Shown: positions 1 through 52,658 of the stretch, piece after piece
Numbering within the stretch: the stretch's first letter is position 1
Layout of the letters: each line of letters starts with the position of its first letter
Source of the DNA: Woeseiaceae bacterium
GTDB lineage: Bacteria; Pseudomonadota; Gammaproteobacteria; Steroidobacterales; Woeseiaceae
Assembly (NCBI GenBank): GCA_030066075.1
Contig: JASJCH010000024.1
Span: forward strand, 1 to 52,658
DNA: 52,658 bases
Reading direction: 5' to 3'
Program-made: the position numbers and the translations under genes
Notes under the pieces: model-generated
The model's database searches: none
Told to the model about the DNA's origin: nothing
What the model saw: the letters and a program-made list of their open reading frames with translations, nothing else

Positions 1-2501
1 AGGATCTCCTGCGCCAGCGGGTTCTCGACCTGCTGCTGGATCGCGCGCTTCAGCGGCCGCGCACCGTAGACCGGGTCAAAGCCGGCCTCCGCGAGCCGGT
101 CACGCGCGGCGTCCGACAGGAGGATGCGCATGTCGCGGTCCGCCAGCCGATCGTGCAGGTAGCCAAGCTGGATATCGACGATCTTGCGGATGTGCTCGCG
201 GCTCAGCGGGTGGAACACGACCACGTCGTCGACGCGGTTGATGAACTCCGGTCGGAAATGCGTGCCGACCACGTCCATCACCGCCGACTTCATCTGCTCG
301 TACTGCTCCTCGCCCGCCATCTCCTGGATCATCTGCGAGCCGAGGTTCGAGGTCATCACAATCACGGCGTTGCGGAAGTCGACCGTGCGGCCCTGGCCGT
401 CGGTCAGTCGACCGTCATCGAGCACCTGCAGCAGGACGTTGAAGACATCCGGATGCGCCTTCTCGACTTCGTCGAGCAGGATCACGGAATAGGGACGGCG
501 CCGAACCGCCTCGGTCAGGTAGCCGCCCTCCTCGTAGCCGACGTAACCCGGGGGCGCGCCGATCAGGCGTGCGACCGAGTGCTTCTCCATGAATTCCGAC
601 ATGTCGAGTCGCACCATGGCGTCGTCGGTATCGAACAGGAAGTTGGCCAGCGCCTTGGTGAGCTCGGTCTTGCCGACGCCGGTCGGTCCCAGGAACAGGA
701 ACGACCCGATCGGCCGGCGCGGATCCGACAGCCCGGCGCGTGAACGTCGAATCGCGTTGGCGACCGCGACCACGGCCTCGTCCTGGCCCACCACGCGCTC
801 CTGCACGACGGCTTCCATCTGCAGCAGCTTCTCTTTCTCGCCCTCGAGCATCTTGGACACCGGGATGCCGGTCCATTTGGAGACGATTTCGGCGACTTCC
901 TCATCCGTCACGTTGTTGCGCAACAGGACGGTTTCCTGACTCTCGGCCTGCACGGCATCCGCTAGCTGCTTCTCGAGCTCCGGGATGCGCCCGTACTGCA
1001 GCTCCGACATGCGGGCGAGATCGTTGGCGCGGTGGGCAGTCTCGAGCTCGAGGCGCGCGCGCTCGAGCTCTTCCTTGATCTGGGCCGCACCCTGCATCGC
1101 CGCCTTCTCTGCTTTCCAGACCTCCTCGAGGTCGGCGAATTCTCTCTCCAGTTCAGCAAGCTGGGCTTCGAGGTCCTCGAGCCGCTTGCGCGACGCCTCA
1201 TCCGACTCCTTGTTGAGCGCCTCACGCTCGATCTTGAGCTGGATGATGCGGCGCTCGAGCCGGTCCATGGCCTCGGGCTTCGAGTCGATCTCGATGCGAA
1301 TACGCGATGCCGCCTCGTCGATGAGGTCGATCGCCTTGTCCGGCAGCTGCCGGTCCGAGATATAGCGATGCGACAGCGTTGCCGCCGCAACAATGGCCGG
1401 ATCGGTGATCTCGACGCCGTGGTGCACTTCGTAGCGTTCCTTGAGGCCACGCAGGATGGCGATCGTGTCCTCGACGGTGGGCTCTTCGATCAGCACTTTC
1501 TGAAAGCGCCGCTCGAGCGCCGCGTCCTTTTCGAGGTACTTGCGGTACTCGTCGAGCGTCGTCGCACCGACGCAGTGCAGCTCGCCGCGCGCGAGAGCCG
1601 GCTTCAGCATGTTGCCGGCGTCCATCGAACCTTCGGCTTTGCCCGCGCCGACCATCGTGTGCAGCTCGTCGATAAAGAGGATGACCTGGCCTTCCTGCTT
1701 GGCAAGGTCGTTGAGCACGCCTTTCAGGCGTTCCTCGAACTCGCCCCGGAACTTGGCGCCCGCAATCAGCGCGCCCATGTCCAGCGACAGGATGCGCTTG
1801 CCGCGCAGGCCCTCCGGAACCTCGTTGTTGACGATGCGCTGCGCGAGGCCCTCGATGATGGCGGTCTTGCCGACACCGGGTTCGCCGATGAGCACCGGGT
1901 TGTTCTTGGTGCGGCGCTGCAGGATCTGGATCGTGCGGCGAATCTCGTCGTCACGACCAACGATGGGGTCGAGCTTGCCCTGCTCGGCGCGCTCGGTAAG
2001 GTCGATCGTGAATTTCTCGAGCGCCTGGCGCGTATCCTCGGCATTCGGGTCGTTGACCTGCTGGCCACCGCGCAGGTCGTCGATGGCCTTCTCGACAGCG
2101 CCCTTGACTGCGCCGGCTTGCTCGAGAATGGGCTTCAGCGGCGACTTGTCATCCATCGCCGCCAGCACGAACAGTTCGCTCGAGATGTACTGGTCGTCGC
2201 GCGTCTGTGCCAGCTTGTCGGTGATATTGAAGAGTTTGGCAAGGTCGTTGCCAACGTGAACATCGCCGCCGGCGCCTTCGACCTTGGGCAGGCGATCGAC
2301 GGCATCGCCGAGCTGCGAGCGCAGCAGGTTGACGTTGACACCCGCCTTGGTAAGCAGCCCGCGCACGGTCCCGCCCTGCTGGTCGAGCAGCGCCACCATG
2401 ACATGCGCCGGTTCGATGAACTGGTGATCCTGCCCCACGGCAAGCGACTGCGCCTCGGCGAGCGCGAGCTGGAATTTGCTGGTCAGTTTGTCCATTCGCA
2501 T
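1..2501 (-). CDS. clpB: Chaperone ClpB, Hsp100 disaggregase (C-terminus cut by window edge)
   Basis: AAA+ disaggregase that works with DnaK/DnaJ to thread aggregated cytoplasmic proteins through a hexameric pore. The frame opens [19 protein letters not shown], as in other ClpBs, after a GAGG ribosome site. In order: Clp N-domain (about 1-145), first ATPase domain with Walker A GEPGVGKT near residue 205 (around 1870-1890), an M-domain coiled coil rich in Glu/Arg/Leu, and second ATPase domain with GPTGVGKT near residue 605 (around 663-690). The last visible residues ([16 protein letters not shown]...ENPLAQEIL) lie close to the C-terminus, so only about 25 residues are missing. It is the last gene of rluD-pgeF-clpB, with its own heat-shock type promoter overlapping the pgeF stop. 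Confidence 0.98.
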
Positions 2502-2544
2502 AGCGGAACCTCGCAACCCTGTACGGGAGCATAAACTGGTGCAG

Positions 2545-2572
2545 ACATAGGCCCAGAGGGCCGTTTTTCAAG
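2545..2572 (-). promoter_or_regulatory. Sigma-32 (heat-shock) type promoter of clpB
   Basis: On the minus strand CTTGAAA (2572-2566) is followed after 14 bases by CCTATGT (2551-2545). This matches the sigma-32 consensus CTTGAAA-N11-16-CCCATNT with one mismatch. The -35 box overlaps the pgeF stop codon, and the predicted start lies about 35 bases before the clpB ATG. A heat-shock promoter is expected for clpB; no start site has been mapped here. Confidence 0.72.
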
Positions 2573-3215
2573 GTTTGTAGACAAAGCTGAGCATGCGCCC
2601 GGTCGAGCCGTCGCGCCGGTATGAGTAGAAACGCCCGGCATCCGCGTGCGTGCACAGGCCGCCGCCAGAGACCGCCGTGACCCCGGCCGCCTGCAGTCGC
2701 TGCTCCCCCAGCACGTAGAGGTCAGCCTGCCAGCGGCCGCGCGCGTTCTTCTCGAAGGCATCGGCGGCACCGGCGGACCCGGCCAAGAATGCGTCCCGCA
2801 CCTCGCCGCCGACTTCAAAGGCCGGTTGCGAGATGGCGGGGCCGAGCCAGGCAATCAGGTTCCCGGGCGGTGTCGCCAGCGCCGCAATGGCGGCCTCGAT
2901 CACGCCCGCCGCAAGACCGCGCCAGCCGGCGTGCACGGCTGCAATCTCGCCGCCGTCATTGGAGCACAGCAGCACGGGCAGGCAGTCAGCGGTGCGCACG
3001 ACGCAGAGGCTGCCGGGCGTAGCGGATACGATAGCGTCGGCATCCGGGGGAGCGTCGTCGGCGGCGAGCATCTCCCAGCGCGCGACGCCGGCGCCGTGCA
3101 CCTGGTTGATACGCCGCGGTTGCGCGGGTAGCTCGAACTCGCTGTCGCGCAACGTCGTGCCGGCGATGATTCCGGCGGGCGCGGGCCAGTCGGCGCGAAT
3201 CCAGCCGCTATTCAC
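2568..3215 (-). CDS. pgeF: PgeF/YfiH-type multicopper polyphenol oxidase family protein, short form
   Basis: YfiH/PgeF family protein; E. coli PgeF edits peptidoglycan precursors, removing UDP-MurNAc carrying L-Ser in place of L-Ala. The family metal ligands are all present: His40 in QVHG, Cys78 in TADCLPV and His95 in HAGWRGL. The C-terminal FYSYRRDGSTGRM motif is also conserved. The start is GTG at 3215, overlapping the rluD stop by 8 bases; an upstream extension would lie inside rluD. At 215 residues it is about 30 shorter than E. coli YfiH (243), and the loss lies between the N-terminal strand and the QVHG motif. Middle gene of rluD-pgeF-clpB. Confidence 0.93.
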   Translation of the reverse strand: MNSGWIRADWPAPAGIIAGTTLRDSEFELPAQPRRINQVHGAGVARWEMLAADDAPPDADAIVSATPGSLCVVRTADCLPVLLCSNDGGEIAAVHAGWRGLAAGVIEAAIAALATPPGNLIAWLGPAISQPAFEVGGEVRDAFLAGSAGAADAFEKNARGRWQADLYVLGEQRLQAAGVTAVSGGGLCTHADAGRFYSYRRDGSTGRMLSFVYKP

Positions 3216-4158
3216 GTCCCGCCTCGCGCAACGCCTCGAGCAGCTCGTTGAAGTCGGCGGGTGGCGGCGCCTCGAACACCAGTGCCTCTCCGCTGTCCGG
3301 GTAGTCAAACCCGAGCCGGGCCGCGTGCAGCGCCTGGCGCCGAAACCCGCGCAGCGTGTCGGTGAGCTGCTCGCCGGCGCCCTTCGGCAAAGCCAGGCGG
3401 CCACCGTAGACGGGATCGCCGATTAACGGGTGACGCCGGTGCGCGAAATGCACCCGGATCTGGTGGGTGCGTCCCGTTTCCAGCCGCACGTTAATAAAGG
3501 TATGGGCGGCAAAGCGCTCGATGACGGTGTAATGGGTGACAGCAGGCCGGCCGTCGTCGCGCACGCACATGCGGGTGCGATCCGTGCGGTGGCGCCCGAT
3601 CGGCTCGTCGATCGTGCCGCCGCCCGTCAGCACGCCGACGCAAACGGCGAGGTAGTGACGCGATATCTCGCGATCCGCCAGCTCCCGGGAAAGGGTCGTG
3701 TGCGCAGGCAGGGTCTTGGCAACGAGCAGCAGCCCGCTGGTGTCCTTGTCGAGGCGGTGGACGATGCCGGCGCGTGGCAGCGACTCGAGCTCGGGCGCGT
3801 GATGCAGCAGGCCATTGAGCAGGGTGCCGCCGGGGTTGCCGGCGCCCGGGTGTACGACGAGGCCGGCCGGCTTGTTCACGACCAGGATGTGCTCATCCTC
3901 GTGCACGACATCGAGCGGCATCGCTTCCGCCGTCGCAACCACGGCCGTCTCGGGCTGCACCTGCAGCTCGACAATCTCCCCGCCGTACACGGGATCGCGC
4001 GGGCGCGGGCTACCGCCATCAACGACCAGCGCACCGTCCAGCAGCCAGCTCTTGAGCCGGCTGCGCGAATATTCTGGAAACAAGCGCGCCAGCGCCTGGT
4101 CCAAACGTTGGCCGGCGAGGTCCTCCGGGACCGTGCGTGTCAGGGATTCCGCTTTCAT
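3208..4158 (-). CDS. rluD: 23S rRNA pseudouridine synthase RluD
   Basis: Makes pseudouridines in helix 69 of 23S rRNA (positions 1911, 1915 and 1917 in E. coli). The 316-residue protein has an N-terminal S4 RNA-binding domain (about 15-75, RLDQALARLFPEYSRSRLK) and a RluA-type catalytic domain. The catalytic motif HRLDKDTSGLLL carries the nucleophilic Asp, and RTHQIRVH follows downstream. The start MKAESL at 4158 matches family N-termini; upstream sequence in frame is not RluD-like. It is divergent from bamD, as in E. coli, and leads the operon with pgeF and clpB. Confidence 0.96.
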   Translation of the reverse strand: MKAESLTRTVPEDLAGQRLDQALARLFPEYSRSRLKSWLLDGALVVDGGSPRPRDPVYGGEIVELQVQPETAVVATAEAMPLDVVHEDEHILVVNKPAGLVVHPGAGNPGGTLLNGLLHHAPELESLPRAGIVHRLDKDTSGLLLVAKTLPAHTTLSRELADREISRHYLAVCVGVLTGGGTIDEPIGRHRTDRTRMCVRDDGRPAVTHYTVIERFAAHTFINVRLETGRTHQIRVHFAHRRHPLIGDPVYGGRLALPKGAGEQLTDTLRGFRRQALHAARLGFDYPDSGEALVFEAPPPADFNELLEALREAGRE

Positions 4159-4231
4159 TGCGGGCCCTAGTCTACGGTATACTCGCCGGCTTGACCGACT
4201 CGGGCCGGTCGCCGGATTTAGCAAAGTTACT

Positions 4232-5005
4232 ATGAAAAACGCCCTTCAGAACACGAATTCATCGCTGGCAGCGCTATTGCGCACAGGCCTGCTCACTGCT
4301 GTGATCGCGCTTGGCGCCGGCTGTGCCGGTAACGATGAGCAAGAGACCGTCGTCGACAACCTCGTTGAGGCTTACGACTCCGCGAAGACCTCGGTCGAGC
4401 GCGGCAACTTCCAGCGCGGCATTCAGATCTACGAAATCATCCTGGCGCGCTATCCGTTCAGCGACCTCAGTCGCCAGCTACAGCTCGACCTGATGTACGC
4501 CTACTACATGGCCGGCCAGACCGAACAGGCCGTCGAGGCAGCCGACACGTTCATGCGCGAGAACCCGATCCACGAACGCGTGGACTACGCGCTGTACATC
4601 AAGGGCCTCGCTTATTTCGAGGACGAGGCCGGGTTCCTGGAGAAGCGTTTCAAGAAAGACGTGACCGAGCGGCCGCCAAAGGACGTCGAAGAAGCGTATT
4701 CATCGTTCCGCCGGCTCGTAGAGCGCTACCCGGCCAGCCAGTATGCGCCGGACGCGGAGCAGCGCATGGTGTTCCTCAAGAACCGGCTGGCGGACTACGA
4801 AAACCACGTAGCCGACTACTACTTGCGCCGCGGTGCGTACATCGCATCGCTCAACCGATCCAAGGCCGCGCTCGAGGAGTACAACGGGGCGCCGGCCAAC
4901 GCCCGATCCCTGCGCCTCATGGAGCGGGCGTACGAGAAGCTCGGGATGTTTGACCTGGCCGCCGACGCGCGGCGCGTGCGCGAACTCAACTTTCCGGACA
5001 GCTAG
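4232..5005 (+). CDS. bamD: Outer membrane assembly lipoprotein BamD
   Basis: Essential lipoprotein of the BAM complex that inserts beta-barrels into the outer membrane; it recognises substrates and activates BamA. The 257-residue protein starts MKNALQNTN, has a hydrophobic signal segment (about 15-30) and a lipobox ending LGAGC. TPR-like helical repeats with the family pattern YPFSDLSRQLQLDLMYAYY follow. It diverges from rluD across 73 bases. Its TAG stop lies in the palindrome CTAG (5002-5005), whose complement is the stop of convergent nadE, so the two genes share their stop codons. Confidence 0.96.
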   Translation: MKNALQNTNSSLAALLRTGLLTAVIALGAGCAGNDEQETVVDNLVEAYDSAKTSVERGNFQRGIQIYEIILARYPFSDLSRQLQLDLMYAYYMAGQTEQAVEAADTFMRENPIHERVDYALYIKGLAYFEDEAGFLEKRFKKDVTERPPKDVEEAYSSFRRLVERYPASQYAPDAEQRMVFLKNRLADYENHVADYYLRRGAYIASLNRSKAALEEYNGAPANARSLRLMERAYEKLGMFDLAADARRVRELNFPDS

Positions 5006-6633
5006 CCCGGGAACCGATAGCCCGACGTAATCGGGTAGCGCCAGTCGCGCCCGAACGCGCGGCTGCTGATGCGAATTCCTGGCGGCGCCTGCCGCCGTTT
5101 GTATTCATTGCGCCGCACCATTTCGAGGACACGAATGACCGTCTCGCGATCGAAACCACGGGCGGCAATTTCGTCCACCGACAGGTCTTCCTCGATGAAC
5201 GCCGCGAGGATCGGGTCGAGCACGTCGTAGTCCGGCAGTGAATCCGAGTCTTTCTGGTCCGCGCGCAGTTCGGCGGAGGGCTCGCGCGTGATGACGCGGT
5301 CCGGGATGACCTCCCCGCTCGCATTGCGGTGACGCGCCAGCTCGTAGACCAGTGTCTTGGGGCAGTCCTTGATTGGGGCAAAACCACCCGCCATGTCGCC
5401 GTAGAGCGTCGCATAACCGACAGCCATTTCGCTCTTGTTGCCCGTCGTGAGCAGCATGCGGCCGGTCTTGTTCGAGATGGCCATCAGCAGCAGCCCGCGA
5501 ACCCGCGCCTGGATGTTCTCCTCCGTGACGTCTTCCTCGCGCCCTTCGAATACGGGCGCGAGCTGCGAAACCGTTGCTTCGTAGATGGGTTCTATCGGGA
5601 TCACGTCATATTGCACCCCCAGCGTCGCCGCCTGCCGGGCCGCGTCCTCCTGGCTCATCGTGGAGGTGTAACGGAACGGCATCATGACCGCCCGCACGCG
5701 ATCCGGCCCGAGCGCGTCGCACGCCACTGCGAGCACCAGCGCGGAGTCGATGCCGCCGGAGAGTCCCATGACCACGCCCGAGAAGCCGTGCTTGTCGACG
5801 TAGTCACGTGTACCGGTCACCAGGGCGCTGTAGACACTCTGTTCGAGCGACAGGTGGTCGGCCGTCGAGGCACGCTCAACTTCTACCCCGGTGTTCGTCG
5901 CCCGCAGGTCAATGGCGTGCAGCCCCTCTTCGAACGCGGGTGCACGAAAGCGAATGTCCCCGGCGGCATCAATGGCCATGGAGCCGCCATCGAACACCAG
6001 TTCGTCCTGCCCGCCGACCATGTTCAGGTAAACCACGGGGATGCCGGACTCGTCGACGCGCGCCAGCAAACGCGCCTCGCGTCGCCGCTGCGCTTCGGTG
6101 TCGTAGGGAGAACCGTTGATCGAGATGATGCACTCGGCGCCGGCGCTGCGCGCAGCGGCGATCGGCCCGGGCCGCCAGGCGTCCTCGCAGATCACGAGGC
6201 CGACGCGGATACCGTTGAGCGGAAAGACCGCAGCCTCCGTACCCGCCGTGAAGTAGCGCTCCTCGTCGAAAACCCGGTAGTTGGGCAATAGCTGCTTGCG
6301 GTAGGCGCACAGGAGTTCGCCGTCGGCGAACACCCCGCAGCTGTTATAGATGTCGTCGTCGACGTACTCGGGATAGCCGATCAGCACCGTGATGCCGCGG
6401 ACCGCCTCGCGGATTTCAGCGACAGCCTCCTCGGTGCGCTTGCGCAGGCCCGCATGAAACAGCAGGTCTTCCGGCGGATACCCGCAAATGCTGAGTTCGG
6501 GGAATACGACGAGGTCGGCCTGCAACTCGTCGCGGGCCCGGTGCGCGTAGTCGATGATCTTGCGGGTGTTCGCCTTCACAGCACCGACTGCGAGGTCGAC
6601 CTGGGCGAGCGCCACTTTGACAGTGCTGTTCAT
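5002..6633 (-). CDS. nadE: Glutamine-dependent NAD+ synthetase
   Basis: Last step of NAD synthesis: amidates deamido-NAD+ using ATP and ammonia drawn from glutamine. The 543-residue protein fuses an N-terminal nitrilase-type amidohydrolase with triad Glu46 (FPELSICGYPPEDL), Lys113 (YRKQLLPNY) and Cys149 (VICEDAW) to a C-terminal synthetase with P-loop SGGIDSA (292-298). This is the long glutamine-using form, unlike the ammonia-only E. coli enzyme. It lies 15 bases after sucD and is probably co-transcribed with sucCD. It converges on bamD with a 4-base stop overlap. Confidence 0.96.
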   Translation of the reverse strand: MNSTVKVALAQVDLAVGAVKANTRKIIDYAHRARDELQADLVVFPELSICGYPPEDLLFHAGLRKRTEEAVAEIREAVRGITVLIGYPEYVDDDIYNSCGVFADGELLCAYRKQLLPNYRVFDEERYFTAGTEAAVFPLNGIRVGLVICEDAWRPGPIAAARSAGAECIISINGSPYDTEAQRRREARLLARVDESGIPVVYLNMVGGQDELVFDGGSMAIDAAGDIRFRAPAFEEGLHAIDLRATNTGVEVERASTADHLSLEQSVYSALVTGTRDYVDKHGFSGVVMGLSGGIDSALVLAVACDALGPDRVRAVMMPFRYTSTMSQEDAARQAATLGVQYDVIPIEPIYEATVSQLAPVFEGREEDVTEENIQARVRGLLLMAISNKTGRMLLTTGNKSEMAVGYATLYGDMAGGFAPIKDCPKTLVYELARHRNASGEVIPDRVITREPSAELRADQKDSDSLPDYDVLDPILAAFIEEDLSVDEIAARGFDRETVIRVLEMVRRNEYKRRQAPPGIRISSRAFGRDWRYPITSGYRFPG

Positions 6634-6648
6634 GGCTGCACGCGTCGC

Positions 6649-7521
6649 TTACCCGCCGAGAACCTCCAGCATCTTGCTACCGAGTTCGGCGGGCGAACGG
6701 ACCGTGGCCACGCCCGCGGCATCGAGCGCCTTGTACTTGTCGGCCGCCGTACCCTTGCCGCCCGCCACGATTGCGCCTGCATGGCCCATACGCTTGCCTG
6801 GCGGTGCTGTGACACCGGCAATGTAAGCGACAACGGGCTTGGAGACGTTCGACTGGATGTACTCTGCAGCGGCCTCCTCATCGGTGCCGCCGATCTCGCC
6901 GACCATGATCATGCCCTCGGTTTCCGGGTCGGCTTCGAACAGCTCGAGGCAATCGATGAAGTCCATGCCACGCACCGGATCGCCGCCGATGCCGATGCAG
7001 GTCGTCTGCCCCAGGCCGTTGTTCGTGGTCTGGTAGACGGCCTCGTAGGTCAGCGTGCCCGAGCGCGACACCACCCCGATCTTGCCGGGCTTGTGAATGA
7101 ACCCCGGCATGATGCCGATCTTGCATTGTTCGGGCGTGATAATGCCGGGGCAGTTGGGACCGATCAGTCGGCAGTCGTGGTCGCGTAACGCGGACTTCAC
7201 GCGCACCATGTCGAGAACGGGAATGCCCTCGGTGATGCAGACGACGAGTTTCACGCCCGCGTCAGCCGCTTCGAGGATCGCGTCCGCCGCGAACGGCGGC
7301 GGCACCAGGATCATGCTGACGTCCGCGCCGGTCTCGTCGACGGCTTCGCGCATTGTGTCGAAAACGGGCACGCCGAGGTGTTGCTGGCCGCCACGTCCGG
7401 GAGTGACACCACCGACGACCTGCGTGCCGTAGTCGATGCACTGCTCCGTGTGGAATGTGCCCTGGCTGCCGGTAATGCCCTGGCAAACGATCTTGCTGTT
7501 CTTGTCTACGAGTATGCTCAT
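6649..7521 (-). CDS. sucD: Succinyl-CoA synthetase, alpha subunit
   Basis: TCA cycle enzyme subunit; with SucC it converts succinyl-CoA to succinate with nucleoside triphosphate formation. The 290 residues match the usual family length. The N-terminal CoA-binding Rossmann domain begins [19 protein letters not shown], and the phosphorylated His lies in GHAGAIV (about His247). The start at 7521 follows sucC by 11 bases. The usual partners sucAB are not in the window, so sucCD forms a separate operon, possibly with nadE. Confidence 0.97.
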
Positions 7522-7532
7522 GATGTCACTCT

Positions 7533-8693
7533 TCAGCCGGCGGCTGTTACGGCTTTCTTGGCCGCGTCGGTGAGGTCGTCGGCCGCGATGATATCGAGGC
7601 CGCTCGACGCCAGCAGCTCTCTTCCCTTGTCGACGTTGGTGCCCTCGAGTCGCACGACGACGGGCACACTGACACCGACATCCTTCACGGCCGCGATGAT
7701 GCCTTCTGCGATCAGGTCGCAGCGCACAATGCCGCCGAAGATATTGACCAGGATCGCCCTGACGTTGTCGTTCGACAGAATCAGCTTGAATGCCTCCTCC
7801 ACGCGCTCCTTGGTGGCGCCGCCGCCGACGTCGAGGAAGTTGGCCGGATCGCCCCCGTGCAGCTTGATCAGGTCCATCGTCGCCATGGCGAGGCCGGCGC
7901 CGTTGACCATGCATGCGATATCGCCGTCGAGTGACACGTAGTTGAGGTCGTGCGCAGCGGCTTCGCGCTCCTTGTCGTCTTCCTGCGTGATGTCACGCAG
8001 CTCGACGAGCTTGGGCTGCCGGTAAAGTGCGTTGCTATCGATGTTGATCTTCGCGTCCAGCGCGATCACGTCGCCGCTCTTGGTGGTGATCAGCGGGTTC
8101 ACCTCGACCAGGCTGGCGTCGCTCTCGACGAACAACCGGTACATGTTGCGGATCAGCCTGCCGAACTGGCGCATCTGGTCCTTATCGAGGCCTAACCCGA
8201 ACGCGAGCTGGCGCGCCTGGAAATCCTGCAGCCCCGCATCGGGCGCGACCGACACCGTAAAGATCTTTTCGGGCGTCTCGGCGGCAACCTGCTCGATGTC
8301 CATACCGCCGGCCGCCGAGGCGATGAACGCTACCCGGCTGGCTTCGCGGTCGACCAGCATCGACAGGTACAGCTCACGATCGATATCCGAACCGGCTTCG
8401 ACGTAGACGACGTTGACGGGCAGTCCCTCGGGGCCCGACTGGTGCGTGACGAGCTGCGTGCCCAGCATCTGTTCCGCGTACTGGTGTACTTCGTCGCGGG
8501 TGCGGGCGAGCTTGACGCCGCCGGCCTTGCCGCGGCCGCCGGCGTGCACCTGGGCTTTGACGACCCAGAGGTCGCCGCCCAGCTTTTTCGAGGCGTCGAC
8601 AGCCTCGTTCGGGCTCTTGGCGGGTATGCCCTTGGGCACCGGGATGCCGTAGTCGGCGAACAACCGTTTCGATTGGTATTCGTGCAGATTCAT
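7533..8693 (-). CDS. sucC: Succinyl-CoA synthetase, beta subunit
   Basis: Beta subunit of succinyl-CoA synthetase, with an ATP-grasp nucleotide-binding domain at the N-terminus and a ligase CoA domain at the C-terminus. It begins [22 protein letters not shown], the canonical start, and is 386 residues (E. coli 388). The motifs [21 protein letters not shown] and [10 protein letters not shown] are visible. The frame stays open upstream to 8801, but that extension is not SucC-like and would cover the divergent pilS promoter region. The leader contains a short hairpin (8713-8728, GTGCGG/CCGCAC). Confidence 0.97.
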
Positions 8694-8806
8694 GAAGGGA
8701 TCTTTTCGTGACGTGCGGCCAGCCGCACAAAATCGGGCGTATTTTGAGGGAAAGCCCGGTGTGGTGCAAAGCGGAAATGCACTACAATCGACCGATTCCA
8801 CGCGGC

Positions 8807-10519
8807 ATGGCCGCTATTGGGCAGGAAATATTGGCGAGACGGGCAGCGATCGATATCAGCAGCCGGCAGACCTTGCGTGAGAGCCGCGAGGCGCTGCTGC
8901 AGCGAGCTGCCGAGGAGCCGGATCTCACCTGGCGCGTCCTGATCACGCTCAACGCGTTCCGCGCCCTGATCGCGCTCGCGCTCCTGACCCTGTTCCTCAC
9001 CGGCGGCGAGCCGCGCCTGTTCGGCGACCAGGTCCCCACGCTGTTCTGGATAACGGCCGCCGCCTACCTGGCCTTCGCGATCGCCGCCGGCGTCGGATTG
9101 CGCCAGCGCTGGGTGGGCGCCGACATGCAGGCCATGGTGCATTCCGTCGTCGATATTGGCGCCGTCGTTGCCCTCATGCACGCCAGTGGCGGCATTTCGA
9201 GCGGTCTCGGCGGCCTGTTGATCGTCTTCGTCGGCGCTGCCAGCCTGGTCCTGCCGCGCCAGTTCCCCACGATTCTCGCCGCCATCGCGACTTTTGCGAT
9301 CCTGGGCCAGCAGGCGCTGGCGCAGTTCAGTGGCGGCGCATTTGACGCCAATTACCCGGCCGCCGGCATCCTCAGCGCCGTCATCTTCGCCATGGCGCTC
9401 GCCACGCGCCCGCTGGGCCGGCGCATCCAGGCGAGCGAGGCGCTGGCCCGCCAGCGCGGCGTCGACCTGCAGAACCTGTCCGAACTCAACGAATACATCG
9501 TCCAGCACCTTCGCGAGAGCATCATCGTCATCGACGACGCTAACAACATCCGCCTGAGCAATGCGTCGGCCACCCGCCTGCTCGGCGTCAGCGGCGGCGT
9601 GCGGGGCCTGCCGCTCGCGGGGGTCTTCGAGCCGCTTGCCGAGTACGTAAAGGAGTGGCGCCAGGACAGCCTCAAGCAATCGCACCCGGAGTTCACGGTC
9701 ATCACCTCGGGCGACAATCTGCGCGTGACGGCGCACCTGGCGCCGCTGGACAAAAACGTGGCCCGCGAAGGCCCGATACTCGTATTCCTCGAAGACGCCA
9801 GCCTGATGAACGAGCGCGTCCAGCAGTCCAAGCTCGCCTCGTTGGGACGGCTGAGCGCGAGTATCGCCCACGAAATCCGCAACCCGGTGGGCGCGATGAG
9901 CCATGCCGCCCAGTTGCTCAGCGAATCACCCGGCCTGACCGACGACGACAAGCGGCTGACCGAGATCATCGAAACGCATTCGGGGCGGGTCAGCCATATC
10001 ATCGACAACGTCCTGCAACTGTCGCGGCGCGAATCCAGCCAGCCCGAGCGGGTGGCTCTCCGGCCCTGGCTCGAGGATTTTGCGCAGGAGTTTTCGAACA
10101 CGCTGGAACTGCAGGAGGGCGAGTTTACGGTCCTCGAGATGGATCCCGATCTCGAGGTGCGCATGGACCGCTCGCACTTGCGGCAGGTCATGTGGAACCT
10201 GTGCGACAACGCGGTCAAGTACGCGAGCGAGACGGGCGGCATTCTCGTCGAGCTGCATGCGGACCGGGTGCAGGGCCAGGGACGTCCGTACGTCGAGGTC
10301 CGCGATCACGGCCTCGGCGTCGATGCGTCGACGGCGGAAAAAATGTTCGAACCCTTCTACACCGAGCGCTCGGGTGGCACCGGCCTCGGCCTTTATATCT
10401 CCCGGGAGCTGTGCGAATTGAACCGCGCAACGCTGCTATACCTTGACCGGCCCGGCGGAGGCAGTATCTTCCGTATCGTATTTGCAGACCCGGACCGCTG
10501 GGAAGCCGCCGAGAAATGA
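8807..10519 (+). CDS. pilS: Type IV pilus sensor histidine kinase PilS
   Basis: Membrane sensor kinase that phosphorylates PilR to control pilin transcription. The N-terminal half has several hydrophobic helices (roughly residues 35-185 of the protein from 8807), then a PAS-like segment ([19 protein letters not shown]). HisKA follows with H-box [13 protein letters not shown], then an HATPase domain with N-box [10 protein letters not shown]1 DHGLGVD and G2 [10 protein letters not shown]. The start is uncertain: ATG 8807 is used here. ATG 8777 is possible, and TTG 8831 is the only one with a ribosome site (AGGA five bases upstream). A TACAAT box at 8783-8788 could be a -10. The stop overlaps the pilR start (ATGA). 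Confidence 0.93.
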
Positions 10520-11820
10520 ATCAACCACGCGCACTTGTCATCGATGACGAACCCGATATCTGCGAACTGCTGACTCTGACGCTGGGCCGCATGGATATCG
10601 ACACCGAGACCGCGCAGGACGTGGCGGGCGCCAAGGCGCTGCTCGGGTCTCACTCCTTCGACCTGTGCCTCACCGATATGCGGCTGCCGGACGGCGACGG
10701 CCTGGAACTGGTCGAGTGGATGCAGACCCACGCCAGCGGCATCCCGGTCGCGGTGATCACGGCGCACGGTAACGTCGAGACCGCGGTGCAGGCGCTGAAA
10801 CTCGGTGCTTTCGATTTCATTTCCAAGCCGCTGGACCTCAATAACCTGCGCAACATCGTCGGCAATGCGCTCAAGCTGGAAAAAGGCGGTGACGGCCAGT
10901 CGCGTCTGCTCGGCGAGTCCGCGCCAATGCGCGATTTACGCGAAATGGTCGACAAAGTCGCGCGCTCGCAGGCGCCGGTGCACATTTCGGGCGAATCAGG
11001 CACGGGCAAGGAGCTTGTGGCCCGGCTCATTCACGAGAGCGGCCCGCGGGCTGACGGTCCGTTCGTGCCGGTCAACTGCGGCGCGATCCCGGCTGAATTG
11101 ATGGAGAGCGAGTTCTTCGGCCACCTCAAGGGGAGTTTCACGGGCGCTGTCGGCGACAAGATGGGGCTCGTGCAGAGCGCCGACGGCGGCACGCTGTTCC
11201 TCGACGAAATCGCCGATCTGCCGCTCGCGATGCAGGTCAAGCTGCTGCGCGTCATCCAGGAAAAGACCGTCCGGCCCGTTGGCGCGTCGCAGGAGACGCC
11301 GACCGACGCGCGCATCCTGTCGGCCACCCACAAGAATCTCAGCCAGATGGTCGCCGCGGGTGAGTTTCGCGAAGACCTTTACTACCGGATCAACGTGATT
11401 GAACTCCGGGTCCCGGCCCTGCGCGACCGGGGCGACGACGTGATTGCGCTGGCCGAACACATCCTGGGCAAGCTCAATGCCTCAACCCGCCTGGACGATA
11501 GCGCTCGCGAGGCGCTGGGCGCTTACTCGTTCCCGGGTAACGTTCGGGAGCTGGAGAACATCCTGGAACGTGCCGTCACCCTGTGCGCCAGCGGCGCCAT
11601 CGCTGCCGCCGACCTGAACCTGCGCGAAGCGCCGGCGACGCAGGACGGCCCGGCGACCTTCACCGCGACCGATCTCGGCAACCAGGTCGAGGACGTCCAG
11701 CGACAGGCCATCATGGACGCACTGGAGAAGACGCGCTTCAACAAGACAGCCGCCGCCAAACTGCTGGGATTGTCTTTCCGCCAGCTTCGCTATCGCATCA
11801 AGAAGCTGGGAATAGAGTAG
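10516..11820 (+). CDS. pilR: Type IV pilus sigma-54 response regulator PilR
   Basis: NtrC-family activator that drives sigma-54 RNA polymerase at the pilin promoter. The 434-residue protein has a receiver domain (1-120; Asp10/Asp11 pocket, phosphoacceptor Asp54 in LTDMRLPDG, Lys in SKPL). An AAA+ domain follows with Walker A GESGTGKE, the sigma-54 contact loop GSFTGA, Walker B GGTLFLDEIADLP and NPGNVRELE-type SFPGNVRELEN. A Fis-type helix-turn-helix is at the C-terminus (NKTAAAKLLGLSFRQLRYRI). GSFTGA replaces the more usual GAFTGA, a variant found in PilR proteins. The target sigma-54 promoter lies 250 bases downstream, before pilA. The stop codon sits inside the first repeat of a REPIN. Confidence 0.97.
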   Translation: MNQPRALVIDDEPDICELLTLTLGRMDIDTETAQDVAGAKALLGSHSFDLCLTDMRLPDGDGLELVEWMQTHASGIPVAVITAHGNVETAVQALKLGAFDFISKPLDLNNLRNIVGNALKLEKGGDGQSRLLGESAPMRDLREMVDKVARSQAPVHISGESGTGKELVARLIHESGPRADGPFVPVNCGAIPAELMESEFFGHLKGSFTGAVGDKMGLVQSADGGTLFLDEIADLPLAMQVKLLRVIQEKTVRPVGASQETPTDARILSATHKNLSQMVAAGEFREDLYYRINVIELRVPALRDRGDDVIALAEHILGKLNASTRLDDSAREALGAYSFPGNVRELENILERAVTLCASGAIAAADLNLREAPATQDGPATFTATDLGNQVEDVQRQAIMDALEKTRFNKTAAAKLLGLSFRQLRYRIKKLGIE

Positions 11821-11904
11821 AAGCGCCCCATGGGCGCGAAGACCCGCTGCGCGGGTCGGCATTGCGGCTATGCCGCAGTGCTCGCGGGCATGGCCCGCTC
11901 CTGC
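11817..11904. repeat. REPIN: two inverted REP palindromes flanking two further hairpins
   Basis: Four back-to-back hairpins, each with a three-base loop, fill this stretch. H1 11823-11837 is GCGCCC-CAT-GGGCGC, H2 11841-11857 is GACCCGC-TGC-GCGGGTC, H3 11863-11877 is TGCGGC-TAT-GCCGCA and H4 11884-11898 is GCGGGC-ATG-GCCCGC. H1 with its flanks (GTAGAA before, GA after) and H4 with its flanks (TC before, TCCTGC after) are the same element in opposite orientation, consensus GYAGGA-palindrome-GA. That is the layout of a REP doublet. Single copies occur near 26000 and 50000. It may also end the pilSR transcript. Confidence 0.82.
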
Positions 11905-11905
11905 C

Positions 11906-11994
11906 TGTCATAATTTGCGTCAGCTTCCGCCGACGCTGACTGACAATTTTTGTCAGGTTGTGACAATTCGTGACCGGTAGCGACCCGATTGTCA
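11906..11994 (+). promoter_or_regulatory. Cluster of TGTCA/TGACA motifs, probable PilR binding region
   Basis: Five copies of TGTCA or its complement TGACA occur in 90 bases: 11906-11910, 11941-11945, 11951-11955, 11961-11965 and 11990-11994. The pair at 11941-11955 is a perfect inverted repeat (TGACAA-TTT-TTGTCA). The cluster lies about 105-195 bases upstream of the predicted sigma-54 start, a usual enhancer distance. P. aeruginosa PilR is known to bind TGTC-containing repeats upstream of pilA. Assignment to PilR rests on position and motif. Confidence 0.62.
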
Positions 11995-12073
11995 GCCGAA
12001 CCGCCAATACTTTAAACCTCGACTTGCGTCACAATTTTCTTCAATTCAATCACTTACATTGGCGAAGTCCGAT

Positions 12074-12090
12074 TTGGCACGGCCTTTGCT
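12074..12090 (+). promoter_or_regulatory. Sigma-54 (RpoN) promoter of pilA
   Basis: TTGGCAC at 12074-12080, five bases, then TTGCT at 12086-12090, an exact fit to the sigma-54 consensus TTGGCAC-N5-TTGCT. The invariant GG (12076-12077) and GC (12088-12089) have the required spacing. Transcription should start near 12100, about 50 bases before the pilA ATG. PilR is encoded just upstream and its likely sites precede this promoter. Confidence 0.93.
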
Positions 12091-12152
12091 TCATTTGGGT
12101 ACGGGCTTTTGCCGTTTAGTGATAACTACTCATTATTCATGGAGACAGATAA

Positions 12153-12587
12153 ATGAAGAAGCAGCAAGGTTTTACGCTTATCGAACTCATGATCGTCGTT
12201 GCGATCATCGGCATCCTGGCAGCCATTGCTATCCCGGCTTACCAGGACTACACGATCCGCGCTCAGGTTTCTGAAGGCCTGAACCTGTCGGGTGGTGCCA
12301 AGGCAGCTGTAACCGAGTACTTCCAGGATCGCGGCTCGATGCCGGGCAGCAACACGGAAGCCGGTCTGGCAGCCGCTGGCGACATCGTAGGTAAGTACGT
12401 ATCGAGCGTTTCCGTTCTCGGCAGCGGCACGATCCAGGTTACCTACGGCAACGACGCTCACCAGGTCATCAACGGCGAGACGATCACCCTGACGCCGGAC
12501 ACGGTTAACCCGGGTAGTGTTGGTTGGGATTGCGCCAGCGGTGGCGTAATCGAGAACAAGCACCTTCCGGCCGCTTGCCGTACCTAA
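12153..12587 (+). CDS. pilA: Type IVa major pilin PilA
   Basis: Structural subunit of the type IV pilus. The prepilin begins [18 protein letters not shown], so PilD should cleave after Gly6 and methylate Phe1. Mature Glu5 and the helix-breaking Pro22 (residue 28 before processing) are present. The short globular domain ends in a disulfide loop between Cys127 and Cys142. The 144 residues fit the short type IVa class. A ribosome site (GGAG, 12141-12144) precedes the start. It is expressed from the sigma-54 promoter at 12074-12090 and followed by a strong intrinsic terminator, which separates it from the second pilin. Confidence 0.97.
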
Positions 12588-12629
12588 GATTTCCCGTCGA
12601 GCCTTTATGGTTCGAAACAGGAATCAAGA

Positions 12630-12659
12630 AAGCCCCGGATTCGTCCGGGGCTTTTTTTT
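12630..12659 (+). terminator. Rho-independent terminator after pilA
   Basis: Stem GCCCCGGA (12632-12639) and TCCGGGGC (12644-12651) around a TTCG tetraloop, followed by eight T residues (12652-12659). Upstream A residues extend the stem. It is a canonical intrinsic terminator 43 bases after the pilA stop, so the first pilin can be a monocistronic transcript. Confidence 0.96.
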
Positions 12660-12677
12660 CTCGGTCACGAGCAATTT

Positions 12678-12693
12678 TGTGAACTGCGTCACA
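12678..12693 (+). promoter_or_regulatory. Perfect CRP/Vfr-type site upstream of the second pilin
   Basis: TGTGA (12678-12682), six bases, TCACA (12689-12693): the exact CRP-family palindrome. A -10-like TATCAT lies at 12743-12748 with no good -35, as expected for an activator-dependent promoter. The site centre would be near -70 relative to its start, close to a usual class I position. In P. aeruginosa the CRP homologue Vfr controls type IV pili and virulence genes. Binding here is inferred. Confidence 0.7.
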
Positions 12694-12789
12694 CTGTCTG
12701 CAATGCGTTTTCGAGGCCGCGCAGGTAGCACTGCAAATGTCGTATCATTCGGCAGCAGTGGTGGCCGGGGGAGCCATCGGAGTTCCGGA

Positions 12790-13284
12790 ATGAGACAGCA
12801 GCAAGGTTTCACCTTGATCGAGCTGATGATTGTGATCGCAATCATCGGGATTCTCGCTTCAATGGCGGTCACGGCCTACCAGACCTACACGGTCCGCGCC
12901 CAGGTCGCCGAGGCGCTGAACATGGCCGTAGGCGCGAAGGCGCCGATTATCGACTCCTACAACATGACCGGTCAGCCGGCTGCCGATCGGGCAGCGGCCG
13001 GCATGACGCCGCTCCCCACGGACACCCAGGGGAAATTCGTTGGCGAGGTCAACGTCGTCAACGGCCGGGTCGACATCACCTTCGGCAACGACGCCCACCA
13101 GGATATTTTCGGCGACACCTTGTCGGTGACACCGTACATTACGGACGGCGGCTCCATCGTCTGGCGCTGCGGCGAAGCAGCGATTCCGGCAGGTGGCACC
13201 GAACTCACCGGCGGCGGCGTTACGAGCGCGCACCAGGCACCGACCATCGACCGCCGCTACCTCCCGTCGAGCTGCCGTAACTAG
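12790..13284 (+). CDS. Second type IVa pilin-like protein lacking Pro22
   Basis: Prepilin [18 protein letters not shown], cleaved by PilD after Gly6, with mature Glu5 present and a C-terminal Cys127-Cys162 loop. It is 164 residues and clearly a paralogue of the upstream PilA: both share YTxRAQVxE and FGNDAHQ/YGNDAHQ blocks. It has a longer disulfide loop rich in Gly and Thr. Mature residue 22, Pro in PilA and most type IVa pilins, is Thr here (ILASMAVTAY). The start at 12790 is chosen because the frame upstream has no pilin sequence and GGAG sits eight bases before it. It could be an alternative major pilin or a minor pilin. Confidence 0.92.
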   Translation: MRQQQGFTLIELMIVIAIIGILASMAVTAYQTYTVRAQVAEALNMAVGAKAPIIDSYNMTGQPAADRAAAGMTPLPTDTQGKFVGEVNVVNGRVDITFGNDAHQDIFGDTLSVTPYITDGGSIVWRCGEAAIPAGGTELTGGGVTSAHQAPTIDRRYLPSSCRN

Positions 13285-13354
13285 CCTGAAAATCCGCGCT
13301 TTTTGGCCCATTTGAGGCCGTTTTCGGGGGTTTGACTTAATCGAATTCCCTAAC

Positions 13355-13370
13355 TGTGAATGAGCTCACA
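13355..13370 (+). promoter_or_regulatory. Perfect CRP/Vfr-type site upstream of pilB
   Basis: TGTGA (13355-13359), ATGAGC, TCACA (13366-13370): a second exact CRP-family palindrome, 75 bases before the pilB ATG. A TTGACT at 13332-13337 could be a -35, but its -10 would be poor (TGTGAA) and would overlap the site, giving repression. Alternatively the site activates a promoter downstream, near 13400-13425. The sign of regulation cannot be read from sequence. Confidence 0.68.
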
Positions 13371-13444
13371 AAATCCAGTTGATCCGGGGACTTGGATCAG
13401 TGAGACTGTGATGCTCGTGCAATCGCTTGAGTACACCTGACCGT

Positions 13445-15163
13445 ATGGCAGTGACGGCAACACAAACAAACCTGGCTGGCCTGCCGCGGCGGCTCGTGCA
13501 GGACGGATTGATATCCGAGGAGAAGCTCGTCGAGGCGACCGAAACCGCCAAGAAAGAGAAGCTTCCCCTGGTTGCCTACCTCGTCAACGAAGAGCTCGCC
13601 GATCCCCGGGCGATCGCCGTTGCAGCGTCCCACGAATTCGGTGTTCCGCTGCTCGATCTGGACGCTATCGACGTCGATATCGACGTCGTTCGGGCCGTTG
13701 ATCAGAAGCTCATCAACAAGCATCGCGTCCTGCCGCTCGTGCAGCGGGGGCAACGCCTGTTCCTCGGCATCTCCGACCCGACCAACCTCGCCGCGATCGA
13801 TGACATCAAGTTCCAGACGAGCCTGCGCATCGACCCGGTGGTCGTCGAGCAGGACAAGCTCGAGGAGCGCATCGTCAAGGCGATCGAGGCGGTCGACACG
13901 ACGATGGGTGATCTCGCCGACGATGACTTCGACCTCGAGAACCTCGACGTCACCGGCGACGACGACGACGAGGAGGACATCCACAAGGACGACATCGAAG
14001 ACGCGCCGGTCGTTCGTTTCGTCAACAAGATCCTGCTCGACGCGATCAAACGCGGCGCCTCCGATATCCACTTCGAGCCCTACGAGAAGTACTTCCGGGT
14101 GCGTACCCGACTCGATGGCGTGCTGTCGGAAGTCGCGCAGCCCCCGGTCGTGCTGGCCAACAAGGTCTGTGCCCGCCTGAAAGTCATGTCACGCATGGAC
14201 ATTGCCGAGCGACGCGTGCCGCAGGACGGCCGCATCAAGATGCGGCTTTCCAAGAACCGGGCGATCGATTTTCGTGTCAATACCTGCCCGACGCTGTTCG
14301 GCGAGAAGATCGTACTGCGTATTCTCGACCCGTCGAGCGCCAAGCTGGGTATCGAGATGCTCGGTTATGAAGATCACCAGCGCGCGCTGTACGAGAAGCA
14401 TCTCGCCAAGCCGTACGGCATGATTCTCGTCACGGGACCGACGGGTTCGGGTAAGACGGTTTCGCTGTATACGGGCCTCAACATTCTCAATACCGAGGAC
14501 CGCAATATTTCGACCGCGGAGGACCCGGCTGAAATCAACCTGCCGGGCATCAACCAGGTCAACGTCAACCCGAAGGTCGGCCTGACCTTCGCGTCGTCAC
14601 TGAAAGCCTTCCTGCGCCAGGATCCGGACATCATCATGGTCGGTGAGATTCGTGACCTCGAGACGGCCGAGATTGCGATCAAGGCGGCGCAGACCGGTCA
14701 CCTCGTGTTGTCCACCCTGCATACCAATGACGCGCCGCGCACCCTGACGCGACTCGTCGATATGGGCGTCAAGCCCTACGCTATCGCCACGTCCGTGAGC
14801 CTGATCATCGCGCAGCGACTGGCCCGGCGACTCTGCGATAACTGTAAGGAAATCAAGGATATACCGAGAGAAGCCCTCGAGAAGGAAGGCTTCTCCGCGG
14901 AAGACCTGGAGGCAGGTCTGACGATCTACGGGCCGAAGGGCTGCAAGAGCTGCAACGACGGCTACAAAGGCCGTGTCGGTGTCTTCCAGGTCATGGAAGT
15001 ATCCGAGGCCATGGGCAGAATCATAATGGAAGGCGGCAACGCCATGCAGATCGCCGACCAGGCGGCAACAGAGGGGGTCATCGATTTACGACAGGCCGGA
15101 TTGAATAAAGTCAAGGAAGGGGTTACCAGCCTTGAGGAGATCAATCGGGTTACAATTGAATAG
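13445..15163 (+). CDS. pilB: Type IV pilus extension ATPase PilB
   Basis: Hexameric cytoplasmic ATPase that powers pilus extension with PilC. The 572-residue protein has an N-terminal MshEN/T2SSE-N domain (about 10-170), an acidic linker (DDDFDLENLDVTGDDDDEED) and the GspE ATPase core. Visible motifs are Walker A GPTGSGKT, Asp box TAEDPAEI, Walker B IIMVGEIRDLETAE and His box TGHLVLSTLHTNDA. A C-terminal zinc site has two CxxC pairs (CDNC and CKSC). ATG 13445 is chosen because it gives the usual MAVTATQTNL start; an in-frame TTG at 13427 is an alternative. Followed by pilC after 29 bases. Confidence 0.97.
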   Translation: MAVTATQTNLAGLPRRLVQDGLISEEKLVEATETAKKEKLPLVAYLVNEELADPRAIAVAASHEFGVPLLDLDAIDVDIDVVRAVDQKLINKHRVLPLVQRGQRLFLGISDPTNLAAIDDIKFQTSLRIDPVVVEQDKLEERIVKAIEAVDTTMGDLADDDFDLENLDVTGDDDDEEDIHKDDIEDAPVVRFVNKILLDAIKRGASDIHFEPYEKYFRVRTRLDGVLSEVAQPPVVLANKVCARLKVMSRMDIAERRVPQDGRIKMRLSKNRAIDFRVNTCPTLFGEKIVLRILDPSSAKLGIEMLGYEDHQRALYEKHLAKPYGMILVTGPTGSGKTVSLYTGLNILNTEDRNISTAEDPAEINLPGINQVNVNPKVGLTFASSLKAFLRQDPDIIMVGEIRDLETAEIAIKAAQTGHLVLSTLHTNDAPRTLTRLVDMGVKPYAIATSVSLIIAQRLARRLCDNCKEIKDIPREALEKEGFSAEDLEAGLTIYGPKGCKSCNDGYKGRVGVFQVMEVSEAMGRIIMEGGNAMQIADQAATEGVIDLRQAGLNKVKEGVTSLEEINRVTIE

Positions 15164-15192
15164 GTTAACACCTCGCTATATGGGCAATAGAC

Positions 15193-16413
15193 ATGGCTGA
15201 TTCAGCAGTTGCGGGCAACGTCCCTTTTGTTTGGGAAGGAACGGACCGAAAGGGCAAAAAGGTCAAGGGCAAGAGCATGGCTGCCAACGAGGCGGCCGTA
15301 CGCGCCGACCTGCGCCGCCAGGGCGTTGTTCCCTCCCGAATCAAGAAGCAGAGCAAGGGCCTGTTCAGTGGTGGCGGCTCGATCACCACGGCCGACATCG
15401 CTATCTTCAGCCGCCAGCTCGCAACCATGCTGGCTGCCGGTATCCCTCTCGTGCAGGCCTTCGAGATCGTCGGCACCGGCCACGAGAACGCGGCCATGCA
15501 GAAGCTCATTCTCTCGATCAAGGCCGACGTCGAGGGCGGTAGCGCGCTGGCGGAAGCGCTGGCCAAGCACCCGCTGTACTTCGACGACCTGTTCATCAAC
15601 CTCGTCGAAGCCGGCGAGCAGGCAGGCGCGCTCGAAACCCTGCTCGACAAGATCGCGACCTACAAGGAAAAGACCGAGGCCCTCAAGAAGAAGATCAAGA
15701 AGGCGCTGACGTATCCGGCCGCGGTTCTCGTCGTTGCCTTCGTCGTCACGACGATCCTGCTGATTTTCGTTATCCCGGCATTTGAAGACCTGTTCAAGGG
15801 CTTCGGCGCCGACCTGCCGACCTTCACGCGCATGGTCATCGACCTGTCGTTCTTCGTGCGTGAAAAGGGCTGGTATATCGCCATCGCGATCGGCGCCGGC
15901 ATCGGCACGTTCTTCTACTTCAAGAAGCGTTCGCGCGCGATGCGCCACTGGCTTGACCGGATGTCCCTCAAGATTCCCATCATCGGCTCGATCCTGCAGA
16001 AGGCATCGATCGCGCGCTACGCGCGTACGCTGTCGACGATGTTCGCCGCAGGCGTACCGCTGGTCGAGGCGCTCGAATCGGTCGCCGGCGCGACGGGCAA
16101 CATCGTCTACGAAGTCGGCGTGCTGCAGATGCGCGACGAAGTAGCTACGGGTCAGCGACTGCAGCAGTCGATGGAAAACTCGGACCTGTTCCCCAACATG
16201 GTTATCCAGATGATCGCGGTTGGTGAGGAATCGGGTTCGCTGGACGAAATGTCCGCCAAGGTCGCCGACTTCTACGAAGAAGACGTCGACAACGCCGTCG
16301 ACAACCTGTCCAGCCTGCTTGAGCCGATGATCATGGCGATCCTGGGTGTGCTCGTTGGTGGCCTCGTCGTCGCCATGTACCTGCCGATCTTCAAGATGGG
16401 TTCGGTTATCTGA
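15193..16413 (+). CDS. pilC: Type IV pilus inner-membrane platform protein PilC
   Basis: Inner-membrane platform that couples PilB (extension) and PilT (retraction) to pilin insertion. The 406 residues contain two GspF domains, each with the family pattern FSRQLATMLAAGIPLVQA / YARTLSTMFAAGVPLVEA. Hydrophobic segments lie near residues 175-195, 222-240 and 380-400 (last one MIMAILGVLVGGLVVAMYL). An N-terminal basic stretch (GTDRKGKKVKG) is typical. The gene follows pilB and precedes a strong hairpin before pilD. Confidence 0.97.
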   Translation: MADSAVAGNVPFVWEGTDRKGKKVKGKSMAANEAAVRADLRRQGVVPSRIKKQSKGLFSGGGSITTADIAIFSRQLATMLAAGIPLVQAFEIVGTGHENAAMQKLILSIKADVEGGSALAEALAKHPLYFDDLFINLVEAGEQAGALETLLDKIATYKEKTEALKKKIKKALTYPAAVLVVAFVVTTILLIFVIPAFEDLFKGFGADLPTFTRMVIDLSFFVREKGWYIAIAIGAGIGTFFYFKKRSRAMRHWLDRMSLKIPIIGSILQKASIARYARTLSTMFAAGVPLVEALESVAGATGNIVYEVGVLQMRDEVATGQRLQQSMENSDLFPNMVIQMIAVGEESGSLDEMSAKVADFYEEDVDNAVDNLSSLLEPMIMAILGVLVGGLVVAMYLPIFKMGSVI

Positions 16414-16438
16414 GCACGCCGCTCATCGTTTACAATGC

Positions 16439-16476
16439 AACGGCGTCAGGAGGAAACTCCTGACGCCGTTTGCTTT
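16439..16476 (+). terminator. Long perfect hairpin between pilC and pilD
   Basis: AACGGCGTCAGGAG (16439-16452) pairs perfectly with CTCCTGACGCCGTT (16457-16470) around a GAAA tetraloop; TGCTTT follows. The 14-bp stem lies 25 bases after the pilC stop. The downstream T tract is short, so it may be a partial terminator or a 3' end that protects pilBC mRNA while letting some transcripts continue into pilD. Confidence 0.72.
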
Positions 16477-16502
16477 AGCGCGCCGTTGAACGGAGAGATT
16501 GC

Positions 16503-17390
16503 ATGATCGACGTATTTAACGAGGCACCGCTGATATTCGTCGCCGTTGCGTTCGCCTTCGCCCTGATGATCGGCAGCTTTCTCAATGTCGTCATCTATCG
16601 ATTGCCGATCATGATGCAGCGCGAGTGGCGGGACCAGTGCGAGGAACTCCAGGAGGCTTTACCGGACGACCTGCCCGAGGGCCCGTTCAACCTCGTCTTC
16701 CCACGCTCACGCTGCCCGACCTGCGGCAACCAGATAAAGGCCTGGCAGAACGTCCCGGTATTGAGCTACCTGATGCTCGGCGCGCAGTGCGCCAAATGTC
16801 GCAAGTCCATCTCGATACGCTATCCCGTCGTCGAGGTGCTGACCGCGCTAATGGCCGCCCTGTGCGCCTGGCGCTTCGGCTTCGGCTGGGAGGCGCTGAT
16901 GGCGATTGCACTGACGTGCGCACTGATCGCCATCAGCCTGATCGATATCGATCACCAGATCATCCCCGACTCGATCGTGCTGCCGTTCCTGTGGATCGGC
17001 CTGATCATGAGCCTGTTTCATCCGCTGCCCGGGGCCGAGACCCTCTTCGTCAGCCCGCGCGACGCGATCGTGGGCGCCCTGGCGGGCTACCTGAGCCTGT
17101 GGAGTGTCTACCAGCTCTTCAAGCTGGTCACGGGCAAGGAAGGCATGGGGTATGGCGACTTCAAGCTGCTTGCCGCCCTCGGCGCCTGGCTGGGACCCTG
17201 GCCGGCGTTGCCCATGATTATTCTGCTATCCGCCGTCGTCGGCGCCGTGGCGGGTATCGGGATGATCCTGTTTCGCGGCCGCGACAGGCAGTTGCCGATA
17301 CCGTTCGGGCCCTACCTGGCCGCCGCCGGCTGGATCGCAATGCTCTACGGCGATGCCGTCTGGAGCGCTTACCTCGGCATGTTCCAGTAA
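16503..17390 (+). CDS. pilD: Prepilin peptidase / N-methyltransferase PilD
   Basis: Inner-membrane aspartic protease that removes the prepilin leader after Gly and methylates the new N-terminal Phe. The 295 residues include the cytoplasmic zinc site with two CxxC pairs (CPTC and CAKC) between the first and second hydrophobic segments. The two catalytic Asp motifs are LIDIDHQIIPD and GMGYGDFKLLA. About eight hydrophobic helices are visible. It is expected to process both pilins upstream. The stop codon abuts the coaE start with no gap. Confidence 0.97.
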   Translation: MIDVFNEAPLIFVAVAFAFALMIGSFLNVVIYRLPIMMQREWRDQCEELQEALPDDLPEGPFNLVFPRSRCPTCGNQIKAWQNVPVLSYLMLGAQCAKCRKSISIRYPVVEVLTALMAALCAWRFGFGWEALMAIALTCALIAISLIDIDHQIIPDSIVLPFLWIGLIMSLFHPLPGAETLFVSPRDAIVGALAGYLSLWSVYQLFKLVTGKEGMGYGDFKLLAALGAWLGPWPALPMIILLSAVVGAVAGIGMILFRGRDRQLPIPFGPYLAAAGWIAMLYGDAVWSAYLGMFQ

Positions 17391-17990
17391 GTGAGCGTTC
17401 CGCCCCGGATCGGTCTGACCGGCGGTATCGCCAGCGGCAAGACCACGGTTGCCAACCTGTTTGCCGACCTCGGCGCCACGATCATCGACACGGACGTGAT
17501 CGCCCGTGAGGTGGTCGAACCGGGCCAGCCCGCCCTCGGGGACATCGTGGCCGCTTTCGGCGACGAGGTGCTGCGGCCGGACGGCAGCCTCGATCGGGCC
17601 GCATTGCGGGCGCGGATATTTGCCAGCGACGAGGCGCGCAAGACGCTGGAGGCCATCACACATCCACGCATCCGTGCCGAAACGCTGCGGCAGGCGGATG
17701 CGGCCGGTGGCGCTTACCAGGTGATCGTCGTACCCCTGCTCGTCGAATCGCCGCTCCGGGGATCCGTTGACCGGGTGTTGGTGGTGGACTGCCCGGAGCA
17801 GGTACAAATCGACCGGCTGGTGGCGCGCGACGGCGAGTCCGAAGACGGCGCGCGGCGCATACTGGCGGCGCAGTCGAGCCGCAGCGAGCGGCTGGCGATC
17901 GCCGATGACGTCATTACCAATGATGGCCGGCTGGAAGACCTGCAGCAGCAGGTTGCCGACCTTCATGAAATTTACCGGTCGCTGGCGTAG
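17391..17990 (+). CDS. coaE: Dephospho-CoA kinase
   Basis: Final step of coenzyme A synthesis: phosphorylates the 3'-hydroxyl of dephospho-CoA. The 199-residue P-loop kinase has Walker A GLTGGIASGKTT at residues 8-19, followed by the family pattern IIDTDVIAREVVEPG and a lid-region DRLVARDG. The start is GTG directly after the pilD stop. pilD-coaE linkage is common in gammaproteobacteria. Confidence 0.96.
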   Translation: MSVPPRIGLTGGIASGKTTVANLFADLGATIIDTDVIAREVVEPGQPALGDIVAAFGDEVLRPDGSLDRAALRARIFASDEARKTLEAITHPRIRAETLRQADAAGGAYQVIVVPLLVESPLRGSVDRVLVVDCPEQVQIDRLVARDGESEDGARRILAAQSSRSERLAIADDVITNDGRLEDLQQQVADLHEIYRSLA

Positions 17991-17999
17991 ACTAGGTCG

Positions 18000-18794
18000 A
18001 TGGCGAAGCCTGCCGGCAATATTGCCCCTCGGGCGGCACAGGCGCACTACGAGCAGCCTGTCTCGGAACGCATGCGGACCTTCATGCGCCTCGAGTTTCT
18101 TTACCGCCAGATGCTCTACAACAGCGAACTGGAGACCAATTGGGCCAGTCGCGCCACTATCGGCGGATTGCTCGAGATTCTGGCCATCCTGTCGCGCGGG
18201 GACGTGCGCAGCGAGGTTCACAAGGAGCTCGACCACCAGCTGGACCAGCTACAACGCTTTCAGAGCCAGCCGGGCGTGGACACCAGCCGTCTCGACACGC
18301 TGATCCACAACCTGGTGGAGAGCCGCGGCGCCGTCGATGGCATCGGCACGTCCTACCTGCAGCCGCTGAAGGAATCCGATTTTCTCAATGCGATCAAGAA
18401 CCGCAGCGCCATCCCGGGCGGAACCTGTGAATTCGACCTGCCCGAATACAGCCACTGGCTGCGTCAGCCCTTCGATCGCCGGCAACAGGACCTCGACGGC
18501 TGGATCGGCGCTATCCGGCCCCTGTGCGACGCCGTTCTCGAGTCACTGTGGCTTATTCGCGAGAGCGGCCAGCCTGCCGACAAGACGGCCATCAACGGCA
18601 TGTACCAGCACAGCATGCAAAAGGACGCCCAGTGCCGGCTGCTGCGCATCAACCTGCCCGAGGAAAGCACGCTCTACCCGGAGATCAGCGGCAGCCAGCA
18701 CCGCTTCACGGTGCGCTTCCTCGAGTGGTCGTCGGTGGAATCCCGGGCCGTGCAGACCGGCCACGACGTCCCGTTTCAGCTGAGCATCTGCTGA
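18000..18794 (+). CDS. zapD: Cell division protein ZapD
   Basis: Cytoplasmic FtsZ-associated protein that bundles FtsZ filaments (formerly YacF). The 264 residues carry the family patterns YEQPVSERMRTFMRLEFL and RYLP-type C-terminal strands (HRFTVRFLEW). It starts nine bases after coaE. yacG, which often follows zapD, is not found here; the next gene is mutT on the opposite strand. The zapD and mutT coding ends overlap by 19 bases. Confidence 0.94.
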   Translation: MAKPAGNIAPRAAQAHYEQPVSERMRTFMRLEFLYRQMLYNSELETNWASRATIGGLLEILAILSRGDVRSEVHKELDHQLDQLQRFQSQPGVDTSRLDTLIHNLVESRGAVDGIGTSYLQPLKESDFLNAIKNRSAIPGGTCEFDLPEYSHWLRQPFDRRQQDLDGWIGAIRPLCDAVLESLWLIRESGQPADKTAINGMYQHSMQKDAQCRLLRINLPEESTLYPEISGSQHRFTVRFLEWSSVESRAVQTGHDVPFQLSIC

Positions 18795-19171
18795 AGCGCG
18801 GCCACGACCGGCGCATCCGCCGGCAATAATTCAGTCGCGTCGAGTTCCGCTGCCGGCAGCCAGCGCACGCCCTGACCTTCGAGACCTGCAGGCTCGCCGC
18901 GCCATTCGCTGACCAGGAAGAACTCGAGGTCGACGATACGGTCCGGGTACTCGTGGTGTAGTTCCATGAACGGCCGCAGCGCCGTTGCCCTGATGCCGAG
19001 TTCCTCGGCCAGTTCACGCTTCAGTGCCCCCTCGGCCGACTCGCCGTCGCTGATCTTGCCACCCGGGAATTCCCACAGGCCGTCGAAGGGCCCGTCGCAC
19101 AGTCTCTCGGTAATGAGCACGCGTCCGGCGCTATCGTGCAGGATGCCCGCAGCGACGTGGAAGTGATTCAC
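18776..19171 (-). CDS. mutT: Nudix hydrolase MutT (8-oxo-dGTP diphosphatase)
   Basis: Removes oxidised 8-oxo-dGTP from the nucleotide pool. The 131-residue protein starts MNHFHVAAGILHDSAGRVL and has a full Nudix box, GGKISDGESAEGALKRELA continuing EELGI, at about residues 37-60. It lies 13 bases downstream of secA on the same strand, as in many gammaproteobacteria, and is probably co-transcribed. Its last six codons overlap the end of zapD on the other strand. Confidence 0.94.
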   Translation of the reverse strand: MNHFHVAAGILHDSAGRVLITERLCDGPFDGLWEFPGGKISDGESAEGALKRELAEELGIRATALRPFMELHHEYPDRIVDLEFFLVSEWRGEPAGLEGQGVRWLPAAELDATELLPADAPVVAALQQMLS

Positions 19172-19184
19172 GGGATGCGGCCGA

Positions 19185-22151
19185 TCAGCCCAGTTTGCCG
19201 TGGCACTGCTTGTATTTCTTGCCCGAACCGCACGGACAGGGCTCGTTGCGTCCTACCTTGCGACCGTCGCGCTTGAAGGTCTCGGGGCGCGGCGCAGCGG
19301 CGGGAGCCGGCGCCCCGCCCACGGTGCGATACGGCTGACCCTGCCCGGGTTGCTGACCCTGCGCGGGCTGCTGGCCCTGCGGCGCCTGGCCGGACAGCGC
19401 GGATGCCTGGGCATGCTGGAACCGCATGGCCGCGGCAGCGCGCTTGCGCTCTTCCTCGTCGTCCAGGTCCTGCTCGCCCTGCACGCGAATGCGGGACAGG
19501 ACGCTGATGCTGTCGTGCTTGACCTGTTCCAGCATCGAGCCAAACATCTCGAAAGCCTCGCGCTTGTACTCCTGCTTCGGATTCTTCTGCGCGTAGGATC
19601 GTAATCCGATGCCCTGGCGCAAGTGGTCCATGCCCGCAAGATGCTCCTTCCAGTGCTGGTCGAGCTGGCGCAGCATGACCTGCTTCTCGACCGTGCGCAT
19701 GAGTTCCGCGCCGATTTTTTCCTCGCGGGACTTGTACGCCTCGTCACTGGCTTCGATGCAGCGGTCGAGGATACCGTCCTCGTTGAGCGTCGATTCTTCG
19801 CGCAGCCACTGGGCGATATCGAGCTGCAGGCCGAAATCCGACTCCAGGGCCTTGGCAAGCCCGTCAACGTCCCACTGCTCGTCGAGGCTGCCGGGGGGAA
19901 TGTGGTCCTGCACGGCGTTGCCGATAACCTCGTGCCGGATCGCGACGACCGACTCCTCGATCTCGTCGGCTTCCATCAGCTCCGAACGCTGGTGGTAAAC
20001 CACCTTGCGCTGATCATTAGCGACGTCGTCGTATTCGAGCAGGTTCTTGCGAATGTCGAAGTTGTGGGCTTCCACCTTGCGCTGCGCACGCTCGATCTGC
20101 CGCGACAGCAATTTGCTTTCGATCGCTTCGCCCGGGCGCATGCCGGCTCGGGACAGCAGCGACTTGGTGCGCTCGGGATCGCCGAAGATCCGCATCAGCG
20201 TGTCTTCCATCGACAGGTAGAAGCGCGACGAACCGGGGTCGCCCTGGCGACCGCTGCGGCCCCTTAGCTGGTTGTCGATACGGCGCGACTCGTGCCGTTC
20301 AGTGCCCACGATGTGCAGGCCGCCGGCCTCGAGCACGGCATTGTGGCGCTCCTGCCATTCGTTGCGGATTGCCTCTTCGCTGCGATCCTCGCCGGCCTCG
20401 GCGAGTTCGGCCTCGAGGTTGCCGCCGAGCACGATATCGGTGCCGCGGCCCGCCATGTTGGTTGCAATCGTGATGGCGCCGGGGCGCCCCGCCTGCTGCA
20501 CGATGACCGCTTCTCGCTCGTGCTGCTTGGCATTGAGCACCTCGTGCTCAATCTTCTTGTTCCTCAGGTGCTTGGACAGCAGCTCGGAGGTCTCAATGGA
20601 CGTCGTGCCAACCAGCACCGGCTGGCCGCGTTCACGGCAGTCGGCGATATCCTCGACGATAGCGTCGAATTTGTCTTCCTCGGTGAGGTAGACCAGATCG
20701 GCGCCATCATCCCTGATCATCGGTACGTTCGTCGGGATCACGACGACCTCGAGGCCGTAGATCTGCTGGAACTCGAAGGCTTCCGTATCGGCCGTGCCCG
20801 TCATTCCCGACAGGTTGCTGTAGAGCCGGAAGAAGTTCTGGAAGGTAATCGACGCGACCGTCTGGTTTTCCTGCTTGATCGCCACGCCTTCCTTGGCCTC
20901 GATGGCCTGGTGCAGCCCGTCCGACCAGCGCCGGCCGGGCATCGTGCGGCCCGTGAATTCGTCGACGATAACGACCTCACCGTTGGCAACCACGTACTCG
21001 ACGTCTTTCTTGAAGATCGCGTGGGCTCGCAGCGCCGCGTTGAGATGGTGCAGCAAGCGGATATTGCCGGCGTCGTAAAGGCTCTCGCCTTCCTGCAACA
21101 GCCCGGCCTGCATCATCATCGCTTCGACTTTCTGGTGGCCGTCCTCGGTGAGGTAGGCCTGCTTGGCTTTCTCGTCAGTCGTGAAGTCGCCGCGTTTGAC
21201 GAGCTTGCACACGACGGGCTTGTTGCTGTCGTCGACGAGCACGACGTCAGCCTGCTGCTCGTCGCCCACATCCACGGCCTGCTCGAGCGGTATGACGTCC
21301 TGCGCCACGCCGTCTTCGCCGGTCACGGTAACTGGCAGTCCGTTGAGCCCCTTGAGCGTGACGTTCTTGGCCAGGATCTCGTAGTTGGCGGGCTGTTCGG
21401 TTTCTTCGTGCCTCGTCAGCTTCGGCACCAGTTTGTTGATCTGCGCGTAAAGGTCGGTGCTGGCCTCGGCAGGCCCCGAGATGATGAGCGGCGTACGCGC
21501 CTCATCGATGAGGATCGAGTCAACCTCGTCGACGATCGCGAAGGTCAGGTCGCGCTGCACCTTGTCTTCGAGAGAGAACGCCAGGTTGTCGCGCAGGTAG
21601 TCGAACCCGAGCTCATTGTTGGTCGCGTAGGTGATGTCGCTGTTGTAGGCGGCACGCTTTTCCTCCTGCGTCTGGCCGCTCTTCGACACGCCGACCGTGA
21701 GACCGAGAAACTCGTAGACCGGTCGCATCCAGTCGGCGTCGCGCTGCGCCAGGTACTCATTGACCGTGACGATGTGCACGCTGTCGCCACTCAGGGCGTT
21801 GAGATAAGCGGGCAGCGTGGCGACGAGCGTCTTGCCTTCACCGGTCCGCATCTCGGCAATGTTACCGTCGTGCAGCACCATGCCGCCGATCAGCTGTACG
21901 TCGAACGGTCGCAGGCCCAGAGTCCTGCGCGACGACTCCCGTGCCACGGCGAATGCCTCCGGCAACAGCTGGTCGAGGGTGGCGCCGTCCTTGTAGCGCT
22001 GCCTGAATTCGTCGGTCTTGGCGCGCAGGGCCTCGTCATCAAGAGCCTGCAGGCCCTCTTCCTGAGCGTTGATCTTTTTGACGATTTTGCCGTACTGGCG
22101 CAGCAGCCGCTGGTTACGGCTGCCGAAAATGCTGGTCAAGAAATTAGCCAC
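19185..22151 (-). CDS. secA: Preprotein translocase ATPase SecA, with enlarged nucleotide-binding domain
   Basis: Motor that pushes unfolded preproteins through SecYEG. It starts at GTG 22151 ([17 protein letters not shown]), where AGGAG lies five bases upstream; the longer frame to 22181 has no such site. Walker A is MRTGEGKT (101-108) and the DEAD-like box VDEVDS (207-212). The preprotein cross-linking, scaffold and wing regions follow, and the C-terminus is a SecB/zinc motif ([14 protein letters not shown]). It has 988 residues against about 901 in E. coli. The excess is an insertion at about 253-320 in NBD1 and a Gln/Gly/Pro-rich C-terminal linker. A possible -10 TACAAT lies at 22195-22190. 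Confidence 0.97.
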
Positions 22152-22266
22152 GGGGGCTCCTGCGATTCTACGGGCGCGCAAAGCCCGCTATTGTATCTAA
22201 AGTCGCGAAATAAAGGCGATTATTGGGATTTCAACCCGCGGGAAACGAGGCCAGCGACGGGGCGGC

Positions 22267-23199
22267 TTATTTGCCGGAGCCGCGGATAAAATTGACGGGG
22301 TTTACCCGGCGCCCGTTCTTGACGACCTCGAAGTGCAGGTTGGGGCCTGTTGCCCGGCCGGTCTCTCCCATCAGGGCGATGACCTGGCCTTTCTTGACCT
22401 CGTCGCCGACGGCGACGAGATTCTCGGAATTGTGCGCGTAGCGCGTGGCATAGCCGTTGCCGTGGTTGATCTCGACCATGATGCCGTAGCCGAAACGATC
22501 GGCAGACCAGGTAACGACACCGTCCGCGACCGCGCTGATCGGGTCGCCATACTTGCCGGCGAAATCAATGCCCGTGTGATTGGCTGGCTTGCCCGTAAAC
22601 GGGTCGGTGCGCTTGCCGAAGTAAGACGAAACCCAGCCGGAACCGACCGGGCGACCCTGCGGGTAGACGCGCTCGCTGAGGTTCTGGCCCATGAGCACGT
22701 CCTCGAGCACGACGAGCTGCGCTTCGCGGTCTTCGAGCTGCTGGTCCAGTGAGGCCATGGACTCGACAAGCTCGGGCACTGCGACATTCGAACCCGTGGG
22801 CATCGGCTCTTCCGGGCCGCCGAGCGCCGGCTCGCTGTCGAAATCGAATTCGCCGTCCTCGATATCGGCCATGTCGGTCAGGCGACGACCGAGGGCGTCG
22901 AGGCGGATGACGCGTGCGTTCATCTGGGCGATGCGAATCGCCAGGGCGTCGAGCGTGTCTTCGTTACCCTGGCGAATGGACTCGATGCTCTCGCGCTGTT
23001 CCTGCAACTCGTCGTTGAGCTGAGCGACTTCGTTGAGGCTCACGCCGGAACCCGTCATCGAGGAATACCAGTAGCCGCCCGCGAACCCGAAGGCCGAGAC
23101 GAGGCCGACAACGGCAACGGCAACCAGCCACACCGACGCACCGGCGAGGTTGATCTGCCTGGCCTTGCCAAGCCCTTTTCCAAAGATGACTACATTCAT
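22267..23199 (-). CDS. M23-family peptidase-like membrane protein, catalytic His replaced by Asn
   Basis: LytM/M23 protein of 310 residues. One N-terminal membrane segment (about 22-45) and a coiled coil (about 55-115) precede a periplasmic M23 domain (180-305). Zinc ligands His208 and Asp212 (HTGID) and His289 (LHFEV), and the catalytic His256 (YAHN), are present. The first His of the HxH motif is Asn287 (GPNLHFEV). It may be a weak endopeptidase or, like degenerate LytM factors, a regulator of other hydrolases. GTG at 23202 is an alternative start. It sits upstream of secA, as related genes do in pseudomonads, and its leader carries a c-di-GMP riboswitch. Confidence 0.88.
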   Translation of the reverse strand: MNVVIFGKGLGKARQINLAGASVWLVAVAVVGLVSAFGFAGGYWYSSMTGSGVSLNEVAQLNDELQEQRESIESIRQGNEDTLDALAIRIAQMNARVIRLDALGRRLTDMADIEDGEFDFDSEPALGGPEEPMPTGSNVAVPELVESMASLDQQLEDREAQLVVLEDVLMGQNLSERVYPQGRPVGSGWVSSYFGKRTDPFTGKPANHTGIDFAGKYGDPISAVADGVVTWSADRFGYGIMVEINHGNGYATRYAHNSENLVAVGDEVKKGQVIALMGETGRATGPNLHFEVVKNGRRVNPVNFIRGSGK

Positions 23200-23312
23200 C
23201 ACAAACGTCCCGGTAGAACCTGGGTCGGTATCCTGTTCGCAGAGCCCCTCAGTATTGAACGGCAGTCTTTTGGCCGCTTCCGGCCATTGTTGTTGCTTGC
23301 CTGCCTGACTTC

Positions 23313-23409
23313 CGCTTCCACTTCGGTAGCCCCGCTGTCCTAGGCTTGCGCCCTTAGACCGGTGGTTTTGCGCCCCCGTTTTTCAACGGGTTTGCCCTTA
23401 TCGGAAGCG
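23313..23409 (-). ncRNA. Cyclic di-GMP-I riboswitch (GEMM-I) in the leader of the M23 peptidase gene
   Basis: Read on the minus strand, the 97 bases hold every conserved block of the GEMM-I aptamer in order. Closing stem P1 is CGCTTCC (23409-23403) with GGAAGCG (23319-23313). Next come GGGCAAACC, the P2 hairpin CCCGTT-GAAA-AACGGG with its GNRA loop, CGCAAA, the tetraloop receptor side CCACCGGTCTAAGG, and the P3 region ending AGCGGGGCTACCG. These match the V. cholerae Vc2 aptamer block for block. About 110 bases separate it from the peptidase start. A hairpin at 23271-23286 (TGGCCG/CGGCCA) in that gap contains a second GGAAGCG that could compete for P1. Confidence 0.93.
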
Positions 23410-23510
23410 TCAATATGCATAATGTCGGTTTTTAATACAAGATAAGGTCTTTCGAAGGGTGACCTAAGTCCCCGGAAATCCACCAAAATCGCCAACTGCG
23501 TCACATTTTT

Positions 23511-23813
23511 ATGTCGGTCAAAAGCCTCGAAAATCTGTTAAATCCCAATGATAACGGGGGCTTAGGCGACATCGTCCGGCACGCCAGGGATATGGGCGAG
23601 CTTGTCAGCGCGCTACAGCAGGCTTTACCGGGCGAAATCGCGCAACAGGTCCTCGCCGCCAATATTCGCGACGACGGCCAGCTGGTCGTTCTCACCAGCT
23701 CACCAGCCTGGGCCGCCAAGCTGCGTTTTGAGGCGGACACTTTGATGGCCGCGGCGCGGCAGAGTTCCGCAGAGGTGACATCCTGCAAAGTCAGGGTTCG
23801 CCGCGACGGCTGA
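23511..23813 (+). CDS. dciA: DUF721 protein, probable helicase loader DciA
   Basis: DciA-family (DUF721) proteins load or recruit the replicative helicase DnaB in bacteria that lack DnaC. The 100-residue protein has the family core (LVSALQQALPGEIAQQVLAANIRDDGQLVVLTSS, here split by eye into helix then strands) followed by WAAKLRFEADTLM. It is near minimal size for the family. Related DUF721 genes lie next to secA and lpxC in other gammaproteobacteria. It is divergent from the riboswitch-controlled peptidase gene and probably co-transcribed with the next two genes (gaps of 9 and 1 bases). Confidence 0.85.
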   Translation: MSVKSLENLLNPNDNGGLGDIVRHARDMGELVSALQQALPGEIAQQVLAANIRDDGQLVVLTSSPAWAAKLRFEADTLMAAARQSSAEVTSCKVRVRRDG

Positions 23814-23822
23814 GGTCGATAC

Positions 23823-24926
23823 GTGAATGGACGCCTGCGGCTCGTGAACACCGCTCGGACAGCAACTGTGTTACTCGCAAGTCTCATGCTGCTTGCATTG
23901 AACGGCTGCGGCGGCAGTAGCGGCGGGTCGCCAGACCCGGGACCGGATCCTGACCCGATCATCGAGACGCGCAATGTCGACCTGCTCAACTACGTGGGCG
24001 CCTCGCTTGTCTACGTGCAGGCCTTCTCCGAGGGCTACACCGTTCCGTCCGCGGCGGCCCTTGACCTGTTTGATGCGCTGGTCACCGACCTGTTGAACCA
24101 GGATTTCGCGAGCGTGCAGTCCGCGGCGGCTGCTACCGGGTTTCGATTGCTGCGACTCATCGACACCGCCGCCGACAATAACGAGTTGTACTGCCTCGAG
24201 GAAACCGCATTGCAGGGGCAAGGGTTCTTCTGCGTGGATTTTGACTCCCCGCAGTCCCATCACTTGTCCGTTCCACACCCGTTATACGACCGGTTCACCA
24301 ATACTGAATCCGTAGCGATCATGCGCGCGACCGGGGCGCGGTTCCTGTCGATCTCCTCTGCCCACCGCTGCTCGAACGCAGCGACATCATCATGCTCGGG
24401 AACGACATCGGTTTGCGGTGCGGCGGGAGCCTACAAGGTCTCGGACATGGCCCATACGGTCGACTCGTTCTTCTACCGATTCGGTGTCATCGTCCACGAC
24501 CGCAGCGCCACGACCCGCACGCTACAGATTCACGGCTGTGGTTCCGCGGCTTGCCCCGCCAACGGCGATGCGGCGGATATCGTTGCCCGCTTGAGTGCCG
24601 GCACGACGGCAGACCTGCCCGCCAGCGAACTTGTCAATGTGCTTAACGCAGAGCTCAACGCGCAGCTCGCATCGCTACAGCAAGGCGTGTCGGTCAGCTG
24701 CAGTGAGCCTTCGATCGACAAGCGGCTGTGCGGCACGACCAACACGCTGGGCCGCTACATTAACGGGCAGCCGGATCCGTGTGAAAACAGCGCGACGGAG
24801 TTCAGTGGATCTCGCTGGTTGCATATCGAGCAGAACCTGAACTTACGCCAGGACGACGGTGCGGGGGATATGGTGACTCCCGAGACGCTGGCCGAGGCGA
24901 TCAACCGCACTATGGAGGGCTCTTAG
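23823..24926 (+). CDS. Unrecognised Cys-rich lipoprotein, possibly a metal-dependent hydrolase
   Basis: I do not recognise this 367-residue protein. It starts at GTG 23823 (GAGG seven bases upstream) and has a signal peptide with lipobox LNGC (Cys29). A GGSSGGSPDPGPDPDP linker follows, suggesting a surface or periplasmic lipoprotein. The mature part has many cysteines and conserved-looking polar motifs: PHPLYD (His152, Asp156), SAHR (His181), MAH (His211), IHG (His238) and LHIEQNLNLR (Glu336). That order resembles the N-formylglutamate amidohydrolase/M14-like superfamily, but this is a guess from motif order. It follows dciA by 9 bases. Confidence 0.8.
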   Translation: MNGRLRLVNTARTATVLLASLMLLALNGCGGSSGGSPDPGPDPDPIIETRNVDLLNYVGASLVYVQAFSEGYTVPSAAALDLFDALVTDLLNQDFASVQSAAAATGFRLLRLIDTAADNNELYCLEETALQGQGFFCVDFDSPQSHHLSVPHPLYDRFTNTESVAIMRATGARFLSISSAHRCSNAATSSCSGTTSVCGAAGAYKVSDMAHTVDSFFYRFGVIVHDRSATTRTLQIHGCGSAACPANGDAADIVARLSAGTTADLPASELVNVLNAELNAQLASLQQGVSVSCSEPSIDKRLCGTTNTLGRYINGQPDPCENSATEFSGSRWLHIEQNLNLRQDDGAGDMVTPETLAEAINRTMEGS

Positions 24927-24927
24927 T

Positions 24928-25242
24928 TTGACGAATGAAACCAATCCTCAGTGGTCGAGACACCTGCAAGGGATCGCTGACGAACTCCTGCACCTGGCGG
25001 TCGCCTGTGATGTGCGGCTGCGCGACCCGGGCGTCGTCGAGCGCGTCTTGAAAGGAGACGAGACGGTGTGTGGCCGTCGCAACGAGATCGGCTTTCAGAA
25101 GCTCCGTAAACTTCTCATGGCCACCTTCGACTCGCTGGGCAAAGCGATCGATCGCATCGGGCCCGAGGAAACGCGTGAAATAACCGCGGCGATCACGGCG
25201 GAACTCGCCGGACGACGGGACCGGCCGCAGTCGAAGAGCTAG
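24928..25242 (+). CDS. Small helical protein of unknown function
   Basis: A 104-residue protein that I do not recognise. It starts at TTG 24928, one base after the preceding stop, with GGAGGG eight bases upstream. No signal peptide or membrane segment is visible. The sequence is helical and charged, with two Cys (Cys29 and Cys49), the block VVERVLKGDETVCGRRNEIGF and a C-terminal helix ETREITAAITAEL. The tight spacing suggests translational coupling to the lipoprotein gene. A hairpin follows its stop. Confidence 0.75.
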   Translation: MTNETNPQWSRHLQGIADELLHLAVACDVRLRDPGVVERVLKGDETVCGRRNEIGFQKLRKLLMATFDSLGKAIDRIGPEETREITAAITAELAGRRDRPQSKS

Positions 25243-25250
25243 ACCGGACC

Positions 25251-25269
25251 GCATCGCCGTCTGCGATGC
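25251..25269. terminator. Hairpin between convergent genes
   Basis: GCATCGC-CGTCT-GCGATGC, a perfect 7-bp stem, lies in the 37-base gap between the convergent small gene (ending 25242) and alaX (ending 25280). There is no T tract on either side, so it may be a weak bidirectional terminator or an mRNA end-stabiliser. Confidence 0.45.
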
Positions 25270-25279
25270 GCCGGCCCAA

Positions 25280-25981
25280 TCAGTCGTCGAGGTGAATGTT
25301 CACCCTGCGGTTTCTTTTGCCCTTTTTCTCGACCTTGCCGATACGCACCGCGCCGACTTCGCTCGTTGAACGCAGGTGCGTCCCCCCACAGGGCTGCAGG
25401 TCGATGCCTGCAATCTCGAGCAGCCGCACGCTGCCCTTACCGCGCGGCGGCTGAACCGACATCGTGCGCACCAGTTCCGGCTGGGCATCGAGCTCCTCCT
25501 CGGTGATCCAGCGGCAGCTCACCGGGTGATCCTCTGCGACCAGCCTGGCGAGCGCAGCGCCGACAGCTTCCTTGTCGACCGTGTCTTCCATGTCGAAATC
25601 GAGCCGGCTCCTTGCGGCCGAGATGTTGCCGCCCGTCACGCCATACTGCAGCACCGAGCCCAGCAGGTGCATGGCCGTGTGCATGCGCATGTGCCGGTAG
25701 CGGCGGTCCCAGTCAATACGGCAGCGAACTTCGGCGCCGGCTGTCAGCGCCGGCGCGCCTTCGTCGATGACGTGGACGATCGCGCCACCATCACCGTAGC
25801 GGGTATCAACGATGCCGGCCTCGCCGCCGTCCCAGCTCAGGGTGCCGGTGTCGCCGGGCTGGCCGCCGCCGAGCGGATAGAAAATTGTGCGATCGAGCAC
25901 GACGCCAGTGTCGCGAACATCGACGACCGTAGCGTCGCATTCCTTGAGGTAGGAGTCGGAGCGGAATAACTCTTCAGTCAT
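25280..25981 (-). CDS. alaX: Free-standing alanyl-tRNA editing protein, AlaX family
   Basis: Hydrolyses mischarged tRNA(Ala), usually Ser-tRNA(Ala), in trans. The 233 residues match the editing domain of AlaRS: FYPLGGGQPGD near residue 34, zinc motif HTAMH (His101, His105) and CGGTH (Cys198, His202). It lacks the catalytic aminoacylation domain and the C-Ala domain. ATG 25981 is preferred; the frame continues to 26002, but that runs into a REP palindrome. It is downstream of lpxC on the same strand. Confidence 0.92.
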   Translation of the reverse strand: MTEELFRSDSYLKECDATVVDVRDTGVVLDRTIFYPLGGGQPGDTGTLSWDGGEAGIVDTRYGDGGAIVHVIDEGAPALTAGAEVRCRIDWDRRYRHMRMHTAMHLLGSVLQYGVTGGNISAARSRLDFDMEDTVDKEAVGAALARLVAEDHPVSCRWITEEELDAQPELVRTMSVQPPRGKGSVRLLEIAGIDLQPCGGTHLRSTSEVGAVRIGKVEKKGKRNRRVNIHLDD

Positions 25982-25992
25982 GCCCCGGAGTA

Positions 25993-26015
25993 TCGCGCCC
26001 ATGGGGCGCTCCTAC
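25993..26015. repeat. REP palindrome, single copy
   Basis: TC, then GCGCCC-ATG-GGGCGC (25995-26009), then TCCTAC (26010-26015). This is the same element as H4 of the REPIN at 11884-11904 and the copy at 49992-50012. The stem bases differ but remain perfectly paired, and the ATG loop and TCCTRC tail are kept. It lies in the short gap between the lpxC stop and the alaX start. Confidence 0.8.
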
Positions 26016-26018
26016 AAG

Positions 26019-26927
26019 TTAGGCGTAGGACGGGGTCGCGTAGGAAATCGGCGACTTCCTGGGGTCCTTGAAGGAGATCTCTTCCCAGGACGCCTGCTCG
26101 TCCAGCATGGCGCGCAGTAACTTGTTGTTGAGATCGTGACCGGACTTGTACGCCCGGAACTCACCAATCACGGGATGGCCCAGCAGGTAAATGTCGCCGA
26201 TGGCGTCGAGAATCTTGTGGATCACGAACTCGTTGGCGTAGCGCAGGCCGTCCTCGTTGAGGATGCGGTAATCGTCGAGGACGATCGCATTGTCCATGCT
26301 GCCGCCGAGCGTCAGGTTACGCTCGCGCAGCGCCTCGACGTCGCGCAGGAAGCAGAAGGTGCGCGCACGGCTGACCTCCTTGAGGAATGACGTCGACGAA
26401 AAGTCGATCGTCGCGTCCTGCTTGAGCTTGTTGAAGACGGGGTGGTTGAAATACACCTCGAAGTTGACCTTGAAGCCGTTGAACGGGTGAAACTCGGCCC
26501 ACTTGTCGTCGTCTTCAACCCGGACCTTGCGTTTGATGCGGATGAATTTCTTCTCGACCCGCTGCTCTTCGATACCGGCGGACTGCAGCAGGAAAACGAA
26601 CGGTCCCGCACTGCCATCCATAATCGGAACCTCGGCAGCCGACAGGTCGATATTGATGTTGTCGATGCCCAGTCCCGCCAGCGCCGACATCAGGTGCTCC
26701 ACGGTGGCCACCTTGACGCCGTCCTGGATCAACGTCGTGCCCAGCATGGTCTCGCCCACGAGGCGCGGATCGACCTTGATGTCGACCGGATGATCCAGGT
26801 CGACGCGCCGGAAAGTAATCCCCGAGTTTTCTGCGGCCGGTCGAAGGGTCATATACACCTTCTCACCATTATGCAGCCCGACGCCGGTTGCCCGGATCGA
26901 GGTCTTGATAGTGCGTTGTTTGGGCAT
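26019..26927 (-). CDS. lpxC: UDP-3-O-acyl-GlcNAc deacetylase LpxC
   Basis: Zinc deacetylase that commits precursors to lipid A synthesis. The 302 residues start [21 protein letters not shown]. Zinc ligands and catalytic residues are at the family positions: Glu77-His78 (VEHLMSAL), His237 and Asp241 (HKILD), and His264 (SGHDLNN). It follows ftsZ across 187 bases, as in many gammaproteobacteria, but has its own sigma-70 type promoter. A strong hairpin after ftsZ suggests separate transcription. Confidence 0.97.
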
Positions 26928-26961
26928 AGAGGCAGGAACACCTTACGCAGATTTGGCCGAA

Positions 26962-26989
26962 AGATTAGCACATCACTGAAAAACGTCAA
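26962..26989 (-). promoter_or_regulatory. Sigma-70 type promoter of lpxC
   Basis: On the minus strand TTGACG (26989-26984), 16 bases, TAATCT (26967-26962). Transcription would start near 26955, giving a leader of about 28 bases before the lpxC ATG. It is the only good -35/-10 pair in the ftsZ-lpxC gap. Confidence 0.68.
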
Positions 26990-27057
26990 GAATTCAAACT
27001 CTTAGCGAGATTGAATCAGGCTGGTCAGGACGTACTTACGGTGGCGGGAAGGAGATT

Positions 27058-27084
27058 GCCGGCCCGGGCGGACCCCGGGCCGGC
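27058..27084 (-). terminator. Strong hairpin downstream of ftsZ
   Basis: GCCGGCCCGGG (27058-27068) pairs perfectly with CCCGGGCCGGC (27074-27084) around a five-base loop, 30 bases after the ftsZ stop. No T tract follows on the minus strand. It could be a pause or Rho-assisted end for the dcw transcript, or a 3' stabiliser. Confidence 0.55.
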
Positions 27085-27114
27085 GAGCGGAGGTGTTACC
27101 TGGACGTTTCCCTG

Positions 27115-28266
27115 TCAGTCGGCCTGGCGCCGCAGGAACGCCGGTATATCCAGCAAGTCTTCCTGCAGACCGGCATCCTCGAGGCCATCGCCTACGGCAC
27201 GCTTTCTCTGCACCGTCGGCTTTTCGAGACCGTGGTAGTTCGGTTCCTCGCGCGCCGCGGCGGCCGCCGGCCGGCGCACGATGCGCATCGGCGACTCTGC
27301 GTTGGTCGCCGCGTGACCGAGACCGGTTGCAACGACCGTGACGCGGATCTGATCCGTCATGTCAGGATCGATGACCGTACCAACGACGACCGTCGCGTTG
27401 TCGGACGCGAACTCCTTGATCGTGTTACCGACTTCCTGGAACTCGCCGATGGACAAATCCATGCCTGCGGTGACGTTGGCGAGGATGCCGTTGGCGCCGG
27501 CCAGGTTGATGTCTTCCAGCAACGGACTCGAGATAGCCGCTTCGGCCGCCTCGCGCGCGCGGTCCTCGCCCGAGGACATTCCGGAGCCCATCATGGCCAT
27601 GCCCATCTCGGCCATGACCGTACGAACGTCCGCAAAGTCGACGTTGATCAATCCGGGCCGGGTGATCAGTTCGGCGATACCCTGGACGGCGCCCTGCAAG
27701 ACCTGGTTGGCCGATCGGAACGCATCCAGCAGCGTGGTCTCGCCGCCGAGCACGGTCAGGAGTTTCTCATTGGGGATCGTAATCAGCGAGTCGACGTGCT
27801 TGGCCAGCTCGGCGATTCCCTGGTCTGCAATCGACATCCGCTTGCCGCCCTCCATGATGAACGGCTTGGTGACGACGGCGACGGTCAGGATGCCGAGTTC
27901 CTTCGCAACCTGTGCGACGACCGGCGTCGCGCCGGTGCCGGTGCCACCGCCCATTCCGGCGGTAATGAACAGCATGTCCGCGCCCTCGATGACCTCGTGA
28001 ATCCGGTCGCGGTCTTCCATTGCGGCCTGGCGGCCGATGTCCGGGTTGGCACCCGCGCCGAGGCCCTTGGTGATGTTGCAGCCGATCTGCAGCGCCGTGC
28101 GCACGCGCGACGTCTTCAGCGCCTGCGCGTCCGTATTGGCGCAAACGAAATCGACGCCTTCGATACCGGTGTCGACCATGTGTGCCACGGCGTTGCCACC
28201 GCCGCCACCGACGCCGATGACCTTGATGACAGCACTCTGGCTGTGGTTATCCATTAGTTCGAACAT
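27115..28266 (-). CDS. ftsZ: Cell division GTPase FtsZ
   Basis: Tubulin-like GTPase that forms the Z ring. The 383-residue protein has the signature loop GMGGGTGTGATP, an N-terminal GVGGGGGNAVAHM and a variable acidic/basic linker. The C-terminal binding peptide for FtsA and ZipA is DIPAFLRRQAD. GGAGG lies eight bases before the ATG at 28266. It is separated from ftsA by 82 bases, which contain a small palindrome (28327-28343, CTGCAGG/CCTGCAG). Confidence 0.98.
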   Translation of the reverse strand: MFELMDNHSQSAVIKVIGVGGGGGNAVAHMVDTGIEGVDFVCANTDAQALKTSRVRTALQIGCNITKGLGAGANPDIGRQAAMEDRDRIHEVIEGADMLFITAGMGGGTGTGATPVVAQVAKELGILTVAVVTKPFIMEGGKRMSIADQGIAELAKHVDSLITIPNEKLLTVLGGETTLLDAFRSANQVLQGAVQGIAELITRPGLINVDFADVRTVMAEMGMAMMGSGMSSGEDRAREAAEAAISSPLLEDINLAGANGILANVTAGMDLSIGEFQEVGNTIKEFASDNATVVVGTVIDPDMTDQIRVTVVATGLGHAATNAESPMRIVRRPAAAAAREEPNYHGLEKPTVQRKRAVGDGLEDAGLQEDLLDIPAFLRRQAD

Positions 28267-28348
28267 TGATGTTTCCTCCGCTTTTCTCGCTCTGTGGGCA
28301 GCATGTCGCTGCCGGTCTCCTAACCCCTGCAGGTCTCCTGCAGAACTC

Positions 28349-29587
28349 TCAAAACTGTCCGCTGAACCACGCCTTCATCCGGCCCCAGACATCACCGAGG
28401 TTGCTACTGATCGGCGTGGCCCGGGTGCCGCGGCGCGACAGGTTCTCGTAGCCGTAAAGCAACAGCCCGACGCCCGTGGCGTGGATCGGGTTGCGCACGA
28501 CGTCCATTAATCCCTCCACGTGCTGCGGCGCACCCAGGCGCACCGGCATGTGAAATACTTCTTCCGCCAATTCGACGGCGCCTTCCATCTTTGCGCTGCC
28601 GCCGGTGATGACGATTCCGGCGGCGATCAGCTCTTCAAATCCGCTGCGCCGCAGCTCGTCGCGAATCAGGCCGAACAGCTCCTCGTAGCGCGGCTCGACG
28701 ATCTCCGCCAGCGTCTGGCGCGCGAGCCGGCGCGGCGGCCGTTCGCCAACGCTCGGCACTTCGATCGTCTCGTCCGGGTTGGCAAGCTGCGACAGCGCGC
28801 AGGCGTACTTGATCTTGATTTCCTCGGCATACTGCGTCGGCGTACGCATCGAGACCGCGATGTCGTTGGTGACCTGGTCGCCGGCGATCGGGATCACGGC
28901 CGTGTGCTGTATCGCCCCGCCGAGGAACACGGCGAGGTCGGTGGTGCCGCCGCCGATATCGACAATGCAGGAGCCGAGCTCCTTTTCGTCCTCGGTCAGC
29001 ACCGAGTAACTCGATGCGAGCTGCTCCAGAACGATGTCGTCGACCTCCAGCCCGCAGCGTTGCACGCACTTGACGATATTCTGGGCCGCGCTCTCGGCGC
29101 CGGTCACCATGTGCACCTTGGCTTCGAGGCGAACGCCGGACATGCCGACCGGTTCGCGAATGCCCTCCTGCCCGTCGATCAGGAACTCCTGGGGCAAGAT
29201 ATGCAGGATCTTCTGGTCCGCAGGAATCGCTACCGCGCGCGCTGCGTCGATGACACGATCGACGTCGCCGGCGCTCACCTCCTTGTCGCGGATACCGACG
29301 ATGCCGTGCGAGTTGAGGCTGCGAACGTGGCTGCCCGCGATGCCCGTATAGACCGAGTGGATATCACAGCCGGCCATCAGCTCGGCTTCCTCGACAGCGC
29401 GCTGGATCGAATGCACGGTTGATTCAATATTGACCACGACGCCTTTCTTGAGGCCGCGAGACGGGTGTGAGCCGATGCCGACGACCTCGATGACGCCGTC
29501 GTCGTTGATCTCGCCGACGATGGCGACCACTTTCGACGTACCGATATCCAGGCCGACAATCAGGTTCTTGTCTCCCCGCTTCGACAT
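28349..29587 (-). CDS. ftsA: Cell division protein FtsA
   Basis: Actin-like ATPase that tethers FtsZ to the membrane. The 412 residues begin MSKRGDKNLIVGLDIGTSK (phosphate-1 motif), with CIVDIGGGTTDLAVF as phosphate-2. The C-terminus is an amphipathic membrane-targeting helix (DVWGRMKAWFSGQF). The start follows the ftsQ stop with no gap (TGAATG). Confidence 0.97.
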   Translation of the reverse strand: MSKRGDKNLIVGLDIGTSKVVAIVGEINDDGVIEVVGIGSHPSRGLKKGVVVNIESTVHSIQRAVEEAELMAGCDIHSVYTGIAGSHVRSLNSHGIVGIRDKEVSAGDVDRVIDAARAVAIPADQKILHILPQEFLIDGQEGIREPVGMSGVRLEAKVHMVTGAESAAQNIVKCVQRCGLEVDDIVLEQLASSYSVLTEDEKELGSCIVDIGGGTTDLAVFLGGAIQHTAVIPIAGDQVTNDIAVSMRTPTQYAEEIKIKYACALSQLANPDETIEVPSVGERPPRRLARQTLAEIVEPRYEELFGLIRDELRRSGFEELIAAGIVITGGSAKMEGAVELAEEVFHMPVRLGAPQHVEGLMDVVRNPIHATGVGLLLYGYENLSRRGTRATPISSNLGDVWGRMKAWFSGQF

Positions 29588-30400
29588 TCAGCCTTCACCT
29601 CGCAGCGCCAGCATTTCCTCAGCGTCGCCTTCGGGATCATCGACAGGCGTGCGCGAGCCGTTGTTCCAGCCGATCGTGAAGCCGTTGCTGTACCGCATGT
29701 CGACGTACTCGATGTCAGCCGCGCGGCCCGTAATGATGTCGGCGACGACGTCGAGAAACAGGTCGGTGCGGGCATCGATGTCGCGGCGGCCCAGCCGCAC
29801 TTCGACGCCGTTGTGCAGCGTCATGTCCCAGGATCCGCGCTCGTCGAGATTGACGCGCCGCAGGTCGAGGCCGACCGGGATCAGCCTGTCGCGCACGGCG
29901 AGGTAGCGCCTGGCGACCTCGGGGGCCTGCTCGGCCGGGCCGTCAAGGCGCGGTAGCTCGGCCGGGATGTGGCGCGCTGCATTCACAAACAGCTCACCGC
30001 GCACGTTGAGCAAACCGCGCTCGCCCCAGATAGCCGCAGGCACCTGCTCCGTGACCGTAATCCGCAAGCGGCTGGGCCAGCGCCTCGCCACCGTGGCCTC
30101 GTCGATCCACTCGAGCGCCACGATGCGCTGCTGGATCCTGCCGAGGTCTGCGCTGACGAAGCCATCTTCGAGTTCGCCGGCGATCGCCTCCTCGATTTGC
30201 AGCGCCGTCACCCGCTGGAACGGACCATTAATTTCGATCGAACGAATCGGCCGGTCCAGCATGCTGGCGCTGGCGAAGTACGTCGCCACAACCGCCGCGA
30301 CCGCGACGACCGGGGCCACGATGTGCGACAGCCGGATACGCGGGAACGCGAACCGCTGAGTCTTCTTCTGCTTTTTGCGTCGTGCCTGTTTACGCGTCAT
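29588..30400 (-). CDS. ftsQ: Cell division protein FtsQ
   Basis: Bitopic membrane protein that recruits FtsB and FtsL to the divisome. The 270 residues have a basic cytoplasmic tail (MTRKQARRKKQKKTQRF), one membrane segment (about 28-47), a POTRA domain (IRSIEINGPFQRVTALQIE onward) and a beta domain. The start overlaps the end of ddl by 11 bases. Confidence 0.94.
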   Translation of the reverse strand: MTRKQARRKKQKKTQRFAFPRIRLSHIVAPVVAVAAVVATYFASASMLDRPIRSIEINGPFQRVTALQIEEAIAGELEDGFVSADLGRIQQRIVALEWIDEATVARRWPSRLRITVTEQVPAAIWGERGLLNVRGELFVNAARHIPAELPRLDGPAEQAPEVARRYLAVRDRLIPVGLDLRRVNLDERGSWDMTLHNGVEVRLGRRDIDARTDLFLDVVADIITGRAADIEYVDMRYSNGFTIGWNNGSRTPVDDPEGDAEEMLALRGEG

Positions 30401-31391
30401 TGGCTGCCACCTCGATCGCGCTGGTCTGCATGTCGTCGCTGACGCTGGTCTCCAGGATGCGCCAGCAGAGTTCCTCGAAATCGATACCGGCCTGCTTCGC
30501 CGCCATCGGCACCAGGCTATGGCTGGTCATGCCGGGAACCGTGTTCACTTCCAGCACCTGCGGCTGGCCGTCTTCGCCCGTCATGAAGTCGACCCGGCCC
30601 CAGCCCGAGCAGCCGATCTCATTGAAGGCTGCGATGGCGATACCTGCGTAAAGCGCTTCGGTCTCGGCATCGGCCGTGCCGGGGCAGTGGTACTCGGTGC
30701 GATCGGACTCGTACTTCGCCCGGTAGTCATAGAACACCCGCGGCGTCTCGACACGAATGGTCGGCAGCGCCTCACCCTGCAGCACCGCCACGGTGAGTTC
30801 GTCGCCGACGATACAGCGCTCCGCCAGCGCCACGTCGCCGTACTGCAGCGCCAGCGCCACGGCCTCGGCCAGTTCCGACTGCTCGAAAATCTTGCTCATG
30901 CCAACGCTGGAACCCTGGCCGGAAGGCTTGAGAATCATCGGGAAGCCGAGCTCCTCAGCCGCAAGCACCGCGTCCGCGTCATGACGAATGACCGCGTAGG
31001 CGGGGGTCGGGATCCCGGCTGCTTCGAAAAGGTGCTTGCTGCGAATCTTGTCCATTGCCAGCGCCGACGCCATCACACCGCTGCCCGTGTAAGGGACGTC
31101 GAGCCACTGCAGTAATCCCTGCAGGGCGCCGTCTTCACCGCCGGTGCCGTGCAGCGCTATCCAGACGCGGTCGAACCCGGCAGCCGCGAACTCGGCCATT
31201 GACCTCTCGCCCGGGTCCCAGGCATGAGCGTCGACGCCGCGGGCCCGGAGCGCAGCCAGGACCGCCGCGCCGGTGTTCAGCGATACCTCGCGTTCGGCGG
31301 ACGTACCGCCGAGCATGACGGCCACGCGGCCGAAATCAGCGGCATTCCGAACCTCGATGCGCTCCTCGCGCAACATCGCGACGCGGCTCAT
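30390..31391 (-). CDS. ddl: D-alanine--D-alanine ligase
   Basis: ATP-grasp ligase that makes the D-Ala-D-Ala dipeptide used by MurF. The 333 residues show MLGGTSAEREVSL near the N-terminus, PSGQGSSVGMSK, RVDFM and VNTVPGMT in the family order. The N-terminus is about 20 residues longer than usual ([20 protein letters not shown]). The start at 31391 is kept because it overlaps the murB stop in an ATGA coupling typical of this cluster. Confidence 0.96.
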   Translation of the reverse strand: MSRVAMLREERIEVRNAADFGRVAVMLGGTSAEREVSLNTGAAVLAALRARGVDAHAWDPGERSMAEFAAAGFDRVWIALHGTGGEDGALQGLLQWLDVPYTGSGVMASALAMDKIRSKHLFEAAGIPTPAYAVIRHDADAVLAAEELGFPMILKPSGQGSSVGMSKIFEQSELAEAVALALQYGDVALAERCIVGDELTVAVLQGEALPTIRVETPRVFYDYRAKYESDRTEYHCPGTADAETEALYAGIAIAAFNEIGCSGWGRVDFMTGEDGQPQVLEVNTVPGMTSHSLVPMAAKQAGIDFEELCWRILETSVSDDMQTSAIEVAANDA

Positions 31392-32284
31392 GCGGCTACC
31401 TCCCCAACGATGCGAACTTCATGGACGAGCTCGACGCCATGCTGTTCGATGACCTTTCGTTGCACGTGCTCGATGAGTTCCTCGATGTCGGTCGCCGTGG
31501 CGTCGCCGCGATTGATAATGAAGTTGGCGTGCTTCTCGGAAACCTCGGCGCCGCCGATGGAAAAACCCTTGAGCCCGGCCGCCTCGATGAGCCGCGCGGC
31601 ATGGTCGCCGGGCGGATTGCGGAACACCGAGCCGCAGCTCGGCAGGCCCAGCGGCTGAGTGCGCTTGCGGCGCTCGAGCATGTCGTTCATCACCTGCTTG
31701 CTCGGCGTGGCTTCAGGATCGAAGCGCAGGGTCGCCTCGATGAACCACTCGTTGCTCGGACCGGTCACGCTGCGATAACCGACGGTGTATTCGCCCGGCG
31801 CGCGCTCGTTGATCACGCCGCTGCGATCGATCGTGCGCACCGACTCGACGCGCTCCCAGGTCTCGCCGCCATGCGCGCCCGCGTTCATCGCCAGCGCGCC
31901 GCCGACGGAACCCGGGATACCGGCAAAGAATTCCGACGGGCCGATCCCCCAGCGCAGGCACTGGCGGGCCAACTGCGTGCACGGCAGGCCGGCGCCTGCC
32001 CGGACGACGTAATGATCGAGGCGTTCGATCTCGCGCAGGATCTTCGATGCCGAGATAACGACACCCGGTATGCCGCCGTCGCGCACCAGCAGGTTGCTGC
32101 CGACACCGAACCAGAACACGGGAATTTCGCGATGCAACTTACCCAGGAATTCCGACAGGTCATCGAGACTCGCCGGGATGAAAAATGTCTCCGCAGGGCC
32201 GCCCACGCGCCACGACGTGTGCTTGCTCATCGGCTCGTTGAGCCGAATCTCGCCATGCGTCGCCCGAGCCTCTGCCGCCATCAT
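31388..32284 (-). CDS. murB: UDP-N-acetylenolpyruvoylglucosamine reductase MurB (type II length)
   Basis: FAD/NADPH enzyme that reduces UDP-GlcNAc-enolpyruvate to UDP-MurNAc. At 298 residues it is the shorter form rather than the E. coli type I enzyme (342). Motifs include NTSW-type [41 protein letters not shown], the proton donor Ser in CGSVFRNP and the C-terminal Glu in HEVRIVG. Unlike E. coli, it lies inside the dcw cluster between murC and ddl, with ATGA overlaps at both ends. Confidence 0.96.
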
Positions 32285-33705
32285 GAGTGCACCTTGAGGT
32301 TCGGTTTGGTAGCCAGGAGGTCCGGCAGGCCTGCCGCGTACGCGCCGATGTCGCCGGCGCCCATCAGCAGTACGAGATCGCCATCGTTCAGGACGCTTTC
32401 GAGCACGGGCTGCAGTTCGTCCAGCGACTCGACGAAAACGGGTTCGATCGAGCCACGAGTGCGTGTTGCGCGTGCGATCGCGCGACCATCGGCGCCGGCA
32501 ATGGGGTCCTCGCCCGCCGCGTAGACCTCGAGCACGATGGCCAGGTCGGCATCCGACAGCACGGAGGCAAAATCGTCCATCAGGTCGCGGGTACGCGAAT
32601 AGCGATGCGGCTGAAAGACGAGCACCACGCGGCGGTCGGGCCAGCCGGCGCGGGCTGCGGCCAGCGTGGCCGCGATCTCGGTCGGGTGGTGGCCATAGTC
32701 GTCGACGAGCATGACCTTGCCAGCCGCGGTCTCGACTTCGCCGAGATTGGTGAAACGGCGATCGATGCCCTGGAAACTCGCCAGCGCTTTGACGACGGCC
32801 TCGTCACTGACCTGCAGTTCGTCGGCGACCGCGATGGTGGCCAGCGCGTTGCGTACGTTGTGCATACCTGGGAGGTGCAGCTCGACGCGCAACGGCTCGC
32901 GCTCGCCCGGGCGCACGACGTCGAAATGCGTGTGGCCTGCGCAAAACTCGATGTTCTCGGCGCGAATGTCCGCTTCCGGGTCGGTGCCGTACGTGACGAC
33001 GGAGCGGCCGATGCTGCCGAGAATCTCGTTGACGCCCGGGTCGTCCTTGCAAACGACCGCAAGACCATAGAACGGCAGGTTGTGCAGGAACTCCACGAAC
33101 CCGCTGCGCAGTTTCTCGATGTCGCCGTCGTAGGTCGACATGTGGTCCGCATCGATGTTTGTCACGATCGCCAGCATCGGCTTCAGGTGGACAAACGAGG
33201 CGTCGCTCTCATCGGCTTCGGCGACGAGGTAGTCGCCCTGCCCCAGTCGCGCGTTCGCATCGGCACTCTTCAATCGCCCGCCAATAACGAACGTGGGATC
33301 CAACCCCCCCTCGGCCAGCACGCTCGCGACCAGGCTCGTGGTCGTCGTCTTGCCGTGCGTGCCGGCCACCGCGATCGAGTATCGAAACCGCATCAGCTCG
33401 GCGAGCATCTCGGCCCGCGGTACCACGGGCATCAGGCGCTCGCGCGCTGCTGCGACTTCGGGATTGGTTTCATCGACCGCGCTGGAGACGACGACGGCAT
33501 CCGCATGCTCTGTGTTTTCAGCAGCGTGGCCGATGAAGATGGTAGCGCCCTGCTCTTCGAGGCGCCGTGTTTGCTTGTTGGCCTTGAGGTCGGAGCCCTG
33601 GACCTTGTAGCCCAGGCTCAACATCACCTCGGCAATGCCGGACATGCCGGACCCGCCGATGCCAACGAAATGTACGCAATGAATCCGCCGCATTCGCTTG
33701 ATCAT
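32281..33705 (-). CDS. murC: UDP-N-acetylmuramate--L-alanine ligase MurC
   Basis: Adds L-Ala to UDP-MurNAc. The 474-residue Mur ligase starts [26 protein letters not shown]. It has the ATP motif [11 protein letters not shown] and the C-terminal block [12 protein letters not shown]. The ATG at 33705 overlaps the murG stop (ATGA); the frame runs further upstream, but that region is murG read out of frame. Confidence 0.97.
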
Positions 33706-34802
33706 GCTGCGACTCCCGCCTGCTCGAGGCAGAGCTGTGTGATTCGAGTGAGCGCGCCTGGCTTGTCCAGGCCATGCGCTTTCTCGGCCTTGTTGAGTAA
33801 GTCCTCGCGGTCGGTCAGCCACTCGTCGAGCTGGCCGGCCAGCACGTCGGCGCTCAGCATGCTCTCGTCGATGATGACGGCGGCGCCGACATCGGCCAGC
33901 GGCCGGGCGTTCGCGGTCTGGTGATCGTCGACGGCGCCCGGGTACGGCACGAACAGCGCCGGCAAACCGACCGAACACAGTTCGGCGACGGTCAACGCGC
34001 CGGCCCGACAGACGACAATATCGGCCCAGGCATAGGCCTCGGCCATGTTCTCGATGAACGGTACGAGATCGACGTCGACCGCGGCTGACTCGTAAGCCGC
34101 GCGCGCGGCGTCGAGGGTCAGGCTGCCGCACTGATGGCGCACGACGGGCCGTCTGGGTGCCGGCAGTTTCGACAGGGCTTCGGGGACCGTGCGATTGAGG
34201 GCCAGCGAGCCCTGGCTGCCGCCCAGTACCAGCAGGCGCAGCGGCCCGGACCGCTCGCGATATCGCGCAGCGGGCGCCGCCACCGCGGCGATGTCCTCGC
34301 GGACCGGGTTACCCACGGTTTCAGCACGGACAGAGGAATTAAAACTGCCCGGGAAGGCTTGCAGCACAACCCGGGCAAGACGCGCCAGAAGACGGTTAGT
34401 GAGGCCGGCGGCCGCATTTTGCTCGTGTATGACGAGCGGCCGGCGGGTGAGCCAGGCGGCAAGTCCACCCGGGCCCGATGCGAAGCCGCCCATGCCCAGA
34501 ACGGCGGCGGGACGGCGGCGCAGCATAATGAAGAGTGATTGCAGCAATGCCCAGGCAAGCTGGAACGGCGCAACAACGAGTGCAAGCAGGCCCTTGCGGC
34601 GCAGGCCTTTGACGCTGACCCACTCGATATCGATGCCGGCGGCCGGGATGACGCGTGCTTCGATGCCGCGCTGCGTGCCAAGCCAGACGATATCCTGGTC
34701 GTGCGCCTCGAGCGCACGCGCCACGGCCAGCGCCGGGTAGACGTGGCCGCCGGTGCCGCCGGCCATGACCAGTATCGGCCTTTGCATGGGTCGCGCGCTC
34801 AT
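33702..34802 (-). CDS. murG: UDP-GlcNAc:lipid I transferase MurG
   Basis: Peripheral membrane GT-B glycosyltransferase that converts lipid I to lipid II. Start [23 protein letters not shown] at 34802 overlaps the ftsW stop (ATGA); Met6 is an alternative start. It has 366 residues. Visible motifs are [49 protein letters not shown] and DDHQTANA. Confidence 0.97.
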
Positions 34803-35983
34803 CGTTTCGACCTCCGCCTGCGATTGACGGGCTTCGCGTCGACCACCAGCTCGTGGTGGATGCGCAGCAACAGCCCGATGGCCGCCAGCGCAATAATCAG
34901 GCTGCTGCGCCCGTAGCTGATCAGAGGCAGCGTAAGTCCCTTGGTCGGCAGCAGGCCCATGTTCACGCCGACATTGATAAAGGCCTGCAGGCCGAGCCAC
35001 GTACCGATACCGATGGTCAGGTAGGCCTCGAAGAATCGCTCGGCATCGGCTGCGCGCATCGCGAGTTTGAAAACGCGCCAGAGAAGTGCCAGAAACAGCG
35101 CAATGAGCACAACCGAACCGAGCAGCCCGAATTCTTCGGCGAACACGGCGAATACGAAATCCGTGTGCGCCTCGGGCAAGTAAAAGAGTTTCTGTACGCC
35201 GTCGCCCAGGCCGACGCCGAGCCATTCGCCGCGACCGATTGCGATGAGTGATTGCGTCAGCTGGAAACCGGAGTTGTAGGGGTCCGCCCAGGGATCCATG
35301 AACCCCGTCAGGCGATTGAGGCGGTATGGCGACGTCACGGCGAGAGCGGCCATCGCGACCACTGCGGCCGAGAAAAACACGATGAAGTCGCGAATGCGAG
35401 CACCGGCGACGAACAGCATTACCAGCGCCGTGGCCAGCAGAACGATGGCTGCGCCGAAGTCAGGTTCCGCCAGCAACAACAGGCAGGCTATGCTCAGAAC
35501 CAGCATCGGCCGCAGGAAACCAACGAAACGCTCGCGCAGGGCCTTTTCCTGCCGCACCGCGTAGCCCGCAACGTAGATCAGCAGGCAAAGGCGCGCCGGC
35601 TCCGAAACCTGCAGGTTCATGATACCGAAGCGCACCCAGCGCCTCGCACCGTTCACTTCGTAGCCGATGCCCGGCACCAGCACTACCGTAAGCAGCGCCA
35701 GTGCGAGCAACAGCATCGGGAAACCGAGCGCCTGCCAGACCCGCATCGGAATGAACAGGCATGCGATGCCGGCAAAGATACCGAGCGCGGCGGCAACAAG
35801 CTGGCGCTCGACATAGAAGAACGGGTTACCGGTCGCGTTGTCCGAGATCGTTATCGATGCCGATGCGAGTATGACCAGACCACCGAGCAGCAGTACCGAA
35901 ACGAGCGTCAGCAGTGCCGGGTCCAGCTTGAGCTCGGTCTTTATGCGTGCCGGGAACGGCATTGTCGCGTTGCGCGCCGTCAT
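34799..35983 (-). CDS. ftsW: Lipid II polymerase FtsW (SEDS family)
   Basis: Septal peptidoglycan glycosyltransferase that works with FtsI. The 394 residues contain about ten hydrophobic helices and the SEDS motifs LVPGIGYEVNGARRWVRFG, QVSEPARL, AEPDFGAA, GVGLGDGVQKLFYLPEAHTD and ISYGRSS. The start at 35983 overlaps the murD stop (ATGA). Confidence 0.96.
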   Translation of the reverse strand: MTARNATMPFPARIKTELKLDPALLTLVSVLLLGGLVILASASITISDNATGNPFFYVERQLVAAALGIFAGIACLFIPMRVWQALGFPMLLLALALLTVVLVPGIGYEVNGARRWVRFGIMNLQVSEPARLCLLIYVAGYAVRQEKALRERFVGFLRPMLVLSIACLLLLAEPDFGAAIVLLATALVMLFVAGARIRDFIVFFSAAVVAMAALAVTSPYRLNRLTGFMDPWADPYNSGFQLTQSLIAIGRGEWLGVGLGDGVQKLFYLPEAHTDFVFAVFAEEFGLLGSVVLIALFLALLWRVFKLAMRAADAERFFEAYLTIGIGTWLGLQAFINVGVNMGLLPTKGLTLPLISYGRSSLIIALAAIGLLLRIHHELVVDAKPVNRRRRSKR

Positions 35984-37338
35984 CGCGTCAGCGCTCCTAC
36001 CGCGGCGGCGAACGCGTCGCCCCGCGCACCGTAGTTCTCGAACTGGTCGAAACTCGCGCAAGCGGGTGCAAGGAGCACCGTGTCGTCAGATTCCGCGTAC
36101 GATGCGGCCTGGCATACGGCGTCATCCATGTCGCGCGCGAAGTACACCGGCATCACCGTGTCGATCGCCTCGGCGATAGCTTCGGCGTCCGTGCCGATCA
36201 GGACCGCGGCACGCAGCTTGCCCTCGAGCGCCGCCGCAAGCGCGCCGAAGTCACCGCCCTTGCCCTCGCCGCCCGCGACGAGCACGAGCTCGCCATCAAT
36301 CGAATCGATCGATGCGACAGCCGCCGCCACGTTGGTCGCTTTGGAGTCGTTGATGTAGTTGACGGCGCCCTTGCGCGCAACGAACTGCATGCGATGCGGC
36401 AGCCCCGGGAACTCGCTCAGAACTTGCAGCATGGCGCTCATCTTGAAACCACACAGCTCGCCGGCCGCCAGCGCCGCCAGGGCGTTGGCCTGGTTGTGAC
36501 GGCCGACCATGCGCATGTCTTCGACCGCGATCAGCAGGCTGTCGCCACGCGCCAGGTAGAGCTCATCGTCTTCGACGCGTAAGCCGTACTGACCTTCCCC
36601 GGGCTCGTCGAGGCCGAACGAGATGACGTTATCGATGTGTTTCGCCGCGTCGGCGGCCTGTGCGTCGGTGCGATTGACGACCGCCGCCCGAGCCTCGCGA
36701 TAAATGCGGTACTTCGCCTTGCGATACTCCTCCTCGCTGGCATGCCAGTCGAGGTGATCGGCCGACACGTTGAGCAGCACGGCCACGTCGGCCGGCAGAT
36801 TGTCGATGCGCTGCAGGTGGAAGCTCGACAGCTCGAGCACGTAGAGCTCGGGTTCTTCCGCGTCCAGCAGGTCCAGCGCCGGCTCACCGAGATTGCCACC
36901 GGCAAGCACTTTGCGACCGTCGGCGCGCCCCATGTGGTAGAGCAGCGTCGTTACCGTGCTCTTGCCATTCGAACCGGTGATAGCGCAGTAAGACTGCTTT
37001 GCCTCGCGGGCGAACAGTTCGATGTCGGACACGACCTCGACCTTGTCCTTACGCGCCTTCACGAGTAGCTCGTTGTCGTCCGCAATGCCGGGCGACACGA
37101 TGATGCGTGTGATGTTTGCGGGCAGCGCGTCGGCGCCGAGCACGAGTTCGGCATCGGGCCAGAGCGCTTCCAGTTCGTCCACGCCCGGCGGCTCGTCGCG
37201 CGTATCCATGAACACGGCGCTACGCTGCTCGCGCTTCAGGTAGCGCGCGATCGACAGCCCGGTGGAACCGAGTCCGAACACGAGATCCCTGTCCTGGCCG
37301 GCCGCTTTCTTCGGCGCCATTTTCTTCGCTGCGCTCAT
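35980..37338 (-). CDS. murD: UDP-MurNAc-L-Ala--D-glutamate ligase MurD
   Basis: Adds D-Glu to UDP-MurNAc-L-Ala. The 452 residues include a Lys/Ala-rich N-terminus ([18 protein letters not shown]), the FGLGSTGLS dinucleotide-like motif, ATP motif [22 protein letters not shown] and NDSKATN. It overlaps mraY and ftsW in ATGA junctions. Confidence 0.96.
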
Positions 37339-38429
37339 CGGATCTTGAGACTCGCGAGGCCGATCAGCACGAGGATGACCGTGATAATCCAGAAGCGGAC
37401 GATGACCTTCGGCTCCGCCCATCCCTTGAGTTCGAAGTGGTGGTGCAGCGGCGCCATGCGGAAGACGCGCTTTCCGGTGAGCTTGTACGAGGCGACCTGG
37501 ATCATGACGGACAGGGTTTCGACGACAAACACGCCGCCCATGATCACGAGCACGATCTCCTGCCGCACGACGACGGCAACGGCGCCCAGGGCAGCGCCGA
37601 GCGCGAGCGCGCCGATGTCACCCATGAAGACCTGCGCCGGGTAGGTGTTGAACCACAGGAAGCCGAGCCCGGCGCCTGCCAGCGCCGAGCAGAAGACCAG
37701 GATCTCGCCGGTCCCAGCAACGTACGGGATGCCAAGGTAGTCGGCGAAGTTGACGTTGCCCGTAACGTAGGCGAACACGCCCAGCGCCCCGCCGACCAGG
37801 ACCGTCGGCATGATCGCCAGGCCGTCCAGGCCGTCGGTCAGGTTCACGGCGTTGCTGAAGCCGACGATGAAGACGAAGGACACCAGTATCTGGAACATGC
37901 CCAGGTACAGCGTCGTGTCCTTGAGATACGGGATCAGTAACGCGGTCGCCGTGTCGAGCGTACCGTTGGCGTCGGCCCACAGGTACAGCGCGACGGCCGC
38001 AATGATGGCGGACAGCGACTGCCAGAAGAGCTTTGCCCTGGCGGAGATTCCCGCGGGGTCCTGCAGGACGAGCTTCTTGTAGTCGTCCACATAGCCGATG
38101 ACGCCGAACGACAGGGTCACGAACAGTACGATCCAGACGAACATGTTCTCCAGGTCCGCCCACAGCACGGTGCTGACCGCGATTGCGGTCAGGATCAGCG
38201 CGCCGCCCATCGTGGGCGTGCCGGCCTTGATCAGGTGCGTGTCGGGGCCTTCTTCGCGAACGGGCTGGCCGACCTGGTTCACGCTGAGCTTCTCGATCAT
38301 GCGCGGGCCGATGATGAACGACAGCACCAGCGCCGTGAGGGCGCCGAGAATGGCGCGCATCGTCAGGTAGCTGAACACGTTGAACCCGGATTCGAACTGC
38401 GCGAGGTATTCGGTGAGATAGAGCAGCAT
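37335..38429 (-). CDS. mraY: Phospho-MurNAc-pentapeptide transferase MraY
   Basis: Integral membrane enzyme that makes lipid I on undecaprenyl phosphate. The 364 residues have about ten hydrophobic helices. Catalytic motifs are GTPTMGG, the Asp pair in GYVDDYKK, the Asn/Asp block [13 protein letters not shown] and the C-terminal [11 protein letters not shown]. It starts two bases after the murF stop, the only small positive gap between rsmH and ddl. Confidence 0.97.
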
Positions 38430-38431
38430 GA

Positions 38432-39781
38432 TCAGGCTCCCCCGTTCCCGCGCAGCGCGTCGATAACACGCTCCATGCGCATGCCGCGCGATCCCTTGAC
38501 GAGCACGTTGACGCCCGACTCGAGCTCACCGCTGATCGTGTCGATGAGCGGCTCGATGGATTCGTACCACTCCGCCTTGTCGCCGAACTCTGCCACAGCG
38601 TGACGGCTCATATCGCCGTGCGCGAACAGGCGGTCGATACCCGCCTCGCGAATCGAGCCGCCGACGTCAGCGTGCATGCTCTCGGCATCGTCACCAAGTT
38701 CGAACATGTCGCCCAGCACGAACCAGTTCTTGCCGGGCAGCGCGGCCAGGAACTCGGCCGCGGCGATCACCGACACCGGGTTCGCGTTGTAGCTGTCGTC
38801 GAAGAGCGTCGCACCGCGGATGCCGGGCAACGGCGCCAGCCGGCCCGAGACCGGATCGACGCTCTCCAGCGCCTCCTTGATCGTGTCTGCGGGAACATCG
38901 AGCGCCGATGCGATGGCGGCCGCCGCGCACGCATTGCGCACATTGTGTTCGCCGGCAAGCGGCATCGAGAGCTCGATCGTCGTGTCGAGCAGATGCATCG
39001 TGAAATGGTTGTAGTCGCTGCCGGCCTCGACCTGGTCCGCCCGGATATCGGCATTCTCGCTGAGGCCGAAGCTCAGAACGTCGACGCCTTCGACCAGGGA
39101 CAACCAGAAGTCGTAGTACGGGTCGTCGGCATTGAGGACGGCGACCTTCGGTCGCGGATCGCCCTGCAGAATCTCGGCCTTGGCGTGCGCGACACCCTCG
39201 ATGGAACCGAATCCCTCGAGATGCGCCGGACCGGCATTCGTGATCGTTACGATATCGGGCTTGACGAGCGACGTCAGGTAACCGATCTCACCGGCGGCGT
39301 TGGCCCCCATCTCGAGCACGGCAAAGCGGTGCGATTCGTCAATGCGCGCCAGCATCAGCGGCACGCCGATATCGTTGTTGAAGTTGCCCTCGGTTGCGAG
39401 GGTCGGAGCAACGCGCGACAGGCAGGCGGCGATCAGTTCCTTCAGCGTCGTCTTACCGTTGCTGCCCGTGACGCCGACCACGGTCAGCGAATGCCCGTCG
39501 CGCCACGCGGCGCCCAGCTCGCCCAGCGCGATGCGCGTATCCTTGACTTCGATCTGCGGCAGGTCGACGTTGACACTGGTCTCGACCACCGCGCCCGCGG
39601 CGCCCTTGCTCTGCGCGTGGCTGACGAACTCGCCGCCGTCGAAGTTCGGTCCGCTCAACGCTATGAACAACTCGTTCTCACGGATCGAACGCGAATCGGT
39701 GCTGATGCCCTCGAAGCCGCAATCGGCGCCGTGCAGCTTGCCGTTCATTGCCTCTGCCGCGAAGGTCAGCGTCGAGTTCAC
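38432..39781 (-). CDS. murF: UDP-MurNAc-tripeptide--D-alanyl-D-alanine ligase MurF
   Basis: Adds the D-Ala-D-Ala made by Ddl to the UDP-MurNAc tripeptide. The 449 residues start at GTG 39781, overlapping the murE stop (GTGA). Motifs are STDSRSI, ATP loop [35 protein letters not shown] and DDSYNANP. Confidence 0.97.
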
Positions 39782-41292
39782 GAAACCTCCCCGGCGCGCC
39801 TGTCGAGATTGGCGAGCGCGGCGCCATAGTCGGAAAAGTCGATCCGCTCGGCGCCGATAAGCTGGTAGTCCTCGTGGCCTTTGCCCGCGACGAGAATCGT
39901 GTCACCAGGCTGCGCGTTATCGATCGCCCAGGCGATCGCCGCGGCGCGGTCCTCGATCACCGTCGCCTTGTCAGGCGCGGCAATTCCTTCGAGAACGCCA
40001 TCGATAATTGCGCGCGGTGACTCGCTGCGCGGATTGTCGTTCGTGATGACGACCACGTCCGCCCGCTTTTCGGCCATGCGGCCCATTTGCGGTCGCTTGC
40101 CGGCATCGCGGTCGCCGCCGCAGCCGAACACGCACCAGAGCCGGCCCGCGCAGTGCGCTCGCAGTGCGCGCAGCACGGCGTCCAGCGCCTCGGGTGAATG
40201 CGCGTAGTCGATGTAGACCGACGGCAGTCCTTCTGGCGCAGGCACGCGCTCCAGTCGTCCCGGCGGCGCGCTGACCATCTCGAGCTTCTCACAGGCCTGT
40301 TGCAGCGGCACGCCGTGCACCAGCATGGCCGCCAGCACCATTACCGCGTTGGCCACGTTGAAATCGCCGGGCAGCGGCAGGTGAAACTCGCCTGTGCCCC
40401 AGGAGCTCGCGATCCGCACATTGGAGCCCGTGCCTTTGGCGACCACGGAGCGGACGAAGACGTAGGGCCGTCCATTGGCGACGCGATCGAAACGCGTCGA
40501 CACCGTGACGACGTCCTGGCCGCAGCGGGCGGCCAGCTCGTCACCGAATTCCGAGTCGAGGTTGATAATGCGGTGCTTTGCAGGGTAATCGAGGAACAGC
40601 CGCGCCTTGGTCTCGAAGTACTTCTGCATGCTGCCGTGGTAATCGAGGTGATCGCGACTCAGGTTCGTGAACATGACGGTGTCGAACGAGACGCCGGCAA
40701 TGCGATCCTGGGCCAACGCATGCGACGAAACCTCGACCGCCGCCCATCCCGCGGCGGCGTCCCGGAAGCCAGCGAGATGCCGGTGCAGTTCGATCGCGCC
40801 GGGCGTCGTCATGCCCTCGCCACCGGCAACTTCGCCGACGCCCGTGCCGAGCGTGCCCACGTAGCCGCAGGTTTCACCGAGGTGCTCGCAACACTGCGCG
40901 ACGAGCCAGGCGACCGTCGTCTTGCCGTTGGTGCCGGTTACACCCAGGACTTTCACGGCCTCGGACGGCCGGGCGTAGAAACGGTTGGCAATCTCGCCGA
41001 GACGCCCGGCGAGATCCTCGACCGCGATCATCGGCACGCCGACCCGGCCGGCCGGCGCCTCGGCGGTCGAAGAATCCCAGGCGATCGCGGCGACGCCTGC
41101 AGTGACCGCGTCGGCTGCATAGTCGAGTCCATGGCTGTTCTCGCCGCCGCAGGCCAGGAACAGGTCGCCAGGCTTCAGGTCGCGGCTGTCGCTCGAGATA
41201 TCGCGGACCTCGATGGCCGGCGCCACGGCGATACCCTGCAGCAGGTCTGCGAGCGTCGGTTTCGTGGACAGGTATTCGGCCGGCATGCTCAT
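39778..41292 (-). CDS. murE: UDP-MurNAc-L-Ala-D-Glu--meso-DAP ligase MurE
   Basis: Adds the third residue of the peptidoglycan stem. The motif NDNPRSE is the specificity loop for meso-diaminopimelate, so the cell wall is of the usual Gram-negative type. The 504 residues show SDSRDLKPGD, ATP loop GTNGKTTVAWL, EVSSHAL and YAHSPEAL. Coupled to ftsI and murF by 4-base overlaps. Confidence 0.97.
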   Translation of the reverse strand: MSMPAEYLSTKPTLADLLQGIAVAPAIEVRDISSDSRDLKPGDLFLACGGENSHGLDYAADAVTAGVAAIAWDSSTAEAPAGRVGVPMIAVEDLAGRLGEIANRFYARPSEAVKVLGVTGTNGKTTVAWLVAQCCEHLGETCGYVGTLGTGVGEVAGGEGMTTPGAIELHRHLAGFRDAAAGWAAVEVSSHALAQDRIAGVSFDTVMFTNLSRDHLDYHGSMQKYFETKARLFLDYPAKHRIINLDSEFGDELAARCGQDVVTVSTRFDRVANGRPYVFVRSVVAKGTGSNVRIASSWGTGEFHLPLPGDFNVANAVMVLAAMLVHGVPLQQACEKLEMVSAPPGRLERVPAPEGLPSVYIDYAHSPEALDAVLRALRAHCAGRLWCVFGCGGDRDAGKRPQMGRMAEKRADVVVITNDNPRSESPRAIIDGVLEGIAAPDKATVIEDRAAAIAWAIDNAQPGDTILVAGKGHEDYQLIGAERIDFSDYGAALANLDRRAGEVS

Positions 41293-43016
41293 TGACTCAT
41301 GGCCTGCATGATGCTGCCCGGATCACGCGCCGGCATTGCATCGGGAGGTATCGCCAGCAAGCGCAGGGATTCGGACATGGCGTCGGCAAACACCGGCGCC
41401 GCAACGTCGGAGCCGTAGTAGAGCTCGCCGCTCGGCTCGTCTATGACGACGACCGCAGCAAGGCGCGGGCTGCTTGCGGGCGCAAGACCCGCAAAGATCG
41501 AAATGTACTTGTCCTTCGAGTAACCGCCAGTCGCGAACTTCCACGCCGTGCCGGTCTTGCCGGCGATGCGATACCCGGGTATCGAGGCCTTGGTGCCCGT
41601 TCCTCCGGGACGCACGACCTCTTCGAGCATGCGTTTGACGGCGGCTGCCGAGTCACCGGCGAGCACGCGGTCGGCATCGGGCTGGCCATCCAGCGCAACC
41701 AGCGACACCGGTCGGGCCAGGCCGTCACTGCCGAGAATGGCGTAGGCCTGGGCGAGCTGCAGCGGGGTCACGGAGATGCCGTAGCCGTACGCCAGCGTTG
41801 CCTGGTTGATGTCGCGCCAGTGGTTATAAGGAGTCAGCAGTCCGGCCGATTCCCCCGGGAAGCCGCTCGTCGTCAGCGAGCCGAGGCCAAAGCGTGTCAT
41901 CGTATCCCACAACTGCTCCGGCTCCAGCGACATCGCGAGCTTGGTCACGCCGACGTTACTGGACCGCGCGAGAATCGTCGTCAGGCTGACGCGACCGAGG
42001 TTACGGCTGTCCTCGATCGTCTTCGGTCCCACGGTCACGTAGCCGGGCGCCGTGTCCACGATGCTGCTGGGACGATAGCCGCCGCTCTCGAGCGCCGCTG
42101 CGACAACCAATGGCTTGATGCTGGAACCCGGCTCGAAGATGTCCGTGATCGCACGATTGCGGTAGCGCTCGGCCGAGTACTGCGCCCGGTCGTTCGGGTT
42201 GTACGTGGGCTGGTTCACCATGGCCAGCACTTCGCCGGTCAGCACGTCGAGTATCACGATGGAGCCCGACTCGGCGCTGTGCTTCCGGATGGCCGCCTTG
42301 AGCGTGCGATAGGCCACGTACTGGATACGCAGATCGATGCTGGTGCGCAGTTCCTTGCCGGGCTTCGGCGGCCGGATGCTGGCGACGTTTTCGACAGCAC
42401 GGCCGAGGCGATCCTTGAGCACGCGCTTGGCGCCGGTCTCCCCCGCCAGCCAGTGATTGAATGCGAGTTCGAGGCCTTCCTGACCCTCGTCGTCGATGTT
42501 CGTGAAGCCGACGAGATGGCCGGCGACCTCGCCGGCCGGGTAGTAACGGCCGTATTCGCGCTGCACATTCACGCCGGGCAGCTTGAGCGCCAGCACCTGG
42601 TGCGACTGCTCCGGGCTCAGGTGCCGCTTCAGGTACAGGAACTCCTTGTCCATGCTGCGCGTCACGCGGCGTATCAGCTGCTGCGAGTCGACGCCGAGGA
42701 CGCGCGCCAGTTCTGGAATTCGGTCAACGGCCGGCGCCAGCTTGCGCGGGTTCGCCCAGATGCTGTCGACCGGCGTGCTGATGGCCAGCGGCTCACCATG
42801 ACGGTCCGTGATCGTGCCGCGGTGCGCCGAGATTCTCTCGGTGCGCAGGTGGCGCGTATCGGCCTGCTGGTTGAGGAAGTCCTTGTTGAAGACCTGCAGG
42901 TGAACCGCGCGCGCGACGAGCGACACCGCGACCAGCGAGAAGAACACGCCGATCAGCGTCAACCTGCCGACGAATCGCCTCGCCGCCTGTTGTTTCGTTT
43001 CTGCCCCGCGCCTCAT
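41289..43016 (-). CDS. ftsI: Septal peptidoglycan transpeptidase FtsI (PBP3)
   Basis: Class B penicillin-binding protein for septal cross-linking, partner of FtsW. The 575 residues have a short cytoplasmic tail, one membrane anchor (about 18-40), the pedestal domain with RGTITDRHGEPLA, and a transpeptidase domain. The active-site motifs are SSIK (in EPGSSIKPL), SSN and KTGT (in AGKTGTAWK). The start at 43016 overlaps the ftsL stop. Confidence 0.97.
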   Translation of the reverse strand: MRRGAETKQQAARRFVGRLTLIGVFFSLVAVSLVARAVHLQVFNKDFLNQQADTRHLRTERISAHRGTITDRHGEPLAISTPVDSIWANPRKLAPAVDRIPELARVLGVDSQQLIRRVTRSMDKEFLYLKRHLSPEQSHQVLALKLPGVNVQREYGRYYPAGEVAGHLVGFTNIDDEGQEGLELAFNHWLAGETGAKRVLKDRLGRAVENVASIRPPKPGKELRTSIDLRIQYVAYRTLKAAIRKHSAESGSIVILDVLTGEVLAMVNQPTYNPNDRAQYSAERYRNRAITDIFEPGSSIKPLVVAAALESGGYRPSSIVDTAPGYVTVGPKTIEDSRNLGRVSLTTILARSSNVGVTKLAMSLEPEQLWDTMTRFGLGSLTTSGFPGESAGLLTPYNHWRDINQATLAYGYGISVTPLQLAQAYAILGSDGLARPVSLVALDGQPDADRVLAGDSAAAVKRMLEEVVRPGGTGTKASIPGYRIAGKTGTAWKFATGGYSKDKYISIFAGLAPASSPRLAAVVVIDEPSGELYYGSDVAAPVFADAMSESLRLLAIPPDAMPARDPGSIMQAMSQ

Positions 43017-43303
43017 GGTCTTTCGATGACGTAAATTTCGGTTGCTTCAGGCCGTACCAGCGACAGGTCCTCGGTTGCGACCTGCTCGATACGGGCATGC
43101 GTGGCCCAGGTGCTCTGTTCGATCTGCAGCTGACCCCACTCGATGTTCAACTCGTCGCGCTCGTGCGTGAGTGCCTCGAGTTCGACGAACAATTTGCGTG
43201 ACTCGTGCTTGGTGTAAACCAGCGCCAGCGCGCTCAGCACGCACACGACCGCAAAAGCGGCGACGAGTGCGAACGGTTGCCGTTGTTGCGAAACCTGGAT
43301 CAC
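43013..43303 (-). CDS. ftsL: Cell division protein FtsL
   Basis: Small bitopic divisome protein that forms a complex with FtsQ and FtsB and activates FtsWI. The 96 residues have a membrane segment (about 10-30) and a periplasmic coiled coil (HESRKLFVELEALTHERDEL) ending in the family TEIYVIERP. It starts at GTG 43303 within a GTGA overlap with rsmH. Confidence 0.93.
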   Translation of the reverse strand: MIQVSQQRQPFALVAAFAVVCVLSALALVYTKHESRKLFVELEALTHERDELNIEWGQLQIEQSTWATHARIEQVATEDLSLVRPEATEIYVIERP

Positions 43304-44229
43304 AGACGCTCCGCGACGCGCAGACGCGCACTGCGCGCGCGTACGTTTTCGGCAATCTCGTCGGCCGTTGCCGTGATCGCCTTACCGACCTGCTTCAGCT
43401 TCGGCCGGAACTCCTCGGGGATATTCGGCATGCCACGGTATTGCTCGGGCTCACGCGAATGATCGCGAATGAACCGTTTCACTATGCGGTCCTCGAGCGA
43501 GTGAAAGCTGATTACGCACAGGCGGCCGCCCTGCGCCAGCATGTCCAGTGACTCCGCCAGCACCGCCTCGAGTTGTTGCAGTTCACGGTTGATGAAGATG
43601 CGGATTGCCTGGAACGTCTTGGTCGCCGGGTGCGTCTTGCGCGTATGCGCAGGCACGACGGATGCCACGATGTCGGCCAGGTCGGTCGTGGTCCGTATCG
43701 GCTGTTTGTCGCGAGCGCTAACCACGGCGCGGGCTATGCGACCCGCTTGGTTTTCCTCACCGTAACGCTGTAGCACCTGTCTCAATTCCCGTTCGTCCGC
43801 GTGTTCGAGCCATTCGCGCGCGGAGACGCCTGACTCCGGGTCCATGCGCATGTCCAGAGGTCCGTCCCGTAGAAAGCTGAATCCACGGTCGGCTTCGTCG
43901 AGTTGTGGTGACGAGACGCCGAGGTCGAAGAGAAGGCCGTCGACTCTGCCGGCAAGCCCTTCTTCTTCAATACGTCTGCCCAGTTGTTCAAGCTCGCCCC
44001 TGTACAATTCAAAACGTGGGTCTTCTGTCAGCACCGCTTCTGCAGCTGCAATGGCCTGTGGGTCCCTGTCGATTGCCAGCAATCGCCCCTTGTCTCCCAG
44101 CCGTTGCAGAATGGCTTTGCTGTGACCCCCGCGTCCGAATGTCCCGTCGACGTAAACGCCGTCTTTCTTGATATCCAGTCCTTCGAGGACCGGCCCCAGC
44201 AGCACCGGCACATGCGCGTTGCTGCTCAC
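43300..44229 (-). CDS. rsmH: 16S rRNA m4C1402 methyltransferase RsmH
   Basis: SAM-dependent methylase of C1402 in the ribosomal P site (formerly MraW). The 309 residues begin VSSNAHVPVLLGPVLEGL from GTG 44229 and carry DGTFGRGGHS (SAM site), DLGVSSPQLD, RGFSF and ISFHSLEDRIVK. The frame extends upstream into mraZ, but family length and alignment favour 44229. No clear ribosome site is seen; the gap to mraZ is 11 bases. Confidence 0.95.
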   Translation of the reverse strand: MSSNAHVPVLLGPVLEGLDIKKDGVYVDGTFGRGGHSKAILQRLGDKGRLLAIDRDPQAIAAAEAVLTEDPRFELYRGELEQLGRRIEEEGLAGRVDGLLFDLGVSSPQLDEADRGFSFLRDGPLDMRMDPESGVSAREWLEHADERELRQVLQRYGEENQAGRIARAVVSARDKQPIRTTTDLADIVASVVPAHTRKTHPATKTFQAIRIFINRELQQLEAVLAESLDMLAQGGRLCVISFHSLEDRIVKRFIRDHSREPEQYRGMPNIPEEFRPKLKQVGKAITATADEIAENVRARSARLRVAERL

Positions 44230-44240
44230 AGGAAAATTCG

Positions 44241-44690
44241 CTAGAACGAAATTGACTCGAGGTCGGGCGGCAGCTCGCCGTCGTCGTCCTCGCTGAGCCA
44301 CGCGTCGCGTTTCTCGTTCCAGGTTTCCTCGTCCCAAAGTTCAAACTTGTTGCCCTGTCCAATGAGCATTGCGGCTTTGTCGAGCCCCGCGAATTCGCGC
44401 AGTTCGCGCGAAACGAGGATGCGGCCGCTGCCGTCCATATCCACCTCGGTGGCGTAACCGACCATGATGCGCACGATGTTGCGTGCCGTTTTGTTCATGG
44501 ACGGCAAGCGCACGAGCTTGCGTTCAAGTTCTTCCCAGTCGGGTAGCGGGTAGACGAGCAGGCAATGATCCTTGTCGACGGTGACAACGATTTGGCCATC
44601 ACAACGGGCGGCCAGCCGCTCCCGATACCGGGTCGGTATTGCCATGCGCCCTTTGGCGTCTAACGAGACTTTCGTGGCCCCTCGAAACAC
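44241..44690 (-). CDS. mraZ: Transcriptional regulator MraZ
   Basis: AbrB-fold repressor of the dcw cluster. The 149 residues start MFRGATKVSLDAKGRMAIPTR from GTG 44690, which aligns with E. coli MraZ. Two MraZ repeats carry the DxxGR motif (DAKGRMAIP and DGSGRILVS). The acidic C-terminus is DDDGELPPD. Three TGGGN repeats in the leader are its expected operator, so the cluster is probably autoregulated. Confidence 0.96.
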   Translation of the reverse strand: MFRGATKVSLDAKGRMAIPTRYRERLAARCDGQIVVTVDKDHCLLVYPLPDWEELERKLVRLPSMNKTARNIVRIMVGYATEVDMDGSGRILVSRELREFAGLDKAAMLIGQGNKFELWDEETWNEKRDAWLSEDDDGELPPDLESISF

Positions 44691-44743
44691 GTTGGTCAGG
44701 ACAACCCGGGTTTCGCTCTTCTGGCGCGAATCCTGGGCAGGAT

Positions 44744-44768
44744 GCCCATTTCCTCCCACTTTTACCCA
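44744..44768 (-). promoter_or_regulatory. MraZ operator: three TGGGN repeats at 10-base spacing
   Basis: On the minus strand TGGGT (44768-44764), TGGGA (44758-44754) and TGGGC (44748-44744), each separated by exactly five bases. E. coli MraZ binds TGGGN direct repeats with five-base spacers upstream of mraZ. Here they lie just downstream of the predicted transcription start, where bound MraZ would block the promoter. Confidence 0.87.
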
Positions 44769-44777
44769 CTTTTCGAC

Positions 44778-44807
44778 ACTATAAGGTCGGGGCGAGAGGA
44801 GCGTCAA
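44778..44807 (-). promoter_or_regulatory. Main promoter of the dcw cluster (Pmra)
   Basis: Minus strand TTGACG (44807-44802), 18 bases, TATAGT (44783-44778). The predicted start is near 44771, about 80 bases before the mraZ start and immediately upstream of the MraZ repeats. It is the best sigma-70 match in the mraZ-rnpB gap. No other clear promoter is seen inside the cluster before lpxC, though weaker ones within genes cannot be excluded. Confidence 0.8.
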
Positions 44808-44810
44808 CAA

Positions 44811-45067
44811 GCCCTGGCAATTATTTGTTGTTGTACAGGGACTTAGGGGCTATTGAGTGGCCCAAATCGGGCAAATTGTGGCGCCTGTCGCGCGAGGAAA
44901 ATCAGAGGCTTAGCGAATCTTCCTCGACAGATTATGAAAAATCCGTCGGCAAACGGCGACAGTAGCTGCTTTCAGCGAATTTCGTGTCCTTCGTGCGCAG
45001 ATCACGGGTATTTTGGACCGTGCCGCGCAGGAAAGTCAATAAGTTATTGAATTTATTAAAATAAATT
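44811..45067. other. Non-coding gap between Pmra and the rnpB-side palindrome
   Basis: About 250 bases without a supportable gene. Composition is more AT-rich than the surroundings, especially at 45035-45067. A possible extra promoter on the minus strand (TTGACT at 45041-45036) has only a weak -10. A 65-codon frame at 44853-45050 has no ribosome site or recognisable sequence and is not called. Confidence 0.5.
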
Positions 45068-45095
45068 GGGGTCAGAGCCCCAGGGCTCTGACCCC
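45068..45095. repeat. 13-bp perfect palindrome next to the rnpB 3' end
   Basis: GGGGTCAGAGCCC (45068-45080), loop CA, GGGCTCTGACCCC (45083-45095). It is 14 bases downstream of the rnpB 3' end and followed on the minus strand by AT-rich sequence. It may terminate rnpB transcription. Similar GGGGTCAGA palindromes are dispersed repeats in many proteobacterial genomes, some near IS200/IS605-type transposases (from general knowledge). Only one copy is present in this window. Confidence 0.7.
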
Positions 45096-45109
45096 GCTGG
45101 TCGAGAAAT

Positions 45110-45450
45110 CAGGAGCCGGCAGTAAGCCGGGTTCTGTCTGGGGCAATCATTCATCTGGGACAGCTGTCACCAACTGCCTCTAGCAACCTACCCGGAAGCC
45201 CGCTCGGGACCGGCGGTTCGCTTCCCTATTTGGTCTTGCTCCAGGCGGGGTTTACCGTGCCGCGAGCTGTTACCAGTCGCGCGGTGCGCTCTTACCGCAC
45301 CTTTTCACCCTTACCATTGCTGGCGGTATATTTTCTGTGGCACTTTCCGTGGGCTCGCGCCCCCCAGGCGTTACCTGGCGCCTTGTCCGAAGGAGCCCGG
45401 ACTTTCCTCCACAGATCAAAGACCTGCAGCGATTGCCTGGCCGACTCCTG
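45110..45450 (-). ncRNA. rnpB: RNase P RNA (type A)
   Basis: Catalytic RNA that matures tRNA 5' ends. Helix P1 pairs CAGGAGTCGGC (45450-45440) with GCCGGCTCCTG (45120-45110), with one G-U. Conserved blocks follow in order on the minus strand: GGAGGAAAGTCCGGGCTCC (P4 5' side), GGTAACGCCTGGGGGG, GTGCCACAGAAA, AGGGTGAAAAGGTGCGGTAA, ACCAAATAGGG, and the 3' P4 block ACAGAACCCGGCTTA. End positions are set from P1. rsmI ends 20 bases upstream. A -10-like TAGAAT at 45472-45467 overlaps the rsmI stop. Confidence 0.97.
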
Positions 45451-45469
45451 AGTTCTCGGACCGGCGATT

Positions 45470-46294
45470 CTACAGGTCCAGGAGGCGCTTATACAGGGCA
45501 TTGCGCCGCTCACCGGTAACGCTTGCGACAATTTTCGCGACCTCTTTGTCCGGCAGTTTGCCGGCCAGTTCGGCAAGCAGGCGATCGGCATCGATGGAAG
45601 ATGCGGCCGCGTTGGTATTGCCGGATACGACGATGACGAACTCGCCCTTCAGCGGAATCTCATCGTTGGCAAGCCGGTCGCGCAGTTCGGCCAGCGTGCC
45701 GGCACTACCCTGCTCATGCAGTTTGGTCAGCTCACGCCCGATAAACGCGGCGCGCTCACCCCCGAGGGCGTCGATCATGCTCGCGAGGCAATCGTCGACG
45801 CGGTGCACGGATTCATAGAACACCAGCGTGCGCGGCTCGCCGGCGAGATTCGCAAGCGCTTCGCCACGCGCCTTGGCCTTCGCCGGCAGGAAGCCCTCGA
45901 AACAGAACCGGTCCGTCGGCAACCCGGCTATGGAGAGCGCAGCCGTCAGTGCGCTGGCGCCGGGAATGGGCGACACGGTGACGCCGGCATCGCGCGCCGC
46001 CTGCACGAGTCGGTAGCCTGGATCACTGATTAATGGAGTGCCTGCGTCGCTGACGAGCGCAACTGATTTGCCGTCTGCAAGTTCGTCGACCAGCACCTGC
46101 GCACGGTCGGCTTCATTGTGATCGTGCAATGCCAATAGCCGTGTTTTCACCCCGAAATGCGATAGCAATCGCCCGGTACGGCGGGTATCCTCGGCGGCAA
46201 TGAGATCAACGTCTGCGAGCGTCTGGCGTGCTCGCGGCGACAGGTCCTCGAGGTTGCCGATGGGTGTCGCCACTATATAGAGTGTGCCGCTCAT
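45470..46294 (-). CDS. rsmI: 16S rRNA 2'-O-ribose C1402 methyltransferase RsmI
   Basis: Adds the 2'-O-methyl group to C1402 of 16S rRNA, the same nucleotide modified by RsmH encoded 1.2 kb away. The 274-residue tetrapyrrole-methylase fold protein begins MSGTLYIVATPIGNLEDLSPRA and has AAEDTRRTGRLL, SDAGTPLISDPGYRL and PIPGASALTAAL. It diverges from lpoA across a gap of only 23 bases. Confidence 0.97.
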   Translation of the reverse strand: MSGTLYIVATPIGNLEDLSPRARQTLADVDLIAAEDTRRTGRLLSHFGVKTRLLALHDHNEADRAQVLVDELADGKSVALVSDAGTPLISDPGYRLVQAARDAGVTVSPIPGASALTAALSIAGLPTDRFCFEGFLPAKAKARGEALANLAGEPRTLVFYESVHRVDDCLASMIDALGGERAAFIGRELTKLHEQGSAGTLAELRDRLANDEIPLKGEFVIVVSGNTNAAASSIDADRLLAELAGKLPDKEVAKIVASVTGERRNALYKRLLDL

Positions 46295-46317
46295 CGCTGC
46301 CGGGATTCGCTTTGGCT

Positions 46318-48291
46318 ATGACTGATCATTCGAAACATCGTGCACGGGAAAGAAGCACATTGGCAAGCACGCTGGTGCTGCTGGTGGTGTCACTCTTCCT
46401 CGGCGCCTGCGCGACGCCGGGTGGCTACGCGGGCGTCCCGGGCGAGAGCCGTGCCGAACGGCTCGCAGACGCCGGCGATCATGCCGATGCCGCCCGCGTT
46501 TACATTGGCCTTGCCGCGGAGGCCAGCCTGCAGGAACGCGACCGGTTGACCCTGCTGGCGGTTGAACAGTGGCTGGATGCCGGCGACATCAACCGGGCCC
46601 GAAGCGCATTCCGCGGCGTACCGCGACCGGCCACGACGGAATCTCGCAATCTCTGGGATACCAATTCGGCTGCGCTGTCGCTGTATGCCGGAGAAGCCGA
46701 CCGGGCGCTCGAGATTCTCGAGGCGATGAGCCGCCAGCCATTGTCGGAGCGGCGTCGCCTGCGCGTCGAGGCACTGCGGGCCGATGCCTGGATCCAGAAA
46801 GGAGACCCGACGCGCGCGGTCGAGCTCATGACGCAGCGCGAGATGTGGTTGAGCGATCGCCGCAGCATCGAGCGTAATCGCCAGCGACTGTGGCAGGGAC
46901 TTCTCGTCAGCGATCCGCAAGAACTCCGCGCCGCGGCGGAACAGGCGCTGGATCCCGAGGTGCGAGCCTGGCTCCAGATTAGTTCGCTGGCGGCATCGAC
47001 AGGCCAGCAGGGCATCGGCTGGATCAACGGCGCCGTGCGCTGGCGCGACGCCAACCCAACGCACCCGGCAATGACAATCATCGACCAGCTGCAGCTGCCC
47101 GACGAGCTGACGCTCGACTATCCGCGCCAGATCGCGCTGCTGCTACCGCTAACCGGTCGCTGGGCCTCTGCCGGGCAAGCCATTCAAAAAGGATTCCTGG
47201 GCGCCTATTTCTCGGCGGCCAGCAGCCTCGACGACCAGCAGGTCGTGCGCATTTACGATGTCGAAAGCGAAGGCGGTCCCAGCGCCGCCTATGAGAACGC
47301 CGTGGCGGACGGCGCCGAATTCGTCATCGGCCCGTTGTTGCCGAAGAGCGTTATCGACCTGGCCAACGACATCCTCGTGCCGGTGCCAATTCTGACGCTG
47401 AATTACCTGCCCGAGGATTCGCTAGCTCCACCTGGCCTGTACCAGTTTGCGCTTGCTCCCGAGGACGAGGCCCGCTCGGCGGCCGAACGCGCGATTGGCG
47501 ATGGGTACACGCGCGCCGTCGCTCTCGTTCCGAGCAACGACTGGGGCAAGCGCGTGCTCGAGAGTTTCGCGAGCGAGTTCGAGGCCCTGGGCGGCACGCT
47601 GCTCGACTACCGTCTCTACACCACGGGCGTGCAGGACTTCTCGAATACGATCGAGGACCTGATGGCGCTCTCGGGCAGCGTACGCCGCTACCAGCGACTG
47701 CGCGCGAACATCGGCGGACCGCTGCAGTTCGACCCGCGCCGCCGGCAGGACAGCGAGTTTATTTTTCTCGGCGCCGACGCGCCGGCTGGACGCCTGCTGA
47801 AGTCCCAGCTCAAGTTCCACTACTCGGGTGACCTGCCCGTGTACTCCACGTCGTCGATCAACGCGCTCGACGGCCGCTCGAACTCCGACCTCAACGGCAT
47901 CATGTTCGCCGATACGCCCTGGATCGTCGCGCCGCAGCCGTGGATCGACACCCTGCCGGGACTCTATAACGAGTACTGGCCCGGCGAGCGGCGCCTGGGC
48001 CGCCTGCACGCGATGGGCTATGACGCCTATCAGCTGATTGCAGCGCTCTATACCGCCCAGACCGGGGTCATGCAGGAAATCGACGGCGCTACCGGCAAGC
48101 TCTATCTCGACAGCGATGGGCGCGTACGCCGCAAACTGGCCTGGGCTCAATTCCAACGCGGCGAAGCCGTTGCCCTGCCCGACCTCGAACCTGCGGGTGG
48201 GCCCATCCGCGACATCAGCGACCAGGCCGAGGTGCTGGTACCCGACGTGGCGGACGATGAGGCGTGGCCAGAACCGACACGCGAGTTGTAG
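46318..48291 (+). CDS. lpoA: Penicillin-binding protein activator LpoA
   Basis: Outer membrane lipoprotein that spans the periplasm to activate PBP1A. The 657 residues (E. coli 678) have a signal peptide with lipobox LGAC, an N-terminal helical TPR-like domain (about 40-270) and a C-terminal periplasmic-binding-protein fold beginning YPRQIALLLPLTGRWASAG. ATG 46318 is chosen because it gives a normal signal peptide; the frame upstream overlaps rsmI. The end overlaps yraN by 28 bases, the usual gammaproteobacterial pair. Confidence 0.94.
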   Translation: MTDHSKHRARERSTLASTLVLLVVSLFLGACATPGGYAGVPGESRAERLADAGDHADAARVYIGLAAEASLQERDRLTLLAVEQWLDAGDINRARSAFRGVPRPATTESRNLWDTNSAALSLYAGEADRALEILEAMSRQPLSERRRLRVEALRADAWIQKGDPTRAVELMTQREMWLSDRRSIERNRQRLWQGLLVSDPQELRAAAEQALDPEVRAWLQISSLAASTGQQGIGWINGAVRWRDANPTHPAMTIIDQLQLPDELTLDYPRQIALLLPLTGRWASAGQAIQKGFLGAYFSAASSLDDQQVVRIYDVESEGGPSAAYENAVADGAEFVIGPLLPKSVIDLANDILVPVPILTLNYLPEDSLAPPGLYQFALAPEDEARSAAERAIGDGYTRAVALVPSNDWGKRVLESFASEFEALGGTLLDYRLYTTGVQDFSNTIEDLMALSGSVRRYQRLRANIGGPLQFDPRRRQDSEFIFLGADAPAGRLLKSQLKFHYSGDLPVYSTSSINALDGRSNSDLNGIMFADTPWIVAPQPWIDTLPGLYNEYWPGERRLGRLHAMGYDAYQLIAALYTAQTGVMQEIDGATGKLYLDSDGRVRRKLAWAQFQRGEAVALPDLEPAGGPIRDISDQAEVLVPDVADDEAWPEPTREL

Positions 48292-48650
48292 GCAGCGGCG
48301 CCGAAAGAACGGCCGAGCAGTTTCTCACCCGCAGGGGCCTTCAGCCCCTCACGCGAAATTTTCGTTGCAGGCTTGGCGAGATCGACCTGGTTGCGCTGGA
48401 CGATGATGAGCTCGTTTTCGTTGAAGTCCGATATCGCGGACCGGGTTCTTTTTCTCGCGCCGGACTCACGGTCGATGTGCACAAGCAACGCAAACTCGTA
48501 CGCACGGCCGCACTCTACCTCAATCGGTATCCGCGTTTCGCCATGAGCGTGATGCGCTTCGACGTCGTCGCCATCGATGTCGACGAACACGGTGCGGAGA
48601 CGATCAAATGGATTCGCGATGCGTTCCGGCCAGCCGATTCCAGTCTTTAG
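48264..48650 (+). CDS. yraN: YraN family protein (UPF0102, endonuclease-like fold)
   Basis: Small conserved protein of unclear role with a Holliday-junction-resolvase-like nuclease fold. The 128 residues show the family pattern GAERTAEQFLTRRGL, RCRLGEIDLVALDDDELVF and VEVRYR, including the Glu-Asp and Glu-x-Arg residues of a PD-(D/E)xK-like site, and HKQRKLVRTAALYL. It starts at GTG 48264 inside the end of lpoA. Confidence 0.93.
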   Translation: MARTDTRVVGSGAERTAEQFLTRRGLQPLTRNFRCRLGEIDLVALDDDELVFVEVRYRGPGSFSRAGLTVDVHKQRKLVRTAALYLNRYPRFAMSVMRFDVVAIDVDEHGAETIKWIRDAFRPADSSL

Positions 48651-48780
48651 GAACCTGCCCCGACGGCAAATCCGCCAAACCGGTCGAAAACAAACAACGT
48701 CCGTTCCCACAATTCCAACCTGGCCCTCCGGCAGTTTGCGGCAATGCCCGGGCGCTGAGATCGAGATTTCGTTGGCCAGA

Positions 48781-48810
48781 CTGACATTTGCACGGATAAT
48801 GCGTTATAAC
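48781..48810 (+). promoter_or_regulatory. Sigma-70 type promoter of the downstream lipoprotein gene
   Basis: CTGACA (48781-48786), 18 bases, TATAAC (48805-48810), the best promoter match in the 222-base gap after yraN. Transcription would begin near 48817, leaving a leader of about 56 bases. The rest of the gap (48651-48780) holds nothing I can identify. Confidence 0.58.
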
Positions 48811-48872
48811 TGGAGCTAAGCTTCGGTAACAACAGAAATCAACAACGATAAGAGATACCGTCGGAGCCAGAA

Positions 48873-49973
48873 TTGACTGCAAGCTCTTCTTGCGCACTGC
48901 AACAGCGGCAGAGATCACTTTTTCCATGGGTCTTGGTGCTGGCTGCTTACCTGGGCGGCTGCACCAATATCGGTCCAACAACTATCCCCCGGGATCGCTT
49001 TGACTACAACTCGGCGATTTCGGATTCCTGGAAAGAGCAAACCCTGCTAAACGTCGTTCGGCTCCGGTACTCGGACATGCCGTTATTTGTTGAAGTAGCC
49101 TCGGTCGTCAGTGGCTACAGCCTCGAGAGTTCCGTTTCGCTTGGGCTGGCTGAACAGGATGTAGCCGGCAGCGTCAACAACCTCGGCGCAGCATCCGGCA
49201 CCGGAACGTACACCGACCGGCCGACGATTACTTATGCCCCCATCACCGGCAGCGACTTCACCGCCAGTTTTATGAGTCCGATACCGCCGGACGTCATCCT
49301 CTTTCTGGTGCAGACGGGTTGGCCGGCCGACACCATTCTGAATCTCACGCTGGATTCAATTAATGGTCTGAAGAGCCGCAAGTTCTCAGTATACGAAGGG
49401 CGAGCCGGGGATCCCGGCTTCTACGAGTTGGTCAATATCATCCGCGAGATTCAGCGTGCCGGCGCCGTGGGACTGCAAGTCAGGGAAGACGATGACGATA
49501 ATCGAGAGACGCTTCTGATAATCCACAGGTCGGCGATCGACCCCGCTCGGGAAGAGATCACTGCCAGGCTACGTGACCTGTTGGGTCTCTCGCTTGACGA
49601 CGTCGAGATATCTGTCGAGTACGGCTATTTTCCGACGCAACAGGGTGAGCTCGCCATGATCACCCGCTCGATGCTCGATGTGCTTTTTCAGCTGGCGTTC
49701 GACGTCAGTGTGCCCCGGCAACATGTCGATGAAGGCCGCACGCTCCTGAGCCTCCACGTAAACGATCGGCACGAGTCGCCCATGAGCATCCACTATTCCG
49801 AGAGCGCTCCGGCCGACGCATTTGTCTCTGTCAAATACGGCGACTACTGGTACTACATCGATGATCGCGACTTCGACTCCAAGCGAATATTCACGGTCGT
49901 GATGCTGTTGATGTCGTTGATGGAGAGCGGCGACAAGACGGGTTTACCGCTCGTGACCATCCCAGCCAGCTAG
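48873..49973 (+). CDS. Conserved lipoprotein of unknown function
   Basis: A 366-residue lipoprotein: signal peptide with lipobox LGGC (Cys30), no further membrane helix. TTG 48873 is used as start because GGAG (48863-48866) lies six bases before it and the signal peptide begins there. The block LLNVVRLRYSDMPLFVEVASVVSGY after the signal (residues about 58-82, split here as RLRYSDMP and VEVASVV) resembles a recurring family of proteobacterial lipoproteins whose function I do not know. The C-terminal half is rich in Asp and Glu and ends with an aliphatic helix (FTVVMLLMSLME). It stands alone between yraN and convergent sspB. Confidence 0.82.
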   Translation: MTASSSCALQQRQRSLFPWVLVLAAYLGGCTNIGPTTIPRDRFDYNSAISDSWKEQTLLNVVRLRYSDMPLFVEVASVVSGYSLESSVSLGLAEQDVAGSVNNLGAASGTGTYTDRPTITYAPITGSDFTASFMSPIPPDVILFLVQTGWPADTILNLTLDSINGLKSRKFSVYEGRAGDPGFYELVNIIREIQRAGAVGLQVREDDDDNRETLLIIHRSAIDPAREEITARLRDLLGLSLDDVEISVEYGYFPTQQGELAMITRSMLDVLFQLAFDVSVPRQHVDEGRTLLSLHVNDRHESPMSIHYSESAPADAFVSVKYGDYWYYIDDRDFDSKRIFTVVMLLMSLMESGDKTGLPLVTIPAS

Positions 49974-49989
49974 TTACACGGCGCGTCGG

Positions 49990-50012
49990 TCGCGGCCATG
50001 GGCCGCTCCTGC
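49990..50012. repeat. REP palindrome, single copy
   Basis: TC, then GCGGCC-ATG-GGCCGC (49992-50006), then TCCTGC (50007-50012). Third locus of the family seen at 11884-11904 and 25993-26015. It lies in the 50-base gap between the convergent lipoprotein gene and sspB, a common place for REP elements. Confidence 0.8.
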
Positions 50013-50023
50013 GGGCGCGGGTA

Positions 50024-50437
50024 TTACTTGACGACCTTGAGGTGCGGGCGCGAGCGCGTCTGCTCGACTTCCGGCTCGCTGACTCCCTCGTCGGCGGGCT
50101 CGTTGTCGTGCGAGAAGATCATGCCTTGCCCGGTCTCACGGGCATAAATGCCGAGCACCGAACTCATCGGCACCCAGACGTCGAAAGGCACGCCCGAGAA
50201 ACGGGCGCGAAAGCTCACGCCATTGTTGTTGAGCTTGAGATTGTGGGCCGCGGTCTCGCTGATGTTCAGGATGATCTTGCCATCCTTGACGTGCTCGGTC
50301 GGCACATTGACGCCGTCGACCGACGCGTCGACGACGATGTGAGGAGTATGGCCGTTGTCACCCATCCACTCGTGCATCGCGCGGATCAGGTACGGTCGCT
50401 TGGAACGGCTTGGGTTGTTCAACTCTGCAGAGTCCAA
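50024..50437 (-). CDS. sspB: ClpXP protease specificity-enhancing factor SspB
   Basis: Adaptor that delivers ssrA-tagged and other substrates to ClpXP. The 137 residues have the folded substrate-binding domain (SKRPYLIRAMHEWMGDNGH, HIVVDASVDGVNVP, NGVSFRARFSGVP), an acidic flexible tail and the C-terminal ClpX-binding motif RPHLKVVK. It lies 66 bases downstream of sspA in the usual sspA-sspB order. Confidence 0.96.
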   Translation of the reverse strand: MDSAELNNPSRSKRPYLIRAMHEWMGDNGHTPHIVVDASVDGVNVPTEHVKDGKIILNISETAAHNLKLNNNGVSFRARFSGVPFDVWVPMSSVLGIYARETGQGMIFSHDNEPADEGVSEPEVEQTRSRPHLKVVK

Positions 50438-50503
50438 TCTTATTTTGGCCCCAAGCTTATCACTGTTTGCAGCCCGGGGTTTTTATGTGACATAACGTCG
50501 CCG

Positions 50504-51133
50504 TTATAGTCGCATTTCCTGCTCGAGTTCGGTCAGGCTGTTCTGGAACGACTGGCGCGCAAACACGCGCTGCATGTACGCCTCGATCGGCTCCGCCGCG
50601 CTGCCGAGCTCAATGCCGTACATCGGCAGGCGCCATAATACCGGGGCAATTGTCGCATCGACGAGCGAGAACTCGTCGCTCAGGAAATACGGCTTCGCGG
50701 CAAACAGCTCGGTGCTCTGCAGGATGCTTTCACGCAGCAGCTTGCGGGACTTGGTCCCGAGCTTGTAGTCGTTGCCCGTTTCCGCCTCCTCGGCGAGCGA
50801 ATACCAGTCGGTCTCGATACGGAACAGCGCCAGTCGGAACTGCGCCCGCATTACCGGGTCGACCGGCATCAGCGGCGGGTGCGGGAAGCGCTCGTCGAGG
50901 TACTCGATAATCACGCGAGAGTCGTAGAGCGTAAGGTCACGATCAACGAGCGTGGGCACCGTGTGATACGGGTTCAGATCCATCAGGTCTTCGGGCAGGT
51001 CGTTGCCGATGACCGTGGCGATCTCGATGTTGATGTTTTTCTCGGCCAGGACCAGCCGCGTACGGTGGCTATGGATGTCAGTCGGACGAGAGAACAGCGT
51101 CATGACCGAGCGTCGGTTGGCGATAACGGCCAT
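50504..51133 (-). CDS. sspA: Stringent starvation protein A (GST fold)
   Basis: RNA polymerase-associated protein with a glutathione-transferase fold that helps stress and stationary-phase gene expression. The 209 residues begin MAVIANRRSVMTLFSRPTD and include LNPYHTVPTLVDRDLTLYDSRVIIEYLDERFPHPPL-type GST N-domain sequence (positions about 53-88) and a helical C-domain. Its ATG overlaps the petC stop by one base (TAATG), so it is likely in the pet operon. Confidence 0.95.
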   Translation of the reverse strand: MAVIANRRSVMTLFSRPTDIHSHRTRLVLAEKNINIEIATVIGNDLPEDLMDLNPYHTVPTLVDRDLTLYDSRVIIEYLDERFPHPPLMPVDPVMRAQFRLALFRIETDWYSLAEEAETGNDYKLGTKSRKLLRESILQSTELFAAKPYFLSDEFSLVDATIAPVLWRLPMYGIELGSAAEPIEAYMQRVFARQSFQNSLTELEQEMRL

Positions 51134-51885
51134 TACTTGACGTCCTTCCAGATTTCTTTCTTGAGCATGATTGCGACGATCAGGAACACGAGGAGGTAGA
51201 TCATCACCCAGACGCCGAGCACCTGCCGCTCGCCGCGAACCGGCTCGGCGATGTACACGAGGAAGTTCACCGTGTCGCGCACGAAATCATCATAAGCCTC
51301 GCTGTCCATTGAACCGGCGGTGAGCGGCTCGAATCGCTCGAACGTCCTGGTAGTGACGCCATCCTCGGTGGTCTCGGTAAACACACCCTCCTGGAAGCCC
51401 TGCAACTCCCACAGCACGTGCGGCATGCTGGTGCCGGCGAGTACCGTGTTATCCACACCGGTCGGGCTCGTTGGATCGACGTAGAAACCCTTGAGGAAAT
51501 TATAGATGTAATCGCTGCCTTTCGACCGGGCGATCAGCGACATGTCCGGCGGCGCGTTGCCGTACCAGCGCGCACCGTCTGCATCTGTCATAGAGGCCTG
51601 GATCGTCTCGAAGGTCTTGTCGGCATTGAACATCAGGTTGTCGATAAGCTGATCCTCCGACAACTCGAGGTGCTTGCCGATCGTGTTATAGCGCACGTAC
51701 TGCGCCCCATGGCATCCCGAGCAGTAATTCATGAAGTTGCGCGCCCCGCGCTGCAGCGATGCGATATTGCCCGGGTCGATATTGGCCGGTTCGAGTTCAA
51801 CGCTGCTGCCTGCAGCGAAGCCCTCGGCTGCAACAAACAGCACAGCAACAGCGGTTGCAGTTCGCAGCATCGTTGATTTAAGCAT
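51133..51885 (-). CDS. petC: Ubiquinol-cytochrome c reductase, cytochrome c1 subunit
   Basis: Heme c subunit of the bc1 complex. The 250 residues have a cleavable signal peptide, heme motif CSGCH (Cys55, Cys58, His59), axial Met154 in GTSMPHVLW and a single C-terminal membrane anchor (VLGVWVMIYLLVFLIVAIM). The start overlaps the end of petB by 8 bases. Confidence 0.96.
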   Translation of the reverse strand: MLKSTMLRTATAVAVLFVAAEGFAAGSSVELEPANIDPGNIASLQRGARNFMNYCSGCHGAQYVRYNTIGKHLELSEDQLIDNLMFNADKTFETIQASMTDADGARWYGNAPPDMSLIARSKGSDYIYNFLKGFYVDPTSPTGVDNTVLAGTSMPHVLWELQGFQEGVFTETTEDGVTTRTFERFEPLTAGSMDSEAYDDFVRDTVNFLVYIAEPVRGERQVLGVWVMIYLLVFLIVAIMLKKEIWKDVK

Positions 51886-52658
51886 GATAGGTCACCCTGT
51901 CCGGCACGGGTTTCGTCTTATCGGCCCTCGTGTAGAACGGCATCAGAACGAAGAACGCGAAGTAAAGAACGGTGAAGATCCGCGCCAGGATGACGTACAG
52001 CCCCTCAGCCGGTTGCAGGCCGAGCCACAGCAATGCGAGGAAGGTCACGACGAAGATCGACAGCGCCGTCTTGTACATCCAGCCGCGGTACCGAATGGAG
52101 CGAACGCGCGACTTGTCGAGCCACGGCAGGAACATCGGCAAGAGGACCGATACGGCGAACAGCACGAACCCCCAGAACTTGTCGGGAACGGCGCGCAGGA
52201 TCGAGTAGTACGGCGTGAAATACCACACCGGCGCAATGTGCTCCGGCGTCGCACTAACGTTTGCAGGCTCGAAGTTGGCGTGCTCGAGGAAGTACCCGCC
52301 CATTTCCGGCGCGAAGAACACGACCGAGAAAAAGATCATCAGGAAGATGATGATATACACGAGGTCCTTCGACGTGTGATACGGGTGAAACGCAACGCCG
52401 TCGAGCGGCACGCCATCCGGCCCTTTGTTCTGCTTGATGTCGATGCCGTCGGGGTTGTTGGAGCCCACGTGGTGGAGCGCGACGATGTGCACGAAAACCA
52501 GGCCAACCAGCAACAGCGGCAGCAGAATGACATGCAGCGCAAAGAACCGATTGAGCGTGATGTCCGATATCGAATAGTCGCCGCGAATAATCTCGACCAG
52601 CGACTCACCCACACCGGGGATGGCCCCAAATAGCGAGATGATGACCTGTGCGCCCCAG
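51878..52658 (-). CDS. petB: Ubiquinol-cytochrome c reductase, cytochrome b subunit (N-terminal part beyond window)
   Basis: Membrane heme b subunit of the bc1 complex. The visible part is the C-terminal 260 codons. It opens in WGAQVIISLFGAIPGVGE (Qo-site helix region), then helix D with the heme His pair in RFFALHV and FVHIVALHHVG. The Qo motif reads PVWY (EHIAPVWYFTPYYSILR) where mitochondria and alphaproteobacteria have PEWY. The D-helix His spacing is 15 residues, one more than in mitochondrial cytochrome b; I believe both traits are usual in beta- and gammaproteobacteria. The frame stays open to the window edge. Confidence 0.96.
   Translation of the reverse strand, partial: WGAQVIISLFGAIPGVGESLVEIIRGDYSISDITLNRFFALHVILLPLLLVGLVFVHIVALHHVGSNNPDGIDIKQNKGPDGVPLDGVAFHPYHTSKDLVYIIIFLMIFFSVVFFAPEMGGYFLEHANFEPANVSATPEHIAPVWYFTPYYSILRAVPDKFWGFVLFAVSVLLPMFLPWLDKSRVRSIRYRGWMYKTALSIFVVTFLALLWLGLQPAEGLYVILARIFTVLYFAFFVLMPFYTRADKTKPVPDRVTYHA

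What the first reader, a model, noticed from the sequence alone, without database searches (positions are those of the whole stretch)
23313..23409. Cyclic di-GMP-I riboswitch upstream of an M23 peptidase gene next to secA
The minus strand carries a complete GEMM-I aptamer: a 7-bp P1, GGGCAAACC, a GAAA-capped P2, CGCAAA, the CCGGTCTAAGG receptor and AGCGGGGCTACCG. The regulated gene is a peptidoglycan-hydrolase-like membrane protein, so c-di-GMP would tune cell-wall remodelling directly at the RNA level. secA and mutT lie downstream on the same strand and could be affected by read-through. The pilus locus, a classic c-di-GMP output, is in the same window.
Basis: partly seen in the sequence, partly recalled or inferred. 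Interest (0 to 1): 0.82.

Follow-up and report, generated by a model that had tools for sequence, protein, structure and literature searches.

The report
Cyclic-di-GMP riboswitch before peptidase gene
A marine-sediment bacterium carries what looks like a genuine cyclic-di-GMP-sensing RNA switch in front of a cell-wall peptidase gene, at a place kept by its relatives; the switch type is well known, but this conserved target and its unexplained output structure are worth recording.

Summary
Window 23406-23322 (-) is a complete c-di-GMP-I (GEMM-I) aptamer: 84.5 bits, gathering score 35, E 2.7e-15. It lies between a promoter-like site and an M23 peptidase gene, divergent from dciA, in a Woeseiaceae-like MAG with six such matches and 20 GGDEF domains.

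The placement is conserved: 35 of 35 same-genus orthologues, 14 of 16 leaders from other genera of the family, 11 of 19 M23-secA loci elsewhere in the order. All 13 genomes found without GGDEF lack RF01051 matches.

Corrections: secA has its own promoter-like element (51 of 52 loci), so c-di-GMP control of secA is doubtful. The peptidase has Asn at a usual active-site His. PilB's MshEN domain lacks the binding motif. No intrinsic terminator or aptamer-dependent SD masking was found; platform and sign of regulation are unknown.

New member of a known kind. Separate curiosity: this SecA carries an IF3-N-like insertion.

The parts
23322..23406 (-). c-di-GMP-I (GEMM-I) riboswitch aptamer, RF01051
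   Evidence: 84.5 bits, E 2.7e-15, model 1-87/87; conserved in orthologous loci
23403..23409 (-). 5' strand of the P1 complementarity (CGCTTCC)
   Evidence: read; P1 in 20 relatives 72.9% of cells paired, no two-sided change
23313..23319 (-). 3' strand of P1 (GGAAGCG)
   Evidence: read
23435..23440 (-). promoter -35-like TTGTAT
   Evidence: pattern TTG-N19..22-CA[TC][AT][TG]T in 70 of 82 leaders, 0.4 expected in mononucleotide shuffles; position
23412..23417 (-). promoter -10-like CATATT
   Evidence: as above; the generic sigma-70 consensus scan found no promoter here
23200..23321 (-). leader between aptamer and start codon, 122 nt; candidate expression platform of unknown mechanism
   Evidence: 121-122 nt in many diverged relatives; no terminator-like site on this strand in it
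23261..23305 (-). possible platform helix GGCAG/CTGCC (23305-23301 with 23265-23261) enclosing an A-rich 5' bulge (23300-23286) and hairpin GGCCGGAAGCGGCC (23285-23272)
   Evidence: read by eye. Similar helices in relatives: another subgroup 82.6% of cells paired versus at most 41.2% slid; the window's own set 68.6% versus at most 45.0%. The number of two-sided pairs did not exceed slid controls in either
22267..23199 (-). likely regulated gene: M23 metallopeptidase-like protein, 310 aa from ATG
   Evidence: PF01551 115.6 bits; solved relatives from E 8.2e-25; below every listed NCBIfam cut-off; Asn288 at one active-site position
22190..22195 (-). promoter-like -10 TACAAT of secA in the M23-secA gap (position counted by hand)
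   Evidence: TA[GCA]AATA pattern in 51 of 52 family loci, 0.6 expected in mononucleotide shuffles
19185..22151 (-). secA; likely GTG start at 22151 (placed by eye)
   Evidence: TIGR00963 and Pfam SecA domains; same strand as M23 in 156 of 156 loci with both genes
23511..23813 (+). divergent gene dciA (DUF721)
   Evidence: PF05258 50.3 bits

Best explanation
This is a working c-di-GMP-I riboswitch in the 5' leader of an M23-type peptidase gene. Transcription starts at a conserved promoter just upstream; the aptamer is the first structure made and binds c-di-GMP (G at the specificity position, recalled as Vc2 position 20). Binding changes the fate of a roughly 120-nt leader before the start codon and so sets M23 protein output. 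Shown here by sequence: aptamer, promoter-like site, target gene, conservation, and joint absence with diguanylate cyclases. Inferred: ligand binding, that M23 is the main target, and that control acts through translation, mRNA stability or Rho rather than an intrinsic terminator. The sign (on or off) is unknown. secA is probably expressed mainly from its own promoter with some read-through.
For: Rfam match with every class element. Same leader before 35 of 35 same-genus orthologues; 14 of 16 orthologues of other genera of the family whose leader was held; 11 of 19 M23-secA loci of other families in the order. Promoter pattern in 70 of 82 leaders, 0.4 expected. P2 loop and P3 receptor types switch together: 62 of 64 GAAA/CAAA loops with CUA/CUG-type receptor, 14 of 14 other GNRA loops without it (correcting; not corrected for descent). 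Own genome has 20 GGDEF domains. 13 of 13 genomes without GGDEF have no RF01051 match; 27 of 30 with GGDEF have at least one. In same-genus reduced genomes with one GGDEF the leader decays: 27.3 bits with R1 in G103; 49.9 bits with a changed CGCAAA core in G004.
Against: No binding or expression data. No platform mechanism was demonstrated: no terminator-like site, and SD-to-start accessibility did not differ with the aptamer removed (0.43 versus 0.43, p 0.58, 54 leaders; 0.42 with shuffled aptamer). P1 is weakly supported in relatives and the predicted start lies inside its 5' strand. Eight of 19 order-level loci outside the family (one a 17.8-bit remnant), and two family members (L165, L166), have M23 without a full aptamer, although several of those genomes have many GGDEF genes. 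G045 and G049 have 15 and 20 GGDEF matches and no RF01051 match.
Confidence: 0.85

Rival explanations
1. The main point of the switch is secA: M23 and secA form one operon and c-di-GMP sets the level of the Sec motor, in the place where E. coli has the secM-secA unit (recalled).
For: M23 and secA on the same strand in 156 of 156 loci holding both genes; no terminator-like site on this strand between them in the window.
Against: A conserved promoter-like -10 lies in the M23-secA gap in 51 of 52 family loci, 0.6 expected. Promoter activity was not tested.
Confidence: 0.12
2. The aptamer senses another cyclic dinucleotide (cGAMP type) rather than c-di-GMP.
For: Four related leaders outside the family (L042, L043, L090, L094) carry A at the specificity position; variants of this class that sense c-AMP-GMP are described (PMC7266159, passages).
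Against: The window has G. By regex 72 of 78 leaders have G; the other six are those four, the remnant L046 and the misread L111; 4 of 82 leaders did not fit the regex. That this position sets specificity is recalled.
Confidence: 0.04
3. Translational on-switch: the aptamer tail CCGAAG pairs with UUCGG in M23 codons 6-8, and ligand binding frees the start region.
For: RNAalifold proposed tail-to-start-region pairing for one group; similar complementarity in L042-L044 by eye; single loci L096 and L045 beat most synonymous versions (p 0.02 and 0.03).
Against: Summed duplex energy over 82 leaders (-850.5) is weaker than all 200 synonymous-codon sets (mean -942.5, sd 22.2) and no stronger than locus swaps (156 of 200 swaps at least as strong). 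The initiation region is less folded than all 100 synonymous sets.
Confidence: 0.04
4. A relic: a decayed aptamer no longer used in this genome.
For: Decay does occur in relatives: L170 27.3 bits, L046 17.8 bits.
Against: The window copy is intact, its genome keeps 20 GGDEF domains, and many orthologues stay above threshold over wide divergence.
Confidence: 0.03

Closest known systems
c-di-GMP-I riboswitch, RF01051 (Vibrio cholerae Vc1/Vc2, recalled)
   Same: Consensus elements, tetraloop/receptor pair and G at the specificity position; sits in a 5' leader.
   Different: Target is an M23 gene beside secA and dciA; no terminator-like site follows the aptamer, and the leader has a possible A-rich-bulge helix.
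c-di-GMP-I-GGC variant, RF03167
   Same: 14 of 46 orthologous leaders that reached a threshold score best as this variant (9 of 20, 5 of 19, 0 of 7), so both variants occupy one orthologous site.
   Different: The window copy scores best as RF01051. The paper I recall as describing the variant was not held.
EagA of Erwinia amylovora (MepM-like M23 endopeptidase; PMC7705223, passages incl. part of the abstract)
   Same: An M23 peptidase gene whose transcript rises with c-di-GMP.
   Different: There the gene is in an operon with znuA, the protein has a LysM domain and about 70% identity to MepM. Here a riboswitch precedes an M23 protein next to secA, with no LysM match in Pfam.
Degenerate M23/LytM proteins such as EnvC and NlpD (PMC9662197, passages)
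   Same: An M23 fold lacking part of the catalytic set.
   Different: Here four of five positions checked are kept and only one is Asn.

Membership tests
c-di-GMP-I riboswitch (RF01051) | Covariance-model score above the curated threshold over the whole model | tested here: met
   84.5 bits versus 35, model 1-87/87
c-di-GMP-I riboswitch (RF01051) | P2 tetraloop matched to a receptor in P3 | tested here: met
   GAAA with CTAAGG in the window; loop and receptor co-switch across 78 leaders, 4 of 82 left out for lacking CGCAAA
c-di-GMP-I riboswitch (RF01051) | Ligand-contact core: G at position 20, CGCAAA core (numbering recalled) | tested here: met
   GGGCAAACC and CGCAAA read directly
c-di-GMP-I riboswitch (RF01051) | Closing helix P1 | tested here: inconclusive
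   7-bp complementarity in the window, but 72.9% paired with no two-sided change in 20 relatives and predicted start inside the 5' strand
c-di-GMP-I riboswitch (RF01051) | Selective binding of c-di-GMP | not testable with these tools
   needs in vitro binding
c-di-GMP-I riboswitch (RF01051) | Ligand-dependent expression platform | tested here: inconclusive
   No terminator-like site, no SD-accessibility change; a possible helix of unknown role
c-di-GMP-I-GGC variant (RF03167) | Best-scoring model of the clan | tested here: not met
   RF01051 is the listed best match for the window; one lower-scoring overlapping clan match was left out by the tool
Active M23 peptidase | Metal ligands and active-site histidines (roles recalled) | tested here: not met
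   H209, D213, H257, H290 present, but N288 in place of His

The most novel reading that the evidence does not exclude
Across Woeseiaceae and kin c-di-GMP jointly sets the amount of a catalytically altered M23 protein and, by read-through, of SecA, through a platform type not described for this class: a helix with an A-rich 5' bulge at fixed distance that acts by recruiting a protein or Rho instead of a terminator or SD lock.
Probability: 0.12. Interest if true: 0.6.

Novelty: new member of a known kind. Interest (0 to 1): 0.36.

Why it matters
It gives a c-di-GMP-I riboswitch a target that is stable across one family and part of its order, next to division and secretion genes, in little-studied bacteria. 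Riboswitch and diguanylate cyclases are missing together in reduced genomes, which is a natural control. If confirmed, c-di-GMP would act on an envelope protein in the lpxC-dciA-M23-secA neighbourhood directly through RNA, and the leader may hold an undescribed platform.

Tried and rejected
Aptamer tail paired with early codons: proposed by RNAalifold; not supported against synonymous codons (all 200 sets at least as strong) or locus swaps (156 of 200 at least as strong). SD paired with codons 6-7: topped a covariation scan, equal to the best of 20 column-shuffled alignments in one group (1.55) and below it in the other (0.94 versus 1.28); set aside because the initiation region is less folded than synonymous versions (100 of 100). 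The platform helix of the window's group scored 0.70 in that scan, below the shuffled best (mean 1.25). SD masking controlled by the aptamer: no difference over 54 leaders. Intrinsic terminator: no terminator-like site on this strand in the leader or M23-secA gap; the one on this strand lies inside the M23 gene.

Platform helix controls that do not favour it: slides of -2 and +2 also gave seven two-sided pairs and 50 of 500 shuffles reached seven; all seven lie in the apical hairpin, none in the outer stem. In one search slides gave up to ten against seven, and 281 of 500 shuffles reached seven. Percentage paired and covariation score do favour it.

A separately spread platform element: model R2 from 19 leaders hit 9 of 25 genomes, one site each, all nine at M23 leaders by the coordinates; eight of the nine are training sequences, only G004 is not, and it misses the window's own subtype. 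At most 150 candidates per genome were scored. Candidate caps and stricter filters also apply to the RF01051 counts, which are lower bounds. c-di-GMP-binding motif in PilB: none by regex. My first loop/receptor table misclassified receptors; one search replaced it and one search corrected the loops of L027 and L111 by folding; its quick fold mislabelled five GAAA loops (L014, L042, L151, L152, L163), which I counted as GAAA by their letters.

Rows dropped: organisms shared by the and one search sets were not removed, so their counts are not added. The 82 leaders are the window, the 46 Rfam hits R1 hits (two are remnants, L046 and L170) and 15 of the 37 M23-upstream R1 hits. The 163 M23 sequences include duplicate loci of the same genomes.

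Papers: searches were listings; passages only were seen of PMC12452182, PMC9943018, PMC9662197, PMC7705223, PMC8835794, PMC3766115, PMC5013675 and PMC7266159. None of the passages or listings described this riboswitch before M23-secA; Woeseia with riboswitch gave 0 papers. Only open-licence papers are held.

Full report
OBSERVATION. cmscan of the whole window returns two families above threshold: RNase P class A at 45448-45108 (-), and c-di-GMP-I (RF01051) at 23406-23322 (-), 84.5 bits against 35, E 2.7e-15, full length.

SETTING. The aptamer lies in the divergent region between dciA (23511-23813 +, PF05258) and a 310-aa M23 peptidase gene (23199-22267 -, PF01551 115.6 bits). secA and a NUDIX gene follow on the same strand; lpxC, ftsZ and ftsA lie further upstream on that strand, and a pilin-PilB-PilC-PilD-CoaE-ZapD run is on the + strand. 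The window belongs to a 2.58-Mb MAG of 114 contigs, about 80% complete. Its nearest named relatives by this protein are Woeseiaceae MAGs. That genome has six RF01051 matches over threshold and 20 GGDEF matches. Of the other five aptamers, one precedes an FAD-oxidase-like ORF, three precede ORFs that look secreted, and one is cut by a contig end (all by eye).

CONSERVATION AT THE LOCUS. The M23 protein was searched in 60 relatives. In the genus, 35 of 36 genomes have a close orthologue (one, G023, reads in two frames) and all 35 have the aptamer upstream (20 of 20 and 15 of 15). Further same-genus genomes: 4 of 4 (L146-L149), plus G103 with a decayed copy at 27.3 bits (L170). In other genera of the family 14 of 16 orthologues with a leader have it; L165 and L166 do not, and L164 and L169 do not hold the start of the gene. 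Among 19 loci of other families in the order with M23 beside secA, 11 have it over threshold, one (L046) has a 17.8-bit remnant and seven have none. In named genome contigs, 37 of 80 loci have an R1 match upstream of M23 above 60 bits; one more (L099) is a 17.8-bit remnant. Teredinibacter and Oceanobacter loci (L112, L114) have none. So the pairing is old in this lineage but, on these samples, not general in Gammaproteobacteria.

A NATURAL CONTROL. Nine genomes of one genus of the family (g23; 1.1 to 2.0 Mb) have no GGDEF match and no RF01051 match (stricter filters); six of them were searched for the M23 orthologue at E 1e-40 and none has it. Four more genomes of the order without GGDEF (G041, G047, G048, G055) have no RF01051 match either. 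One of these, G055, keeps M23 beside secA without the aptamer (L050). Of 30 genomes with at least one GGDEF searched both ways, 27 have at least one RF01051 match; G045, G049 and G103 have none. The 13 GGDEF-less genomes fall in few clades, so this is suggestive, not a corrected test. In two reduced same-genus genomes with a single GGDEF, the only match is the M23 leader: G011 at 61.7 bits and G004 at 49.9 bits.

INSIDE THE APTAMER. 32 of 46 orthologous leaders that reached a threshold score best as RF01051 and 14 as the GGC variant RF03167. Across 78 leaders, 62 of 64 with a GAAA or CAAA loop have the CUA/CUG-type receptor, and 14 of 14 with another GNRA loop do not (correcting; not corrected for descent). 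That is what one expects if the P2-P3 tertiary contact is under selection. Four leaders outside the family (L042, L043, L090, L094) carry A at the position recalled as the c-di-GMP/cGAMP specificity site, while other matches in the genomes of L042 and L043 carry G.

PROMOTER. TTG-N19..22-CA[TC][AT][TG]T sits just before the aptamer in 70 of 82 leaders, 0.4 expected in mononucleotide shuffles; several misses show near versions such as GCATTCT. The stricter generic scan found no promoter. The -10-like box at 23417-23412 predicts a start near 23405. P1 is therefore uncertain in the transcript, and it is also weakly supported in relatives.

LEADER AND PLATFORM. The distance from aptamer to ATG is 121-122 nt in many diverged family members and 118-119 in another subgroup. 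In 20 sequences of that subgroup the structure with a large A-rich 5' bulge (P1 included) pairs in 82.6% of cells against at most 41.2% when slid, covariation score 0.191 against at most 0.126; its count of two-sided pairs (seven, all in the apical hairpin) is matched by two slid controls. The set holding the window is weaker: 68.6% against at most 45.0%, score 0.254 against at most 0.163, two-sided pairs no better than controls. A separate scan did not rank this helix above shuffled alignments. No terminator-like site follows on this strand. Two pairing models that would mask the start region were tested and failed. The platform is therefore unknown; Rho, a binding protein or mRNA decay remain open, and this is inference.

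TARGETS. secA is on the same strand as M23 in 156 of 156 loci holding both, of 165 loci with a hit, but the gap carries a -10-like TA[GCA]AATA in 51 of 52 family loci against 0.6 expected. I read this as an independent secA promoter; its activity is untested. The M23 protein is below all listed NCBIfam cut-offs, the best partial match being MepM. Four of five active-site positions are invariant in 163 sequences; the first His of the HxH motif is Asn in 111, His in 51 and Ser in 1, and the two solved peptidases shown in alignment have His there. Whether Asn proteins cut peptidoglycan is untested; degenerate M23 proteins can act in protein interactions (PMC9662197, passages). A precedent for c-di-GMP acting on an M23 peptidase gene is EagA (PMC7705223, passages).

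VERDICT. The riboswitch is real by sequence, conserved and probably functional; its class is known. The new parts are the conserved target, the joint absence with cyclases and the unexplained leader. No paper listed or read in passages described this pairing, which is not proof of novelty.

Noticed in passing
window 19188-22181 (-), SecA residues about 265-345: SecA carries a roughly 70-residue insertion matching the IF-3 N-terminal domain (PF05198 33.5 bits, cut-off 26.9; TIGR00168 3.5e-7, below its cut-off). In an alignment with 16 informative relatives 7 have an insertion there and 9 do not; of 5 with it scanned, 4 pass the Pfam cut-off (27.8 to 46.5 bits; L067 25.0 does not), and 2 without it show no match. 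One paper search found nothing.
   Followed up: partly
L042, L043, L090, L094: The M23 riboswitch here has A at the recalled specificity position, suggesting cGAMP or mixed ligand; other aptamers in the genomes of L042 and L043 have G.
   Followed up: partly
L180-L187 (8 of 19 aptamer loci printed from genomes G044/G057): Insert-bearing GEMM-I aptamers read AAAGCCAAA with ACGGAAAG, an apparent compensatory flip of the core pair recalled as G21-C46 (by eye).
   Followed up: no
window 13430-15160 (+): PilB has a Pfam MshEN match but no RLG and no match to the published c-di-GMP-binding motif by regex.
   Followed up: partly
window 23427-23408 (-) and relatives: Several same-genus leaders carry a near-palindrome CGACATTATGCATATTGTCG over the -10, possibly an operator; the window has a variant with one arm changed (by eye).
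   Followed up: no
window 22270-23199 (-), residue 288: A usual M23 active-site His is Asn in 111 of 163 sequences, duplicates included.
   Followed up: partly
L067 1641-1509 (-): A second GEMM-I-like match (46.7 bits) lies about 1.1 kb from the M23 aptamer on the opposite strand.
   Followed up: no
nine genomes of genus g23: Small genomes of the same family without GGDEF or RF01051 matches (9 of 9); no M23 orthologue in the 6 searched.
   Followed up: partly
window 45108-45448 (-): RNase P RNA class A, 329.5 bits.
   Followed up: no
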